Source: Thauera propionica (GTDB lineage: Bacteria; Pseudomonadota; Gammaproteobacteria; Burkholderiales; Rhodocyclaceae). From it: a stretch of 64,000 nt of DNA. The translations under genes and the position numbers were made by a program. Under the pieces are notes generated by a model, which worked only from the letters and a program-made list of their open reading frames with translations, had not been told where the DNA came from and did not search any database. Every line of letters begins with the position of its first letter. The first letter of the stretch is position 1. The stretch lies in the NCBI RefSeq assembly GCF_002245655.1, contig NZ_NOIH01000007.1:62001-126000 (forward strand), in the 5' to 3' direction. This document shows positions 1-64,000 of the stretch, in pieces.

Positions 1-9
1 GCGAAGCAT

Positions 10-549
10 TCAGCGGGTCTGCGGGCGGTTGGGAAGATCCTTGTCGGACCGTGTCGATTCGTCCGCCGATTCGCGTGGGAAATGCTGCGCCAGTACTGCG
101 TGCGCCTCCCCGATTGCCGCGTTCAGTCCGTCCTCGAGTCGGCCGTCTCGCAGGTGAGTGAGGGCTTGCTCGATCGTGGTGAGCCAGTCATCTGTCGAGA
201 CGTGTTTGCTCAGGCCGCGGTCAGCGAGGATGTCGATCTCATGCTCGGCCAGCAGCACGTAGATCAGCACGCCGTTGTTGTGCTCCGTGTCCCAGACGCG
301 CTGTTTGCCGAACATTGTCAGGGCACGGTCAGCGATCACCGCCTCGATCGGTTCGCCGCGGCCCAGGTGGCGCCACAGGTAGCGCAAGGGCAGGCTGGCC
401 TCGACGCACACGCAGATCTGGCCACAGTGCAGGCGCTCGCTTTCGGTGATGCGTCGCTCGATGCGGTCGAGCCCGTCCTTGCCAAGCGCGCGTTCGGCAT
501 CGCGTGCGTCGAGCCAGAGGTGGCGCAGCAGGCGCATGAGCTTGCTCAT
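10..549 (-). CDS. TPM-domain protein (small, C-terminal gene of lemA operon)
   Basis: This 179-residue protein matches the TPM (TLP18.3/Psb32/MOLO-1) fold: a helix-rich start, then GQICVCVEASLP, a segment with FGKQRVWDTEHNNGVLIYVL and the typical ADRGL motif near residue 112. In this family the W-T-E-x-N-N-G-V-L-I/V-Y-x-L pattern marks the conserved core. It has no signal peptide or clear membrane segment, so it probably sits at the inner face of the membrane or in the cytosol. Its ATG directly follows the TGA of the larger TPM protein, and an SD-like GGAAGGTGG precedes it, so the two are translationally coupled and belong to one operon with lemA. The biochemical role of such proteins is unsettled; phosphatase and membrane-quality roles have been proposed for relatives. 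Confidence 0.85.
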   Translation of the reverse strand: MSKLMRLLRHLWLDARDAERALGKDGLDRIERRITESERLHCGQICVCVEASLPLRYLWRHLGRGEPIEAVIADRALTMFGKQRVWDTEHNNGVLIYVLLAEHEIDILADRGLSKHVSTDDWLTTIEQALTHLRDGRLEDGLNAAIGEAHAVLAQHFPRESADESTRSDKDLPNRPQTR

Positions 550-1512
550 TCACCACCTTCCCGAGGCGCCGCCGCCACCGAAACTGCCGCCTCTGCCCGA
601 GCGAAAACCTCCGCTGGAACCCAAGCCGCCCGAGCGGCCGCCGCCCCAGATCACGGGGCCGCTACCCCGATGGAATCCGCCGGGGCCACCGCGGCCGCCG
701 CCGCTGCCGATGCCGAGCACCAGAACGAAGACGAGCGCGGCGATGCCGGCACCGATGCCCAGCAGCAGGCTACCAGTGAGCAGCTTGACGATGAAGCCGG
801 TGGCTCCGCCCGTCAGTGCCGAGCCGAGCTTGCGTCCGAACAGTCCGATCAGGAAGGAACCCGCAACCGGGATTGCGACGAAGAGAAATGCGCCGAGATC
901 CTGCAGGCCCAGTTCGTCCGTGGCGCCAGCGCGGGCGGCCGGTAGCGGCAGGTCCTCGCCGCGGATGAGGCGCATCAGGCCATCGACCCCGGCCATCAGG
1001 CCGCCGGCGAAATCCCCTTGGCGAAAAGCGGGCGTGATCAGTCCGTCGATGATCCGGTAGGCGGCAAGGTCCGGCACGGCGCCTTCGAGTGCGCGCGCGA
1101 CCTCGATGCGTACGCGCCGATCATCCTTGGCAACGACGACCAGGATCCCGTCGCCGACCTCCTTGCGGCCGATCTTCCAGCTGTCGGCGACACGGTAGGC
1201 GTAGGCGGCGATGTCCTCGGGCGCCGTGGTCCGTACCAGCAACACCACGATCTGGCTGCCGCGTTCCTGCTCGAATGCCGCGAGCCGATGCTCGAGTTCG
1301 CTGATCGCCTGTGCGCTCAGGGTGGCGCTGGTGTCGATCACCCGTGCCGTGAGCGCCGGCACCGGCTGCACCGCCTGGGCCAGCAGAATGGACGGAAAGA
1401 GTGCGGCGAGCGCGAAGGCGACGAGCCAGCGCGCGAGCGGGCCGAGCCATGCGGCAGGCGCCGACGCAGCGGCTTTCCCTGCGGAGGGATATGACGGGAG
1501 CGGTCCTGTCAT
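550..1512 (-). CDS. TPM-domain membrane protein, YgcG-like, with Gly-rich tail
   Basis: About 320 residues. Order: a hydrophobic N-terminal signal/anchor (WLVAFALAALFPSILLAQA), an extracytoplasmic TPM domain (ALTARVIDTSATLS to roughly residue 190, with the GDGILVVVAKDDRRVRIEVARALEG core), two transmembrane helices at about 220-285, and a C-terminal tail very rich in Gly, Ser, Arg and Trp ending GGGGASGRW. This is the usual architecture of the YgcG-like TPM proteins that are paired with LemA. I chose the ATG at 1512 because the upstream extension would run into the end of lemA; this start leaves a 13-base gap to the lemA stop. The function of the pair is not established. Confidence 0.88.
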   Translation of the reverse strand: MTGPLPSYPSAGKAAASAPAAWLGPLARWLVAFALAALFPSILLAQAVQPVPALTARVIDTSATLSAQAISELEHRLAAFEQERGSQIVVLLVRTTAPEDIAAYAYRVADSWKIGRKEVGDGILVVVAKDDRRVRIEVARALEGAVPDLAAYRIIDGLITPAFRQGDFAGGLMAGVDGLMRLIRGEDLPLPAARAGATDELGLQDLGAFLFVAIPVAGSFLIGLFGRKLGSALTGGATGFIVKLLTGSLLLGIGAGIAALVFVLVLGIGSGGGRGGPGGFHRGSGPVIWGGGRSGGLGSSGGFRSGRGGSFGGGGASGRW

Positions 1513-1525
1513 GTCGCCGAGGCGT

Positions 1526-2134
1526 TCAGCGTGCGCCCTGACCGCCGAAATCGACCTTGGGCGGGGATGCGATCTCGGCTTCATTCGTCACCGTGAAGCT
1601 GGCTTTCGGCTGGTAACTGAAGACCATGGCCGTCAGGTTGGTCGGGAAGCTGCGTGCCAGCACGTTGTACTGCTGCACGGCCTCGATGTACTTGTTTCGT
1701 GCCACGGTGACACGATTTTCGGTGCCTTCGAGCTGGACACGCAGGTCCTGGAAGCCCTGGTTCGTCTTGAGGTTCGGATAGTTCTCGGACACCGCCAGCA
1801 GACGCGAAAGCGCGCTGCCAAGTTGCCCCTGCACCTGCTGGAAGCGCTCCATGGCCTGTGGGTCGTTCAGCATCTCGGGAGTGACCTGGATGGCGGTGGC
1901 GCGCGAACGGGCCTCGATGACGCGGCTCAGTGTCTCCTGTTCGAAGTTCGCCTCGCCCTTGACGGTTTCGACGAGGTTGGGAATGAGGTCCGCGCGACGC
2001 TGGTACTGATTCAGCACTTCCGCCCAGGCCGATTTGGTCTGTTCGTCGAGGCGCTGAAAGTCGTTGTAGCCGCAGCCACCGAGCGTCAGCGAGGCGCTGA
2101 GTAGCAGGGCCAGTGACAGGTGTCGGGTGATCAT
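1526..2134 (-). CDS. lemA: LemA family lipoprotein
   Basis: A 202-residue LemA-family protein. The N-terminus is a lipoprotein signal with lipobox LGGC (Cys about residue 21), followed by the family hallmark YNDFQRLDEQTKSAWAEVLNQYQRRADLIPNLVETVKG and by long amphipathic helices. It should be anchored in a membrane with a helical domain in the periplasm. The ATG at 2134 has a GGAG about seven bases upstream; an upstream in-frame start would add MSARRPF, which is a poor signal-peptide start. It is the first gene of a lemA-TPM-TPM operon, a conserved grouping. LemA function is not settled. Confidence 0.9.
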   Translation of the reverse strand: MITRHLSLALLLSASLTLGGCGYNDFQRLDEQTKSAWAEVLNQYQRRADLIPNLVETVKGEANFEQETLSRVIEARSRATAIQVTPEMLNDPQAMERFQQVQGQLGSALSRLLAVSENYPNLKTNQGFQDLRVQLEGTENRVTVARNKYIEAVQQYNVLARSFPTNLTAMVFSYQPKASFTVTNEAEIASPPKVDFGGQGAR

Positions 2135-2393
2135 GAAAGGTCTCCGGGCGGACATGAGTTGGTCTTGGCCGACTTTAGCAGGTCGCGTCAGTGTTGGCGC
2201 AGATGCCGCATTTGAACGGGATGCGTCGCCATGTCGTTCTGGTCCCGGAGTTTGCCAGGCCGAAACCCGACGTCCGGTGTTTTTTGTTCTCGCTCAAGGT
2301 TTTGGCCGGCGACGGGCCGTACGCTTCGGCCTACTGCGAAACCGGCCGCAACTCCGACCTTGTCCGGCAAACGATCTTCAGGATGGAAACCCG

Positions 2394-2723
2394 ATGTTCG
2401 ACAACGCTGTTCACCCCTTCGACGCCCGCGGCGTCGCCAAGCGCTTCCGCCACGCCGCCATCTTCGGCGCCCTCGAGTCGCTCGAGGACGGGGAGACGAT
2501 GCGATTCGTGAACGACCATGACCCGCTGCCCCTGCTGGGCCAGATCCAGCAACGCTACGGCAACCAGGTGGGCATCAGCTATGTGGCGCGCGAGCCCGGC
2601 AACATCGTCATCGACTTCCGCATCCAGCTTGGCGCGTCGGCAGAAGCCGCACCGGCGGTCGGCGCTGCGGCGGCAGCCGGAAGCTGCGGCGGTGGCCACG
2701 GCTGCGGTTGTTCGGGCGGCTAA
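2394..2723 (+). CDS. DUF2249 protein with Cys/His/Gly-rich tail
   Basis: A 109-residue soluble protein. Residues about 8-80 form a DUF2249 domain: DARGVAKRFRHAAIFGALESLEDGETMRFVNDHDPLPLL, then a QIQQRYG segment and a beta-rich end (VDFRIQ-like). After an Ala-rich linker the protein ends in GSCGGGHGCGCSGG, a compact run of three Cys and one His that could bind a metal. DUF2249 proteins are often found near denitrification or hemerythrin-like genes, but here the neighbours are lemA and a peroxidase. I chose the ATG at 2394 because the domain begins directly after it; the upstream open frame has no family similarity. Biochemical role unknown; metal handling is only an inference from the tail. 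Confidence 0.8.
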   Translation: MFDNAVHPFDARGVAKRFRHAAIFGALESLEDGETMRFVNDHDPLPLLGQIQQRYGNQVGISYVAREPGNIVIDFRIQLGASAEAAPAVGAAAAAGSCGGGHGCGCSGG

Positions 2724-2770
2724 GGCGAACCCTTCGCCCACGCAACGCATCGGGGCGGTCGGGGAGGTGC

Positions 2771-3325
2771 CTAGAGTACCTTTTCGATCGCCCTGATCAC
2801 GTCCTGGGCGTCGGGCCGGACCCGGCTCGGGAAGCTGGCCACGACCTTGCCGTTGCGGTCGATCACGTACTTGTGGAAGTTCCAGCGCGGTTCCTCGGCC
2901 TGGCGGGCGAGTTCCCGGAACAGCGGATGCGCGCCAGCGCCACGCACCGGAATCGTCGCGAACATGTCAAAGCTGACGCCGAAGTTCAGGAAGCAGACCT
3001 CGGCCGCTTTTTCCTCGCTCTCGGCCTCCTGGTCGAAATCGTTGGACGAGAAGCCGACGACCTTCAGGCCCCTGTCCTTGTAGCGCTGGTGGATGGCCTC
3101 GAGTTCCTTGAACTGGCTGGTGAAGCCGCAATGGCTCGCGGTATTGACCAGCAATACCGGCTGCCCGGCGAAGCGCTGGGCGAGGTCCACCGTCTCGCCC
3201 GAATGCAGCCTGCGAAGCTGGTGATCGAACAGCGATTGGTCAGCAAAGGCGCCGGCGCCGGGCAGAAGCAGGGCGGCGCCGAGCAGCAGGAACGAGAACA
3301 GGTTTCGAGAGTGGGAAACGGACAT
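2771..3325 (-). CDS. glutathione peroxidase family protein, exported
   Basis: A 184-residue thiol peroxidase of the glutathione peroxidase family. The first 28 residues are a signal peptide (FSFLLLGAALLLPGAGAFA), so it should act in the periplasm. The peroxidatic site is NTASHCGFT with Cys at about residue 66; the conserved Trp-Asn-Phe appears in RWNFHKYVIDRNGKVV. The usual FPCNQF motif reads FSSNDF, so the resolving Cys common in thioredoxin-dependent members is replaced by Ser; a Cys in AAEVCFLNFG could serve instead. ATG 3325 is preceded by a GGAG about seven bases away. Members reduce hydrogen or lipid peroxides using thioredoxin or glutathione; the donor here cannot be told from sequence. 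Confidence 0.88.
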   Translation of the reverse strand: MSVSHSRNLFSFLLLGAALLLPGAGAFADQSLFDHQLRRLHSGETVDLAQRFAGQPVLLVNTASHCGFTSQFKELEAIHQRYKDRGLKVVGFSSNDFDQEAESEEKAAEVCFLNFGVSFDMFATIPVRGAGAHPLFRELARQAEEPRWNFHKYVIDRNGKVVASFPSRVRPDAQDVIRAIEKVL

Positions 3326-3392
3326 GATCGGGACTCCTTCAGGTGTGCTCGATTGACCGTATGGCGCCGGCGTGGTTCGCCACGAAGCGCAT

Positions 3393-4895
3393 TCAGGACA
3401 GGCGGAAACCACCCACCGCCTGCGATAGCTCGCGCGCCCCGGTCTCGAGCGTAGATACTTCGCTCGCCACACTGGCTGCCGACGCCGCCGTCTGATCGGC
3501 GAGGCGGGCGACCGCCTCGATCGAATCCGCCATTCGATGTGCGGCGACGCTCTGTTCGCGCAAGGTGCCCGCGATTCCCTCGAAAACCTGTTCCACGCGG
3601 GTGGCGCCGTCCGTGATGGTGGCGATCGAGGCGCCCGCCTCGGCAGCCAGCCGGGTACCGTTGCCGACGCGTTCGACCGCGGACTCGATGTTGCCCAGCG
3701 CCTGTGTCTTGCTCGTCTGGATATCGCCGATCATCCCGGTGATCTCCTCGGTCGCCGCAGCCGTGCGCTCGGCCAGCTTGCGCACCTCGTCGGCCACCAC
3801 GGCAAACCCGCGTCCCTGTTCGCCCGCGCGCGCGGCCTCGATGGCCGCGTTCAGCGCAAGCAGATTGGTCTGGCCGGCGATATCCTTGATCAGTCCGACC
3901 ACTTCGGCAACACGGTCAGACTGCTGGCCGAGCTGTTCGACGCTGGCTGCCGACTGGCGGATGATCGTGGCGATGCCGGTGATCTCGTCGATCGCGGCCT
4001 GGACGATGCGTGCCCCGGTACGCGATGACTCGCCCGATTCGGACGCCAGGGCGCGGGCCGCTTCGGCGTCGGCGGAAAGGCGACTCATCTCGGCGTTCAG
4101 GGCTTCGATCGCGGCGGAGATATCGTCCGTCGCCGTCTTCTGCTCGCGCATCCGCGTTGCAGCTTCGTCCGAACTTCGATCGAGCGAGGCCGCGCTTGCC
4201 GAGATCAGCTGAGCCTGCTGATGCACGCGCTGCATCGTCGCGGCGAGATTGCGCTGCATCTCGACCACCGAGCCCAGCAGTTGCGAACTGCGGACGTCGA
4301 TCGCCTGGCTGCGAAGGTCGCCGGCACCAATTGCTCCGGCGAGCATGGCGACCTGCGCGGATTCCATGCCTTCGCGCTGCAGGCGCACCGCCATGTACAT
4401 CAGCATGCCGGCTTCCACCACCACGTAGGCAGCATGCACGATGACGCGCACCAGTGAAGCCCCGGAATCGAACAGGTAGAACCCCCAGTTCAGTGCCTGC
4501 AGGTGGTTGAAGGCGAGGTGATGGATCGCGATCAACACCGCAGCCAGCAGCACCGGCTTCCAGTCGCGGTAATAGAGCAGGAACGCGAGCAGGACGAAGA
4601 TCCCGAAATGCGCCTCGATTGCGCCGCCGACCTGCTGGATGTTGAGGGCCGAGAACACCATGAAGGCCGACGCGACCGCGAGGCGCGAGACCACCGCGCC
4701 CGGCTGGAGCTGGATGAGCAAGCCGGGTACGGCGACCGCAGGGAGGCCGACCGCGAGGGCGATGCCCCAGGTGCCGGTCTTGGCCGCGACGCCGAGCGCG
4801 ATCAAGAGCAGCAGCACGAGCGTGACCAGCATCAGCTTGTCGGCGGCTGCACGGAATGGGCGCAGCGTTTCTTCCGGGCTGGAACTGTAGGACAT
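3393..4895 (-). CDS. methyl-accepting chemotaxis protein with multi-pass membrane sensor
   Basis: About 500 residues. The N-terminal half (to about 190) is a multi-pass membrane domain with five or six hydrophobic helices ([44 protein letters not shown] and others) and almost no periplasmic loop. The rest is a cytoplasmic coiled-coil signalling domain whose hairpin tip is the conserved [37 protein letters not shown]. It should couple to CheW/CheA. The lack of a large periplasmic domain suggests it senses something in the membrane, such as redox or energy state, or a hydrophobic ligand. The ATG at 4895 is preferred over a TTG at 4931 that touches the micro-ORF upstream. A sigma-28-like promoter lies further upstream at 5143-5169. 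Confidence 0.92.
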
Positions 4896-4931
4896 GGCTT
4901 GGGACTCTTGTTCGTGAAGGGTGGCTAACAA

Positions 4932-5069
4932 TCAGCGGACGATACAGGCGTCGGCCGGCGGTGCGTTCGCGGCGGCCCAACCGAGCAGCGCGCCGCTGTA
5001 GGCCAGCCAGCCGGCGAAGGCGATCCAGCACAGCAGGCGCAGACGGCGCGGGGGGCGTGATACAGGCAT
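4932..5069 (-). CDS. candidate 45-residue membrane micro-protein upstream of chemotaxis receptor
   Basis: A short open frame from ATG 5069 (or in-frame ATG 5075) to TGA 4932-4934. The product starts with an Arg-rich stretch (MPVSRPPRRLRLL), then has one transmembrane helix (CWIAFAGWLAYSGALLGWAAANA) and a short tail with one Cys. The positive-inside pattern and clean helix are unlike random frames, and it lies between a sigma-28-like promoter and the chemotaxis receptor on the same strand. I recognise no family. The ribosome site is weak, so it may be only leader sequence; it could also be a small accessory subunit of the receptor. Confidence 0.4.
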   Translation of the reverse strand: MPVSRPPRRLRLLCWIAFAGWLAYSGALLGWAAANAPPADACIVR

Positions 5070-5142
5070 GGGCATCTGGGCTCAGAGGCGATCTGTTGTG
5101 CTTAGGTGCGGAGGTGAATGCATGGTTCCGACGGTAGTGTGA

Positions 5143-5169
5143 TAAACGGCATGAAACGCCGAAAATTGA
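5143..5169 (-). promoter_or_regulatory. sigma-28 (FliA)-like promoter
   Basis: Reading the minus strand, TCAATTTT is followed by an 11-base gap and GCCGTTTA. The flagellar sigma factor consensus is TAAAGTTT, 11 bases, GCCGATAA, so six of eight positions match in each box with exact spacing. It points toward the micro-ORF and the chemotaxis receptor, the kind of gene FliA normally controls. Judged by eye only. Confidence 0.4.
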
Positions 5170-5218
5170 ATGAATGGTTGGAAATTGATGCCCATTCTGG
5201 GTGCAGGCTGTGAAAAAG

Positions 5219-5244
5219 AAACGGGACGCCGAAGCGCCCCGTTT
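5219..5244 (-). terminator. terminator hairpin after RcnB-like gene
   Basis: An imperfect hairpin of the form AACGGGACGC-CGAA-GCGCCCCGTT with T-runs on both sides, so it can terminate in either direction. On the minus strand it lies about 25 bases beyond the RcnB-like stop and is followed by a T-rich run. Confidence 0.6.
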
Positions 5245-5267
5245 TTCGGTTGTTCAAATTGGCCTGC

Positions 5268-5918
5268 TCAGATCCCGCTCAGGTCCTCCAAGGCGTCGAC
5301 GACCAGTCCCGTGCCGATGGCGATCAGCAGGATGTCGGCCCCGACGCGCACGTAGCGGTGCATGTCGGGCGGTGCGCCGAGACGGATCACGATCGCGGCG
5401 GGAGCGTCGTAGTAGATGAGGTCCCGTGGCAAGGGATGACCGATGCGCCAAGCCTTGAGCTGGCCCGGCGGCATGCAGCCGTTGTGTTTCCGCGCGAGGC
5501 CCGGCGGGCAGTCGTTGGCGCGATAGCGATCGGCGTAATAGTGCCGCACGACCTCGCGATGGCGGTCGTCGAAATAGGCGTGAGGGCGAACGTCGTCGCG
5601 GCCGTCATTGCGGTAGGCGCGCACTTCATTGCGGCGGTCGTCACGGATGGCTGGCGGGTCGCGATCGCGGCTTTCATCGCGAGTGCTTCGGATTTCCGGG
5701 GCAGTGGCACGGTTGGTGTCACGTCGGTATTCGCGCTCGCGGGCATTGCTTTGCGGACGGGTCTCGTGATGATCTCGCTTGTCCGGGCCGCGTTCGCCGC
5801 GTTCATGCCTGGCGGGGCCGGCCGTTACAGGTTCTTTGGCCAGCGTGGGTGCAGCCCCCAACATGGCAGCAAGTGCTAGTGGCAGCAGCGTGCGGGTCTT
5901 GAACCATGGGGGGCGCAT
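5268..5918 (-). CDS. RcnB-like exported protein, Asp/Arg/His-rich
   Basis: About 216 residues. A signal peptide (LLPLALAAMLGAAPTLA) is followed by about 90 residues of low-complexity, highly charged sequence rich in Arg, Asp, Glu and His, then a folded C-terminal part: YYADRYRANDCPPGLARKHNGCMPPGQ followed by DLIYYDAPAAIVIRLGAPPDMHRYVRVGADILLIAIGTGLVVDALEDL. The CPPGLAKK-NGCxPPG pattern and the final VGxDxLLIxxxTGxVVDAL pattern are typical of RcnB and its relatives, periplasmic proteins linked in E. coli to nickel and cobalt homeostasis. No RcnA efflux gene is next to it, so a metal role is not supported by context. ATG 5918 has GGAGAG upstream. Confidence 0.75.
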   Translation of the reverse strand: MRPPWFKTRTLLPLALAAMLGAAPTLAKEPVTAGPARHERGERGPDKRDHHETRPQSNAREREYRRDTNRATAPEIRSTRDESRDRDPPAIRDDRRNEVRAYRNDGRDDVRPHAYFDDRHREVVRHYYADRYRANDCPPGLARKHNGCMPPGQLKAWRIGHPLPRDLIYYDAPAAIVIRLGAPPDMHRYVRVGADILLIAIGTGLVVDALEDLSGI

Positions 5919-5983
5919 GCGTTCTCTCCTGAAGTCCGGAATCACGCCGGCAGGCTTGCCGACGACCCGAGTCTATGCTCGGC

Positions 5984-6007
5984 AAGGCCCCCGCAGGCAG
6001 GGGCCTT
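5984..6007 (-). terminator. possible terminator after ppk2
   Basis: Inverted arms AAGGCCCC and GGGGCCTT separated by eight bases lie about 30 bases beyond the polyphosphate kinase stop. There is no clear T-run, so termination may be weak or it may only stabilise the 3' end. Confidence 0.4.
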
Positions 6008-6033
6008 ACGCATTGTCACCAAAGGCGTCCGCA

Positions 6034-7224
6034 TCAGAGCAGCGCGACTGCATCCTTCTCGCCGCGCTCGTAGACGACGTTGGCGCGACCGACCAGCAGC
6101 GGGTCGAGCGGGCCGATGCGGTCGATGTCCTTGTTGGCATAGGGCATCTTGTGCAGCACGTAGCGCAGGGCGTTGAGGCGTGCGCGCTTCTTGCAATCGG
6201 ACTTGACCACCGTCCACGGCGCGTCCGCGGTGTCCGTGTAGAAGAACATCGCCTCCTTGGCCTTGGTGTAGTCGTCCCACTTGTCGAGCGACGCAAGGTC
6301 GATTGGCGACAGCTTCCACTGCTTGAGCGGGTGGCTCTCGCGCTCCTTGAAGCGGCGGCGCTGTTCCTCGCGGCTCACCGAGAACCAGAACTTGATCAGG
6401 TGGATGCCACTGCGCGCGAGGGTGCGTTCGAACTCGGGCACCTGGCGCATGAATTCGTTGTATTCGTCGGGCGAACAGAAACCCATCACGCGCTCGACAC
6501 CGGCGCGGTTGTACCAGGAGCGGTCGAACAGCACGATCTCGCCCGCGGTGGGCAGGTGCTGGATGTAGCGCTGGAAGTACCACTGGCCGCGCTCGATCTC
6601 CGAGGGCTTCTCAAGCGCCACCACGCGTGCGCCGCGGGGGTTCAGGTGTTCCATGAAGCGCTTGATGGTGCCGCCCTTGCCGGCGGCGTCGCGGCCCTCG
6701 AACAGGATCACCACGCGCTGGCCCGTTTCCTTGACCCAGGCCTGAAGCTTCAGCAGTTCCACCTGAAGGCGGTACTTCTGCTTCTCGTAAGCCTTGCGCG
6801 ACATCAGGTTGCGGTAAGGGTAGCCACCACTGCGCCAGTCGGGAGAAAGCTCGTCGTCGGGGTTGCCGCTGTCACCCTGCGCGCTGGCGTCGGCCTTCAT
6901 CAGGGCGCGACGCAGCGCGTGGACGTCATCCGGCGATGCACCGGCGAGGATGGCCTCGAGCGCCTTCACGGCGGCGCCGGGGGCGGCTGCCTCGTGCTGC
7001 AGGATCTCGGTGAGGGCCACGAGCTTGGAATCCCGGGCCGCGGAAGTCGCCTGCTCGAGTTCGAAGCGTTCGATACCCTCGGGCGTGAGTTCCGGCGCCG
7101 TGTCGCCCCGCTGCACCGCGCGGGCGCCCCGGGTTGAACTCCGGGGGCCCGACGGCGTGTCGGACGGGGTGCTGGTACCGCGCTTGCGCGCATTCGGGGT
7201 CGTTTCGCGTTCGTTCGTTGTCAT
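6034..7224 (-). CDS. ppk2: polyphosphate kinase 2 (PPK2 family)
   Basis: About 396 residues. The C-terminal 260 residues are a PPK2 domain: Walker A-like GRDAAGKGGTIKR near residue 178, Walker B-like FDRSWYNRAGVERVMGF, and the lid segment RRRFKERESHPLKQWKLSPID. PPK2 enzymes transfer phosphate between polyphosphate and nucleotides, usually making GTP or ATP from the diphosphate. The first 120 residues are a low-complexity, Thr/Ser/Pro/Arg-rich extension and a helical segment (ALKAILAGASPDDVHALRRALMKAD-like) common in longer PPK2 proteins. The ATG at 7224 has GGAGGG upstream, which is better than the GTG at 7254. It is flanked by unrelated genes and probably monocistronic. Confidence 0.92.
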   Translation of the reverse strand: MTTNERETTPNARKRGTSTPSDTPSGPRSSTRGARAVQRGDTAPELTPEGIERFELEQATSAARDSKLVALTEILQHEAAAPGAAVKALEAILAGASPDDVHALRRALMKADASAQGDSGNPDDELSPDWRSGGYPYRNLMSRKAYEKQKYRLQVELLKLQAWVKETGQRVVILFEGRDAAGKGGTIKRFMEHLNPRGARVVALEKPSEIERGQWYFQRYIQHLPTAGEIVLFDRSWYNRAGVERVMGFCSPDEYNEFMRQVPEFERTLARSGIHLIKFWFSVSREEQRRRFKERESHPLKQWKLSPIDLASLDKWDDYTKAKEAMFFYTDTADAPWTVVKSDCKKRARLNALRYVLHKMPYANKDIDRIGPLDPLLVGRANVVYERGEKDAVALL

Positions 7225-7303
7225 CCTTGGCCCTCCGCGGTTGTCCGACTCCACTTTACTACCAGACAGGGCCTGTGTTTCCGAAATGCACCGGACCGCT
7301 TAC

Positions 7304-8989
7304 TCAGAGCCTGAAGCGGCCCACCGCAGCCTGCAGTTCGGCAGCCCGGGCCGAGAGGTCGCGCGCTGCACCGGCGGCCTCGCGCACCGCGCCGCTGTTG
7401 TTCTCGCTCATCGTTGCAATCTGCTCGACGTTGCGCGCGATCTCGGTGCTGGCAGTCGATTGCTCGACGAGTGCCTGCGAGATCTCCTCGACCGCAGAGA
7501 CCACTTCGCGCGAGCCGGAGTTGATGTCCTCGATGGCCTTGCCTGCGCGGTCCGACACCTCCACGCTGCTGCGCACGTTCTCGCTCTGCCGGCGCATGGT
7601 CTGGACCGCACGCTCAGTCCCGGAGTGAATCTCGCTGACGATGCGGGCGATCTGGTCGGTCGAGCTGGAGGTCCGCTCGGCTAGCTTGCGCACCTCGTCG
7701 GCCACGACGGCGAAGCCGCGTCCCTGGTCGCCGGCACGTGCCGCCTCGATCGCGGCGTTGAGCGCCAACAGGTTGGTCTGGTCCGCGAGTTCGCGGATGA
7801 TCGTCACCACCGACGCGATCTCCCGGGAATGCTCACCGAGTTCCTCGATGCTCTGCGTCGCCTCGGACACTTCACGCGCTATGCGGTTGATGTCGGCCAC
7901 CACGTTGCGGATGGCGTCCGAGCCGCTGCGCGCGGCTTCACCGGATTGCTTCGCCATGCGGTCGGCGTCGGTCGCGGAGTTCGATACGTGGTTGATGCTG
8001 ACGGTCATCTCTTCCACCGAGGCCGCCATCGACGTTGCGGCCTGGGATTGCTCGTCGCTCGCCGACGCGATGCTGTCGGAGGCGGCGGAGAGCTGCTCGC
8101 TGGCTGCAGCGATGTGATTTGCATTGTCACTGATTATGCCGACGAGGCCCTTCAGCTGGTTCACCATCTCCCGTAGTGCGAACAGCATGCTCGAGCGGTC
8201 GCTGGCACGAAGCGCGATGTCGACCGTCAAATCGCCGTTCGCGACCTGGCGCAGCAGCCTGTTGGCGTAGGCCGGCTCGCCCCCCACCTGATTCATCACC
8301 GCACGATAGATCATGAGGCCAGTGACGCCGCCGAGCACGAGGCCGACAGCCATAAGCACCATCGTTATCGCGAGGGCGCGCGCGCCATCGGCCGAAGCGG
8401 CAGCCGCGTCGCTGTTCGCACGCGCCACCTGGGCCGCATTGATCTCGTCGAGGGTGATGCCGAGCGCGCGGGAGACCGGCAGCATCGCCTCGTACTGGCG
8501 ACCATATCGCTCAAGGGCCTCGGCGAAACCGTTGAAGTCCTCGGCCTTCGAGGTCTCGATCATGGTGGTGATGGTCGCATCCAGTCCGACATAGTGCTGA
8601 CGCCATTCCTTGTACTGCGAAAGCATCGTGTCGTGCTGGCGCTGCGCGTCGGCCGAGATTCTCGGGAGCTTGTCGACTTCGGCAAGGCGTTGTTCGACGG
8701 TCGCCCACGATGCGGCGCGCGCCTTGGTGACCTCGTTGAGCACAGCCGTGGTCTGCTCGGCCGGGAAACGCAGGTTCAGTACCTCGAGAGTCTGGCTGCG
8801 TATTCTCATGCGCTCGACGTTGAGTACGCCATAGCCGACCGTGGCCGGCAGGCGCCGGTTGGCTAGATCATCGATGTCCTCGGTCATCGACTGCTCGCTG
8901 ACGATCGCGTAGCCACCGACAAACAGCAGCAAAGCCAGGATCGTGCCGAAGCCCAGCGATAGCAGGGCTCGCAAACTCATGTCCTTCAT
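7304..8989 (-). CDS. methyl-accepting chemotaxis protein, four-helix-bundle sensor type
   Basis: 561 residues in the classical layout: TM1 (about 8-28), a periplasmic helical domain of about 170 residues of the 4HB_MCP type, TM2 (about 205-228), a HAMP linker, and the cytoplasmic signalling coiled coil with the tip [37 protein letters not shown]. There is no C-terminal CheR-binding pentapeptide; it ends in AVGRFRL. ATG 8989 has a strong GAGGAG upstream. The 5' region carries two perfect palindromes (9022-9039 and 9059-9072). Ligand unknown. Confidence 0.93.
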
Positions 8990-9021
8990 GAAAACTCCTC
9001 AGTGCAGTGGGGGAGCCACGT

Positions 9022-9039
9022 CGACTGCAGCTGCAGTCG
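9022..9039. repeat. 18-bp perfect palindrome upstream of chemotaxis receptor
   Basis: CGACTGCAG joined directly to CTGCAGTCG. It lies about 33 bases upstream of the receptor start on the minus strand, in the likely leader or promoter. A dimeric regulator site or an RNA hairpin are both possible. Confidence 0.5.
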
Positions 9040-9058
9040 TGTGACTCATTCTTCTTTT

Positions 9059-9072
9059 GGCGTTGCAACGCC
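9059..9072. repeat. 14-bp perfect palindrome upstream of chemotaxis receptor
   Basis: GGCGTTG joined directly to CAACGCC, about 20 bases beyond the first palindrome. Two unrelated palindromes this close in one intergenic region suggest control sites, but no known operator is recognised. Confidence 0.4.
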
Positions 9073-9270
9073 GCTGCCCGGTTTCGGACCTGTAGTGTCC
9101 ATATCGACAACAACGTGCCCAACTTGAGCATTAATTGCCGTTGGTTGTCCAGGACAGTTCGCCTCGGCTGTGACATCTGCCTCAAGCCAATCCTTGTCGA
9201 AGGGACGCGCTAGAATCGCGCTCTTCCCAATCAAACGTCCGCGCGCGGGTGCGCGGTCAATGAACTCGAA

Positions 9271-10218
9271 ATGCCCCTGAGCCCCGAGGCCCAATCCCTG
9301 CTTGCCATGGCATACCGTGTCGGTGCGCCGAAGTTCCACGAGCTCTCGCCGGCACAGGCCCGCCATTCTTTCCAGAAGCTGCAGTTCGCCTTCCGGCCGG
9401 AGGCGCCGGCCGTCGCAGCCACCACCGAAGTGCCGATGGCGCGCCCCGATGGCTCGGCTCTGCTGGCGCGGCTATACCGGCCGCTGTCGAGCCAGCCGCG
9501 CGATGTGCTGCCGCTGCTGATCTTCCTGCACGGCGGTGGCTGGTGCGTGGGCGATGTGACGAGCTACGACGTGCTGTGCCGCGAACTGGCCAACCTGTCC
9601 GGGTGTGCGGTGTTGTCGGTCGATTACCGCCTGGCGCCCGAGCATCCGTTTCCGGCGGCGCTGGACGATGCGGCCTTCGCATTCCGCTGGGCCGTCGAGC
9701 AGGCGGATCTGCTGGGGATCGATCCGGAACGGATCGCGCTGGGTGGCGACAGTGCAGGCGGCAACCTTTCGATCGTCACCGCGCTGGATCTGCGCGGCGC
9801 CGCGATCGCGCCGCGCTTCCTGCTGCTGGTCTATCCCTGCACCGAGATCGTCAGCGCGCGGCCTTCACGCCAGCGTTATGCAGAAGGCTACTTCCTGGAC
9901 ACCGGGACGTTGCAGTGGTTCTTCGAGCGTTATCTGCCGGCGGGCAACAGCGAGGACTGGCGCGCGTCGCCGATGCGGGCGGAATCCCTGCAGGGACTGC
10001 CGCCGGTGCTGATGGTGACGGCCGAGTTCGACCCGCTGGTCGATGACTGCCTTGCGTTCGCGGCGCGCCTGCGCGACGAAGGCGTCGACACCGAATACCT
10101 GCAGGTCGATGGCGTGGTGCACGGATTCCTGACGCTCGGCAAGCAGTTTCCGCAGGCGGCACAGGCCATCTACGCCGCTGCGCGCGCACTGGCGCGCGCC
10201 CTGAATTCTGGAGACTGA
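9271..10218 (+). CDS. alpha/beta hydrolase, hormone-sensitive-lipase family esterase
   Basis: 315 residues of the HSL/GDSAG esterase family. The oxyanion-hole motif HGGGW appears at about residue 89, the nucleophile elbow GDSAGGN near 163, and the later FDPLVDD and VVHGFL segments supply the Asp and His of the triad (about 252 and 282). It lacks a signal peptide, so it is cytosolic. Members hydrolyse short-chain acyl esters; the physiological substrate is unknown. A TAGAAT -10-like hexamer lies at 9211-9216. It runs convergent with the HDOD gene, with only eight bases between the stops. Confidence 0.92.
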   Translation: MPLSPEAQSLLAMAYRVGAPKFHELSPAQARHSFQKLQFAFRPEAPAVAATTEVPMARPDGSALLARLYRPLSSQPRDVLPLLIFLHGGGWCVGDVTSYDVLCRELANLSGCAVLSVDYRLAPEHPFPAALDDAAFAFRWAVEQADLLGIDPERIALGGDSAGGNLSIVTALDLRGAAIAPRFLLLVYPCTEIVSARPSRQRYAEGYFLDTGTLQWFFERYLPAGNSEDWRASPMRAESLQGLPPVLMVTAEFDPLVDDCLAFAARLRDEGVDTEYLQVDGVVHGFLTLGKQFPQAAQAIYAAARALARALNSGD

Positions 10219-10226
10219 ACGGGCCT

Positions 10227-11090
10227 TCAGTCGCCGGTGACGACCGCCAGCATCTGCTGGCGGGTTTCGCGTGCAGCTGCGACAAGCGCATTGAACTCGG
10301 CCCGTCCGTCGTCGCCAAGGCTGGCCTCGAGCAGCTCGGGCCGGTGACCGAGGCCAAGGATGTCAGCGAACGGGTTGGGGGTCTCGGCCGCCTGGATCGC
10401 GAGGAACAGCACGTCGCCCAGCGAGCGCGGCGGCCAGGTGATCGGCGTGACGAGGTCCACGTTGACGGCATCGATGATCTGCTCGGGCAGCTCGAAGGCC
10501 TCGAGCACCGCCTGACGCACCGCCGTTTCCCACTTGAGGACAAACTGCGCGAATTCGCGCAGATCGCTTTCGATGGCGGGTCGCCTGGCGGCCATCGCCA
10601 TCAGGTAGAACTGGCCCATGTGCGTCATCAGCCCTGCCAGCAATGCGGTGTCGGGGTTGCCGCGCCCGAGGTGGCGCGCAAAGGCGTAGGCCCACGACGC
10701 CACATCGATCGAATGCATCCACAGGCCGGAGGCGACCAGCTGCATCTGGCGCGAGCGTTGGTCGCGGGCGAGCTGGTCGGCAGCAACCGCATAGGCCAGG
10801 CAGCGCAGCGCCGACGAGCCGACGCGCGACACGGCTGCGGAAACGTTGGAGATTTCGCGCTGGTAAGGGTTTAGCAGCAGGCTGTTCGCCATCTTCAGCA
10901 CCTTGGCGCTGAGTACCGGCTCTGCGCGCACCACCTTCGCCATGTCCTCGACCGAGGCGTTCGGGTCGTCGGCGAGCTGCTTGATGCGCAGCGACAGGTC
11001 GAAAACGGTGGGGAAGCTGAGGTTGCCGGACTTCAGCTCTTCCTCGATTTCGGCGGTGAAGGCGCCGATCTGCACGTCGAACTCTCTCAT
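10227..11090 (-). CDS. HDOD domain protein
   Basis: 287 residues, almost all one HDOD domain: FDLSLRIKQLADDPNASVEDMAKVVRAEPVLSAKVLKMANSLLLNP, then ISNVSAAVSRVGSSALRCLAYAVA and an all-helical remainder. HDOD is related to the HD phosphohydrolase fold but lacks the catalytic metal residues, and members usually work in signalling, often with c-di-GMP or chemotaxis circuits. No second domain is present. It is a single gene between an esterase and xpt. The target is unknown. Confidence 0.85.
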   Translation of the reverse strand: MREFDVQIGAFTAEIEEELKSGNLSFPTVFDLSLRIKQLADDPNASVEDMAKVVRAEPVLSAKVLKMANSLLLNPYQREISNVSAAVSRVGSSALRCLAYAVAADQLARDQRSRQMQLVASGLWMHSIDVASWAYAFARHLGRGNPDTALLAGLMTHMGQFYLMAMAARRPAIESDLREFAQFVLKWETAVRQAVLEAFELPEQIIDAVNVDLVTPITWPPRSLGDVLFLAIQAAETPNPFADILGLGHRPELLEASLGDDGRAEFNALVAAARETRQQMLAVVTGD

Positions 11091-11175
11091 TGATTCGCTA
11101 CCCCGATGCGGTTTTTGCGGAGTTTAAGCGATCCGCAACGCGGGGCGGCGGATCGTCGCGGACGGCTGGTGCGCT

Positions 11176-11784
11176 TCAGTCCTGCGGCTGGGTCAGGACG
11201 GCGCGGCCGTTTTCCAGTGCTTCGACCTGGGCCAGCGTGGAGACCGGCACGCCGAGTGCTTCGATGGCGGCATGGCCCTGCTTGAAGCGCTTCTCGACGA
11301 TGAAGCTCGCACACAGCACTTCGGCACCCGCCTCGCGCGCCATCTCGATCAGTGCGACGGCGGTACGACCGTTCGACAGGAAGTCGTCCACGATCACGAC
11401 GCGGTCGGTGGGCACCACGTAGCGTTGCGACAGCACCAGCTTGGTCTCGCCGCCCTTGGTCGGCGAAGGGATCACGCGGGCGATGGCAGGGGATTCGACC
11501 TGCGGCGCGTACTTCTTCGCATAGACCAGTGGCACGTTCAGCGCCTGCGCCACCACTAGCCCGGGGGCGATGCCGCTGGCCTCGGCGGTGAGGATAACGG
11601 TCGGCTCGAAGCGGGCGAGGCGCTTGGCCAGTTCCTGCCCCATTTCGGTGATGAAGCTCGGCTCGATGCGGTGGTTGAGGAAGTGGTCGATCTTCAGGAT
11701 CTGGTCGCCGATGACCGTGGCTTCGGCTTCGATTCGGCGTACCAGCGGGCCGTAGGGGCGGAGGAGGTTGAGGTCGGCAGTCAT
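11176..11784 (-). CDS. xpt: xanthine phosphoribosyltransferase
   Basis: 202 residues, close in plan to Bacillus-type Xpt: the opening VIGDQILKIDHFLNHRIEPSFI, then TAEASGIAPGLVVA, and the PRPP-binding motif VVIVDDFLSNGRT at about residue 125-138. The enzyme makes XMP from xanthine and PRPP for purine salvage. The size matches the family. A hairpin with a T-rich flank sits between a possible -10 (11838-11843, minus strand) and the start, so expression may be attenuated. No purine riboswitch is recognisable. Confidence 0.88.
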   Translation of the reverse strand: MTADLNLLRPYGPLVRRIEAEATVIGDQILKIDHFLNHRIEPSFITEMGQELAKRLARFEPTVILTAEASGIAPGLVVAQALNVPLVYAKKYAPQVESPAIARVIPSPTKGGETKLVLSQRYVVPTDRVVIVDDFLSNGRTAVALIEMAREAGAEVLCASFIVEKRFKQGHAAIEALGVPVSTLAQVEALENGRAVLTQPQD

Positions 11785-11808
11785 GCGCTATGGTCCGTAA
11801 ACGAAACG

Positions 11809-11827
11809 GCCCCCTGGTGGCGGGGGC
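11809..11827 (-). terminator. leader hairpin before xpt / terminator after ygiD
   Basis: On the minus strand GCCCCC, a seven-base loop and GGGGGC are followed by CGTTTCGTTTA. It is 87 bases past the ygiD stop and 25 bases before the xpt start. It may end ygiD transcripts, act as an attenuator in the xpt leader, or both. Confidence 0.5.
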
Positions 11828-11913
11828 AGGTGGCGCGATTCTAGCGCAGTCCTTGCGCGCGGACGGCGCCGGCGGACGCTGGGCACATTGGTGTCTTCCG
11901 CGACCCAGCGGGG

Positions 11914-12696
11914 TCAGTGCTCGAAAACGTAGGCGTCCATCGCCAGCATGCCGTAGCGCACGTCGTCGCCAGCGATGCGGCGGGCGCGCCAGTCGTCGCC
12001 GGCTGCGCCCAGCGCGAACATCAGGGGGAGCAGGTGCTCGTCGGTCGGGTGCGCGCGTTCCGCATGCGGGGCACGGGCCCGGTAGTCGAGCAGCGCTGCG
12101 GTATCGCCGGCCGCCAGCGTGGTGGCGATCCAGTCCGCGAACGCCTCCACGTAGGCCTGGGTGGGGCCATGGTCGCTGCGGAACTCGTGCAGGTTGTGCG
12201 TGAGGCTGCCCGAGCCCACGATCAGGGCACCCTGTTGGCGCAGCGGTGCCAGGGCGCGACCGAGCCGGTAATGGTGCGCCGGCGTGAAATGAGGGTGCAG
12301 CGAGATCTGCAGCACGGGGATGTCGGCGTCGGGGTACATGAACATCAGGGGCACCCAGGCGCCATGGTCGAGTCCGCGTGTCTCGTCCGCGTGTGCGGTG
12401 ATGCCGGCCTCGGCCAGCGTGTCCAGCACCCGTCGCGCCCAGTCCGGCGAGCCCGGCGCAGGATACGACAGTTCGTAAAGGGCGCGCGGAAAGCCGCCGA
12501 AGTCGTGGATCGTCTCCGGCCTAGGGGCGGCGGTTACCGACACCCGCGGCGCCATCCAGTGCGGCGAGGCGATCACGATCACCTCCGGGCGGGGCAGGGC
12601 GTCGGTCAGGGCGCGCAGTTCGCGTCCGGCAATGCCGGGTTCGAGGGCGAACATCGGCGAACCGTGCGAGACGAAGAGCGTGGGCAGCGGGGACAT
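11914..12696 (-). CDS. ygiD: extradiol ring-cleavage dioxygenase, 4,5-DOPA dioxygenase (YgiD) family
   Basis: 260 residues of the class III extradiol dioxygenase family. Zinc/iron ligand segments are visible: FVSHGSPMFAL near the start, SPHWMAPR at about 50, GLDHGAWVPLMFMYPDADIPVLQISLHP in the middle, and GSGSLTHNLHEF. E. coli YgiD opens DOPA at the 4,5 bond. The true substrate here may be another catechol. ATG 12696 was chosen because the family similarity starts with PTLFVSHGSP. A long inverted repeat at 12771-12805 lies 75 bases upstream, between this gene and tadA, and is a good candidate operator. Confidence 0.87.
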   Translation of the reverse strand: MSPLPTLFVSHGSPMFALEPGIAGRELRALTDALPRPEVIVIASPHWMAPRVSVTAAPRPETIHDFGGFPRALYELSYPAPGSPDWARRVLDTLAEAGITAHADETRGLDHGAWVPLMFMYPDADIPVLQISLHPHFTPAHHYRLGRALAPLRQQGALIVGSGSLTHNLHEFRSDHGPTQAYVEAFADWIATTLAAGDTAALLDYRARAPHAERAHPTDEHLLPLMFALGAAGDDWRARRIAGDDVRYGMLAMDAYVFEH

Positions 12697-12770
12697 GGGG
12701 GCTCCACAAGGGAAATCGGGATGCGTTGCAGGGTAAGGCACGGCGCGTGGCAGATAAACCAGACATCCGG

Positions 12771-12805
12771 CCGTTCACTGTTGTCGATAATGCAACAGTG
12801 AACGG
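12771..12805. promoter_or_regulatory. 35-bp inverted repeat between ygiD and tadA (candidate operator)
   Basis: Perfect 13-base arms (CCGTTCACTGTTG and CAACAGTGAACGG) flank a nine-base centre. The inner part, TTG-N9-CAA, contains the T-N11-A pattern favoured by LysR-type regulators. No regulator gene is adjacent. Position relative to ygiD (about 75 bases upstream) fits an operator for that gene; a role for tadA (about 97 bases away) is also possible. Confidence 0.55.
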
Positions 12806-12874
12806 GCGTGGGGCGGATCGTCCGCAATGAGGCAGCGAACGGGGACGAGCGCGGTTGACAGGCGCGTCGGCTAG

Positions 12875-13369
<495 letters not shown>

Positions 13370-13849
13370 ATGCGCATCCGCATCGATCTTGGCCGCCAGT
13401 GCCTCGAGCTGTTCGGCGATGATGGCGCGTGCATCCGGCGCTACGCGGTGTCGACCGCACTCAACGGGCCGGGGGAGGAAAGTGGCAGCCAGCGCACGCC
13501 GCGTGGCCGCCATCGCGTCCGCGCGCGGATCGGCGCCGGTGCGCCCAGCGGCACCGTTTTCCGAGGTCGCCGGCCGACCGGGGAGCGCTGGACGCCCGAA
13601 TTTGCCGCCGCACACCCGGGGCGCGACTGGATCCTGAGCCGCATCCTGTGGCTGTGCGGCGAGGAGCCGGGGCGCAACCGCCTGGGGCGCGTCGATTCGA
13701 TGCGGCGTTACATCTACATCCATGGCACAGGCGACGATCAGCCGATGAGCGTTCCGCTGTCGCATGGCTGCGTGCGCATGCGCAACGGCGATGTCATCGA
13801 GCTGTTCGACCTGGTGCCGACCGGAACGAAAGTGGAGATCTGCGAATGA
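13370..13849 (+). CDS. L,D-transpeptidase-like (YkuD) protein without signal peptide
   Basis: 159 residues, essentially a bare YkuD catalytic domain: IRIDLGRQCLELF at the start, STALNGPGEESGSQRTPRGRHRVRARIG, YIYIHGTGDDQPMSVPLSHGCVRM with catalytic Cys near residue 138. YkuD enzymes cross-link peptidoglycan through diaminopimelate or attach Braun-type lipoproteins, and usually are exported. This one begins directly with the domain and has no signal peptide or membrane helix, so either it leaves by another route or acts on cytosolic muropeptides. It abuts tadA and overlaps the GNAT gene by four bases. Confidence 0.85.
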   Translation: MRIRIDLGRQCLELFGDDGACIRRYAVSTALNGPGEESGSQRTPRGRHRVRARIGAGAPSGTVFRGRRPTGERWTPEFAAAHPGRDWILSRILWLCGEEPGRNRLGRVDSMRRYIYIHGTGDDQPMSVPLSHGCVRMRNGDVIELFDLVPTGTKVEICE

Positions 13850-14304
13850 CGACGGCTGCGGGAATCGGCATCGAGATCGTCGACTGGACTGCGGCGCAGC
13901 AGCGCGTAATGCCGCTGCGCATGCAGGTGTTCGTCGTGGAGCAGGGCGTGCCGCCGGAGATAGAGCTCGACGAGTTCGATCCGCTCAGTCGTCATGCAGT
14001 GGCGACCGACGTGCGGGGCGAAGTCGTCGGCACGGGGCGCCTGCTGCCGGACGGGCACATCGGCCGCATGGCGGTGGCGTCAGCCTGGCGCGGGCGCGGC
14101 GTCGGCGGCAGCGTGCTCGAGGCGCTGGCGGCAGAGGCCGCCCGGCGCGGACTGCCGCAGGTCATGCTCAACGCCCAGGTGCAGGCGCTGGCCTTCTACC
14201 GGCGCCACGGCTTCGTGGAAGAAGGCGAGGTCTTCATGGAGGCGGGGATTCCGCACCGGACCATGCGGCGGTCGTGCGAGCGGCCGGCAGGCGGCGACGC
14301 ATGA
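13846..14304 (+). CDS. GNAT family N-acetyltransferase
   Basis: 152 residues. The opening QQRVMPLRMQVFVVEQGVPPEIELDEFDPLSRHAVA is the ElaA/YjcF-type GNAT signature, and the acetyl-CoA loop is GRMAVASAWRGRGVGGSVLEAL at about residues 69-90, followed by LNAQVQALAFYRRHGFVEEG. The substrate cannot be told; relatives acetylate amines or stay uncharacterised. The ATG overlaps the TGA of the transpeptidase-like gene, and its own TGA overlaps the ATG of the next gene, so translation is coupled through the operon. Confidence 0.9.
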   Translation: MTTAAGIGIEIVDWTAAQQRVMPLRMQVFVVEQGVPPEIELDEFDPLSRHAVATDVRGEVVGTGRLLPDGHIGRMAVASAWRGRGVGGSVLEALAAEAARRGLPQVMLNAQVQALAFYRRHGFVEEGEVFMEAGIPHRTMRRSCERPAGGDA

Positions 14305-15077
14305 CGGACACGGCGGGGTGCGACGAACCTTTCGTCGCCGAACTGGGGCCGCTGCGCTCGCTGCAGTTCGACGGACTGACTGTGCAAAGCGTGATGTCGG
14401 TCGTCGAGCCCGACGCGCTGGCGCTCGACTACACCCGCGCCATGATGGGCTTCCTGCTGTTCAACCCGCGCCCTCGCCACATCGTCATGGTCGGGCTCGG
14501 TGGCGGCTCGCTGGCGAAGTACTGCCTGCGCACGCTGCCCGATACGCGATTCACGGCGGTGGAGATCAACCCGGCGGTGATCGCGCTGCGCGACCGCTTC
14601 GGCATTCCGCCGGACGACGAGCGCTTTCGCGTGGTGTGTGCTGACGGTGCGGACTACGTGCGCGACTGCGAGGATGCGCCGGACGTGCTGCTGGTCGATG
14701 GCTTCGTCGCCGCCGGCTTGCCGCCGCGCCTGGGTAGTGCCGATTTCTACGCCGACTGCTGTCGTGCGCTGACGCCCGGTGGCGTGCTGGTGGTCAATCA
14801 CTGGGCGGGTGACAGCCGCTACGCGGTGTATGCCGCGCGGCTGCGCGACGCGTTCGACGGGCGCGTGCTGGCGATCGGTGCCGAAGACGGAGACAACCGC
14901 ATCAGCTTTGCGGTATCGGGGCCGTCGTTCCCGCCCTCGCGCGGCCAGGTGCTGGGTCGCAGTGCGGCGCTGTCTGAACTGCACAGCTTCGACGTGACGG
15001 ACATCACGCAGCGTGTTCTCGGCCGCCTCGACCGCATGATGGGACGTCGTGCCGGCGGAGCGCGCATCGATTCCTGA
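14301..15077 (+). CDS. spermidine synthase-like methyltransferase-fold protein
   Basis: 258 residues with the spermidine synthase/SAM-fold: HIVMVGLGGGSLAKYCLRTLPDTRFTAVEINPAVIALRD (motif I and the acidic residue binding the nucleoside), then VVCADGADYVRDCEDAPDVLLVDGF. It lacks the N-terminal strand-rich tetramerisation domain of true SpeE and the YHExLVHP-type gatekeeper region is not evident, so polyamine synthesis is doubtful; such shortened proteins are often annotated only as spermidine-synthase-like. It is the last gene of the tadA operon and ends 12 bases from the convergent NRDE gene. Confidence 0.85.
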   Translation: MTDTAGCDEPFVAELGPLRSLQFDGLTVQSVMSVVEPDALALDYTRAMMGFLLFNPRPRHIVMVGLGGGSLAKYCLRTLPDTRFTAVEINPAVIALRDRFGIPPDDERFRVVCADGADYVRDCEDAPDVLLVDGFVAAGLPPRLGSADFYADCCRALTPGGVLVVNHWAGDSRYAVYAARLRDAFDGRVLAIGAEDGDNRISFAVSGPSFPPSRGQVLGRSAALSELHSFDVTDITQRVLGRLDRMMGRRAGGARIDS

Positions 15078-15089
15078 CCAGGCGCGGAC

Positions 15090-15860
15090 TCAGGCCGGGG
15101 ACGAGGCCTTGAAGCGGTGGGTGACTTCGCTGCGCAGCTCGCCGTGACCATCCCAGGTCCACTCGTGCAGGCGGGTTCGGCCGTGGCGATCGGTCATTAC
15201 CAGGCTCGAACAGCGCGTGCCGTAACCGGGTGCTCGGATGAAGGCGGGGGATAGCCAGCGTTCCCATTCGAGGCTGACGCCGGTGTCAGGCAGGTGGGGG
15301 TCGGGTGCGGGCGTGCCATCGCGCAGCAGCGCCAGCACCGCGTCGTCGTCCGGCAGGCGCGGCAGCAAGGCGTGCAGGCCTTCGCGCGTCTTCTTCAGCT
15401 TGGGCCAGGGGGTGTCGAGCAGGTGGTTCGACAGGCCGTAGATGCCGGGCTGGAGCATGCGGACGCGGCCGGTGGTGCTCTCGAGGACCCCCAGCGTACG
15501 CCCGTCGCCCACCAGCAGGTTGAAGGCGGCGTAGGCCGCACTGTCGCTGGCCAGGTGCTGCAGGGTGGCCTCGGCACCGGCGTCGCGCTCCAGGGCCATG
15601 CGCACCAGCGCGCCGCGCGAGGGGGCGCCGGCAACATGGCGGCTCGGGTCGCGATAGTTGGTCAGCGCGGCGAAGCGTCCGCTGCGGGTCAGCCCCATCC
15701 AGGTGCCGCCGGCTTCGAGGTCGCGACCGGCGAGGATGTCGCCGGCGTCGGTCCACCAGTGCGCCGGCGCAGCCGGGCGGTTCAGGAACTCGTCGCGATT
15801 CGCGGCGACGATCAGCGGGTAGTCCTCATGTGCCTGCCAGGCCAGTACGATCAGGCACAT
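15090..15860 (-). CDS. NRDE (TANGO2) family protein
   Basis: 256 residues starting with MCLIVLAW and the family name motif NRDEF at about residue 21-25, then GGTWMGLTRSGRFAALTNYRDP. The initial Met-Cys is typical: in this Ntn-hydrolase-like fold the Cys at position 2 is the candidate nucleophile. The eukaryotic homologue TANGO2 is linked to haem and lipid homeostasis. Three bases separate it from the upstream DUF4936 gene, so they are co-transcribed. Bacterial function unknown. Confidence 0.88.
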   Translation of the reverse strand: MCLIVLAWQAHEDYPLIVAANRDEFLNRPAAPAHWWTDAGDILAGRDLEAGGTWMGLTRSGRFAALTNYRDPSRHVAGAPSRGALVRMALERDAGAEATLQHLASDSAAYAAFNLLVGDGRTLGVLESTTGRVRMLQPGIYGLSNHLLDTPWPKLKKTREGLHALLPRLPDDDAVLALLRDGTPAPDPHLPDTGVSLEWERWLSPAFIRAPGYGTRCSSLVMTDRHGRTRLHEWTWDGHGELRSEVTHRFKASSPA

Positions 15861-15863
15861 CGT

Positions 15864-16166
15864 TCAGCGCTGCTCGATGAAACACTCGACATGCCGCGCA
15901 CCGCCCTCGTCGACGAGGTCGGCGAGCCGGTGCGCAGCGGTCTCGGCCTCGAGGGCGATCATGAAGTCCGCGCGGTCGCCGACGTCCTCATAAACCTCCA
16001 TCCAGGTCGTGGCATCGTCCGCCCGTTGCATCAGCCGGCCCTGCACACCAGTTCGACCGGCCACGGCGGCCTGCATGGCCGCGACACTGGCGCGAGCGAT
16101 CTCGACATCCTGCTCGGGGCGAATCCGGTAGTAGAGATAGACGTGCGTGAGCATGCCCTGTCGCAT
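15864..16166 (-). CDS. DUF4936 family small protein
   Basis: 100 residues, a small ferredoxin-like alpha/beta protein of the DUF4936 type: HVYLYYRIRPEQDVEIARASVAAMQAAVAGRTGVQGRLMQRADDATTWMEVYEDV and a final HVECFIEQR. The pattern resembles ABM/antibiotic-monooxygenase dimers. GGAGG lies nine bases before ATG 16166; an internal ATG at 16154 is the alternative. It lies between ygfZ and the NRDE gene in one operon. Function unknown. Confidence 0.8.
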   Translation of the reverse strand: MRQGMLTHVYLYYRIRPEQDVEIARASVAAMQAAVAGRTGVQGRLMQRADDATTWMEVYEDVGDRADFMIALEAETAAHRLADLVDEGGARHVECFIEQR

Positions 16167-16196
16167 GGTGTATGGCCTCCGTCAGGAAAGGGCGGA

Positions 16197-17228
16197 TCAG
16201 CCCAGCGCGTAGGGCAGGTCGAGCAGGGCGAGGCGGGGGCCATCGACGCTGCCGAGGTGAACTTCGCCGACCTCGGCGCTGCTGGTCTGCAGCACCGCCA
16301 GCGCCTCGAAGCCGCCGTCGGCAGCCGGTGCGACGTTGACCAGCTTGCCTGCCGACTGCTCGCCGAAGTCCGGCGCGTAAAGATCGGCGCCGGGCTGCGC
16401 GGCGCTGCCCGCCGGAATCGCCACGCGGTACATGCGCTTCTTCAGCTTGCCGAGGTACTGCGTGCGGGCGACGATCTCCTGCCCGGGGTAGCAGCCCTTG
16501 TGAAAGCTCACGCCACCGATCAGCTCGTAGTTGAGCATCTGCGCAACGAATTCTTCCTGCGTGGGCGCGGTGATGAGCGGCAAGCCGGCACGGATCATCG
16601 CCAGATGCCATGCTGCCGTGCCGGCACGGCTTGCGCCGCCAGCTTGCAGCGCATCGAACAGGGCCGGTGCGGCCGCGGTGTCGACCGCCACAACGAAACT
16701 GCTGTCGTTGAGCCGGATACAGCGCGGCGCGTCTCCGCCGCCCGTCTGCTTCATCGCCTCGGTCGGTACGGCGAGGCCGGCGGCGTCCAGCGCCGCGGCA
16801 GCGTTCGTCCCGCTGACCCCGATCAGGGCAATGTCGGCGCTGGCGTCGGACAGCTTCACCTTGCTGCGCAAGACATACATCGAGAACTTCTTGAGGAAAG
16901 CCGGCAGGATGTCGGCCGACACCACCATCGCGTGGCCTTCCGCTTCGGACCACATCAGGAAACTGGCGATCATGCGTCCCTTCGGCGAATTGAAGCTGTT
17001 CCAGGCGGCGCCGTCGGCAGGGAGCTTCTTGACGTCGTTCGACACCAGGTTGTGCAGGAATTCGGCCGAATCCGGACCGACCGAGCGGATCGTGCCCAGG
17101 TGCAGCAAGGGCACGACGATCGTGTTGTCGGTCGCTGCGCGCGCCTCATCAGTGGGGGCGGCGAAACTCAATGCGTTGTCGGCCAGGGTGGCACCAAGAT
17201 GGGCGAGGTGATCGGTCCAGACGGTCAT
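16197..17228 (-). CDS. ygfZ: folate-binding protein YgfZ (iron-sulfur cluster maintenance)
   Basis: 343 residues of the GcvT-like YgfZ family. The diagnostic KGCYPGQE motif is at about residues 241-248, with its conserved Cys, and GTIRSVGPDSAEFLHNLVSNDVKKL near the start is the tetrahydrofolate-binding region. YgfZ is needed for the assembly or repair of some Fe-S enzymes, including the MiaB tRNA-modifying enzyme in E. coli. It is the first gene of the ygfZ-DUF4936-NRDE group and is divergent from mltG, leaving a 190-base shared promoter region. Confidence 0.92.
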   Translation of the reverse strand: MTVWTDHLAHLGATLADNALSFAAPTDEARAATDNTIVVPLLHLGTIRSVGPDSAEFLHNLVSNDVKKLPADGAAWNSFNSPKGRMIASFLMWSEAEGHAMVVSADILPAFLKKFSMYVLRSKVKLSDASADIALIGVSGTNAAAALDAAGLAVPTEAMKQTGGGDAPRCIRLNDSSFVVAVDTAAAPALFDALQAGGASRAGTAAWHLAMIRAGLPLITAPTQEEFVAQMLNYELIGGVSFHKGCYPGQEIVARTQYLGKLKKRMYRVAIPAGSAAQPGADLYAPDFGEQSAGKLVNVAPAADGGFEALAVLQTSSAEVGEVHLGSVDGPRLALLDLPYALG

Positions 17229-17419
17229 GGTTGGAATATGCGGTCCAGTGGGGGAAGGAAGGGAATTGCAGGCAGGTTGGACCTGCCTCTTCGATTCTGC
17301 GGCGCGACCCTCCGATGCGGTGAGGATGACGGGATGGGCCGGTCGCGCGATGCAGTATTATAGGCGCCCCGCCACGCGGCGGTCGCCCACTCGGTCGCCA
17401 TGGTTTTCGCCGGTTTTCG

Positions 17420-18424
17420 ATGACACGTTTCCTGCTTCGCACCGTCCTGCTGCTGATCGCCCTGGCCGTCCTGGCAGCAGGCGCGACCTACGTGCTCGCC
17501 CATCGACCGCTCGAACTCAAGGAAGAGGTGGTCGACTTCACCGTGTCACGCGGACTGGGCATGCGCCAGGCGGCAAACGTCATCGCCGCTGCCGGCGTCG
17601 ATGTGAATCCTGCGCTGCTGAGCGGGCTGGCGCGTATCACCGGGCGGGCAACCTCCATCAAGGCCGGAAGTTACGAGGTGCACCGCGGCATCACGCCGTG
17701 GCAGATCGTGCTCAAGCTGTCGGACGGCGACGTGTCGCAGGCCGAGGTGCTGCTCGTGGAAGGCTGGACCTTCGCACAGTTGCGCCGCGCGCTCGAGAGT
17801 CATCCCGAGATCGATCCCGACACGGCCGGGCTGAGCGATGCGGAGATCCTCGCGCGGATCGGTGCCGTCGAATCGCATCCCGAGGGCCTGTTCTTCCCCG
17901 ATACCTACCTGTTCGACAAGCGCTCGCAGGCCTCGGGCGTGCTGCGCAGGGCCTATCACGCCATGCAGTCCCGGCTCGCGCAGGTGTGGGAGCAGCGTGA
18001 TCCGTCGCTGCCACTGCAGTCGCCCTATCAGGCGCTGATTCTCGCCTCGATCGTCGAGAAGGAAACCGGGCGTGCCGAGGATCGCGGGCTGGTCGCATCC
18101 GTGTTCGCCAACCGTCTGCGCATCGGCATGCCGCTGCAGACCGACCCGACAGTCATCTACGGCCTCGGTCCCGAGTTCGACGGTCGCCTGCGGCGCAAGC
18201 ACCTCGAAACCGACCATCCCTGGAACACCTACACGCGTGGCGGGTTGCCGCCGACGCCGATTGCGATGCCCGGTCCCGACGCACTGCGTGCGGCCGTCAA
18301 GCCGCAGCAAAGCGACTACCTGTACTTCGTCGCGCGCGGCGATGGCAGCAGCCAGTTCTCGCGCACGCTCAACGAACACAACCAGGCGGTCAACCGCTTC
18401 ATCCGCAACGGGGGCAAGCCTTGA
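17420..18424 (+). CDS. mltG: endolytic murein transglycosylase MltG
   Basis: 334 residues. One N-terminal transmembrane helix (about 5-25) anchors a periplasmic protein with a LysM-like subdomain ([19 protein letters not shown]) and the YceG catalytic domain. The catalytic Glu lies in [10 protein letters not shown] at about residue 213; FFPDTYLF and PTVIYGLG...YNTY-like ([17 protein letters not shown]) motifs are present. MltG cleaves nascent glycan strands and sets their length. The mltG-tmk-holB order with overlapping genes is a widely conserved gammaproteobacterial and betaproteobacterial operon. Confidence 0.95.
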
Positions 18425-19095
18425 GCGACAGCCTGATGCCGAATCACGCTTCCGCGGCTGGAACCGGCAAGACCTTGCCGCGCGGCCGTTTCATCACTTT
18501 CGAGGGCATCGATGGCGCCGGCAAGAGCAGCCAGATCGCGGCCGTCGTGGCGCTGCTGCGGGTGCGCGGGATCGACGTCGAGCAATCGCGCGAACCGGGC
18601 GGCACACCCTTGGGCGAGCGTCTGCGCGAACTGCTGCTGCACGAGCCGATGCATCTCGAGACCGAGGCGATGCTGATGTTCGCCGCACGCCGCGAGCATC
18701 TGGCCGCCCGCATCGAGCCCGCCCTCGCTGAAGGGCGCTGGGTGGTGTGCGACCGCTTCTCCGATGCGACCTTCGCCTACCAGGTCGGTGGTCGCGGACT
18801 CGCGCGCGGCAAGTTCGATGCCCTTGAGGCCTGGGTCCATCCCGGCCTGCAGCCCGATCTGACCTTGCTGTTCGATCTGGCGCCCGACATTGCCGCGGGC
18901 CGTGTCGCGTCCACCGGCGTCGATCCCGACCGTTTCGAGCGCGAACAACGTGATTTCTTCGAGCGCGTGCGCGGCGCCTATCTGGAACGTGCCCGCCAGG
19001 CGCCACAGCGCATTCGCGTGATCGACGCCAACCGGCCGCCCGAGGTGATCCGCGCCGAGATCGAGCGCATCGTGACCGAGACCCTGTTCGCATGA
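18421..19095 (+). CDS. tmk: thymidylate kinase
   Basis: 224 residues. P-loop [12 protein letters not shown] at about 24-35, the DR(F/Y) motif [12 protein letters not shown], and the [11 protein letters not shown] segment are all present. Tmk makes dTDP from dTMP. The TTG at 18421 overlaps the mltG stop and gives tight coupling; ATG 18436 is an alternative that removes five residues. The length before the P-loop is slightly longer than in E. coli, so the later ATG cannot be excluded. The 3' end overlaps holB by four bases. Confidence 0.94.
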
Positions 19096-20150
19096 TTCAC
19101 CCGTGGATGCAGCCCGCGTGGACGCGGCTTGTCGAACTGGGCGAGCGTTTGCCGCACGCGCTGCTGTTCGTCGGGCCGTCCGGCCTGGGCAAGCGCGAGC
19201 TGGCCGAGGCTGTCGCTGCGCGCCTGCTGTGCGACGCGCCACGCGCCGACGGTCACGCCTGCGGCCAGTGCGAACCCTGCCAGTGGCGTCTTTCGGGAAA
19301 CCACCCCGACCTGTACCACGTCGTGCCCGCCGCCGACGCGGCGGCCGAGGCCGGTGAGACCGAGGGTGGCGAAGGAGCGGCCAAGGAGGGCGGAAAAGCC
19401 AAGTCCGAGCAGATCGTGATCGAGCAGATCCGCGACCTGCAGGCGTCGCTGAGTGTTACCGGACACCATGGCGCGCGTCGCGTGGTGGTTCTAGATCCTG
19501 CAGAGGCGATGAACGTGTTCACCGCCAACGCCCTGCTCAAGCTGCTCGAAGAGCCACCCGCGGGCTGTGTCTTCCTGCTCGTGTCGTCGGCGCCGCGACG
19601 CCTGTTGCCGACCATCCGCAGCCGCTGCCAGCAGTGGCCGTTCTCGCGGCCGGACGTGCAGTCCCTGGCGCACTGGAAGGCACGGGCCGAGCCCGGCACC
19701 GAGGCATTGCTCGCGATCGCGGGCGGCATGCCGCTGGCGGCCGAACGCATGGCGCAGAATGGCAGCGCCGCGCTGCTCGAGCGCTTTGTGCGCGACATCG
19801 GCGCCCTGCAACCGAAGGACGCGCTGCGCCTGGCGGGTCAATGGGAAGCCTGGCTCAAGTCCAAGGAGGCGCTGGCGGCCGGCTTCGGCCTGCCGGAACT
19901 TGCCGACTGGATGCAGCGCTGGGTCGGCGACCTGGCAGCCCTGCGGCTGGGTGGCGGCGTACGCTTCTTCCCTGCTCACGAAGGCGTGCTGTCGTCGCTC
20001 GCAAGCCGGCTCAGCGTTGCGGCGGTGAGCGGCTGTTACAATGAGATCATGCAAATCCGCAAGGTGTCCCGGCATCCACTGAACCTGCGCCTGGTGCTGG
20101 AGGACATGCTTTTGCGTTATGCGCGCGCCATTGCCGGAGTCCGAGGATGA
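19092..20150 (+). CDS. holB: DNA polymerase III subunit delta'
   Basis: 352 residues, the clamp-loader delta' subunit. The degenerate P-loop reads [13 protein letters not shown]; a zinc-finger with four Cys follows ([17 protein letters not shown]), then an acidic Ala/Glu/Gly-rich insert of about 30 residues, the conserved [18 protein letters not shown] and an SRCQ (SRC sensor) motif at about 177. Delta' is the stator of the loader and does not hydrolyse ATP, consistent with its altered P-loop. It overlaps tmk upstream and pilZ downstream by four bases each. Confidence 0.94.
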
Positions 20151-20512
20151 ACACCCAAGCCAAGCCCCAGATTGCGCGCCCCGGCGTGCTGTCGCTGAAC
20201 ATCAACTCGAAGTCCGCGCTGTACGCGGCCTACATGCCGTTCCTGAACAATGGCGGCTTGTTCGTACCCACGCCCAAGACCTACAACCTGGGCGACGAGG
20301 TCTTCATGCTGCTGCAGCTGATGGACGACCCCACCCGCCACCCTGTGGCGGGCCGCGTGGTCTGGGTCACCCCACCCGGTGCGCAGGGCGGCAAGACGCC
20401 GGGCGTGGGCGTGCAGTTCTCGGACGACGAGGCGGGCAAAGGACTGCGCGGGCGGATCGAGCAGATCCTCGCGGGTCACCTCGGCTCAAACCGTCCCACC
20501 CACACCTTGTAA
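20147..20512 (+). CDS. pilZ: PilZ domain protein (type IV pilus assembly type)
   Basis: 121 residues, a stand-alone PilZ domain of the small pilus-type class: VLSLNINSKSALYAAYMPFLNNGGLFVPTPKTYNLGDEVFMLLQL and RVVWVTPPGAQGGKTPGVGVQF. The RxxxR and D/NxSxxG motifs that bind c-di-GMP in other PilZ domains are not present, as is usual for PilZ itself, which works by contacting PilB and FimX-like partners. It follows holB, the same location as in Pseudomonas, where it supports type IV pilus formation. A full minor pilin cluster lies about 14 kb away. Confidence 0.9.
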   Translation: MNTQAKPQIARPGVLSLNINSKSALYAAYMPFLNNGGLFVPTPKTYNLGDEVFMLLQLMDDPTRHPVAGRVVWVTPPGAQGGKTPGVGVQFSDDEAGKGLRGRIEQILAGHLGSNRPTHTL

Positions 20513-20570
20513 GTCACTGCCGGTTGCGCTCACGGGTCGCACCGGTGAATGAGGTTTTTGAAGACGCCCG

Positions 20571-21347
20571 ATGTACGTAGATTCCCACTGTCATCTCGAT
20601 TTCCCTGATCTTGCTGCACGCGAAGATGCGGTGCTGGCGACGATGGCTGCCAACGACGTGGGCACGGCGCTGTGCATCAGCGTCAAGCTCGAGGACTTCC
20701 CGCGCGTGCTGGACATGGCCGAACGCCATCCGCATCTGTGGGCCTCGGTCGGTGTCCACCCCGACAACGCCGACTGCGACGAACCCGACGTGGCCCGCCT
20801 CGTGGCGCTCGCCGATCATCCGAAGGTGGTGGCGATCGGTGAGACCGGGCTCGACTACTACTGGCAGAAAGACGCCCCCGAGTGGCAGCGCGAGCGCTTT
20901 CGCACGCACATCCGCGCGGCCCGCGAGACCGGTAAGCCGCTGGTCATCCACACGCGCAGTGCAGCGGACGACACGCTGCGGCTGATGCGCGAGGAAAATG
21001 CCGGCGAGGCAGGCGGTGTCATGCATTGCTTTACCGAGAGCTGGGGGGTCGCCGCAGGCGCGCTGGAACTCGGCTTCTACATTTCGTTCTCAGGCATCGT
21101 GACCTTCCGCAATGCGAAGGACCTGAAGGAGGTCGCCAAGCGCGTACCGCTTGACCGTCTGCTGATCGAAACCGATTCGCCCTATCTCGCACCGGTACCC
21201 CACCGCGGCAAGACCAATGAGCCGGGCTGGGTCATTCACGTGGCCGAGGAGCTTGCCCGCCTGCGCGACGAGCCGCTGGAACTGATCGAGGCGGCGACGA
21301 CCGATAATTTTTTCCGCCTGTTCAGCCATGCACAAAGACCTGCCTGA
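20571..21347 (+). CDS. TatD family metal-dependent deoxyribonuclease
   Basis: 258 residues of the TatD/YcfH amidohydrolase-fold family. Metal ligands are visible: VDSHCHLDF at the start (two His), GETGLDYY at about 91 (Glu), VIHTRSA at 127 (His), HCFTE at 153 (His) and the terminal ETDSPYLAP (Asp). Members show 3'-5' DNA exonuclease or D-tyrosyl-type deacylase activities. The product resembles YcfH more than E. coli TatD, as judged by its location after holB. Its last 20 bases overlap the ankyrin gene. Confidence 0.92.
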   Translation: MYVDSHCHLDFPDLAAREDAVLATMAANDVGTALCISVKLEDFPRVLDMAERHPHLWASVGVHPDNADCDEPDVARLVALADHPKVVAIGETGLDYYWQKDAPEWQRERFRTHIRAARETGKPLVIHTRSAADDTLRLMREENAGEAGGVMHCFTESWGVAAGALELGFYISFSGIVTFRNAKDLKEVAKRVPLDRLLIETDSPYLAPVPHRGKTNEPGWVIHVAEELARLRDEPLELIEAATTDNFFRLFSHAQRPA

Positions 21348-22047
21348 AATCCGCTCGCCGCGCGCCCGCGTGCGCACCCTGGTCGCCACCGGTGCGCTCG
21401 TCGCCTGCGGCCTGTTGTCCGGTGTGGCGCTGGCCGGCGCCTACGACGATGCATTGAGTGCAGCCACCTCGGGTGATGCGAAGGCGCTCTCAAGTCTGCT
21501 GCATCGCGGCATCGACCCGGATACCGTCGATTCCAACGGCAACACCTTGCTCATCCTGGCCGCGCGAGACGGGCGGACCGCCGCTGTCGAGGCCCTGCTG
21601 CAGTATCGGGCAAGGATCAACTACCGCAATGCCGCGGGTGACACGGCGCTAATGCTGGCCGTGCTGCGGGGCCACGAGGACACTGCTCGTGTGCTGATCA
21701 AGGCGGGCGCCGCGGTCAATCAGGAAGGCTGGACGCCGCTGCACTATGCTGCGTTCGAGGGGCGCGAGGCCTTGCTCAAGGACCTCGTGGCGGCAGGTGC
21801 CGACGTCAATGCGCCGGCGCCGAACCTGGCGACGCCGCTGATGCTCGCCGCGCGCAACGGTCACATCGGATTCGTGCGCCAGCTGCTGGCCATCCCGCGC
21901 ACCGAGCTCAATGTGCTCAACGAAGCCGGCCTGTCGGCCGACGCCTGGGCACTGCAGAACAGCAACACCGACATCGCCGAACTGATTCAGGCCGAGCGCA
22001 AGCGGCGCGGCCTGCCGGCGCCGGCGATCAGGGTCATGATCGAATAA
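21328..22047 (+). CDS. ankyrin-repeat protein, exported
   Basis: 239 residues. A signal peptide (LVATGALVACGLLSGVALA) precedes about five ankyrin repeats, for example GNTLLILAARDGRTAAVEALLQYRARINYRN and GWTPLHYAAFEGREALLKDLVAAGADVNA. It should be periplasmic and probably binds another protein; in other proteobacteria periplasmic ankyrin proteins protect against oxidative stress next to catalase genes, but no catalase is near. The start at 21328 lies inside tatD and lacks a clear ribosome site, so coupled translation is likely. Confidence 0.85.
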   Translation: MHKDLPEIRSPRARVRTLVATGALVACGLLSGVALAGAYDDALSAATSGDAKALSSLLHRGIDPDTVDSNGNTLLILAARDGRTAAVEALLQYRARINYRNAAGDTALMLAVLRGHEDTARVLIKAGAAVNQEGWTPLHYAAFEGREALLKDLVAAGADVNAPAPNLATPLMLAARNGHIGFVRQLLAIPRTELNVLNEAGLSADAWALQNSNTDIAELIQAERKRRGLPAPAIRVMIE

Positions 22048-22062
22048 GACCTTCGTCGCGGT

Positions 22063-23517
22063 TCAGCCCTCGAGGATGCGGACCTTCACCGTCCGCCCCT
22101 TGAGCTTTCCGGCCGTCAGCCGCCGGGCGGCGTCGTGGGCGACCTCACGCGCCACGGCCGCGTAGGTATTCTGGTCGGTCACGGTGATCTTGCCCACCTG
22201 TTCGCGGGACAGGCCCGCCTCGCCCGAAAGGGCGCCCAGCACGTCTCCGGGGCGGATCTTGTCCTTGCGCCCGCCCAGAATCAGCAATGTGGCCATCGGT
22301 GGCTGCAACGGCGCGGGATTTTCGATCGACAACTCGCCAAGCGTGTGCCATTCGGGCGTGAAACCCATCGTCTCGGCAATCGTCGTCACGCGGCGGCGGT
22401 CGGCATTGCTGCACAGACTGAGCGCGAGACCTGCCTCGTCGCCTCGTCCGGTGCGCCCGATGCGGTGGATGTGCACCTCGGGATTGGGCGTGACATCGAC
22501 GTTGATCACCGCCTCGAGCTGCGCGATGTCCAGCCCGCGCGCGGCCACATCCGTGGCGACCAGTACCGAGCAACTGCGGTTGGCGAACTGGATCAGCACC
22601 TGGTCGCGCTCGCGCTGGTCCATCTCGCCGTGCAGCGCCAGGGCGTGAAAACCTTCGCCTCGCAGCAGTTCGACCAGCGCCCGGCATTGCTGGCGCGTGT
22701 TGCAGAAGGCCAGCGCGCTCGTGGGCCGGTAATGGCGCAGCAGGGTGGCGACGGCCTGCAGGCGTGCCGCGTGTTCGATCTCGTAGAAGCACTGGCGGAT
22801 CTTGTCCGGTGCATGCTGCTCGGCGAGCTTCACCTGCAGTGGCTCGCGCTGGAAGCGCTGCGCCAGCGCCGCGATGCCTGCGGGGAAGGTGGCCGAGAAC
22901 AGGAGCGTCTGGCGGCGAACCGGACAGTGGCTGGCGATCCACGCGATGTCGTCGTGGAAGCCCATGTCCAGCATGCGGTCGGCCTCGTCGAGTACCAGCG
23001 TGGTCAACGCATCGAGCTTCAGGCTGCCGCGCTCCAGATGATCCATGATGCGGCCCGGCGTGCCGACTGCGATATGGGCGCCATGCGCCAGGCTTTCGCG
23101 CTGCGGGCGCATCGGCGTGCCGCCGCACAGCGACAGCACCTTGATGTTGTCGGCGAAGCGGGCGAGGCGGCGGGTCTCCTGCGTGACCTGGTCGGCCAGT
23201 TCACGCGTCGGGCACAGCACCAGGGCCTGCACGTCGAGCCGCTGCGGATCGAGACGGGTCAGCAGCGGCAGGGCGAAGGCGACGGTCTTGCCACTGCCGG
23301 TCTTCGCCTGGGCGATGAGGTCACGCCCGCCCAGCGCGGGCGGCAGTGCCGCAGCCTGGATCGGCGTCATCGACAGATAGCCCAGTTGCTGGAGGTTGAC
23401 CAGCATGGCCGGCGGCAAGGACAGGGTGTCGAAGCCCCGGGCCAAAGCCTCGGGCGTGGTGACGGGGGGGAGAGCGTGTTCGGCGACGGCGCCGTCAGGG
23501 GGGATAATGTCGGTCAT
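22063..23517 (-). CDS. dbpA: ATP-dependent RNA helicase DbpA
   Basis: 484 residues with all DEAD-box motifs: Q motif (FDTLSLPP...MTPIQ), AKTGSGKT at 71-78, PTRELA, TPGR, DEAD in VLDEADRML, SAT, and HRIGRTGR. The C-terminal domain beginning around 405 (MATLLILGGRKDKIRPGDVLGALSG...GKI) is the DbpA RNA-recognition fold that binds hairpin 92 of 23S rRNA, which distinguishes DbpA from RhlE or SrmB. It acts in 50S ribosome assembly. The ATG at 23517 is preferred over TTG 23523. Divergent from yjdM. Confidence 0.93.
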   Translation of the reverse strand: MTDIIPPDGAVAEHALPPVTTPEALARGFDTLSLPPAMLVNLQQLGYLSMTPIQAAALPPALGGRDLIAQAKTGSGKTVAFALPLLTRLDPQRLDVQALVLCPTRELADQVTQETRRLARFADNIKVLSLCGGTPMRPQRESLAHGAHIAVGTPGRIMDHLERGSLKLDALTTLVLDEADRMLDMGFHDDIAWIASHCPVRRQTLLFSATFPAGIAALAQRFQREPLQVKLAEQHAPDKIRQCFYEIEHAARLQAVATLLRHYRPTSALAFCNTRQQCRALVELLRGEGFHALALHGEMDQRERDQVLIQFANRSCSVLVATDVAARGLDIAQLEAVINVDVTPNPEVHIHRIGRTGRGDEAGLALSLCSNADRRRVTTIAETMGFTPEWHTLGELSIENPAPLQPPMATLLILGGRKDKIRPGDVLGALSGEAGLSREQVGKITVTDQNTYAAVAREVAHDAARRLTAGKLKGRTVKVRILEG

Positions 23518-23602
23518 GCGCAATTATCAGGCCTCGGACGGCGCATGCCGGGAATTTTCTGGCGACATGTCCGGGCGCATTACATAACGACAAGGAAACA
23601 GG

Positions 23603-23944
23603 ATGAGCAGTCTGCCCAAATGTCCCGCGTGCGGTTCCGAATACACCTACGAGGACGGCGCCAACTACGTCTGTCCTGAATGTGCGCACGAATGGCCGCA
23701 GGACGGCGTCGAGGACGCGGGTGAAGCGCAGAAGGTGTTCAAGGACGTCAACGGCAATGTGCTGCAGGACGGTGACAGTGTCACCGTGATCAAGGACCTG
23801 AAGGTCAAGGGCTCGTCGCTGGTAGTCAAGGTCGGCACCAAGGTGAAGAACATCCGTCTGGTCGATGGTGACCACGACATCGACTGCAAGATCGATGGCA
23901 TCGGCGCGATGAAGCTGAAGTCGGAGTTCGTCAAGAAGCTGTGA
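23603..23944 (+). CDS. yjdM: YjdM (PhnA) zinc-ribbon protein
   Basis: 113 residues. Four Cys in a zinc ribbon ([25 protein letters not shown]) are followed by the PhnA SH3-like domain ([43 protein letters not shown]). It was once called an alkylphosphonate utilisation protein, but the name is misleading because it is not part of the phosphonate pathway. AAGGAAACAGG precedes the ATG. Function unknown; single gene ending at a hairpin. Confidence 0.92.
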
Positions 23945-23952
23945 GGCGCATT

Positions 23953-23985
23953 CCTTCGCCCGCCACCGCCAGTAGCGGGCGAAGG
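23953..23985. terminator. bidirectional hairpin between yjdM and DUF429 gene
   Basis: Perfect 11-base arms (CCTTCGCCCGC and GCGGGCGAAGG) with an 11-base loop lie between two convergent genes. No strong T-run follows in either direction, so it may act as a weak terminator or protect transcript ends. Confidence 0.55.
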
Positions 23986-23990
23986 ACCGT

Positions 23991-24809
23991 TCAGGCGCCG
24001 GCGATCCAGCCTTCGAGGGGGTCGAAGTCCGGCGGCAGTCCGTAGTGCGGTGCGCCCGCAAGGGCGCAGGCAGCGGCCTGCAGCAGCGCTAGGACGGCGT
24101 CCAGGCTGTCGCCGCTCGCGTCCTCGATCAATACTGCCTGCTGTGCCTGTGTGGCGTGCAGGGCAATGCCTGCGGCGCTGCGGTCGGCGCCAATGGCGTC
24201 CACGATCCGCACGCGGGCGACGCGGCGCTCGGGCGTTTGCTTGCGCTTGTCGTCGCTCTTGTACGATTCGGTCGTGATGCTGCGCGCCAGCAGGCCGGGG
24301 TAGGCTTCGACCGCGAGTCGATGCGGGTCCGCCGCATGCACGCCGGGCACGGACAGACCCGCGGCCAGCAGGCGCGGCGCGCCTTCCAGGAACATCAGCC
24401 CCACCGGCGGATTCACCAGCTTCAGCGGGCTGTGCGAGTGCGCCGGCAGGTCGGTGGCGCGATGCGCGTAGCGTTTGCCCATCGGGCGCGTTTCACGATA
24501 GGCGTCCAGCGCGGCACGGAAGGTCGCCTTTCCCATGCCAGCGCAGTGTCGGACCAGTTCGGTCCATGTCGTCGGCCAGCCCAGGTCAACGACCGCCTCA
24601 CGCGGCAAGCCGAAGGGAAAGTCGAAGGCGCCGAGCCAGGGTCCGGGGCGGGCGAGCAGCGACTCGAAGGCGGGCCAGTCAGCCAGCTTCTCGAGCTGCT
24701 GGAGGACGACGGTGTCGCTCTCGAGTCTGCCTAGTGCCACGGTGATGGGCTTGGCCGGACGGGGCGCGGAGGTGAAATCGACGCCGATCAGCGTCAGCGC
24801 AAGCGTCAT
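23991..24809 (-). CDS. DUF429 domain protein (predicted RNase H-like fold)
   Basis: 272 residues. The start LIGVDFTSAPRPAKPITVALGRL and the central WLGAFDFPFGLPRE place acidic residues on two strands as expected for the RNase H-like fold predicted for DUF429. AVEAYPGLLARSI and the C-terminal SGDSLDAVLALLQAAACAL complete the pattern. Biochemical role unknown. It starts four bases after the histone-deacetylase-like stop, so the two genes are co-transcribed. Confidence 0.8.
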   Translation of the reverse strand: MTLALTLIGVDFTSAPRPAKPITVALGRLESDTVVLQQLEKLADWPAFESLLARPGPWLGAFDFPFGLPREAVVDLGWPTTWTELVRHCAGMGKATFRAALDAYRETRPMGKRYAHRATDLPAHSHSPLKLVNPPVGLMFLEGAPRLLAAGLSVPGVHAADPHRLAVEAYPGLLARSITTESYKSDDKRKQTPERRVARVRIVDAIGADRSAAGIALHATQAQQAVLIEDASGDSLDAVLALLQAAACALAGAPHYGLPPDFDPLEGWIAGA

Positions 24810-24813
24810 CGGT

Positions 24814-25734
24814 TCAGGCGCGGTCGCGCAGCAGACGGGCTGCGCTCGTCACGGTATTGAAGTGGATCGTCACGGTGTCGTCGATTGGCTCCGCATACCC
24901 GCCTGCCATGGCAATCGCGACCGGCACGCCGGCGTCGCGACAGGTGGCCAGGACGCGCTCGTCGCGCAGGCGCAGGCCGTCGATGCTGAGCGCGAGGCGT
25001 CCCAGCCGGTCGCCAGCATAGGGATCGGCGCCAGCGAGATAGATAACCAGCTCGGGGCGCACGCGCTCGAACACGCTCTGCACGGCGTCGTCCAGTGCCT
25101 TCAGGTAGGCCGCGTCGTCGGTCTCGTCGGGCAGCTCGATGTCGAGGTCGCTGATCTGCTTGCGGAACGGGAAGTTCTTGGCGCCGTGCAGGCTGCAGGT
25201 GAACACCTCGGGCTCGTCGGCGAGGATGGTCGCCGTGCCATCGCCCTGATGCACATCGCAATCGACGATGGCGATGCGTCCCGCACGGCCTTCGGCGCGC
25301 ATGGCCAGCGCAGCGATGGCCGTGTCGTTGAAGACGCAGAATCCGGAGCCGAAATCGCGGTGGGCGTGGTGCGTGCCGCCGGCCAGGTTCACTGCGCAAG
25401 CCGTGCCGCCGTCGCGTGCGAGGGCACTGCGACAGGCTGCGAGGGTGGCGCCGGCCGAGCGGCGCGAGCGTTCGACCATGGCGGGCGACCACGGAAACCC
25501 GATGCGGCGCACTTCGGCCGCGTCGAGCGTGCCGCCAGCCACGCGCTCCAGGTAGCCGGCGTCATGCGCGCGCAGGATGGCTTCGTCGCTCGCCGGATCG
25601 GGCACGCGGAAATCCGTCTCGGCGAACATGCCGGAGGCCTGCAGGCGACTGCGCAGGCGTGCGTACTTCTCCATCGGAAAGCGGTGGCCTTCGGGTAGCG
25701 GCAGGACGAAATGGTCGGCGTAGTAGAGCTTCAT
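24814..25734 (-). CDS. histone deacetylase family (acetoin utilisation-like) protein
   Basis: 306 residues of the class II-like bacterial deacetylase family. The catalytic features are present: GGTHHAHRDFGSGFCVFNDTAIAA (paired His), DCDVHQGDGT (zinc Asp and His), and AGADPYAGDRLGRL (second Asp), plus GGY near the end. Such enzymes remove acyl groups from small amines such as acetylpolyamines or from proteins such as acetyl-CoA synthetase (AcuC-type). An AcuC-like role is worth noting because acs is in this window, but it is 26 kb away. ATG 25734 is the natural start; the longer open frame upstream overlaps murJ and is spurious. Confidence 0.9.
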   Translation of the reverse strand: MKLYYADHFVLPLPEGHRFPMEKYARLRSRLQASGMFAETDFRVPDPASDEAILRAHDAGYLERVAGGTLDAAEVRRIGFPWSPAMVERSRRSAGATLAACRSALARDGGTACAVNLAGGTHHAHRDFGSGFCVFNDTAIAALAMRAEGRAGRIAIVDCDVHQGDGTATILADEPEVFTCSLHGAKNFPFRKQISDLDIELPDETDDAAYLKALDDAVQSVFERVRPELVIYLAGADPYAGDRLGRLALSIDGLRLRDERVLATCRDAGVPVAIAMAGGYAEPIDDTVTIHFNTVTSAARLLRDRA

Positions 25735-25766
25735 GGCGTCGAGCGGGGCGTTCGGGGACGGACGAC

Positions 25767-27302
25767 TCAGGCGCCGCGGCGACGGAAATCGCGCAGGCGA
25801 AAACCGAAGGCGAAGAGCGTCGCGAAGTAGCTCAGGGCGCCAGCACCGACCACGGCGGCGAGGCGCAGACCGCGTTCGAGCCCGCCGATCTCGATCCACA
25901 GCCGCTCCGGCCCGGCGCCGAACCACAGCACGCAGCCCATGACCACGAGCGCCGCCAGCAGTTTCAGCGCAAACGCACCCCAGCCGGCCTGCGGCACATA
26001 CACCGCGCGCCGGCGCAGGCCGCGATACAGCAGGGCCGCGTTCAGGCACGAGGCCAGCCCGATCGCCAGCGCCAGCCCGGCGTGGCGAAGCGGGATCACG
26101 AAGGCGAGGTTCATCAATTGCGTCGCGGCGAGCGTGATGATGGCGATCTTCACCGGCGTGCGGATGTCCTGGCGGGCGTAGAAACCGGGCGCGAGCACCT
26201 TCACCAGGATCAGGCCCGTGAGGCCGACGCTGTAGGCGATCAACGCGCTGCGGGTGTGCATCACGTCGTCGGCGCCGAAGGCGCCGTAGTTGAACAGCGT
26301 CGCGACCAGCGGAACGGCCAGCAGCGCGAGGCCGAGCGCTGCTGGCAGTGTCAGCATCAGCGTCAGGCGCAGGCCCCAGTCGAGCAGCGAGGAGAACTCC
26401 TGCGCCTTGTCGTCTGCATGGAGCTTCGACAGGCTGGGCAGCAGGATCGTCCCGAGTGCCACGCCGAGCAGACCGGCGGGGAACTCCATCAACCGGTCGG
26501 CGTAGTACAGCCAGGACACACTGCCGCTTTCGAGGAACGAGGCGAAGATGGTGTTGATCAGCAGCGAGATCTGGCTGACCGACACGCCCAGGATGGCCGG
26601 CGCCATCAGCTTCATCACGCGGCGCACGCCCGGATCGGACAGGTCGAGGTCGAAACGCGGCAGCATGCCGATCTTCCACAACGGACGCAGTTGCAGCAGC
26701 AATTGCAGCGTGCCGCCGAGGAAAACCGCCCACGCCAGCGCCAGCACCGGTGGGTCGAAATAGGGTACGGCGAACAGTGCCATGCCGATGAAGGCGAGGT
26801 TCAGCAACACCGGTGTGAACGCCGGAATCGCGAAGCGGCTCCAGGTGTTGAGCACGCCGCCGGCCAGCGCCACCAGCGACATGAAGAAGATGTAGGGGAA
26901 GGTGATGCGTGTGAGCTCGACGGTGAGTTCGAACTTGCCAGGGGCGCCCGAGAAGCCCGGCGCCGAAACGTAGATGATCAGCGGTGCGGCCAGCGCGCCG
27001 AGCGCAGCGACTGCGGCCACGGCAAGGCCTAGCAGGGTGGCGACGCGGTTGACCAGGGTATGCGTCGCCTCCGGCCCCTGGCGGTTCTTGTATTCGGCCA
27101 GGATCGGCACGAAGGCTTGTGAAAACGCGCCCTCGGCGAACATGCGGCGCAGCAGGTTGGGCAGGCGGAAGGCGACGAAGAATGCGTCGGTGGCCATGCC
27201 AGCGCCGAAGGTACGGGCGATGACGAAGTCGCGCACGAAGCCGAGGATGCGAGACAGCAGGGTCATGCCGCTGACGGTGGCGAGGGCGCGCAGCAGATTC
27301 AT
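25767..27302 (-). CDS. murJ: lipid II flippase MurJ
   Basis: 511 residues, about 14 transmembrane helices, MVF family. The N-terminal [68 protein letters not shown] is the strongly conserved first-helices region of MurJ/MviN, including the essential Arg residues. It flips lipid II to the periplasmic side for peptidoglycan synthesis. ATG 27302 fits this conserved start. Divergent from rpsT, the common arrangement in betaproteobacteria. Confidence 0.95.
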
Positions 27303-27409
27303 GCGTGTATTTGCGGAATGGAGTGGGCCGTGGGCGGCAAGGCTCGCATGATAGCCGGGCGCTACGGTCACTGTAAGTCGAGACACTATCGCCGCAGCGC
27401 AAATCGTGC

Positions 27410-27438
27410 TTGCGTTAGATTCGGAGCGCCATTAGAAT
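27410..27438 (+). promoter_or_regulatory. sigma-70-like promoter of rpsT
   Basis: TTGCGT at 27410-27415 and TAGAAT at 27433-27438 with an exact 17-base spacer, 40 bases before the rpsT start. Confidence 0.6.
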
Positions 27439-27478
27439 CGCGGGCTTTCCAGAACCATTCAACAACGGAATTACATCT

Positions 27479-27745
27479 ATGGCCAACTCGGCACAAGCTC
27501 GCAAGCGCGCCCGTCAGGCAGTCAAGTCTCGCGCCCACAACGCCAGCCTTCGTTCCCGCCTGCGTACCGCGATCAAGGCCGTGCGCAAGGCCATCGTGGG
27601 TGGCGACAAGGCGGCGGCTCAGTCGGTCTTTCGCACCTCGATGAGCACCATCGACAGCATCGCCGACAAGAAGATCATCCACAAGAACAAGGCTGCTCGT
27701 CACAAGAGCCGTCTGTCGGCTGCCGTCAAGGCGATGGCTGTCTGA
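27479..27745 (+). CDS. rpsT: 30S ribosomal protein S20
   Basis: 88 residues: [39 protein letters not shown] and [23 protein letters not shown], the classical very basic three-helix S20. It binds 16S rRNA early in 30S assembly. It has its own promoter and a strong terminator, so it is monocistronic as in E. coli. Confidence 0.97.
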
Positions 27746-27790
27746 TCTTGTATGATCCTCGCCGCAGTCTTGGCTGCGGTTGAAGAAAAA

Positions 27791-27813
27791 GCGACCCGCG
27801 GGTCGCTTTTTTT
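27791..27813 (+). terminator. Rho-independent terminator of rpsT
   Basis: GCGACCC-GC-GGGTCGC followed by seven Ts, with five As before it. It can act in both directions, so it may also serve the DUF3579 gene on the other strand. Confidence 0.9.
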
Positions 27814-27882
27814 ATGTCTGCGTCAGACAAGGCGCCAGCATTGGTGTGATGCGGCGGCTCTGGCGTGAGCGCGGCCCGATTG

Positions 27883-28173
27883 TCAGAGTGGTGTATCGCC
27901 CATCCAGTCGATCTGGAGGTCGTTGTCCTTCGCGAAATTGATCATGAACTTGTACGCCATCGGCTCGATGTCGTAGAGCCGCGCGTCGACCAGCACGGTC
28001 TTGTCGCCCTTGAGCGTGCAGCCCGGGCGGACATAGGGCGAATACATCATGCGATGGTCGGCGCCGAAGGCTGACATGACGCCACAGAGGCGATCGGCCC
28101 AGTCGCTGGGGCGGAATTTCTTCCCGTCATTGGTGATGCCGACGATGATGAAATTTTCGATCTTCTGAGTCAT
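27883..28173 (-). CDS. DUF3579 family protein
   Basis: 96 residues of a small family found mainly in betaproteobacteria: FIIVGITNDGKKFRPSDWADRLCGVMSAFG, YVRPGCTLKGDKTVLVDARLYDIEPMAYKFMINFAKDNDLQIDWM. It is divergent from argD with a 233-base gap. Function unknown. No signal peptide. Confidence 0.88.
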   Translation of the reverse strand: MTQKIENFIIVGITNDGKKFRPSDWADRLCGVMSAFGADHRMMYSPYVRPGCTLKGDKTVLVDARLYDIEPMAYKFMINFAKDNDLQIDWMGDTPL

Positions 28174-28406
28174 GTCTTGCGCCCTGGCGGCAGAGGAGGT
28201 GCGCTATGGACGCCGTCCAGCGGGCGGCGCCCAAAGCGCGGCGCATTCTAGCAGAAAACGGGTTTATTGACGGTCATATATAAGACTCCCGCGTCAGCGG
28301 CCGCGCCTGTACAGGGTTGGCGGTTTTGGCTTAAGATTCCGGCTCATTTGCACGGCGGCGGCGGCCGCCGTGCACGTTTACGGCTTAGTTTCGATCGAGG
28401 TACAGC

Positions 28407-29582
28407 ATGTCCCATGTCATGAACACCTACGCCCGGCTGCCCATCGCGTTTACGCACGGCGAAGGCGTCTGGATGTACGACGAGACCGGCAAGCGCTATC
28501 TCGATGCCTTGTCCGGCATCGCCGTCAATACGCTGGGCCACAATCATCCGCGCCTGGTCAAGGCGGTCGCCGACCAGGCCGGCAAGCTGATCCATACGTC
28601 CAACCTGTATCGCATTCCGCTGCAGGAGCAGCTCTCGGACCGCATCGCCGAGACCGCTGGCATGGACGAGGTGTTCTTCTGCAACTCCGGTTGCGAGGCC
28701 AACGAAGCCGCAATCAAGCTTGCGCGCATGTACGGGCACAAGAAGGGAATCGAGCTGCCGCACATCATCGTCATGGAAAGCGCCTTTCATGGTCGCACCA
28801 TGGCGACCCTGTCGGCCACCGGCAACCGCAAGGCTCAGGCCGGCTTCGAGCCGCTGGTGCAGGGTTTCATCCGCGTGCCATACAAGGATATCGAGGCCAT
28901 CCGCAAGATCGCCGAGCACGACCATACGGTCGTCGCGGTGATGCTCGAGATGATCCAGGGCGAGGGCGGTGTCAATGTGGCCGACGAGACCTTCCAGCGC
29001 GAGTTGCGTGCCCTGTGTGATGACAAGGGCTGGCTGATGATGTGCGACGAGGTTCAGTGCGGCATGGGGCGCACCGGCAAGTGGTACGGCTGGCAGCACG
29101 CCGGCACCAAGCCCGACGTGATGACGCTGGCCAAGGGCCTGGCCTCCGGGGTGCCGATCGGCGCCTGCGTGACGTCGGGCAGGGCCACGGGGCTTTTCGG
29201 TCCCGGCAACCATGGCTCCACTTTCGGCGGTAATCCGCTGGCCTGCGCCGCCGGCCTGGCCACCTTCGACACCATCGTCGAGGACAGGCTGATGGACAAC
29301 GCGGTGGCGATCGGCGACCAGATCCGCAAGGGCATGGCCGAAGCGCTCGTCGGCGTTGCAGGTGTGGTCGATATCCGCGGTCGCGGGCTGATGATCGGCA
29401 TCGAGCTCGATCGCCCCTGCGGCGTGCTGATGGCGCGTGCGGCGGAGCAGGGTCTGCTGCTCAGCGTCACGGCCGAACGCGTCATCCGCCTGCTGCCGGC
29501 ACTGACCTTCACCGCCGACGAGGCTCGGACCCTGGTGGCCATGCTGGCGCCGATGGTGCGCGACTTCCTCGCGAACGGCTAA
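28407..29582 (+). CDS. argD: acetylornithine transaminase
   Basis: 391 residues of class III PLP aminotransferases. Lys in TLAKGLASGVPIG (about residue 250) forms the Schiff base; NSGCEANEAAIKLAR, ESAFHGRT and LMMCDEVQCGMGRTG are typical of ArgD. It makes N-acetylornithine from the semialdehyde in arginine synthesis and may also serve DAP synthesis. First gene of an argD-argF-argG run. I note it starts with MSHVMNTYARLPIAF, in line with the family. Promoter not clear by eye. Confidence 0.94.
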   Translation: MSHVMNTYARLPIAFTHGEGVWMYDETGKRYLDALSGIAVNTLGHNHPRLVKAVADQAGKLIHTSNLYRIPLQEQLSDRIAETAGMDEVFFCNSGCEANEAAIKLARMYGHKKGIELPHIIVMESAFHGRTMATLSATGNRKAQAGFEPLVQGFIRVPYKDIEAIRKIAEHDHTVVAVMLEMIQGEGGVNVADETFQRELRALCDDKGWLMMCDEVQCGMGRTGKWYGWQHAGTKPDVMTLAKGLASGVPIGACVTSGRATGLFGPGNHGSTFGGNPLACAAGLATFDTIVEDRLMDNAVAIGDQIRKGMAEALVGVAGVVDIRGRGLMIGIELDRPCGVLMARAAEQGLLLSVTAERVIRLLPALTFTADEARTLVAMLAPMVRDFLANG

Positions 29583-29591
29583 GGATTGCCT

Positions 29592-30515
29592 ATGACTTCC
29601 ATCAAGCATTACCTGCAGTTCAAGGATTTCACGCGCGAGGAATACGACTATGTGTTCGAGCGCGCGAAGTGGATCAAGGACAAGTTCAAGCGCTACGAGC
29701 CTTACCACCCTCTGTTTGACCGCACGCTGGTGATGATCTTCGAGAAGGCGAGCACCCGCACGCGTCTGTCTTTCGAGGCCGGCATGCACCAGCTCGGCGG
29801 CTCGGCCATCTACCTGAACACCCGCGACTCGCAGCTTGGCCGCGGCGAGCCGGTGGAGGATGCGGGCCAGGTGATCTCGCGCATGAGCGACCTGGTGATG
29901 ATCCGCACCTTCGAGCAGGACATCGTCGAGCGTTTTGCCGCCAATTCGCGCGTGCCGGTCATCAATGGCCTGACGAACGAATACCACCCGTGCCAGATCC
30001 TGGCCGACATCTTCACTTTCATCGAGCATCGCGGCTCGATCCAGGGCAAGACGGTGGCCTGGGTGGGCGACAGCAACAACATGTGCAACACCTGGCTGCA
30101 GGCCGCCGAGGTGCTGGACTTCAACGTCCACGTATCGACGCCTCCGGGTTACGAGGTCGAGCCCGAACGTGCCGGCCTCTATGGCACCGATCACTTCGAG
30201 CAGTTCGCCGACCCGATGGATGCCTGCCGCGGCGCGGATCTGGTGACGACCGACGTGTGGACCTCGATGGGCTTCGAAGCCGAGAACGAGGAGCGCATGA
30301 AGGCCTTCGCCGACTGGTGCGTGGACGCCGAGATGATGTCTGTGGCCAACAGGGACGCGGTCTTCATGCACTGCCTGCCAGCGCATCGCGGTGAGGAAGT
30401 GACCGCCGAGGTCATGGATGGACCGCAGTCGGTGGTGTGGGACGAGGCCGAGAATCGCCTCCACGCACAGAAAGCCCTCATGGAATACCTGATGTTGGGC
30501 CGTATCAAGGCCTGA
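29592..30515 (+). CDS. argF: ornithine carbamoyltransferase
   Basis: 307 residues. Carbamoyl-phosphate site [15 protein letters not shown] at about 48-62, ornithine-site residues in HPCQ and the final [11 protein letters not shown] identify OTCase. It makes citrulline in arginine synthesis. The ATG at 29592 was chosen over TTG 29586 because it matches the usual length. It starts 9 bases after argD. A 71-base gap separates it from argG, which may have its own start of transcription. Confidence 0.95.
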
Positions 30516-30586
30516 CTCAGTCCGACGACATTTACGGTGCACACGGGCGTGCGCGCCGGCAACACAGCAGGAAACAGGAAAACAGC

Positions 30587-31816
<1,230 letters not shown>

Positions 31817-31855
31817 GGAAGCGGTTCAGGTCGTAAAGCTCTTTGGAAACCGGTG

Positions 31856-32086
31856 ATGGACAACGACATACTGATCTTCGGCCTGACGATGGCCGAGTTC
31901 GAGGACATTTCACTCAAGGTCTGCTTCACGGCCCTGATCCTCTACATGTTGTTCATCATCGGCAACCTCGCAAAGGAGTCCAAGGCAGGCAAGTACGGCG
32001 CGATGTGGATGTTCATCGGTCTCGGCCTGGGTTTCATCGGTTTCGTCGCCAAGGGCTTCATCCAGAGGCTGCTTGGAATCGAGTAA
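31856..32086 (+). CDS. DUF2788 small membrane protein
   Basis: 76 residues with two transmembrane helices ([18 protein letters not shown] and [20 protein letters not shown]) joined by a basic loop, the DUF2788 pattern. It lies 39 bases after argG and 14 before ppnP on the same strand. Function unknown. The ATG at 31856 directly follows an in-frame GTG at 31853, which is an alternative. Confidence 0.8.
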
Positions 32087-32100
32087 GAAAGGATAGTTTG

Positions 32101-32424
32101 ATGAGCATTACCGAAAAGCTCGACGGCGTTGCCGTCACCACCAAGGCCAACGTCTATTTCGACGGCAAGTGCGTCAGCCACAGCGTCCGTTTCGCGGATG
32201 GTACGGGTAAGTCGGTCGGCGTGATCTTGCCGGCTGCACTGACCTTCAATACCGGCGCACCCGAAGTCATGGAAGGCGTGGCGGGCAGCTGCCGCGTCCG
32301 GCTCAAGGGTGAAGCTGAGTGGAAGTCCTACGGCGCTGGCGAATCCTTCGACGTGCCGGGTAACTCGAGCTTCGACATCGAAGTGTCGGGCGAGCCGTAT
32401 CACTACATCTGCCACTTCGGCTGA
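32101..32424 (+). CDS. ppnP: pyrimidine/purine nucleoside phosphorylase (PpnP, UPF0345)
   Basis: 107 residues, single cupin fold: [50 protein letters not shown] and [26 protein letters not shown]. This is the PpnP/YaiE family, which phosphorolyses several nucleosides to base plus ribose 1-phosphate. AAGGA sits upstream of the ATG. It is likely co-transcribed with yajQ. Confidence 0.93.
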
Positions 32425-32446
32425 GCGCGCGGGAGGAGGGGGAGCG

Positions 32447-32932
32447 ATGCCGTCATTCGACATCATGTCCGAGGTCGATCAGCCTTCGCTGCGAAACGCG
32501 GTGGAGCAGGCGAACCGCAAGGTCGATGGACGCCACGACTTCAAGGGCACCAGCGCCAAGATCGAACACGCCGAGAAGCTGCTCACCCTCTACGGTGACA
32601 GCGATTTCCAGCTCGACCAGATCAAGACCATCCTGCTGCCCGAGATGACCAAGAAGAACGTCGATGTCCGCTGCCTCGATTACGGCGATGTGCAGAAGAT
32701 CTCCGGCAACAAGGTCAAGCAGGAAGTGAAGGTGCGCGTCGGCGTCGATCAGGATCTGGCCAAGAAGATCGTCAAGCTGTTGAAGGACAGCAAGATGAAG
32801 GTGCAGGCCGCCATCCAGGGCGACGCAGTGCGCGTGTCCGGTGCCAAGCGTGACGTGCTGCAGGAAGCGATCGCGCTGGTGAAGAAGCAGGTCACTGACT
32901 TCCCGCTGCAGTACGGCAACTTCCGCGACTGA
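32447..32932 (+). CDS. yajQ: YajQ family nucleotide-binding protein
   Basis: 161 residues, with two ferredoxin-like domains: [35 protein letters not shown] and [31 protein letters not shown] are near-invariant in the family. Some YajQ proteins bind c-di-GMP and act on LysR-type regulators. A strong GGAGGAGGGGG ribosome site precedes the ATG. It ends at a terminator that extends into the convergent ankyrin gene. Confidence 0.93.
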
Positions 32933-32946
32933 TTTCCACGCAGCGC

Positions 32947-33762
32947 TCAGGCTGCAGCGCGCTCACCAGACAGGCTTCCGCCGAAGGGCGAAGCCTGTTT
33001 CGTTTTGAACTCGATCAGGCGCAGCAGGCGCTCGTCACCTAGCTTCTGCGCCAGTGACAGCGCGGTCTCGCCATCGCGCCGGCTGGCAAACACGTCTGCC
33101 CCCTGTTCGATAAGCATGTATGCGATGTCGGGTGTGCCACCGCTGATCGACAGGAGCAAAGGCGTGTTGCCGAGCGGGTCACGAACGTTGATGTGCGCAC
33201 CCTTCTTCAGCAGCAGTTCCACCGTGTTCCGGTAGCCGGCCGTCGGCTTGCCGCAGGCGACCAGCAGCGGTGTCAGGTGAAGGCGATCCTTCGCGTTCGG
33301 GTCGGCGCCCGCGCTGAGCAGGATCTGCGCGATGATCGTCAGGCCGCGCTTGAGCGCGAACACCAGAGGCGGAGTCCCGTCCTCCGCTGTCAGATTCACG
33401 TTGAAGTTGGCGCGGACGAAGAGGTCGATGATTTCCTGGTTGCCTTCTTCCAGTGCGCTGAAGAAGTTCTTCGGCAGGAAGGCGATGCCGCGCGCGGTCA
33501 GGTCGTGCATCGCGTGTTCCTTGCGCTCCGCCGCCTTGAAGGTTTCGAGCTCGCGCGCATCCCGCAGGCGGATGATGTCCGCCAGCACGTCCGGCGGAAA
33601 GCCCTTGCGGCCGCCGCGCTTGTCGATGAGCAGGTCGCTGAAGTAATCGTGGATCTTGGGGGTGTCCCACAGGTCCTCGATCTTGATCAGGATCCGCTCG
33701 AACTCGCGTTCAAGGCTCGAGGGGTAGCTCGTTCCCATGAAGGCGAAAAATTCATGTTTCAT
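32947..33762 (-). CDS. ankyrin-repeat protein, cytosolic
   Basis: 271 residues. A helical N-terminal region of about 120 residues (MGTSYPSSLEREFERILIKIEDLWDTPKIHDYFSDLLIDKRGGRKGFPPDVLADIIRLRD) precedes about four ankyrin repeats (DGTPPLVFALKRGLTIIAQILLSAGADPNAKD, GNTPLLLSISGGTPDIAYMLIEQGADVF, DGETALSLAQKLGD). No signal peptide. Its N-terminal part is not a family I can name. The last codons overlap the yajQ terminator on the other strand. Function unknown; probably a protein-binding adaptor. Confidence 0.85.
   Translation of the reverse strand: MKHEFFAFMGTSYPSSLEREFERILIKIEDLWDTPKIHDYFSDLLIDKRGGRKGFPPDVLADIIRLRDARELETFKAAERKEHAMHDLTARGIAFLPKNFFSALEEGNQEIIDLFVRANFNVNLTAEDGTPPLVFALKRGLTIIAQILLSAGADPNAKDRLHLTPLLVACGKPTAGYRNTVELLLKKGAHINVRDPLGNTPLLLSISGGTPDIAYMLIEQGADVFASRRDGETALSLAQKLGDERLLRLIEFKTKQASPFGGSLSGERAAA
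32971..33007 (+). terminator. terminator of yajQ, inside the end of the convergent ankyrin gene
   Basis: CAGGCTTC (plus CGCC) and GGC-GAAGCCTG pair around a GAAG loop with one bulged base, then TTTCGTTTT follows. It starts about 38 bases past the yajQ stop and overlaps codons of the ankyrin gene on the minus strand. Confidence 0.65.
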
Positions 33763-33881
33763 ATAAATGAATGGTTTAGTTGACAGTCTCTATTTACGGC
33801 GATTTTGACTGTTTGAACAACACTACCCATGATGGGGCGTGACATCGGTCACAAGTTGCGGTTTTCCGCAATGGCTACGCC

Positions 33882-33897
33882 AGGCACTTGGTTGGCC
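33882..33897 (+). promoter_or_regulatory. sigma-54-like site before yjfB
   Basis: AGGCACTTGGTTGGCC has GG and GC separated by ten bases, the required -24/-12 spacing, and differs from TGGCAC-N5-TTGC at one position in each half. The start codon is 48 bases downstream. By eye only; no enhancer-binding site recognised. Confidence 0.3.
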
Positions 33898-33943
33898 GGC
33901 GCGTAAGATTAATTTGAGAGGTTTCGCTGCTAAGGAGTCAGGT

Positions 33944-34147
33944 ATGGACGTTACTTCCATCGCCGCAGCAGCCAGCGCCAACGCTGCGGCCAAGGTTCAG
34001 GCGGAGGTGTCGATCAGGGTGCTGAAGATGGCTATGAACATGCAGGAGGAGAGTGCGTTGCAGCTGGTTCAGGCGCTCCCTGAAGTGGTGGCGACGTCAC
34101 CTGCCTACGGGAGAGCCGCAGGCGGCCTAGTCGATACATGGGCTTGA
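33944..34147 (+). CDS. YjfB-like putative motility protein
   Basis: 67 residues: MDVTSIAAAASANAAAKVQAEVSIRVLKMAMNMQEESALQLVQAL, an amphipathic single helix with the pattern of the YjfB family, a small protein linked to motility in Gram-positive and some Gram-negative bacteria. AAGGAG precedes the ATG by eight bases, and a possible sigma-54 site is further upstream. It stands alone just before the type IV pilus cluster. Confidence 0.7.
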   Translation: MDVTSIAAAASANAAAKVQAEVSIRVLKMAMNMQEESALQLVQALPEVVATSPAYGRAAGGLVDTWA

Positions 34148-34158
34148 CCGCCGGTTTC

Positions 34159-34228
34159 GTAGCGAGAGGGTTGCTGCGCTCGTGCCGACGATCCGCAGCT
34201 ACATTCCGCTCGTCGCAATGACGCAGCA
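34159..34228. repeat. REP-like intergenic sequence
   Basis: The minus strand reads GTCATTGCGACGAGCGGAAT, similar to the GTCATTGCGA-GAGCG repeats common in many bacterial genomes, together with GAGCGCAGCAACCCTCTCGCTACG. Only one copy is seen in the window, so the repeat nature is not proven. Confidence 0.25.
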
Positions 34229-34280
34229 TTTTTCTCGGTGCCATGTAAGAGTTTGGCTGACCTTATAGAGGATGACCTTC

Positions 34281-34778
34281 ATGCGGTATCAACGCGGAAC
34301 TACGCTCATCGAGTTGATGGTCGCGCTAGGCGTGCTGGCAATCATTCTGTCGATGGCTGCGCCGTCGTTCAGGAACGTGCTGATCGACAACCGGATCACG
34401 ACGTGGTCCAACGAGCTCATTTCCGGTCTCAACTATGCGCGGAGCGAGGCTGTGCGTCGCGGTGATACCGTTCGCGTTGTTCCCGACGACGACGATGGGT
34501 ATGGCGCAGGTTGGCGCGTCCTCAATCCGGAGGACGATCCTCTCGTTGTCGGAGACGAGGAGTTGTTCGTCTTCAACAAGGCGCTTGCAGCGACGGATGC
34601 GGCAATCGATGAGGATCTCGGAGGAGAGGTTCGCTTTTCTCGCCTAGGGGCAAGGCTGACGGGAGACTTCGTGCTGCTCGTCACGCCAGTTGGTTGTGAA
34701 GAGGGAGAGCTCAGAACCCGGCGGATTGTTGTGATGCCGAGTGGGCTTTCGCGAGTCGAGCGCATTGCTTGTGATTGA
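34281..34778 (+). CDS. fimU: minor pseudopilin FimU/FimT (GspH-type)
   Basis: 165 residues. Type III signal: basic leader MRYQRG, cleavage after Gly, then TTLIELMVALGVLAIILSMAAPSF; the usual Phe at +1 is Thr here, while Glu at +5 is kept. GspH/FimT domain follows (RITTWSNELISGLNYARSEAVRRGDTV) with two C-terminal Cys likely in a disulfide. FimU-like minor pilins cap and prime the pilus. It opens the fimU-pilV-pilW-pilX-pilY1-pilY2-pilE cluster. The ATG at 34281 has a better spaced GAGG than the ATG at 34272. Confidence 0.87.
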   Translation: MRYQRGTTLIELMVALGVLAIILSMAAPSFRNVLIDNRITTWSNELISGLNYARSEAVRRGDTVRVVPDDDDGYGAGWRVLNPEDDPLVVGDEELFVFNKALAATDAAIDEDLGGEVRFSRLGARLTGDFVLLVTPVGCEEGELRTRRIVVMPSGLSRVERIACD

Positions 34779-34799
34779 CGCACGTTGAGGAATCTCAGA

Positions 34800-35309
34800 A
34801 TGAATCGAAGGATTCTGACGGCCGGCAGGTCGCTGGTCCAGGTGAGGCAGTGCGGCGCGAGTCTGCTGGAAGTTCTCATCGCCCTCGTCGTCCTGTCGCT
34901 AGGTCTCCTCGGGCTTGCCGGGCTGCAGGTTGCTTCCCTGAAGGCGAATCAGGACGCCGGGATTCGCACTCAGGCGTCGATTCTCGCCTACCAGATTATC
35001 GACAGCGTTCGTGCGAACCCTGCGCGGATCGCCGACTACAACTACAACCTCGACTTCGGCAGCGACGAGGACGATGAACCCGATGCTGCGGGGGTGGCCG
35101 GGGAGGACCTCGATGAATGGGTCCAGCGTGTTGCATCGTTGCCGGGTGGCGAAGGTCAAGTCTGTCAGGCTGACGATCCTGCCATCCAGATCGATGACGC
35201 GTGTCCAGAGAATGGTGACTATGTTCGTGTGGTCATCCGCTGGACTGCATTGGATGAGAATGGGCGCGATCGTGCTGCCGTCTCGATGATGGTGGTGGGG
35301 CACATATGA
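34800..35309 (+). CDS. pilV: type IV pilus minor pilin PilV
   Basis: 169 residues. A 19-residue leader ending QCG is followed by ASLLEVLIALVVLSLGLLGLAGLQ, the N-methyl helix with Glu at +5, then the PilV pattern LKANQDAGIRTQASILAYQIIDSVRANPA. Two Cys at the end (CQADDP and CPENGD) may pair. PilV is part of the priming complex with FimU, PilW, PilX and PilY1. The last bases overlap pilW (ATGA). Confidence 0.88.
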   Translation: MNRRILTAGRSLVQVRQCGASLLEVLIALVVLSLGLLGLAGLQVASLKANQDAGIRTQASILAYQIIDSVRANPARIADYNYNLDFGSDEDDEPDAAGVAGEDLDEWVQRVASLPGGEGQVCQADDPAIQIDDACPENGDYVRVVIRWTALDENGRDRAAVSMMVVGHI

Positions 35310-36364
35310 GAATGGGCACGACCATGAGAACACGTTCCGGCCGTACATCAGCCAGGGGTTTCACCCTCGTGGAGTTGATGATCTCCTTGATCATCGGTTT
35401 GCTGGTAATCGCAGGGGTGTTTACCGTCTTCTTCGCGTCACGTACCTCCTACACGCAGAACGAGGCGCAATCGCGGGTGCAGGAGAATGCCCGAATCGCG
35501 CTCGAGCTTCTCGCAAGCGATCTGAGGCATGCGGCATTCATGGGATGCCGCCGTTTTGGGGCCAACGACGTCAGGGTGAGCGATGCCGATGTTCCGCTGA
35601 ATGAGGTGGACCTCGTTGAAGAGCGTGCAATTCGTGCCGAGCCGGAGGGGCTGAATGGCACGGATGAGATCCGCATCATCGGCGCGATGGAGGATGGCAC
35701 TCGTCTCGGTGGAGGCGTGGGCAACGTCGTTACGCCCGGAGATCTGTCGATCGAATTGCTTAACACTACGCGAGTTCCGGGGCAGGCGATGGGTGCTGCA
35801 ATGGGCAATGGTGACCTTGCTACCGAGACGCGTTTCGGCCTGATCACCGATTGCACAAAGGGCGACCTTTTTCAGTTGCGTTCGGATCCAATCGTTTCAG
35901 TGCCCAATAACAAAGTGACATTGGAACTGGATCAAACTTTGAATTACGGATACGGTGCCGACGCAATGGTGTTTCCGCTCAAGCAGGTCGTATACCGAAT
36001 CCAGGGGAGCGGACGCATGGACAATAGCGATGCCGAGATTCCGTCACTATTCCGATCGACTGACGGTGTCACTTTTCAGGAGATTGCTGAGGGTGTCGAG
36101 AGTTTGGTGGTTGAGTACGGTGAAGATACCGACGGCAATGGCTCCGTCGATCAGTACGTAGCAATTGGTGATGCCACACCCCCCAGCTGGGCCAGGGTCG
36201 TGGCAGTGAGGGCCCGTCTGCTTTTCGTCTCAGCTCAGAATCGCGTCTTGGAAACCGAGCAGACCTATTTCTTCGATGGAGTAGAGCAGGATGCAGAAGA
36301 GGGTGACCGACGATACCGGCAGGAATTCACCACTGCAGTCGGTCTGCGGAACCGGCTTCGCTAG
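35306..36364 (+). CDS. pilW: type IV pilus minor pilin PilW
   Basis: 352 residues. Leader ending SARG, then FTLVELMISLIIGLLVIAGVFTVFFASRTSYTQNEAQSRVQENARIALELLASDLRHAAFMGC, the PilW hallmark with Glu at +5. A beta-rich domain follows with segments TDEIRIIGAMEDGT and GVESLVVEYGEDTDGNGSVDQYV, the last a possible calcium loop. PilW ends in VGLRNRLR. It overlaps pilV and precedes pilX by 12 bases. Confidence 0.9.
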   Translation: MRMGTTMRTRSGRTSARGFTLVELMISLIIGLLVIAGVFTVFFASRTSYTQNEAQSRVQENARIALELLASDLRHAAFMGCRRFGANDVRVSDADVPLNEVDLVEERAIRAEPEGLNGTDEIRIIGAMEDGTRLGGGVGNVVTPGDLSIELLNTTRVPGQAMGAAMGNGDLATETRFGLITDCTKGDLFQLRSDPIVSVPNNKVTLELDQTLNYGYGADAMVFPLKQVVYRIQGSGRMDNSDAEIPSLFRSTDGVTFQEIAEGVESLVVEYGEDTDGNGSVDQYVAIGDATPPSWARVVAVRARLLFVSAQNRVLETEQTYFFDGVEQDAEEGDRRYRQEFTTAVGLRNRLR

Positions 36365-36376
36365 GAGTATTTGATT

Positions 36377-36877
36377 ATGCGGCTTAGAGCCTCTCAGCAC
36401 GGTGCCGTGTTGATAATCGGTCTGATCATGTTGTTGGTCGTAACCATGATCGGCCTGACGGCGATGCAGACCTCGACGCAACAGGAACGCATGGCTGGAA
36501 ATCTGCATGATCGCAACCTTGCAACGCAGGCTGCTGAGGCAACCGTCCGGGTTGCGGAAGAAGCGCTGACCGCCGGGCTGTTCCCCTTCACGGTTTCGCT
36601 TGTCAATGGCCGTTTCGATATCGAGAGCGTCGGCACCTCGGCGCCAGACCCTTTGCTTGACGACTGGGCTGCAAACCGGGTCGTACTCAGTGCGGACGAA
36701 CGCGTGCGCGCCGCAACCGCAGCGGTTTACCGAATAGAGAAACTGCCCAACATCAGTTTTACGAACACCCTCGAGGCGGGAAAGAACAAGGAACTCGAGG
36801 TTTTCACCGTTACGGCGAGAGCGCAAGGTGCGCGCGCGAACACAGTTTCAATCATCCAGAACACATATACACGCTGA
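36377..36877 (+). CDS. pilX: type IV pilus minor pilin PilX
   Basis: 166 residues. Leader MRLRASQHG and hydrophobic helix AVLIIGLIMLLVVTMIGLTAMQTSTQQERMAGN, which lacks Glu at +5, as is normal for PilX and its type II secretion counterpart GspK. This fits a tip position. The RVAEEALTAGLFPF segment is typical. ATG 36377 follows a GGAG; the TTG at 36371 is less likely. Confidence 0.85.
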   Translation: MRLRASQHGAVLIIGLIMLLVVTMIGLTAMQTSTQQERMAGNLHDRNLATQAAEATVRVAEEALTAGLFPFTVSLVNGRFDIESVGTSAPDPLLDDWAANRVVLSADERVRAATAAVYRIEKLPNISFTNTLEAGKNKELEVFTVTARAQGARANTVSIIQNTYTR

Positions 36878-36902
36878 TTGCGGCATCTCGAGCGGAGTCA
36901 TC

Positions 36903-39900
36903 ATGCAAACGAAACGAATCTCACGTATGCCAGCCCCGCGTCGTTTGGCAGCGCATATCGCGGCAATGTCATTTTGTCTTACAGGCGTGGCGAGCATGGC
37001 CAACGCTGCGTCGTTTGATATCTCGAGTGTCCCCTTGTACCTCGGCGGGACGATCGAGCCGAACATCCTTTTTATCCTTGATGATTCGGGCTCAATGCAG
37101 TTCGAGGCGATCCCCGAGTCGTTGACCTGGACTTACTATCTTTTTCCGCCGGTCAGCAACATGTATGGCGGGAGTATTTATGATAATAGGATAATTCAGT
37201 TCAGCGATACGTCCGCAAGAAACGTGCAGGTTCGTTCAAGCCACAATAACAAGATTTTCTACAATCCGAACGTCACCTACCTGCCGTGGGTCAATCAGGA
37301 TAACGCAGCATGGGCGAATATTAATCCGTTTGATGCGCCTTTCAATCCACAGAATTATTCGCGAGGAAAATGGAATTTAACGACTGAGAAGTCTTACAAT
37401 CGCTGGAGAAATGATTCGGGTACTAACGACACTGCGCGCACCTATTGGCCCATTACGTTCTATGTCTATAAGGGTAGCGGTGCAGTCGACAATTATCGGA
37501 ACTATGTCAAGTACCAGATCAGGGGCACAGCCGGGTATCGACAGGATCTGAACGGCGGTTCCGAAACCACGGTTACTACATTCCCGTGGGGGCGGAGTGT
37601 TGCCCAGGAAACCCAGAATTTCGCCAACTGGTTCAGCTATTACCGATCCCGTATTCTTACGGCACGAGCGGGCATCGGGCGTGGTTTTGCAGCCCAGGGG
37701 GAGGGCATGCGCGTCGGTTTCGGTGCGATCAACACCGATAGCAGCACCGTGGATGGTTTGGCCGGCGGTACGGTCATCAGGGGAGTCCGGCGCTTTGAGG
37801 GCACGGATCGCGCAGGCTTCTTCAGCGAGCTGTATGGGCACACGATCCCGGCTGCGGGCACGCCGCTTCGCCGAGCGCTGGATGATGCAGGGCAATATTT
37901 CTCGCGCACTGACGATCGGGGGCCCTGGAGTACGACCCCAGGGGCCACAGGCGGGACGGATCTCAGCTGCAGGCAGTCATACGCCATCCTGATGACTGAT
38001 GGGTACTGGAGCGAAGGCAGTGAGTATGATGCCCGCACCAGCGCTGCACGCGACAATAATGTGGACGGCGTCGCGGGAAGCGCGATCACTGGTCCAGGAG
38101 GGGAAAGCTATACCTATTCCGCTACGAGTCCCTTCTCCGATTCCTATTCGGACACCTTGGCCGACGTCGCGATGTACTACTGGAAGCGTGACCTTCGGAC
38201 GGATGTCGAGAACCGGGTTCCTACGACGACGATCAATCCGGCTTTTTGGCAGCACATGTCGTTGTTCGGTATCGGCTTGGGTGTTGAGGGAACGGTTTCT
38301 CCAGATGCTGCTTTCGCGGCGATCGACTCGGGCACTACGATTCCTTGGGGTAATCCTCTTGAGGGAACGACCGCTGTTAAGGATGCACGTAAAGTAGATG
38401 ACCTTCTGCATGCTTCAGTGAATGCGCGTGGCGGGTTCTTCAGTGCGAGTGACCCCGATGAATTCGCACAAGTGATCAAGGAAACGCTCGAGTCTATCGG
38501 ACGCCGTAGCAGTTCCGCTTCGGCTGCAGCGGTCAGCGCGTTCCAGTTGAGCTCGGAGTCAAAGATCTTTCGTGCGACCTACGAGAGCGGCGGCTGGACT
38601 GGAGATCTTGCTGCCTATGCACTGGATCCCGTGACTGGCCAGCCGACTGCGACTCCTTCCTGGAGTGCAGCGGCGCTCATCCCCGCTCACGGATCGCGGA
38701 GCATTTTTACTTGGAGCCCCGAGTCGGGCGGGACCGGCGTTCCATTCCTCTGGTCCTCGATCACGACGGCCCAGAAAGGTTATCTGAATAGCGATGCTCG
38801 CTTGCTGAACTACCTGCGCGGCGAGCAGCTTCATGAGGTCGGTGGTGCCGGCGATGGCGTTTTCCGGGCCAGGGCAGGCAAACTTGGCGATATCGTGAAT
38901 TCGGATCCCGCATATGTCGCTTCCGAGGACTTTGGTTACGCGACTTTGTCGGGCATTCCGCTTGCGCAGCGAACTGCGTACGTGACGCGAAAAAACAGTA
39001 CGGCATTCAAGGAACGACCGGGGACCTTGTATGTGGGTGCCAACGACGGCATGTTGCACGCGTTTGACGCCAGTACCGGGGTGGAGAAGTTTGCCTTCAT
39101 TCCGAACTCGGTATTTCCGTATCTCAAGGAGTTGGCCGATCCGGACTATACGCATCGCTACTACGTTGATGGAGCGCCGAAGGTAGGGGACGCGTGGATT
39201 GGAACCTCCTGGAAAACCGTGCTGGTGGGTTCTACAGGCGCCGGCGGCCGCTCATATTTCGCCCTGGATGTCGAGAACCCGAACGCATTCGGTGCTGACA
39301 AGATCATGTGGGAGTTTTCGCATGCTGAGCTCGGCTACACCATCGGCCAGGCGTCGATTGTCATGACCGAAGGCGGTGATTGGGTCGCCATCTTCGGAAA
39401 CGGCTACAACAGCGACTCGCACAAGGCTCAGTTGTTCGTCGTTCGGCTATCCGATGGTGCGCTGCTCGCCCGGCTTGATACCGGAGTGGGAAGTACGACG
39501 ACGCCGAATGGCTTGGCGACCCCGGTCGCGGTTGACTTCGATCAGGATGGCGCGGCCGATATGGTCTATGCGGCAGACATGCTGGGGAACGTCTGGAAGT
39601 TTGATCTGACGAGTACTGCGGCCGCGAACTGGAAGGTCGCTTTTGGCGGAAAACCCTTGTTCCAGGCAAAGGATTCGCTGGGTAATGCCCAGCCCATCAC
39701 GGCAAAGCCGCAAGTTGCAGCGTTAGGTGGTAGGGGTGTGTACGTCTACATCGGGACCGGGCAGTTCTTTGAGCGTGGTGATCAAGGTGACATGGCGCGA
39801 CAGAGTCTCTACGGCATCAAGGACGAATGTGGACGGCGCGTAACGGGTTCAGACTGCGAAGCGGCAACCGGATCCTCGAAGGTCGCCCGTACGAACTTGC

Positions 39901-40469
39901 TGGAACAATCGATCACATACGAATATCGGCTCACCGTCGGAGATAAGAACTGGGGGCTTCGTCAGGTTACGAATAGGACAATGTCGCCCACAAGTCCGGA
40001 AAAGGGTTTCTTCATTGACCTCATTTCTCCACGTCTCGGGGTGCAGGGGGAGCGGGTCACAGAAGCGGTTTCGGTCTGGTCTGATCGGGTCATCTTCGTT
40101 ACGCGCATCCCGAATTCGGATCCCTGCTCGTTTGGCGGGTCGTCGTGGTTGATGGAAGTCGATCCGGCAACTGGGGGGCGTCTTGACTTCGCGGCGTTCG
40201 ATCTCAATGGTGATGGCCTCTTCAACATGGCGGACTGGGTTCCCCTCCTGGACAATGAAGGAAATCCTGTTCTCGATGAAGATGGAAACGAGGTTCGGAC
40301 CCCGCCAACGGGAATTCTCAACGAGGATGGCATGATGCGGATGCCTGCAGTCTTGCGTGTTGGCGATACCGTCATGAAGAACATGACGGATACCTCGGGG
40401 CAGCTGGTGCAGATTCCGAACAAGGTGCCATTCTCGCTAGGTCGGCAGTCCTGGCGGCAACTGCGCTGA
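36903..40469 (+). CDS. pilY1: pilus tip adhesin PilY1
   Basis: 1188 residues. Signal peptide (about 1-38) then an N-terminal von Willebrand A-like domain with the MIDAS residues DDSGSM at about 60 and ILMTDG at about 365. The C-terminal half is the PilY1 seven-bladed propeller (LYVGANDGMLHAFDASTGVEKFAFIPNSVFPYL) with a calcium loop DFDQDGAAD near residue 877 and a second EF-like loop DLNGDGLFNM near 1100. The C-terminal propeller controls pilus retraction in Pseudomonas. An RGD triplet lies at 958-960. The middle is rich in Asn/Tyr and of lower GC than the flanks. GGAG precedes the ATG. Confidence 0.93.
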   Translation: MQTKRISRMPAPRRLAAHIAAMSFCLTGVASMANAASFDISSVPLYLGGTIEPNILFILDDSGSMQFEAIPESLTWTYYLFPPVSNMYGGSIYDNRIIQFSDTSARNVQVRSSHNNKIFYNPNVTYLPWVNQDNAAWANINPFDAPFNPQNYSRGKWNLTTEKSYNRWRNDSGTNDTARTYWPITFYVYKGSGAVDNYRNYVKYQIRGTAGYRQDLNGGSETTVTTFPWGRSVAQETQNFANWFSYYRSRILTARAGIGRGFAAQGEGMRVGFGAINTDSSTVDGLAGGTVIRGVRRFEGTDRAGFFSELYGHTIPAAGTPLRRALDDAGQYFSRTDDRGPWSTTPGATGGTDLSCRQSYAILMTDGYWSEGSEYDARTSAARDNNVDGVAGSAITGPGGESYTYSATSPFSDSYSDTLADVAMYYWKRDLRTDVENRVPTTTINPAFWQHMSLFGIGLGVEGTVSPDAAFAAIDSGTTIPWGNPLEGTTAVKDARKVDDLLHASVNARGGFFSASDPDEFAQVIKETLESIGRRSSSASAAAVSAFQLSSESKIFRATYESGGWTGDLAAYALDPVTGQPTATPSWSAAALIPAHGSRSIFTWSPESGGTGVPFLWSSITTAQKGYLNSDARLLNYLRGEQLHEVGGAGDGVFRARAGKLGDIVNSDPAYVASEDFGYATLSGIPLAQRTAYVTRKNSTAFKERPGTLYVGANDGMLHAFDASTGVEKFAFIPNSVFPYLKELADPDYTHRYYVDGAPKVGDAWIGTSWKTVLVGSTGAGGRSYFALDVENPNAFGADKIMWEFSHAELGYTIGQASIVMTEGGDWVAIFGNGYNSDSHKAQLFVVRLSDGALLARLDTGVGSTTTPNGLATPVAVDFDQDGAADMVYAADMLGNVWKFDLTSTAAANWKVAFGGKPLFQAKDSLGNAQPITAKPQVAALGGRGVYVYIGTGQFFERGDQGDMARQSLYGIKDECGRRVTGSDCEAATGSSKVARTNLLEQSITYEYRLTVGDKNWGLRQVTNRTMSPTSPEKGFFIDLISPRLGVQGERVTEAVSVWSDRVIFVTRIPNSDPCSFGGSSWLMEVDPATGGRLDFAAFDLNGDGLFNMADWVPLLDNEGNPVLDEDGNEVRTPPTGILNEDGMMRMPAVLRVGDTVMKNMTDTSGQLVQIPNKVPFSLGRQSWRQLR

Positions 40470-40512
40470 GCGAACATGGGCGCGCGGTACTGAAAAAAAG
40501 GAAATCATTGCG

Positions 40513-40857
40513 ATGATAACGATTAAGAAACTGGCGCTCGGCGCAATGCTCGCGGTGTCCTCTTGGGGGGTTGGGGCTCAGGAGGGCATGCCAGAATTGC
40601 AGGGGCGGCTCGATGGCGTTGAACTCGTGCCACCGCAATTGATAGTGAATGGTCGGGCCGTTTCCCCTTCGAGCCGTATCGTGATCACCGCGGATGGCGC
40701 CGAGCGCCGGCTTACGGTCGGTGATCTCGTGAGGTTTCCGAAGGGTGTTCCCATCGGCTACGACTATACGGTCGAGAATGCGGAAAATCGGATTTCCCGA
40801 TTGCATGTTCTTCACGATCTCGATGAGAGCCAGCCAATGCGGGAGGGATCGAAATGA
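40513..40857 (+). CDS. pilY2: small exported protein in the position of PilY2
   Basis: 114 residues: signal peptide MITIKKLALGAMLAVSSWGVGAQE and a short beta-rich domain (GRLDGVELVPPQLIVNGRAVSPSSRIVITADGAERRLTVGDLVRFPKGVPIGYDYTVEN). Pseudomonas carries pilY2, of similar size, in this exact slot between pilY1 and pilE, so I assign it mainly by position. It overlaps pilE by four bases. Role in pilus biogenesis inferred only. Confidence 0.6.
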   Translation: MITIKKLALGAMLAVSSWGVGAQEGMPELQGRLDGVELVPPQLIVNGRAVSPSSRIVITADGAERRLTVGDLVRFPKGVPIGYDYTVENAENRISRLHVLHDLDESQPMREGSK

Positions 40858-41282
40858 GACTCCGTCGACAACTTGGTGGCTTCACGCTGATTGAGATGAT
40901 GATCGTCGTGGCGGTGATCGCCATCATCGCCTCTATTGCCTATCCGAATTACAGCGAGTATCTCAGAAAGGGGCGGAGAGCCGAATGCGCGTCCGTCTTG
41001 TTGAGCTTGGCGAATGCTATGGAGCGGCGTTTTTCTGCGAACGGTTGGTATTTTGACGACCCGGCAGCCCCCGATTTGCCCTTTGCGGCAAGATGCCCGG
41101 TGGATGGTGGTGTCACTTATTACAACGTCGGATTCGTGGCTGGTGCGCAGGCCAGAGATCGTTTCGCGATTCAGGCAGTGCCAGCTGGCCCTCAGACAGG
41201 CGATGCTTGCGGAACGTTGACGATCAACCAGGCGGGGGTGAAGGGGCAGGCGGCTGGAATGGAAGTCCGACAGTGCTGGTGA
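40854..41282 (+). CDS. pilE: type IV pilin-like PilE
   Basis: 142 residues. Leader MRLRRQLGG then FTLIEMMIVVAVIAIIASIAYPNYSEYLRKGRRAECASVLLSLANAMERRFSANGWYF, with Glu at +5. Two Cys near the end (DACGTLTI and VRQCW) form the D-region loop. As in Pseudomonas, PilE here is a minor pilin at the end of the tip cluster rather than the major subunit, judging by context. Its stop overlaps the start of the protease gene. Confidence 0.88.
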   Translation: MRLRRQLGGFTLIEMMIVVAVIAIIASIAYPNYSEYLRKGRRAECASVLLSLANAMERRFSANGWYFDDPAAPDLPFAARCPVDGGVTYYNVGFVAGAQARDRFAIQAVPAGPQTGDACGTLTINQAGVKGQAAGMEVRQCW

Positions 41283-41920
41283 GCGTTCGCGGTGCTTTCT
41301 GTCTGACTGCGATGCTGATGGTCGCGAATGCAGCTCAAGCATTGGACATCGCGTTGGTCGGCACGATTGGGACGAGGGCTATCCTCGTGGTGGATGGGGG
41401 CGCGCCGCAGACGATCCCGGTTGGGGGAAAATCTCGCGAAGGGGTCCGTGTCCTCCGGGTCGATGGTGACTTGCTTTCATACGAGTTCGAAGGCCAGCGA
41501 GGGTCAGCACGTCTGGGTGAGCATGTTGTTCATGCGGCCACGACAGAGGGGGGCGAGCAGGTCGCGCTGCAAGCCGACTCACGCGGGCATTTTGTCACTC
41601 GGGGTCGCCTGAACGGTGCTGCGACGGAGTTGTTGGTTGATACCGGTGCAACTTTCGTTTCGCTGGGGCGCTCTGATGCCGTACGTGCCGGAATCGACTA
41701 CGCATCCGGAACGCCGGGCATGAGCGCGACAGCTAACGGTACTGTGCGTGTCTGGCGGCACAAGCTGGACAGGCTCGAAATCGGGCCCCTTTCGGTGCGG
41801 AACGTCGATGTCGTCGTGCATGAACAGGACTTGCCCGTTGTGCTGTTGGGGATGAGTTTTTTGAATCGGATGGACTGGCGACAAGAAGGAGACAAACTGC
41901 TTCTCAAGAAGCGGTATTGA
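41279..41920 (+). CDS. retropepsin-like (clan AA) aspartic protease, exported
   Basis: 213 residues. GTG start overlaps the pilE stop (GTGA). A signal peptide (SVRGAFCLTAMLMVANAAQA) is followed by an N-terminal strand domain, then a retropepsin-like domain with the catalytic triad ELLVDTGATFVSL near residue 120 and a second half VVLLGMSFLNRMDW. Only one D-T-G is present, so the enzyme should dimerise. The family is TIGR02281-like. Substrate unknown; the coupling to pilE suggests processing or binding of an envelope or pilus protein. Confidence 0.83.
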   Translation: MSVRGAFCLTAMLMVANAAQALDIALVGTIGTRAILVVDGGAPQTIPVGGKSREGVRVLRVDGDLLSYEFEGQRGSARLGEHVVHAATTEGGEQVALQADSRGHFVTRGRLNGAATELLVDTGATFVSLGRSDAVRAGIDYASGTPGMSATANGTVRVWRHKLDRLEIGPLSVRNVDVVVHEQDLPVVLLGMSFLNRMDWRQEGDKLLLKKRY

Positions 41921-41928
41921 CGATTTCG

Positions 41929-42552
41929 ATGAGTCTGGAGCGGAACGTTCGCGAGCTTTCACCTGCGCTGATTCGTCTGCGCGGCTTGTTGACTGCCGGG
42001 CCTGTCGATGTCGAATCTGGCGATTTTCCTGAAGTGCTTGCGCAGCGGAGTGGAAGGCCAGCCGCGGTCCTTGTGCCGATCGTTCTGAATGGTTCTGATC
42101 CCGCCATCCTCCTCACCCGCCGCACAGACCATCTCCACCACCATCCGGGCCAGATCAGCTTCCCCGGTGGGCGCGTCGAGGCGCAGGACTCGACGCCCGT
42201 TGACACCGCGCTCCGCGAGACCGAAGAAGAGATTGGTCTCGACCGTCGCCATGTCGAGTTGCTCGGTGCCTTGCCCGATTACTACACGGGCACGGGGTTT
42301 CGTGTCACGCCCGTGGTGGGGCTCGTGCATCCGCCGTTCGAACTCCGTCTGGATGCCTTCGAGGTGGCCGAGGCCTTCGAGGTGCCGCTGAAGCATTTTC
42401 TCGATCCCGCCAACCACCAGCGCCATAGCCTGATGCACGAAGGGCGGGAGCGGCAGTTCCACGCCATGCCTTACAAGGACTACTTCATCTGGGGTGCGAC
42501 CGCCGGGATCCTGATGTCCCTGTATCGCCTGCTGAGGGAGCCGGAGCGTTGA
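41929..42552 (+). CDS. NUDIX hydrolase, CoA pyrophosphatase-like
   Basis: 207 residues. NUDIX box GGRVEAQDSTPVDTALRETEEEIGL at about 76-100 is complete, and the upstream LLTRRTDHLHHHPGQISFPGGR motif is that of the CoA pyrophosphatase (NudL/YeaB) group, with VTPVVGLVHPPFELRLDAFEVAEAFEVPLKHFLDP. It should split CoA or acyl-CoA to 4'-phosphopantetheine and 3',5'-ADP. ATG 41929 is taken; a TTG at 41917 would overlap the protease stop. It is followed by a 138-base gap. Confidence 0.9.
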   Translation: MSLERNVRELSPALIRLRGLLTAGPVDVESGDFPEVLAQRSGRPAAVLVPIVLNGSDPAILLTRRTDHLHHHPGQISFPGGRVEAQDSTPVDTALRETEEEIGLDRRHVELLGALPDYYTGTGFRVTPVVGLVHPPFELRLDAFEVAEAFEVPLKHFLDPANHQRHSLMHEGRERQFHAMPYKDYFIWGATAGILMSLYRLLREPER

Positions 42553-42690
42553 CAGAGAGGCATCAGGGGACGAGCTGACCTGTCGTACAGGATGGGCTCT
42601 GCGCCCGTCGTGTGCGCGAGTTGTTCTTGGCACTTGTGGTATCTTGGGCAAAACAGATTCCGAGTTCCTTCCTCGTCCCCCGGCTGCTGC

Positions 42691-43617
42691 ATGACCCTCT
42701 TTTCGTTGATCATTGCCCTGCTGCTCGAGCAGGTTCGTCCGCTACCCGTCAAACACGTCGTGCTCGACCCGCTTGCGGCCTTGTCGGGTGCGTTGGTGAG
42801 TCGCTTCAATGACGGACAGGCCCAGCATGGACGACTGGCCTGGGTGCTGGTCGTCGTGTTGGGGACGGTTGGTACGGCCCTGGCGCACTACCTGCTTTGG
42901 GAAGGGCATCCGCTGCTGGCCTTCGCGTTCAACGTGGCGGTGCTTTACCTGACGATGGGCTTTCGTCATGAGAGCCATTTCTTCACGGACATCCACCTCG
43001 CGCTGCGCATGGGGGAACTCGATCGGGCACGGGAACTGCTGGGCGAATGGCGGGGCCGTAGCTACCGCGACGCAAGTTCGAGCGAGGTGGCGCGCCTCGC
43101 CATAGAACAGGCCTTGGTCGCTGCACACCGCAACGTGTTCGGCGTGGCGTTCTGGTTCGTGATCCTGCCCGGGCCGAGTGGTGCGGTGATGTATCGGCTG
43201 GCACGTTTCTTTGCCGAAGATTGGGGGCAGCGCACCGATCCGGAGTTCGGTGAGTTCGGTCGTTTTGCGCGCCGCGCATTCGAGGCGATCGACTGGGTGC
43301 CGGTGCGGCTTACAGCAGCCTCTTTCTCGATCGTGGGCAATTTCGAGGATGCTATCTATTGCTGGCGCACTCAGGCCGTGCTGTGGCCCGACAGGTCGTC
43401 GGCTATACTGCTTTCAAGCGGCGGAGGGGCGTTGGGTGTAAGGCTCGGCATGCCCATCCATGAATCCGGCGAGATCGTCGACCGACCCGAGCTTGGACAG
43501 GGCGATGAGGCGGATGCCGATCACATGCAAAGCACCGTGGGCCTGGTATGGCGGGCGCTGCTGGTGTGTTTGTTCATGCTTGCACTGCTCGGCCTTGCGG
43601 GCTGGGTGGGCGGGTGA
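42691..43617 (+). CDS. CobD/CbiB-family membrane protein
   Basis: 308 residues with four or five transmembrane helices, starting MTLFSLIIALLLEQVRPLP, the pattern of the CobD/CbiB-AmpE superfamily (FVILPGPSGAVMYRLARFF, and RAFEAIDWVPVRLTAASFSIVGNFEDAIYCW, the PARL-like motif). Betaproteobacterial proteins of this type are usually annotated as CobD/CbiB family and lie away from cobalamin genes; AmpE (signalling of cell wall stress) is the closest named alternative. It ends 28 bases before the thiolase. Confidence 0.82.
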   Translation: MTLFSLIIALLLEQVRPLPVKHVVLDPLAALSGALVSRFNDGQAQHGRLAWVLVVVLGTVGTALAHYLLWEGHPLLAFAFNVAVLYLTMGFRHESHFFTDIHLALRMGELDRARELLGEWRGRSYRDASSSEVARLAIEQALVAAHRNVFGVAFWFVILPGPSGAVMYRLARFFAEDWGQRTDPEFGEFGRFARRAFEAIDWVPVRLTAASFSIVGNFEDAIYCWRTQAVLWPDRSSAILLSSGGGALGVRLGMPIHESGEIVDRPELGQGDEADADHMQSTVGLVWRALLVCLFMLALLGLAGWVGG

Positions 43618-43645
43618 GATTTCGATTTCCTAGGAGGGAGTTCGC

Positions 43646-44827
43646 ATGGCAAATCGTGAAGTCGTTGTTCTGAGTGCTGTTCGTTCCGCTGTCGGCGGTT
43701 TTGGTGGTTCGCTAAAGGACATGGAGCCGTCGGAGCTTGGTGCGGTCGTCGCCAAGGAAGCGTTTGCTCGTGCAGGAGTGGACCCGAAGGCGGTTTCGTT
43801 CGCTGCGGTGGGTAACTGCATTCCGACCGACTCGCGCTACGCCTACGTTGCGCGCGTGGCGACGGTCAATGCCGGCATGTCGACGGACTCTGTGGCGTTC
43901 GCGGTCAATCGCCTGTGTGGTTCGGCGCAGCAGGCCATCGTCAGCGCCTCGCAGGCGATCATGCTGGGTGACGCGGACTATGCGATCGGTGGCGGCGTCG
44001 AAGTGATGTCGCGCGGCGCCTACCTGCTGCCGGCGCTGCGCAGCGGTGCGCGCATGGGCGACACCAAGGCGATCGATGCCATGGTTGCCGTGCTGACCGA
44101 TCCGTTCGGCGTGGGTCACATGGGTATCACCGCCGAGAACCTGTGCAGCAAGTGGGGGATCTCGCGCGAGGAGCAGGACGCCTTTGCGCTCGAGTCGCAG
44201 AAGCGTGCTGCGGCCGCGATCGCCGAGGGGCGTTTCAAGGATCAGATCGTCCCGATCACCTTCGAGACCCGCAAGGGGACCGTGGTGTTCGATACCGACG
44301 AGCACCCGCGCATGACGACGATGGAAGCGCTCGGCAAGATGAAGCCGGCGTTCAAGAAGGATGGTTCGGTGACTGCGGGCAACGCCTCTGGCATCAATGA
44401 CGCCGCTGCCTTCCTGGTGCTGGCCGACGCAGCCAAGGCAGCCGCTGCCGGCCAGAAGCCGATCGCCCGCCTGGTGTCCTATGCCATTGCCGGCGTGCCG
44501 AACGATGTCATGGGCGAAGGTCCGATTCCGTCGACCAAGCTCGCGCTGCAGCGCGCAGGCCTGAAGCTCGACCAGATGGACGTGATCGAGTCGAACGAAG
44601 CCTTCGCGGCCCAGTCGATCGCGGTCAACCGTGGCCTGGAACTCGATACGAGCAAGGTCAACCCGAACGGTGGCGCCATCGCCCTGGGGCATCCGGTGGG
44701 TGCGACGGGCTCGGTGATCATCACCAAGCTGCTGCATGAGCTGATCCGCGTGAATGGCCGTTATGGCCTGGCCACGATGTGCATCGGGGGCGGTCAGGGC
44801 ATCACGACGGTGTGGGAACGCATCTAA
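43646..44827 (+). CDS. thiolase (acetyl-CoA acetyltransferase)
   Basis: 393 residues. Catalytic Cys in NRLCGSAQQAI at about 90, His in GHPVGATGS at about 350, and the second Cys in MCIGGGQGITTVWER. It condenses two acetyl-CoA to acetoacetyl-CoA or the reverse. It may serve polyhydroxybutyrate synthesis, ketogenic degradation or longer substrates (BktB type); no pha or fad genes are next to it to decide. AGGAGGGAG precedes the ATG. A strong terminator follows. Confidence 0.95.
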   Translation: MANREVVVLSAVRSAVGGFGGSLKDMEPSELGAVVAKEAFARAGVDPKAVSFAAVGNCIPTDSRYAYVARVATVNAGMSTDSVAFAVNRLCGSAQQAIVSASQAIMLGDADYAIGGGVEVMSRGAYLLPALRSGARMGDTKAIDAMVAVLTDPFGVGHMGITAENLCSKWGISREEQDAFALESQKRAAAAIAEGRFKDQIVPITFETRKGTVVFDTDEHPRMTTMEALGKMKPAFKKDGSVTAGNASGINDAAAFLVLADAAKAAAAGQKPIARLVSYAIAGVPNDVMGEGPIPSTKLALQRAGLKLDQMDVIESNEAFAAQSIAVNRGLELDTSKVNPNGGAIALGHPVGATGSVIITKLLHELIRVNGRYGLATMCIGGGQGITTVWERI

Positions 44828-44853
44828 GTACGCTCGGTTGGCACCACGAAAAA

Positions 44854-44890
44854 GCCGCGCTGCCCTTCGGGGCCTGCGCGGCTTCTTTTT
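44854..44890 (+). terminator. Rho-independent terminator after thiolase
   Basis: GCCGCGC and GCGCGGC arms with an inner GCCC-TTC-GGGGC hairpin, then CTTTTTTG-like T-run (44883-44890), preceded by AAAAA. It can also act for the convergent msrB. Confidence 0.9.
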
Positions 44891-44937
44891 GCTCCTCGCG
44901 TTAAGCAGGACCGGCGCGGCCGGCCGGAGCCGACTCG

Positions 44938-45339
44938 TCAGTCAGGATCCTTGTCCAGCTTGATCGACGCAGAGTTGATGCAGTAACGCAGTCCGGTGGG
45001 CTGCGGCCCGTCTTCGAAAACGTGGCCGAGGTGGGCGCCGCACTGCTGGCACAGGACTTCAGTACGCACCATGTAGTGACTGCGGTCGATGGCGGACTCG
45101 ACGTTGTCTGGCTCGGCCGCCGTCCAGAAGCTGGGCCAGCCGCAGCCGGCGTCGAACTTGTGTTCGGAGCGAAACAGGGGGGCGCCACAGCAGACGCAGT
45201 TGTAGGCACCCTTGTCCCAGACGTTCCAGTATTCGCCAGTGAAAGCGCGTTCAGTGCCTTTCTCGCGCGTGACGTGGTACTGCATGTCGCTTAGCCGGGC
45301 GCGCCATTCGGCGTCCGCCTTCTCGATCTTACGGGGCAT
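44938..45339 (-). CDS. msrB: peptide methionine (R)-S-oxide reductase
   Basis: 133 residues. Two zinc-binding CxxC motifs (CVCC and CQQC), GWPSFW and the catalytic RYCINSASI near residue 122 are diagnostic. No signal peptide, so cytosolic; it repairs R-methionine sulfoxide. It may be co-transcribed with the DUF2863 gene 28 bases upstream. Confidence 0.95.
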
Positions 45340-45367
45340 CGTCGTCAGCCTGCCTGAGGGTTAGCGC

Positions 45368-46537
45368 TTAGTGCAGATGACGCGGCATTTGTTCCGCGCG
45401 GTCTTCGGGCATCTCGGCGTGCACCACCTCGCCCTCCGGCGACGGATACATCGGGGCGCCGCAGTCGTCGCAATACTCGAGCGGGAACTGGTGATCCAGG
45501 TGCACGATGTCATTCACGCCACACTCCCGCAGCACGGCCTCGATCTGCGCCGCGCAGTCGGTGCTGTCGTCCTCTGCGCCGAGCAGCGGCCATACGACCC
45601 CATGCACGACCTGTTCACTGCCGCGCACCGTGATGCCGACGCGGTACTCCTCGAGCTGACGATCCCAGAAGGGGGCAATGACGGCCCGCAGGTTGGCGGC
45701 CGGCGTCTCGAGTGCCGTGCCGAGATAGGCGACCGAGGCGCGAACGGAGTATGGACGGCTGTCCTTGTCGGCGGCACGGCTGGCAGCGAAGTAGCTCTCG
45801 GGCAACACGAGGTCGATGGCGCAGCCCGGCAACAGTGGCGCCAGGCAGGCTCCGCCCTGGGTGCGCCACTGGTCGCGGGCGGTGTCGCGGCTGCCGTCGT
45901 CCTCCTGCCAGCGGAACAGGGCTTCGCCCCGCGGCACGGCGACCGCGGCGAGCAGGTAGCGCGTGTCTGACAGGAACTGCGCCGTCTCGGGCATGCCTTC
46001 GGTGTCGATGCGCAGGTCGTGATTGTCCATCGCCGCCGTGCCCAGCACCTTGGCGAACTCAGCGGTGGCGCAGTAACCCTGCGGCAATTGGTCCGGGCTG
46101 AAAAGGAAGTCGGCGAGCGCGAGTCGTGCGCCTTTGGCCAGCACATGGGCCTGAAGATGCACGCGGAGGTTGGCCAGCACGGCAGGCGGAATGTTCGAGG
46201 CCGGAATACGATAGCGCGACCAGGCCAGGACGGGAGCCGCGACCAACACCACGTCATGCGTCGCAAAGGCCCCGGCGGCACATTCGGCGCGCGACTCGAT
46301 GAAGTCGGCGAGCTCGTCGTAGGCGCGCGGTTCGGTGCTGTAAAGGTGGTCGAGCGCGGCGTTCAGCGCTTCTTCCTCATCGTCGGCGAGATGCTCGTCG
46401 ATGGCAGTGCTCAGTTGCTGTTCCCAATAGCGATCTTCGACACGGCTGCCGGATTCGGCGATGCCATTGGCGAGCCAGACGAGTCTTTCTGCGATGCGGC
46501 CGAGGCCGCCACGGCGCTTGAGGCGCGTTCTTTTCAT
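45368..46537 (-). CDS. DUF2863 family protein
   Basis: 389 residues of a betaproteobacterial family: MKRTRLKRRGGLGRIAERLVWLANGIAESGSRVEDRYWEQQL at the start, and a C-terminal HLDHQFPLEYCDDCGAPMYPSPEGEVVHAEMPED with a CxxC that may bind zinc. Two similar-looking halves are seen, but I cannot name a fold. No signal peptide. It is upstream of msrB and downstream of ppsR. Function unknown. Confidence 0.85.
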   Translation of the reverse strand: MKRTRLKRRGGLGRIAERLVWLANGIAESGSRVEDRYWEQQLSTAIDEHLADDEEEALNAALDHLYSTEPRAYDELADFIESRAECAAGAFATHDVVLVAAPVLAWSRYRIPASNIPPAVLANLRVHLQAHVLAKGARLALADFLFSPDQLPQGYCATAEFAKVLGTAAMDNHDLRIDTEGMPETAQFLSDTRYLLAAVAVPRGEALFRWQEDDGSRDTARDQWRTQGGACLAPLLPGCAIDLVLPESYFAASRAADKDSRPYSVRASVAYLGTALETPAANLRAVIAPFWDRQLEEYRVGITVRGSEQVVHGVVWPLLGAEDDSTDCAAQIEAVLRECGVNDIVHLDHQFPLEYCDDCGAPMYPSPEGEVVHAEMPEDRAEQMPRHLH

Positions 46538-46625
46538 CGGGGTGTCCTGTTGCTGTTGGGGCGTCCGCAGGCGCGGGCGTTAACGGATCGTATTGTAGTC
46601 GATCGTGCGCGGATGCCCCTGCGCA

Positions 46626-47459
46626 TCAGAAGCCGGGGCGGTCTACGCGAACGGTCTGCAGGATGGTGGCGGAGATTTCCTCGATGGACTTGGTGGTCGA
46701 ATCGAGCGAGCGGATGTTCTCGCGGCGCATGAGCTTGTGTGCGGCGTCGATCTCGTAGCGACAGTTCTCGAGCGAGGCGTAGCGGCTGTTCGGGCGGCGC
46801 TCCTGGCGGATCTGCGACAAGCGTTCCGGGGCGATGGTCAGGCCGAACAGCTTGGTACGGTACTTGTGCAATTCGCCCGGAAGCTTATTGCGCTCGAAGT
46901 CTTCGGGGATCAGCGGATAGTTGGCGGCTTTGACGCCGAACTGCATGGCCAGGTAGAGGCTGGTCGGCGTCTTGCCGGAGCGTGAGACGCCAACGAGGAT
47001 CACGTCAGCCTCGGCGAGTTCGCCATCGCTCGAGACGCCGTCGTCGTGCGCCATGGCGAAGTTGATGGCTTCGATGCGGTGCTTGTAGTTGATGCTGTCG
47101 GCGATGCCGTGAAAGCGTCCGACGGCATGGGTCGAGCGCTGGCCAAGCTCGGTTTCGAGCGGACCGATGAAGCGTTCGAAGAGGTCGAGGAACAGTGCGT
47201 CGGCCTTGTGCAGTGCAGCAACCGTGTCCTCGTTGACGAGAGTACTGAACACGATCGGGCGGACGCCGTCGGCTGCGGCAGCCTCGCGAATCTGCGTCGC
47301 ACACTCGATGGCCTTGTCGATGTCGTCGACGAACGGCGCGCGGACCTGTTTGAACTTGCCTTCCGGAAACTGCGCGAGCAGGCTGTGGCCGAGGGTTTCG
47401 GCCGTGATGCCGGTGCCGTCGGAGACGAAAAAGACGGTGCGGGTGGGCGCTTCACTCAT
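46626..47459 (-). CDS. ppsR: PEP synthase regulatory protein (PSRP)
   Basis: 277 residues of the DUF299 family: [24 protein letters not shown] at the start and the P-loop [15 protein letters not shown] at about 153. It is a bifunctional ADP-dependent kinase and Pi-dependent phosphorylase that switches PEP synthase off and on by modifying a Thr near its catalytic His. It is divergent from its target ppsA, with a 130-base shared promoter region. ATG 47459 fits the family start. Confidence 0.95.
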
Positions 47460-47589
47460 GATGGATACCTGTATGCGCCGGCTGGAGAGACCGGGTGGGG
47501 TATTGGGGCAAACCCTGTCGTGCGGCAGAGCACAATAAAACTGTAAAATCGCATTTTGCTTTCTATCTCCCTTTTGCGGAAGGCCAGCC

Positions 47590-49956
<2,367 letters not shown>

Positions 49957-49990
49957 AGTGGGTGCCGGCGGTGAGCCGGTGCTGAAGTGA

Positions 49991-50030
49991 AGAACGGGGG
50001 AGGGGCGTGATGCCCGCTCCCCCGTTCTTG
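49991..50030 (+). terminator. terminator hairpin of ppsA
   Basis: A perfect 12-base stem, AGAACGGGGGAG pairing with CTCCCCCGTTCT, with an inner GGGC/GCCC stem. A short TTG TTCC stretch follows. Confidence 0.75.
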
Positions 50031-50041
50031 TTCCGCCCATG

Positions 50042-50079
50042 AAAAAGCCCGGCCGAAGAGGACTTCCATTGGCCGGGCT
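50042..50079 (-). terminator. Rho-independent terminator of fumarase gene
   Basis: On the minus strand AGCCCGGCC, a loop of 16 bases and GGCCGGGCT are followed by TTTTTC. It lies about 40 bases after the fumarase stop. Confidence 0.85.
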
Positions 50080-50118
50080 GCGGTGCAGCGCCGCGCAGGG
50101 CGGCGCAGGCAGTGTTGC

Positions 50119-51651
50119 TTAGGCGACGACGACCGGAATCTTGCCGATCTTCGCCTGCCACTCCTTCGGGCCGGTGTTGTGGACGCTGGTGCCGTTGGCG
50201 TCGACCGCGACCGTCACCGGCATGTCCTGCACGGTGAATTCGTAGATCGCCTCCATGCCCAGATCCTCGAAGCCGACGACCTTGGCTTCCTTGATCGCCT
50301 TCGACACCAGGTAGGCCGCGCCGCCAACCGCCATCAGGTAGGCCGACTTGTTGTCCTTGATCGCCTCGATGGCGACCGGGCCGCGCTCGGACTTGCCGAT
50401 CATCGAGATCAGGCCGGTCTTCTCGAGCATCATGCGGGTGAACTTGTCCATGCGGGTGGCAGTGGTTGGGCCCGCCGGGCCGACGACTTCGTCACGCACC
50501 GGGTCGACCGGGCCGACGTAGTAAATGACGCGGTTGGTGAAGTCGACCGGCAACTTCTCGCCCTTTTCCAGCATGTCGGCAATGCGCTTGTGCGCGGCGT
50601 CGCGACCGGTGAGCATCTTGCCGTTGAGCAGCAGGATCTGGCCTGGCTTCCACGACGCGACTTCTTCCTTTGTCAGCGTGTCGAGGTTCACGCGGGTGGC
50701 GACGTTGGTGTCGGCCTTCCAGGTGACCTGCGGCCAGTCCTCCAGCTTGGGCGTCGGCAGCTGGGCCGGGCCGGAGCCGTCGAGGTGGAAGTGCACGTGG
50801 CGCGTGGCGGCACAGTTCGGGATCATCGCGACCGGCAGAGAAGCGGCATGCGTCGGGTAGTCCATGATCTTGACGTCGAGCACGGTGGTGAGTCCGCCCA
50901 GGCCCTGCGCGCCGATGCCGAGCGCGTTGACCTTGTCCATCAGCTCCAGGCGCAGTTCCTCGACGCGGGTCAGCTTGGCGCCGGAGGCGGCCTTCTCGCG
51001 CAACTCGTGGATGTTGACCGGCTCCATCAGCGATTCCTTGGCCAGCAGCATCGCCTTTTCGGGCGTGCCGCCGATGCCGATGCCGAGGATGCCCGGCGGA
51101 CACCAGCCCGCGCCCATGGTCGGCACGGTCTTGATGACCCAGTCCACGATCGAGTCGGACGGGTTGAGCATGACCATCTTCGACTTGTTCTCGGAGCCGC
51201 CGCCCTTGGCCGCACAGATCACTTCGACCTCGTCGCCTTCGACGATTTCATAGTGGACCACCGCGGGGGTGTTGTCCTTGCTGTTCCGGCGCGTTCCGGC
51301 CGGATCGAGCAGCACCGAGGCGCGCAACTTGTTGTCCGGGCTGTTGTAGGCGCGGCGCACGCCCTCGTTGATCATCTCCTGGACGCTGCGTTTCGCGTCC
51401 CACTGCACATTCATGCCCACCTTGAGGAAGACCACGGCAATGCCCGTGTCCTGGCAGATCGGACGGTGGCCTTCGGCGGCCATGCGCGAGTTGGTCAGGA
51501 TCTGCGCGATGGCGTCCTTCGCGGCCGGGCTCTCTTCGCGTTCGTAGGCTTCGCCGAGTGCCTGGATGTAATCGAGCGGGTGGTAGTAGCTGATGTACTG
51601 GAACGCATCCGCAATCGACTGAATGAGGTCTTCTTCGCGAATAATCGTCAT
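50119..51651 (-). CDS. fumA: fumarate hydratase, class I (iron-sulfur)
   Basis: 510 residues. Class I fumarase: the three Cys that hold the 4Fe-4S cluster are seen in RPICQDTG, AGWCPPGILGIGIGG and IPNCAATRHVHFHLDG. N- and C-terminal halves correspond to the alpha and beta parts of two-subunit relatives. Interconverts fumarate and malate in the TCA cycle; oxygen-sensitive. Divergent from acs with a 274-base region that carries two pairs of phased direct repeats. The fused length agrees with E. coli FumA (548) within normal variation. Confidence 0.95.
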   Translation of the reverse strand: MTIIREEDLIQSIADAFQYISYYHPLDYIQALGEAYEREESPAAKDAIAQILTNSRMAAEGHRPICQDTGIAVVFLKVGMNVQWDAKRSVQEMINEGVRRAYNSPDNKLRASVLLDPAGTRRNSKDNTPAVVHYEIVEGDEVEVICAAKGGGSENKSKMVMLNPSDSIVDWVIKTVPTMGAGWCPPGILGIGIGGTPEKAMLLAKESLMEPVNIHELREKAASGAKLTRVEELRLELMDKVNALGIGAQGLGGLTTVLDVKIMDYPTHAASLPVAMIPNCAATRHVHFHLDGSGPAQLPTPKLEDWPQVTWKADTNVATRVNLDTLTKEEVASWKPGQILLLNGKMLTGRDAAHKRIADMLEKGEKLPVDFTNRVIYYVGPVDPVRDEVVGPAGPTTATRMDKFTRMMLEKTGLISMIGKSERGPVAIEAIKDNKSAYLMAVGGAAYLVSKAIKEAKVVGFEDLGMEAIYEFTVQDMPVTVAVDANGTSVHNTGPKEWQAKIGKIPVVVA

Positions 51652-51691
51652 GACGCTTGGTCTCCGGATGACTAGGGGGCAGAATGCCGTA

Positions 51692-51710
51692 GGTGGATCG
51701 CTGGTGGATC
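51692..51710. repeat. phased direct repeat, fumarase side
   Basis: GGTGGATC occurs at 51692-51699 and 51703-51710, an 11-base period (one helix turn). Located 41-59 bases upstream of the fumarase start. Confidence 0.45.
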
Positions 51711-51768
51711 AACCTTGGAATTTTAGCACCCCGCTCCGGATCGCGTCGTTCATGGGGCCAATAGCGGG

Positions 51769-51787
51769 TGTGTAAGTCCTGTGTAAG
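51769..51787. repeat. phased direct repeat, acs side
   Basis: TGTGTAAG occurs at 51769-51776 and 51780-51787, again an 11-base period. It is about 140 bases before the acs start, a position suited to activator binding. Confidence 0.5.
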
Positions 51788-51925
51788 ATACATGTTCTTA
51801 AATGCGTGCCATTCGGCGGCAGCCTGGTGATCGGTTGCCGAAACGGATTTCAAGACTGGAACCAACCAGTCGAGGACCCGCAAGGGGTCGGCTTCAACCA
51901 TTTGATCAGTTGAGGAGAGGTGAGC

Positions 51926-53890
<1,965 letters not shown>

Positions 53891-53898
53891 CCGCCTTC

Positions 53899-53920
53899 GG
53901 GCCGGGCTCGCGCCCGGCCC
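53899..53920 (+). terminator. GC-rich hairpin after acs
   Basis: Nine-base perfect stem GGGCCGGGC-TCGC-GCCCGGCCC starting eight bases after the acs stop. No T-run follows, so it may be a pause, stability or processing element rather than a full stop. Confidence 0.55.
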
Positions 53921-53940
53921 GTAATGATCGACAGGGGAAG

Positions 53941-53959
53941 GTCCGGCGCAAGGCCGGAC
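53941..53959 (+). other. second hairpin in acs-cbrX gap
   Basis: GTCCGGC-GCAAG-GCCGGAC, a seven-base perfect stem with a five-base loop. It lies between the acs hairpin and a third one, in a region free of convincing coding potential. Confidence 0.5.
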
Positions 53960-54004
53960 GGGAAGAGGAGACAGGCGCGCACAGCGCGCCACCTGTTCGT
54001 ACGG

Positions 54005-54048
54005 TGCGCCCAACCTGCCACGCAGAGCAGGGGGCGCATTCGTCTTTT
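54005..54048 (+). terminator. hairpin with T-rich tail before the small membrane gene
   Basis: TGCGCCC (54005-54011) pairs with GGGCGCA (54032-54038), then TTCGTCTTTT. It resembles a terminator or attenuator located just before the small membrane protein gene. Confidence 0.5.
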
Positions 54049-54078
54049 GGTCGGGGCGATCATCATGGGAGGGACATG

Positions 54079-54276
54079 ATGCGCAAGGCACTCGCGGGAC
54101 AACGCCTGGTCGCGGTGTTCATCGCTGGCGTTCTGCTGCTCAATTTTCCCTTGCTCTCGTTGTTCGACGGGGCTTCGACGCTGTTCGGCTGGCCCTTGCT
54201 CCACGTCTATCTGTTCGGCGTGTGGTCTGCGCTGATCGCGGTCGTGGCCTGGATCGTCGAGCGCGGGGTACGCTGA
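54079..54276 (+). CDS. small two-helix membrane protein preceding the CbrA-like kinase (CbrX-like)
   Basis: 65 residues (ATG 54079, with another ATG just before at 54076). Two transmembrane helices: LVAVFIAGVLLLNFPLLSLF and LLHVYLFGVWSALIAVVAWIVERG. GGAGGG sits five bases before the start. It ends 10 bases before the kinase. Pseudomonas has a small coupled membrane protein (CbrX) in this place before cbrA, so I give it that likeness by position and size. It may help the kinase fold or sense. Confidence 0.75.
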   Translation: MRKALAGQRLVAVFIAGVLLLNFPLLSLFDGASTLFGWPLLHVYLFGVWSALIAVVAWIVERGVR

Positions 54277-54286
54277 GGGACGTGCG

Positions 54287-57028
54287 ATGGTGCCTGGCTG
54301 GTTGATCGTCGGCGTCTCGTTCGCCTACCTGCTGACGCTGTTCGCAATCGCCTATTTCGGCGACCGTCGCGCGGATCAGGGGCGCTCCATCATCGCCAAC
54401 CCCTGGACCTACGGCCTGTCCCTGGCCGTGTATTGCACCGCGTGGACCTATTTTGGCAGCGTCGGGCGCGCGGCGTCTGGCGGAATCTGGTTCCTGCCGA
54501 CCTACCTGGGGCCAACCCTGGGGATGGCACTGGCCTGGCTGGTCGTGCTCAAGATGATCCGCATCGCCCGCAGCCACCGCATCACCTCGATCGCGGACTT
54601 CATTGCCTCGCGCTATGGCAAGAGTCACCTGCTCGGTGGCCTGGTCACCGTCATCGCGGTGGTCGGCATCGTTCCCTACATCGCGCTTCAGCTCAAGGCC
54701 ATCTCAAGCGCCTACACACTGCTGATCGAGGATGCGGACACTTTACTGCATCTTGGGGATACCGGCGGCTGGTGGCTGGACAGCACCCTCTACGTCGCCC
54801 TGACACTGGCGGCCTTTACCGTCCTGTTCGGCACGCGCCACCTGGATACGACCGAGCGGCATGAGGGTATGGTGGCCGCGATTGCGTTCGAGTCGGTCGT
54901 CAAGCTGATGGCTTTCCTTGCCGTGGGTTTTTACGTCACGTACGTTCTCTACGACGGTTTCGCCGACCTCTACGCCCGTGCGCGGGCCGAACCCGGGCTT
55001 GCGGCGTTGCTGACGTTCGATGGCAGCGGGCAGAGCGGCTATGGCGGCTGGTTCGCTTACGTCCTGCTGGCGATGCTGTCGGTGATCTTCCTGCCACGCC
55101 AGTTCCAGATCGCGGTGGTCGAGAACGTCAACGAACAGCATCTGCGGCGCGCGACCTGGCTGTTTCCGGCCTATCTGTTGGCCATCAACATCTTCGTGAT
55201 CCCGATTGCGCTAGGGGGCCTGCTGCATTTCGGGCAGGGCACGGTCGACCCCGATACCTTCGTGCTCACCTTGCCGCTCGCCCACGACAATGCCGCATTG
55301 GCGCTGTTTGCATTCATCGGCGGTCTCTCGGCGGCGACCGGGATGGTGATCGTCGAGGCCATCGCGCTGTCGACCATGGTCTGCAACGACCTCGTGATGC
55401 CGCTGCTCTTGCGCAGCCGCCGTCTTGCGTTGTCCGAGCAGCGCGACCTCACCCGGCTTCTGCTCGGCATCCGCCGTGGCGCCATCGTCGGCGTGCTGTT
55501 GCTGGGTTATGTCTATTTCAGGCTGGCGGGCGAGGCCTATGCGCTGGTCAGCATCGGGCTGATCAGCTTTGCGGCCGTGTCGCAGTTTGCCCCCGCCGTG
55601 CTGGGCGGCATGTACTGGCGGGGCGGCACCCGGGAGGGCGCTTTCGCCGGGCTGCTGGCAGGTTTCGTCGTGTGGGGCTACACGCTGCTGCTGCCTTCGT
55701 TCGCCAAATCGGGCTGGCTCGATCCGCACTTCCTCCAGCATGGACTGTTCGGGTTGAACTGGCTGCGGCCCGAGCAGTTGTTCGGCCTGACCGGACTCGA
55801 CAACATCAGTCACGCACTCTTCTGGAGCATGCTGGCCAACATTGGCTGCTACGTGTTCGTTTCGCTGCTGCGCGTGCCTACCGGCGTCGAGGCGAGCCAG
55901 GCGGCGCTGTTCGTCGATGTCGGTCGTCGTGGCGATACGCGTCCGGCCGGATTCTGGCGTGCGGGGGCCGAGGTGGCCGACCTCGTGCCGCTGGTTGCAC
56001 GCTTCCTGGGACAGCGTCGGGCGGAGGAGGCTTTCGGCGCATACGCACGCGCGCACGGCCTGGACCGCGTCGATCAGCTCAAGGCCGATCCCGAACTCGC
56101 ACACTTTGCCGAGTCCCTGCTGGCCGGTGCGATCGGCAGTGCGTCGGCGCGTGTGATGGTGGCAACAGTGGTTCAGGAAGAGCCCCTTGGGCTGGGCGAG
56201 GTGATGGACATCCTCGACGAGGCCTCCCAGGTGCGTGCCTACTCGCACCAGCTCGAGGAAAAGTCGCGGGCGCTCGAGGCCGCGACGGCCGAACTGCGGG
56301 CCGCCAACGAGAAGCTGAAGGAGCTCGACCGCCTCAAGGACGACTTCATGTCATCAGTCACGCACGAGCTGCGCACGCCGCTGACCTCGATCAGGGCGTT
56401 GTCCGAAATGATGAAGGACGATCCCGACATCGATGTCGCCGACCGCCAGCGCTTCCTCGGCATCATCGTGTCCGAGACCGTGCGGCTGACGAGGCTCGTC
56501 AACCAGGTGCTGGACATGGCGAAGATCGAGTCGGGTCATGCCGAGTGGCACAACACCGACATCGACATGTGCGAACTGGTGAGCCACGCGGTGGACGCGA
56601 CACAACAGCTGTTCCGCGACCGCCGGTCGCAGGTCGAGCTCGATCTGCCGGAGCGAGTGCCGCTGCTGCGCGCCGACCACGACCGCCTGCTGCAGGTGAT
56701 GCTCAACCTGCTGTCGAACGCGGCCAAGTTCGTGCCGGTCGGCAGTGGCCATGTGCTGGTGAGGCTGCGCCGTGAAGGACAGCGGCTGCGGGTCGATGTG
56801 TGCGACAACGGGCCCGGGATCGAGCCCGCGCTCGAGCCGGTGATCTTCCAGAAGTTCAGGCAGGGCGGTGATGAGCGCTCGCGCCCGCAGGGCACCGGAC
56901 TGGGCTTGCCGATCAGCCGGCAGATCGTGGAGCATTTTGGTGGACGGCTGTGGCTGGAATCGGTGCCCGGGGAGGGGGCGACCTTTTCATTCGAGCTGCC
57001 GCTGCCGTCGGCTGCAGGCGGCGAATGA
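54287..57028 (+). CDS. hybrid sensor kinase with sodium:solute symporter domain (CbrA/CrbS-like)
   Basis: 913 residues. Residues about 1-490 form a full SSS-family symporter domain with about 13 helices (LSLAVYCTAWTYFGSVGRAA, SHRITSIADFIASRYG, GGLSAATGMVIVEAIALSTMVCNDLV). A STAC-type linker follows (ADLVPLVARFLGQRR...AHFAESLLAGAIGSASARVMVATVVQEE). No PAS domain is evident. A coiled coil leads to the HisKA H-box HELRTPLTSI (His about 693) and an intact HATPase: N-box NLLSNAAKF (Asn 811), G1 DNGPG (840-844), G2 GTGLGLPISRQIVEHFGG. CbrA and CrbS kinases of this type control amino acid, carbon and acetate use. Adjacent to acs. Confidence 0.92.
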   Translation: MVPGWLIVGVSFAYLLTLFAIAYFGDRRADQGRSIIANPWTYGLSLAVYCTAWTYFGSVGRAASGGIWFLPTYLGPTLGMALAWLVVLKMIRIARSHRITSIADFIASRYGKSHLLGGLVTVIAVVGIVPYIALQLKAISSAYTLLIEDADTLLHLGDTGGWWLDSTLYVALTLAAFTVLFGTRHLDTTERHEGMVAAIAFESVVKLMAFLAVGFYVTYVLYDGFADLYARARAEPGLAALLTFDGSGQSGYGGWFAYVLLAMLSVIFLPRQFQIAVVENVNEQHLRRATWLFPAYLLAINIFVIPIALGGLLHFGQGTVDPDTFVLTLPLAHDNAALALFAFIGGLSAATGMVIVEAIALSTMVCNDLVMPLLLRSRRLALSEQRDLTRLLLGIRRGAIVGVLLLGYVYFRLAGEAYALVSIGLISFAAVSQFAPAVLGGMYWRGGTREGAFAGLLAGFVVWGYTLLLPSFAKSGWLDPHFLQHGLFGLNWLRPEQLFGLTGLDNISHALFWSMLANIGCYVFVSLLRVPTGVEASQAALFVDVGRRGDTRPAGFWRAGAEVADLVPLVARFLGQRRAEEAFGAYARAHGLDRVDQLKADPELAHFAESLLAGAIGSASARVMVATVVQEEPLGLGEVMDILDEASQVRAYSHQLEEKSRALEAATAELRAANEKLKELDRLKDDFMSSVTHELRTPLTSIRALSEMMKDDPDIDVADRQRFLGIIVSETVRLTRLVNQVLDMAKIESGHAEWHNTDIDMCELVSHAVDATQQLFRDRRSQVELDLPERVPLLRADHDRLLQVMLNLLSNAAKFVPVGSGHVLVRLRREGQRLRVDVCDNGPGIEPALEPVIFQKFRQGGDERSRPQGTGLGLPISRQIVEHFGGRLWLESVPGEGATFSFELPLPSAAGGE

Positions 57029-57059
57029 CATAGAATGGCGCAGGAGGGAGGAGAAGCGC

Positions 57060-57428
57060 ATGAGCAAGAAAATTCTTATAGCAGACGACGAGCAAAACAT
57101 CGTCATTTCCCTGGAATTCCTCATGAAGCGCGAGGGCTTCGACGTGCTCGTCGCGACCGACGGTGAAGAGGCCGTGGCGCGAATCCGCAAGGACTGTCCT
57201 GACCTGGTCCTGCTCGACGTCATGATGCCCAAGAAAAGCGGCTTTGAAGTCTGCCAGGAGATCAAGGCCGATCCGGCGCTGAGTGCGGTCCGCATCCTGA
57301 TGCTGACCGCGAAGGGGCGGGACACGGAGGTCGCCAAGGGGCTCGCGCTGGGCGCGGACGCCTACATGACCAAGCCCTTCTCGACCAAGGAGCTCGTCGA
57401 AAAAGTCCGCAGCCTGCTGGGAGCATGA
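57060..57428 (+). CDS. receiver-only response regulator
   Basis: 122 residues, one CheY-like receiver and no output domain. Phosphorylation pocket: Asp9 and Asp10, acceptor Asp53 in LLDVMMP, Thr83 in MLTAKG, Lys105 in YMTKPF. CbrB and CrbR, the normal partners of such kinases, carry AAA+ or LuxR-type outputs. GGAGGGAGGAG precedes ATG 57060. It is 31 bases after the kinase and its TGA overlaps the next ATG, so it should be made with the exonuclease fusion protein. Confidence 0.92.
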   Translation: MSKKILIADDEQNIVISLEFLMKREGFDVLVATDGEEAVARIRKDCPDLVLLDVMMPKKSGFEVCQEIKADPALSAVRILMLTAKGRDTEVAKGLALGADAYMTKPFSTKELVEKVRSLLGA

Positions 57429-59635
57429 TCATGTCAGCCAAGCTCAGGTTTGCGCTTGCGGTGATCGTGCTGGGCTTGCTGATGACGGGGCCGTTCATCC
57501 TTACGGCGCTGATCGTCTGGTTCGAGACGCAGGGAGAGAACCGTCAGCAGCTTGTGGATGTCCTCACTCCGCATCTGGGCGTGGGCACGATGTTGACCGT
57601 ACTGGGCTTTGCCGCCGGTGTGGGCGTGCTGCGGACCCTGTTCCGGCAGTACGTGCAGGGCCTGTTGCGCATGGCGGAGAACCTGCGCCTGATGCTCGGC
57701 GCGAACCGCGGCTTCCGTGTCCAGCCGGACGGCCCGCCCGAGGTGCAGATGCTCGCCGTCGCCGCCAACGAACTCGCGAGCCAGCGCGACGAGATCTTCG
57801 GCGACGTAGAGGCCCAGATCGCCCGGGCCAAGGATTCGGTCGAGCAGGAAAAGAACCGCCTGGCGGCCCTGATGTCCGAGCTGACCCAGAGCGTCGTGGT
57901 CTGCAACCTCGACGGCCGCATCCTGCTCTACAACAACCGTGCGCGGATGCAGTTTCGCGCGCTGTCCGATGCGCCGGGCGTGGCGGGTGGCGGCGAGCTG
58001 ATCGGCCTCGGGCGCTCGATCTATGCCGTGTTCGAGCGCAACCTCATTGCACACGCACTGGAAACCATCCAGCAGCGCCTCAAGCGTGGCGTAGCCCAGC
58101 CACAGGCCAATTTCGTGACGACCACGCGCGCCGGCCAGCTGCTGCGCGTACAGATGGCGCCGGTGCTGTCGGTCGCCCGCAGCGACGCCAAGGCCGAGGC
58201 CGAGCCCGAGGGCGGGGAGGGCGCGCCGGAGCGGACGCAGACGGGCTTCATCCTGATGCTCGACAACATCACCCGCAACTTCGAGACCGAGTCGCGCCGC
58301 GACCAGATGCTGCACAACCTCACGGAAGGCAATCGCGCCTCGCTGGCAAACGTGCGGGCGGCGGCGGAGATGCTCGAATACGGCGACTTGCCCGACGAGA
58401 TGCGTGACCGCTTCCGCAGCGTCATCCGCGACGAGGTTCAGGCGATGAGCCAGCGCCTGAACGACACCGCCAACGAGTTCGCCGATTCGCTGAAGGTGCG
58501 CTGGCCGCTCGAGGAGATGCTGGGTGCCGACCTCATCGCTGCTGTGCAGCGTCGCATCGAGGAACGCATTGGCTTGCCGAGCAAGCTCGAGGAGGTGGAT
58601 GAGCGTCTGTGGGTGAAGGTCGACAGCTTCTCGCTGATGCAGGCCCTGACCTACCTGGCCAACCGCCTGTCCGACGAGTTCGAAGTGCGCGAGGTGCGTT
58701 TCCGCCTGAGCGCGGCGGGACGACTGGTCCACCTCGATCTTATCTGGTCCGGTCAGGCAATGAGCACCGAGACGGTCATGAGCTGGGAACTCGAGCCGAT
58801 GAAGATCGATGACGAGAGCAGCCCGCTGACGGTGCGCGACGTGATCGACCGCCATGACGGCGAGATGTGGCTGGAGCGCGAGAAGGTGCGCCATCGCGCC
58901 TTCTTCCGCATACTGCTGCCGGCGGCCGTGCCGCAGGAACAGTCGGAGGCCGAACTCTTCCTGCGTGGCGAGAGCCGGCCGGAGTACTACGACTTCGACC
59001 TGTTCGCGTGGTCGGAAAAGTCGCATGGCATCGAGGACCGCCCGCTCACGGAACTGGCGTTCACCGTGTTCGACACCGAAACGACGGGCCTCAACCCGTC
59101 GCAGGGCGATGAAATCATCCAGATCGGCGCAACGCGGGTGCTCAACGGCAAGCTCTTGCGCAACGAGTCCTTCGAGCAGCTGATCGACCCATGCCGCCCG
59201 CTCGCCGCCGAGTCGGCGAAGATCCACGGCATCACGGCCGAGATGTTGCGCGGACAGCCCACCATCGAGTCGGTTCTGCCGGCTTTCCACGCGTTTGCCG
59301 CAGATACCGTGCTGATCGCGCACAACGCCGCGTTCGACATGCGATTCCTGCAGTTGAAGGAGGAGCAGACCGGGCTGCGCTTCGACCAACCGGTCATCGA
59401 CACCTTGCTGCTGTCGGCTGTGGTGCATCCGAACCAGGAGTCGCATCGCCTCGAGGCCATTGCCGAGCGGCTCGGCCTGACCATCGTCGGCCGCCACACG
59501 GCGCTGGGCGACGCGATCGTCACCGCGGAGGTTTTCCTCAAGCTCTTGCCGCTGCTGGCCGAGAAGGGCATTCGCACCCTGCGTGAGGCGCGCGAGGCGG
59601 CGGAGAAGACCTACTACGCCCGGATCAAGTATTGA
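57425..59635 (+). CDS. membrane pseudokinase fused to DEDDh 3'-5' exonuclease
   Basis: 736 residues. Order: two transmembrane helices (about 8-30, 48-66), a HAMP-like linker and coiled coil, a PAS-like domain (about 145-280; VVVCNLDGRILLYNNRAR), then a histidine-kinase-like region. In it the H-box position is Glu301 (EGNRASLANVRAAAEML) and the N- and G-boxes are absent, so it should not phosphorylate. Residues 540-736 are an intact DnaQ-type exonuclease: FDTETTG (Asp550, Glu552), AHNAAFDMRFL (His633, Asp638), RHTALGD (His691, Asp696). ATGA overlap with the receiver. Single-stranded nucleic acid hydrolysis is likely, regulated from the membrane by inference. Confidence 0.88.
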   Translation: MIMSAKLRFALAVIVLGLLMTGPFILTALIVWFETQGENRQQLVDVLTPHLGVGTMLTVLGFAAGVGVLRTLFRQYVQGLLRMAENLRLMLGANRGFRVQPDGPPEVQMLAVAANELASQRDEIFGDVEAQIARAKDSVEQEKNRLAALMSELTQSVVVCNLDGRILLYNNRARMQFRALSDAPGVAGGGELIGLGRSIYAVFERNLIAHALETIQQRLKRGVAQPQANFVTTTRAGQLLRVQMAPVLSVARSDAKAEAEPEGGEGAPERTQTGFILMLDNITRNFETESRRDQMLHNLTEGNRASLANVRAAAEMLEYGDLPDEMRDRFRSVIRDEVQAMSQRLNDTANEFADSLKVRWPLEEMLGADLIAAVQRRIEERIGLPSKLEEVDERLWVKVDSFSLMQALTYLANRLSDEFEVREVRFRLSAAGRLVHLDLIWSGQAMSTETVMSWELEPMKIDDESSPLTVRDVIDRHDGEMWLEREKVRHRAFFRILLPAAVPQEQSEAELFLRGESRPEYYDFDLFAWSEKSHGIEDRPLTELAFTVFDTETTGLNPSQGDEIIQIGATRVLNGKLLRNESFEQLIDPCRPLAAESAKIHGITAEMLRGQPTIESVLPAFHAFAADTVLIAHNAAFDMRFLQLKEEQTGLRFDQPVIDTLLLSAVVHPNQESHRLEAIAERLGLTIVGRHTALGDAIVTAEVFLKLLPLLAEKGIRTLREAREAAEKTYYARIKY

Positions 59636-59678
59636 TGTCGTTCAGCGCAGTGCGGCGAAGTCGAAGCGGGGACGGCGC

Positions 59679-61730
59679 ATGAGCGGTCCGTCCTCCTTCG
59701 CGCGCCGCCTGCGGCGCTACTACGTCTGGTACACCGGCACCTTCCTGCTGTTCGTGGTTGGCCTGGCGATCGGCGAGTACCTTGGCCTGTCGCCGCACCT
59801 GATCGGCCACGTATTTCTGTTCGTCACCATCGCCATCTACGCCGGTATCGGGGTGATGAGCCGCACCTCGGACGTGTCCGAGTACTACGTCGCGGGGCGT
59901 CGTGTGCCGGCCATGTTCAACGGCATGGCGACCGCGGCGGACTGGATGAGCGCGGCCTCGTTCATCGGCCTGGCGGGTACGCTGTATTTCTCGGGCTTCG
60001 AAGGGCTGGCCTTCGTTACTGGCTGGACCGGCGGCTTCGTGCTGGTGGCCTTGCTGCTTGCGCCTTACCTGCGCAAGTTCGGGCAATACACGATTCCGGA
60101 TTTCCTGGGTGCGCGCTACGAGGGCAATGTGGCTCGCCTGGTCGGACTGGGGGCGACGATCCTCGCGAGCTTCGTCTATCTCGTCGCGCAGATCTACGGC
60201 GTGGGTCTCGTGACCAGCCGTTTCGTCAGCGTCGAGTTCGAGATCGGCCTGTTCGTCGGGCTAGCGGGCATCCTGGTGTGCTCCTTCCTCGGCGGCATGC
60301 GCGCCGTGACCTGGACCCAGGTGGCGCAGTACGTGATCCTGATCATCGCCTACCTGGTGCCGGTGGTGATCCTGTCCTACAAGCTCACTGGCATCCCGAT
60401 TCCGCAGGCAGTCTATGGCACCGTGCTCCAGCAGATCACCGAGCGGGAGCAGCACCTGTTCGAGGCGCCTGACGAGATCGAAGTTCGCTCCTTGTACCGT
60501 CTTCGCGCCGACGGCTACGCCGCCAAGATTGACGCGCTGCCCGACTCGCTCGAGGTCGAGCGACGTGCCTTGATCGATCGCCTCAATGCGCTGAGGCTCG
60601 GAAACGCGTCCGCGCGCGACATCGCCCTCACCGAACGCACGCTGCGCGACCTGCCGCGCACGGCTGACGAGGCACGTGTGCAGTGGGAGAAGGCGCGGAT
60701 CGATGCTCTCGAGCGCGCACGACCACCGCCGCGCCACGCGCAGGCGCATCCGGGCGCCACGCCTGCCGAATCGACGGTGGCGCGCAACAACTTCCTGGCG
60801 CTGATGTTCGTGCTGATGGTCGGCACGGCCGCGCTGCCGCACATCCTGATGCGCTACTACACCACGCCCGGCGTCACCGACGCGCGCAAGTCGGTGCTGT
60901 GGTCGCTGTTCTTCATCTTCCTGCTCTACGTCACGGCGCCGGCCTATGCGGTGTTTGCCAAGTGGGAGGTGTATCACAACGTCGTCGGATCGAGCCTCAG
61001 CATCCTGCCCGACTGGGTGGCGTCATGGGGCAAGGTGGGGCTGGTGCGCATCGAGGACCTTAACGCCGACGGCATCCTGCAGTTGGCCGAACTGCGCCTG
61101 AATACCGACGTGATCGTGCTGGCCACGCCCGAGATCGCCGGCTTGCCCTATGTGGTGTCCGGGCTGGTGGCGGCCGGCGGCCTCGCCGCAGCGCTGTCCA
61201 CGGCCGACGGCCTGCTGTTGACGATCTCGAACGCGCTGTCACACGACCTGTACTACAAGGTGATCAACCCAGCGGCGACGACGCACCGCCGGCTCGTGAT
61301 CTCGAAATCGCAGTTGCTGGTCGTGGCCATGGTGGCGGCGTGGGTGGCCTCGCTGCGCCCGGACAACATCCTGTTCATGGTGGGGCTGGCGTTCTCGATC
61401 GGGGCGTCGGCCTTCTTCCCTGCGCTCGTGCTCGGCATCTTCTGGAAACGCGCGAACCGTCCGGGTGCGGTGGCCGGCATGGTGGTGGGGCTGGCCGTCA
61501 CCCTGTACTACGTCGTTCGCACGCACAGCTTCTTCGGCGGTTCGATGAGTCACGCCTGGTTCGACATCAACCCGATCTCCGCGGGGGTGTTCGGCGTGCC
61601 GCTCGGTTTCGTGACGATTGTCCTGGTCAGCCTGGTGACGCGGCCACCCCCGCAGGAAATCCAGGACCTGGTCGATTACGTGCGCTATCCGCAACTGCCC
61701 CCGGATCACGGCCGCTCGCCCGGCAGCTGA
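59679..61730 (+). CDS. sodium:solute symporter, VC_2705-like
   Basis: 683 residues, an SSS-family transporter with about 13 helices. Start: an amphipathic arginine-rich segment (MSGPSSFARRLRRYYVWYTGTFLLFVVGLAIGEYLG) that looks like a fused small DUF4212-type helix pair. The core SSS signature is seen in AADWMSAASFIGLAGTLYFSGFEGLAFVTGWTGG and GGLAAALSTADGLLLTISNALSHDLYYK. A hydrophilic insert of about 120 residues (250-369) interrupts the membrane domain. Relatives carry acetate or other short acids with sodium. It starts 44 bases after the exonuclease fusion; convergent with the next gene. ATG 59679 chosen. Confidence 0.9.
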   Translation: MSGPSSFARRLRRYYVWYTGTFLLFVVGLAIGEYLGLSPHLIGHVFLFVTIAIYAGIGVMSRTSDVSEYYVAGRRVPAMFNGMATAADWMSAASFIGLAGTLYFSGFEGLAFVTGWTGGFVLVALLLAPYLRKFGQYTIPDFLGARYEGNVARLVGLGATILASFVYLVAQIYGVGLVTSRFVSVEFEIGLFVGLAGILVCSFLGGMRAVTWTQVAQYVILIIAYLVPVVILSYKLTGIPIPQAVYGTVLQQITEREQHLFEAPDEIEVRSLYRLRADGYAAKIDALPDSLEVERRALIDRLNALRLGNASARDIALTERTLRDLPRTADEARVQWEKARIDALERARPPPRHAQAHPGATPAESTVARNNFLALMFVLMVGTAALPHILMRYYTTPGVTDARKSVLWSLFFIFLLYVTAPAYAVFAKWEVYHNVVGSSLSILPDWVASWGKVGLVRIEDLNADGILQLAELRLNTDVIVLATPEIAGLPYVVSGLVAAGGLAAALSTADGLLLTISNALSHDLYYKVINPAATTHRRLVISKSQLLVVAMVAAWVASLRPDNILFMVGLAFSIGASAFFPALVLGIFWKRANRPGAVAGMVVGLAVTLYYVVRTHSFFGGSMSHAWFDINPISAGVFGVPLGFVTIVLVSLVTRPPPQEIQDLVDYVRYPQLPPDHGRSPGS

Positions 61731-61789
61731 GAAAGCGCATGGGGGCAGGGCGCTCGACAACCGGGCTCATGGCCGCGGCGGACGGAGAC

Positions 61790-64000
61790 TCAGGCTTGAG
61801 CGGCGGCAAGCCAGTCGAGCAAGGCCGCCTCTTCGAGTGCCTTCGCGTACAGCCAGCCCTGTCCTTCGTCGCAGCCCAGGGCCAGCAGGGCATCGCGCTG
61901 GGCCTCGGTCTCGATGCCTTCGGCCGTGACCTGCATGCGCTGGGTATGACCAAGACTGATCACCATCCGCGCGATGCTGTCGTCCTGAAGCATTTCGTTG
62001 ACGAAACTGCGGTCGATCTTGAGCCGTTGCGCGTCGAGGTGGCGCAGCACGCTGAGCGACGAGAAGCCGGTGCCGAAGTCGTCGATCGCCACGCGAACGC
62101 CCAGCGTCTGCAGCTCAGCGAGCAGTCGGCGGACCAGGTCGAGATCGTCGGCGGCCATGGATTCGGTGATCTCCAACTCCACCTGCGACCCCGGTATGCC
62201 TGCATCGTCCAGGCTGGTCTTGAGTATCGTCATGAAATCCGGGTCGCGCAGTTGGGCGTGCGACACGTTGATCGCCATGCCGAGCGTGTCGTGACCGGCA
62301 TCCCGGAGCCGGCGTAGCTGCTGGCAGGCGCTGCGCATCACGAAGGCGCCCAGCGCGGTCATCAGCCCCGACTGTTCGGCGAGCGGAATGAAGCGGTCGG
62401 GCGGAATGAGCTCGCCGCTCGCGGTGCGCCAGCGCAGCAACGCCTCGACCCCGCTCGGACGTCCATCCTCCAGCCGCACCTTGGGCTGGTACACCACGAA
62501 GAAGTGATTGTGGGCGTCGAAGGCCTCGCGCAGGTCGCGCAGCAAATGCATGCGTTCGCGGGCGTCCTGCCCGAGCGCTGCGGAGAAATAGACTGCCGTG
62601 CCGCGGTGATGCAGCTTGGCCTGCTTGAGTGCGACATGGGCATCCTTCAGCAACTCGGGACCGTAGCAATCACGCGTACCCAACTGCACCAGCCCGATCG
62701 TCGCCGATAGTCGCACGCGCTGTCCCGCGACCTCGAATGCCTCGCCGAAAAGGTGCTGCAGCGTGTCGGGCTTGACCGTGCCGGAATGGCCGAGCACGGC
62801 GAAAAGGTCGCTGCCGAGCCGCGCCAGATGGCATTCGGGCAGGGCAGCGTGCGCACGGGCGACGATGGCCTTGAGCGCTGCGTCGCCGAACTCATGCCCG
62901 AGCGCGTCGTTGATCGCCGAGAAGTCGTCGATGTCGAGCAGGGCGAGCGTCGAGTTGGCGGGCTCGAGTTCGGGGGCGGCAAGGAGCTCGAGCAGGCGGT
63001 TGAGGTTGGGGATGCGAAGCAAGGGATCGAGATAGGCCTGGTCGATGAGACGGTCGTAAAGCAGCACGTTCTCGAAACCGACCGCCATGCTCGAGCAGAA
63101 CACCTCGAGCAGGTGGCGGTCGCCTTCCCGCAGGGGATGGGACAGCTCGACATATGCGGCGAGGCCGCGTCCCGCCGAGGTGGGAAAGTAGATCGCCAGC
63201 GCGGGCGCGAACAGGCTGCACTGCTCGTTCAGGCAACGCATGAGGGTGTCGCGGATCGTCTCTGTGTCGAGCGCGGCCAGCGGCTGCAGCACGTACTGGC
63301 TGAAACGCCCGGCGGCAGCAATGACGCGCGCGGGTTCGCCGACGCTCGCCAGGCCGCCCTGGGCGCAGACAAGCCCTTCGGTCCGCACGCCCAGCAGCGC
63401 GCACAACTGATTCACGACGCCTTCGGCAAAGCGCTGCATGCCGTGCAGCTTGGTCAGTTCGGTGCTGGCACGGACGATGCCTTCGAGGCCCTGACGCATG
63501 CGCTCGTGGGTCCGCATCTGGCGATACACGCGAATCGACGCGGTGAGGCTGGTGAATAGCCGCACACGGGTCAGCTCGGACTTGGTCTTGTAGTCGTTGA
63601 TGTCGTAGTTGCGAACGGTCTCGAGTTCGGGTGCATAGCCCGGCTGGCCGGTGCGCAGGATGACGCGCAGCGCGCTGCGCTTGAGCGCTTCGCGCACTTC
63701 GCGCACGACCTTCAGGCCGGCGTTGTCGGACTCCATCACCACGTCGAGCAGCATCACGGCCAGATCCTCGTGCTGGGCAACCTGCTGCAAGGCCGCCTCG
63801 CCGGAGTGCGCGTGCAGTAACTGCACGGGGCGGTCCTCGACGAGCATCCCGCGCAATGCGAGCTCGGTGGCGCGATGGACGTCCTCGTCGTCGTCGACGA
63901 TCAGCACTTTCCAAGGGTCTGGAGCTTCGGTCCCGGTTGGCGACGGGGCGATGTCCTCGTCGATCGCGATCAGCTCGTCGTCGGCACTGAAGGTCGGTTC
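61790..64000 (-). CDS. response regulator with DUF3369, degenerate GGDEF and EAL domain (partial)
   Basis: At least 736 residues are visible; the frame stays open to the window edge, so the N-terminus lies beyond base 64000. Order: short acidic leader, receiver (VLIVDDDEDVHRATELAL, LLDVVMES), DUF3369 (HGMQRFAEGVVNQLCALLG), GGDEF, EAL. The GGDEF active site reads LGSDLF, so cyclase activity is unlikely. The EAL site is complete: EALLRW, INVSHAQL, ELEITES, AIDDFGTGFSSL, LKIDRSF, TAEGIET, and the final Gln in DEGQGWLYAKA. It should break down c-di-GMP when its receiver is phosphorylated, with the GGDEF perhaps binding GTP. Confidence 0.92.
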   Translation of the reverse strand, partial: EPTFSADDELIAIDEDIAPSPTGTEAPDPWKVLIVDDDEDVHRATELALRGMLVEDRPVQLLHAHSGEAALQQVAQHEDLAVMLLDVVMESDNAGLKVVREVREALKRSALRVILRTGQPGYAPELETVRNYDINDYKTKSELTRVRLFTSLTASIRVYRQMRTHERMRQGLEGIVRASTELTKLHGMQRFAEGVVNQLCALLGVRTEGLVCAQGGLASVGEPARVIAAAGRFSQYVLQPLAALDTETIRDTLMRCLNEQCSLFAPALAIYFPTSAGRGLAAYVELSHPLREGDRHLLEVFCSSMAVGFENVLLYDRLIDQAYLDPLLRIPNLNRLLELLAAPELEPANSTLALLDIDDFSAINDALGHEFGDAALKAIVARAHAALPECHLARLGSDLFAVLGHSGTVKPDTLQHLFGEAFEVAGQRVRLSATIGLVQLGTRDCYGPELLKDAHVALKQAKLHHRGTAVYFSAALGQDARERMHLLRDLREAFDAHNHFFVVYQPKVRLEDGRPSGVEALLRWRTASGELIPPDRFIPLAEQSGLMTALGAFVMRSACQQLRRLRDAGHDTLGMAINVSHAQLRDPDFMTILKTSLDDAGIPGSQVELEITESMAADDLDLVRRLLAELQTLGVRVAIDDFGTGFSSLSVLRHLDAQRLKIDRSFVNEMLQDDSIARMVISLGHTQRMQVTAEGIETEAQRDALLALGCDEGQGWLYAKALEEAALLDWLAAAQA

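Follow-up and report, generated by a model that had tools for sequence, protein, structure and literature searches.

The closest described relatives of this locus are acetate-responsive systems in which an SLC5-type (Na+/solute symporter) sensor kinase is encoded beside acs and a symporter gene. In CrbS/CrbR the sensor is a hybrid kinase and the regulator an activator of the LuxR type (PMC9100948, PMC5715377). In Pseudomonas putida, where the acetate regulator is MxtR/ErdR (CrbS/R), one of the genes under its control encodes a DnaQ-like exonuclease published with its function unassigned. This gene, pp_0353 (RNase_T), shares an operon with pp_0354 (CBS-NTase); without pp_0353 the cells grow more slowly on pyruvate, loss of pp_0354 has no such effect, growth on acetate is unaffected by either deletion, and a role for pp_0353 in mRNA decay is a speculation of the authors (PMC9927547). 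This case is in line with the statement in the original prediction that DnaQ-like exonucleases occur near acetate symporter genes in other proteobacteria. A second precedent is DivL of Caulobacter, a PAS-bearing pseudo-histidine kinase with the single-domain receiver DivK as input, which lacks kinase and phosphatase activity yet binds DivK~P (PMC4211667).

The window, a stretch of 64,000 nucleotides from Thauera propionica, resembles CrbS/CrbR (MxtR/ErdR) in having an SLC5-type sensor kinase beside acs and symporter genes (Table 1), and exonuclease and CBS-NTase genes are among the targets published for that system in P. putida (PMC9927547). It differs in three respects. The Thauera SLC5-type kinase, unlike the hybrid CrbS, has no receiver domain; the adjacent receiver, compared at the locus, is a 122-aa protein matching Response_reg only, unlike the LuxR-type CrbR; and the gene that follows encodes a pseudokinase–exonuclease. 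The likeness to DivL–DivK lies in a PAS-bearing pseudo-histidine kinase with a single-domain receiver as candidate input; unlike DivL, which regulates a kinase, the Thauera protein has an enzyme fused to its C-terminus. With pp_0353/pp_0354 it shares a DnaQ-like exonuclease at an acetate-type regulator, where the P. putida enzyme is paired with a CBS-NTase; pp_0353 is stand-alone and soluble by annotation, and the accessible text reports no PAS, membrane or kinase-like part for it (PMC9927547).

Table 1. Features of the locus, in window coordinates.
Feature	Position	Strand	Remarks
acsA-like acetyl-CoA synthetase	51920..53890	+	served as query for neighbours
SLC5-type histidine kinase, 913 aa	54287..57028	+	intact HisKA and HATPase
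Single-domain receiver, 122 aa	57060..57428	+	D53, T83, K105 present
Fusion gene, 736 aa	57425..59635	+	helices, PAS, pseudo-DHp, pseudo-CA, linker, DEDDh exonuclease
Membrane helices, predicted 5–34 and 38–92	57437..57700	+	model; hydropathy maxima within residues 1–34 and 51–73 (two membrane helices)
PAS domain, residues ~151–281	57875..58267	+	weak PAS_4 match, model strands/helices, pN/pS 0.114
Pseudo-DHp, residues 282–352	58268..58480	+	E301 (58325–58327) at phospho-His position
Pseudo-CA, HATPase-like, degenerate boxes, residues 362–503	58508..58933	+	model, Foldseek, hhalign
Linker motif RPEYYDFDLF, residues 518–527	58976..59005	+	D523 in 37/37 aligned rows
DEDDh exonuclease domain, residues 546–712	59060..59560	+	RNase_T E=4.3e-36; nearest solved structure 2p1j
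VC_2705-family sodium/solute symporter	59679..61730	+	TIGR03648 781 bits, cut-off 320.75

Conservation of the locus and of the fusion gene

The genes in the window follow the order acsA-like, SLC5-type kinase, receiver, fusion, VC_2705-family symporter, and the first ATG of the fusion gene overlaps the receiver stop codon. The first of these is named acsA-like from a comparison of its sequence with family features of acetyl-CoA synthetases. The same neighbours recur elsewhere: the receiver accompanies the fusion in 75 of 80 Rhodocyclales loci, the SLC5-type kinase in 71, the symporter in 67 and acsA in 56, and the corresponding numbers for 52 distant loci are 37, 30, 27 and 19, with many loci in both sets stopping at contig ends. 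The SLC5-type kinase, the output-less single-domain receiver and the pseudokinase–exonuclease fusion form a conserved module, which is new here.

The kinase itself carries HATPase_c at residues 797–907 of its 913, and the Pfam search found no Response_reg match, hence no C-terminal receiver. Pfam SSF gave no match to it at E<=1; its SLC5 part is 45–69% identical to whole SLC5-type kinases of distant loci. Since it is the sole SLC5-type kinase found in its genome, where every other match is confined to the kinase part or to a short piece of SLC5, its signal probably goes to the adjacent receiver.

The fusion gene is open for 736 residues and encodes one protein, many homologues of which begin at Met3 (57431). 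The original prediction had placed a membrane PAS-pseudokinase fused to an exonuclease at 57425–59635, and its coordinates, frame and residues were all recovered. A sequencing or assembly join of two genes, against which that prediction had warned, is ruled out: all 25 same-genus genomes carry the fusion, 18 of them as one full-length match, and in the other seven the match is split in two or truncated by a contig end, with no internal stops. The draft genome G010 has the gene split over two frames. Among 16 further genomes of the order, one has a full match (G034, 56%); the profile of the kinase-like part matches 18 of 369 class genomes at E<=1e-40, by a count among the matches listed, and a wider-family profile is positive in 51 of 398 phylum genomes (46 long and five short forms, judged by coverage). 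Plasmid copies are publicly annotated 'exonuclease domain-containing protein'.

Over 11 same-genus comparisons, mean pN/pS was 0.118 for the exonuclease, 0.114 for PAS, 0.157 for the CA-like part and 0.218 for DHp, as against 0.870 for the variable residues 251–270; by this measure the pseudo-CA and pseudo-DHp are under purifying selection. The pseudokinase–exonuclease is a real, old, conserved and selected gene in a kinase–receiver operon. A search of titles and abstracts in the open-licence PMC literature found no description of such a fusion.

A degenerate kinase fold joined to an exonuclease

In Pfam searches the fusion matched HisKA at E=0.025 only (residues 292–347) and PAS_4 below threshold (E=0.0036), and gave no HATPase match up to E=1. 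Structure prediction, proposed earlier as a check on the kinase-like part, yielded an AlphaFold2 model (mean pLDDT 77.3, pTM 0.40, 80-row alignment) showing membrane helices, an extended coiled coil, the PAS, a DHp of two helices, a CA-like alpha/beta domain and the exonuclease. Its best Foldseek matches are PAS-DHp-CA kinases (WalK, VicK) and PolC-type exonucleases; the degenerate NifL (9qq6), likewise a PAS-DHp-CA protein, appears further down the list. NifL is a kinase-like protein used for protein–protein control; unlike the fusion, it has no nuclease part, and its target is a transcription factor. DivL is a weak PDB match of the pseudokinase profile (4q20, E=0.0035).

Alignment by hhalign of the fusion DHp–CA segment (17 rows) with the neighbouring SLC5-type kinase (16 rows) covered 208 columns with a probability of 99.2 and E=5.6e-20. 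It places E301 on the invariant His of the kinase, in agreement with the earlier claim that Glu301 replaces the phospho-accepting residue. Opposite the two Asn of the N box stand Y410 and R414, the Asp of the G1 box is aligned with W441, and nothing in the fusion corresponds to the G2 box. The N and G boxes had been described as missing, a view that held for G2 and needed correction for N and G1, which are degenerate inside a retained fold. An intact kinase in another frame is ruled out, as region 284–503 aligns in frame to the kinase over these 208 columns, without the boxes. Position 301 is occupied by Glu in 67, Asp in eight and Gln in six of 81 Rhodocyclales rows and by Glu in 22 of the 37 distant-set rows, and by His in none of either set (0/81 and 0/37). 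Glu301 is thus not strictly conserved in these sequences; the absence of His is. Unlike DivL, which has Tyr there, the fusion family has Glu, Asp, Gln and other residues. Judged as a sensor histidine kinase, the protein lacks the phospho-accepting His and the N, G1 and G2 boxes and has the DHp–CA fold. From its lost residues the kinase part is predicted to be dead, yet it is folded and retained; the earlier reading of it as a pseudokinase is upheld by degenerate boxes and not contradicted by a normal kinase in frame.

The C-terminal part matches RNase_T (PF00929) over residues 548–704 (E=4.3e-36, 125.4 bits, cut-off 24) and has D550, E552, D638, H691 and D696, the five metal and catalytic residues originally listed as intact. 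They are identical in all 37 aligned rows, window included, and, among 81 Rhodocyclales rows, kept in every one that is not cut by a contig end. By family match and by these five residues, the fusion is on sequence grounds a DEDDh exonuclease, and this part looks alive. The RPExYDFDL linker is the most conserved stretch ahead of it. The fold and residues are those of PolC/DnaQ DEDDh exonucleases, PolC exonuclease 2p1j being the nearest solved structure by sequence (E=9.3e-37); unlike those enzymes, which serve polymerase proofreading or are helicase-fused, the Thauera exonuclease is predicted to be membrane-bound and is fused to a pseudokinase. Because the nearest solved sequences are of PolC, epsilon, DinG, ExoX and Cas2-DEDDh types, nothing points to an oligoribonuclease (Orn) or pGpG enzyme.

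That the exonuclease fold serves as a binding platform only, its catalysis being dispensable, is highly unlikely. Three sequences of one genus (L101, L102, L114) do keep the pseudokinase and lose the catalytic motifs, so that 37 of 40 rows are intact overall, and degenerate DnaQ copies in Dechloromonas-type operons fit a structural role too; the identity of the five residues throughout the aligned rows and the uncut Rhodocyclales rows argues against it. The three sequences, having no exonuclease match, were left out of the 37-row alignment; L132, an unrelated EAL protein, was removed ahead of the counts.

Co-occurrence of receiver and pseudo-DHp

All 131 rows of adjacent receivers have D53, K105 and either Thr or Ser at position 83; the window receiver, at 122 aa, has no output domain. 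The clearest variation lies in one alphaproteobacterial family, coded f235 and probably Rhodobacteraceae. Where its fusion genes have an adjacent receiver, the DHp spans 66–73 aa in 23 of 24 rows (52 aa in the remaining one, L252); in the long forms without an adjacent receiver it spans 25–50 aa (8/8 rows). Short forms of ~470 aa have deleted DHp and CA altogether (39/39), and none has an adjacent receiver (0/39). Excluded from the DHp-length counts and from the 124-row tree were the duplicates L244, L267, L286–L291 and L293–L295, the contig-end fragment L292 and several contig-end rows.

Across the 124 rows, 67 have both receiver and DHp, 47 have neither, one has the receiver only (L252) and nine have DHp only. 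Six of these nine genomes encode a 63–78% identical receiver elsewhere; the genomes of L103 and L117, which keep the DHp, have no close receiver at E<=1e-22, and L212 is cut at a contig end. Among 16 f235 genomes without an adjacent receiver, the closest receiver reaches no more than 46% identity, versus 48–55% for five adjacent ones, a thin margin. Parsimony on the tree, which took in only 14 of the 80 Rhodocyclales loci, gives 12 receiver changes and seven DHp changes; the well-supported branches yield no more than three pairable, independent DHp changes, on average 2.6 of them in the expected direction and 0 against, which is not significant. Covariation does not single out the pair either: receiver–DHp scored 5.8 versus 7.9 for the control of receiver and exonuclease (131 pairs, effective 63.9), receiver–CA and receiver–PAS were similar to or above receiver–DHp, and in the positive control of receiver and kinase DHp (100 pairs, effective 27) the known interface positions did not stand out.

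The 39 short forms, which retain membrane helices, PAS, linker and exonuclease, show that a PAS joined to the exonuclease can function in the absence of a pseudokinase. They are what would be expected if PAS and the membrane helices alone gated the exonuclease through a ligand or redox cofactor, with the pseudokinase a passive spacer and the receiver serving elsewhere; within the genus, PAS is moreover as conserved as the exonuclease (pN/pS 0.114). We regard this as unlikely, as DHp and CA are under purifying selection and a spacer would not explain why DHp is eroded where the receiver is not adjacent. The comparative pattern instead suggests that the pseudokinase is the route by which the receiver exerts its effect, by analogy with DivK acting on DivL; a reader link between receiver and pseudo-DHp is likely, and besides any PAS ligand the kinase-like part would, on these data, take its input from the adjacent receiver. 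The original prediction had suggested that the sensor part may gate the nuclease in a carbon-linked manner: the carbon link stands, given the acsA, SLC5-type kinase and symporter genes of the locus, and the proposed input has shifted to the receiver.

The DivL precedent, together with the presence of DivL (4q20) among the weak PDB matches of the pseudokinase profile, could also mean that the pseudokinase tunes the SLC5-type kinase or buffers the receiver, the exonuclease being a second, separately acting domain. This is quite improbable: at least 11 receiver-adjacent f235 loci with enough flank (e.g. L253, L254, L334 and L335) have no SLC5-type kinase neighbour to be tuned, and 37 of 40 rows retain the exonuclease residues.

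DUF294 genes and the proposed kinase-to-nuclease pathway

A gene for a DUF294 nucleotidyltransferase accompanies the fusion in all 52 f235 loci having at least 2.5 kb upstream, in 41 of the 52 distant loci and in 36 of the 80 Rhodocyclales loci. None was found at the operon in the Thauera loci; the Thauera genome holds three DUF294 copies away from the fusion locus, and a DnaQ-like gene adjoins two of these. Paracoccus denitrificans PD1222 has a run of five genes, each overlapping the next, for an NTase-type protein (PDEN_RS25395), a small protein, the kinase, the receiver (PDEN_RS25410) and the fusion (PDEN_RS25415). Four proteins (L257–L260) join RNase_T, two CBS domains, DUF294 and DUF294_C in one chain. 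All nine best-scoring non-family exonucleases of the wider-family search lie beside or inside a DUF294 gene. DUF294-linked exonucleases group with the fusion family in a tree (SH-aLRT 91, long branches), and the DUF294-adjacent exonucleases L106 (at 1033) and L006/L352 fall outside that clade, so exonuclease and DUF294 are linked repeatedly but not in a single clean clade. DUF294_C is grouped with GlnD/GlnE-type domains in the HEPN superfamily (PMC3710099). As a separate observation, degenerate DnaQ copies accompany DUF294 in Dechloromonas-type operons. The recurrent neighbourhood points to the DUF294 nucleotidyltransferase as a functional partner of the exonuclease, which probably opposes a nucleotidyltransferase.

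We give roughly even odds (a probability of about 0.5) to the reading that the fusion is a receiver-gated, membrane-bound exonuclease in a kinase-to-nuclease pathway. Going by the protein families, the SLC5-type kinase would sense carbon status and phosphorylate Asp53 of the receiver. The phosphorylated receiver would then dock on the four-helix pseudo-DHp of the fusion, a step for which the comparative data argue; the pseudo-DHp, presumably able neither to take nor to give phosphate, would thereby act as a reader of the receiver. The resulting change may pass via the pseudo-CA and the RPExYDFDL linker and switch the exonuclease on or off. In what is the weakest step, the exonuclease might strip 3'-terminal nucleotides from a substrate extended or modified by the DUF294 nucleotidyltransferase, the 3' end of an RNA, say, or a protein that carries a nucleotidyl group. 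Taken together, these steps would let the cell adjust its use of acetate or pyruvate quickly and without a change in transcription.

A less likely reading is that the exonuclease has mRNAs or small RNAs of carbon metabolism as its substrate, with no link to DUF294 chemistry. The slower growth on pyruvate after deletion of pp_0353, and not of pp_0354, is in its favour and speaks against a simple obligate exonuclease–NTase pair (PMC9927547). The recurrent adjacency of exonuclease and DUF294 and the existence of a natural fusion tell against it, as do the nearest solved relatives, which are DNA-polymerase proofreading and DinG exonucleases and not oligoribonuclease. The fullest form of the receiver-gated reading is tentative and on balance doubtful: kinase, receiver, pseudokinase and exonuclease would act in series at the membrane with a non-transcriptional output, the DUF294 protein as writer and the exonuclease as 3'-eraser, in a reversible 3'-nucleotidylation switch controlling carbon uptake or acetyl-CoA synthesis.

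Known acetate sensing by SLC5-type kinases ends in a LuxR-type activator; here such a kinase is tied to an output-less receiver, and among its neighbours the one candidate reader is an exonuclease-bearing kinase that is predicted to be dead. If the receiver-gated reading is true, it would show a way for a receiver to control a nuclease, which is unusual as the output of two-component signalling in bacteria, and would open a route to the so far unexplained function of exonuclease and DUF294 genes in acetate operons. The natural variants of the family, with or without a receiver, with a dead nuclease or fused to an NTase, would then, in strains such as Paracoccus denitrificans PD1222 and Pseudomonas putida KT2440, make the mechanism directly testable.

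Relocated fusion genes and degenerate relatives

At three Accumulibacter loci (L194, L202 and L209), the fusion gene no longer lies within the operon; a close receiver, with 75-78% identity, is encoded at another place in these genomes. Doubly degenerate relatives occur in three genomes of a single genus (L101, L102 and L114), where the catalytic motifs of the exonuclease are gone and the pseudokinase is retained.

DUF294 and DnaQ-like partners

In Dechloromonas/Azonexus-type operons, such as that at locus L186, the fusion gene is followed by two DUF294 nucleotidyltransferase genes and a degenerate DnaQ gene, and then by the symporter gene. Similar loci, with the DUF294 pair and the degenerate DnaQ, are L189-L192, L196, L198, L199, L201, L204 and L210. 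Within the Thauera genome itself, a DnaQ-like protein gene adjoins a DUF294 gene (L354), and the DnaQ-like product carries asparagine in place of the first catalytic aspartate. Pfam annotation further revealed proteins in which a DEDDh exonuclease is naturally joined to CBS, DUF294 and DUF294_C domains (L257, L258, L259 and L260), and BLAST identified, at L367, a natural fusion of the exonuclease with the ORF that corresponds to these domains.

Coordinates of loci and neighbouring genes
Feature	Location	Strand	Remark
Dechloromonas/Azonexus-type operon	L186:8932-12734		
DnaQ-like and DUF294 genes, Thauera	L354:6538-9188 (contig G000:C56)		
Doubly degenerate relative	L101:509-2734		
Doubly degenerate relative	L102:9067-11190		
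Doubly degenerate relative	L114:9075-11243		
Response-regulator-type protein (DUF3369, GGDEF, EAL)	window 61790-63907	-	convergent with symporter gene
PDEN_RS25400, small gene, annotated hypothetical	NC_008688.1 626365-626610		P. denitrificans operon, between nucleotidyltransferase and kinase genes
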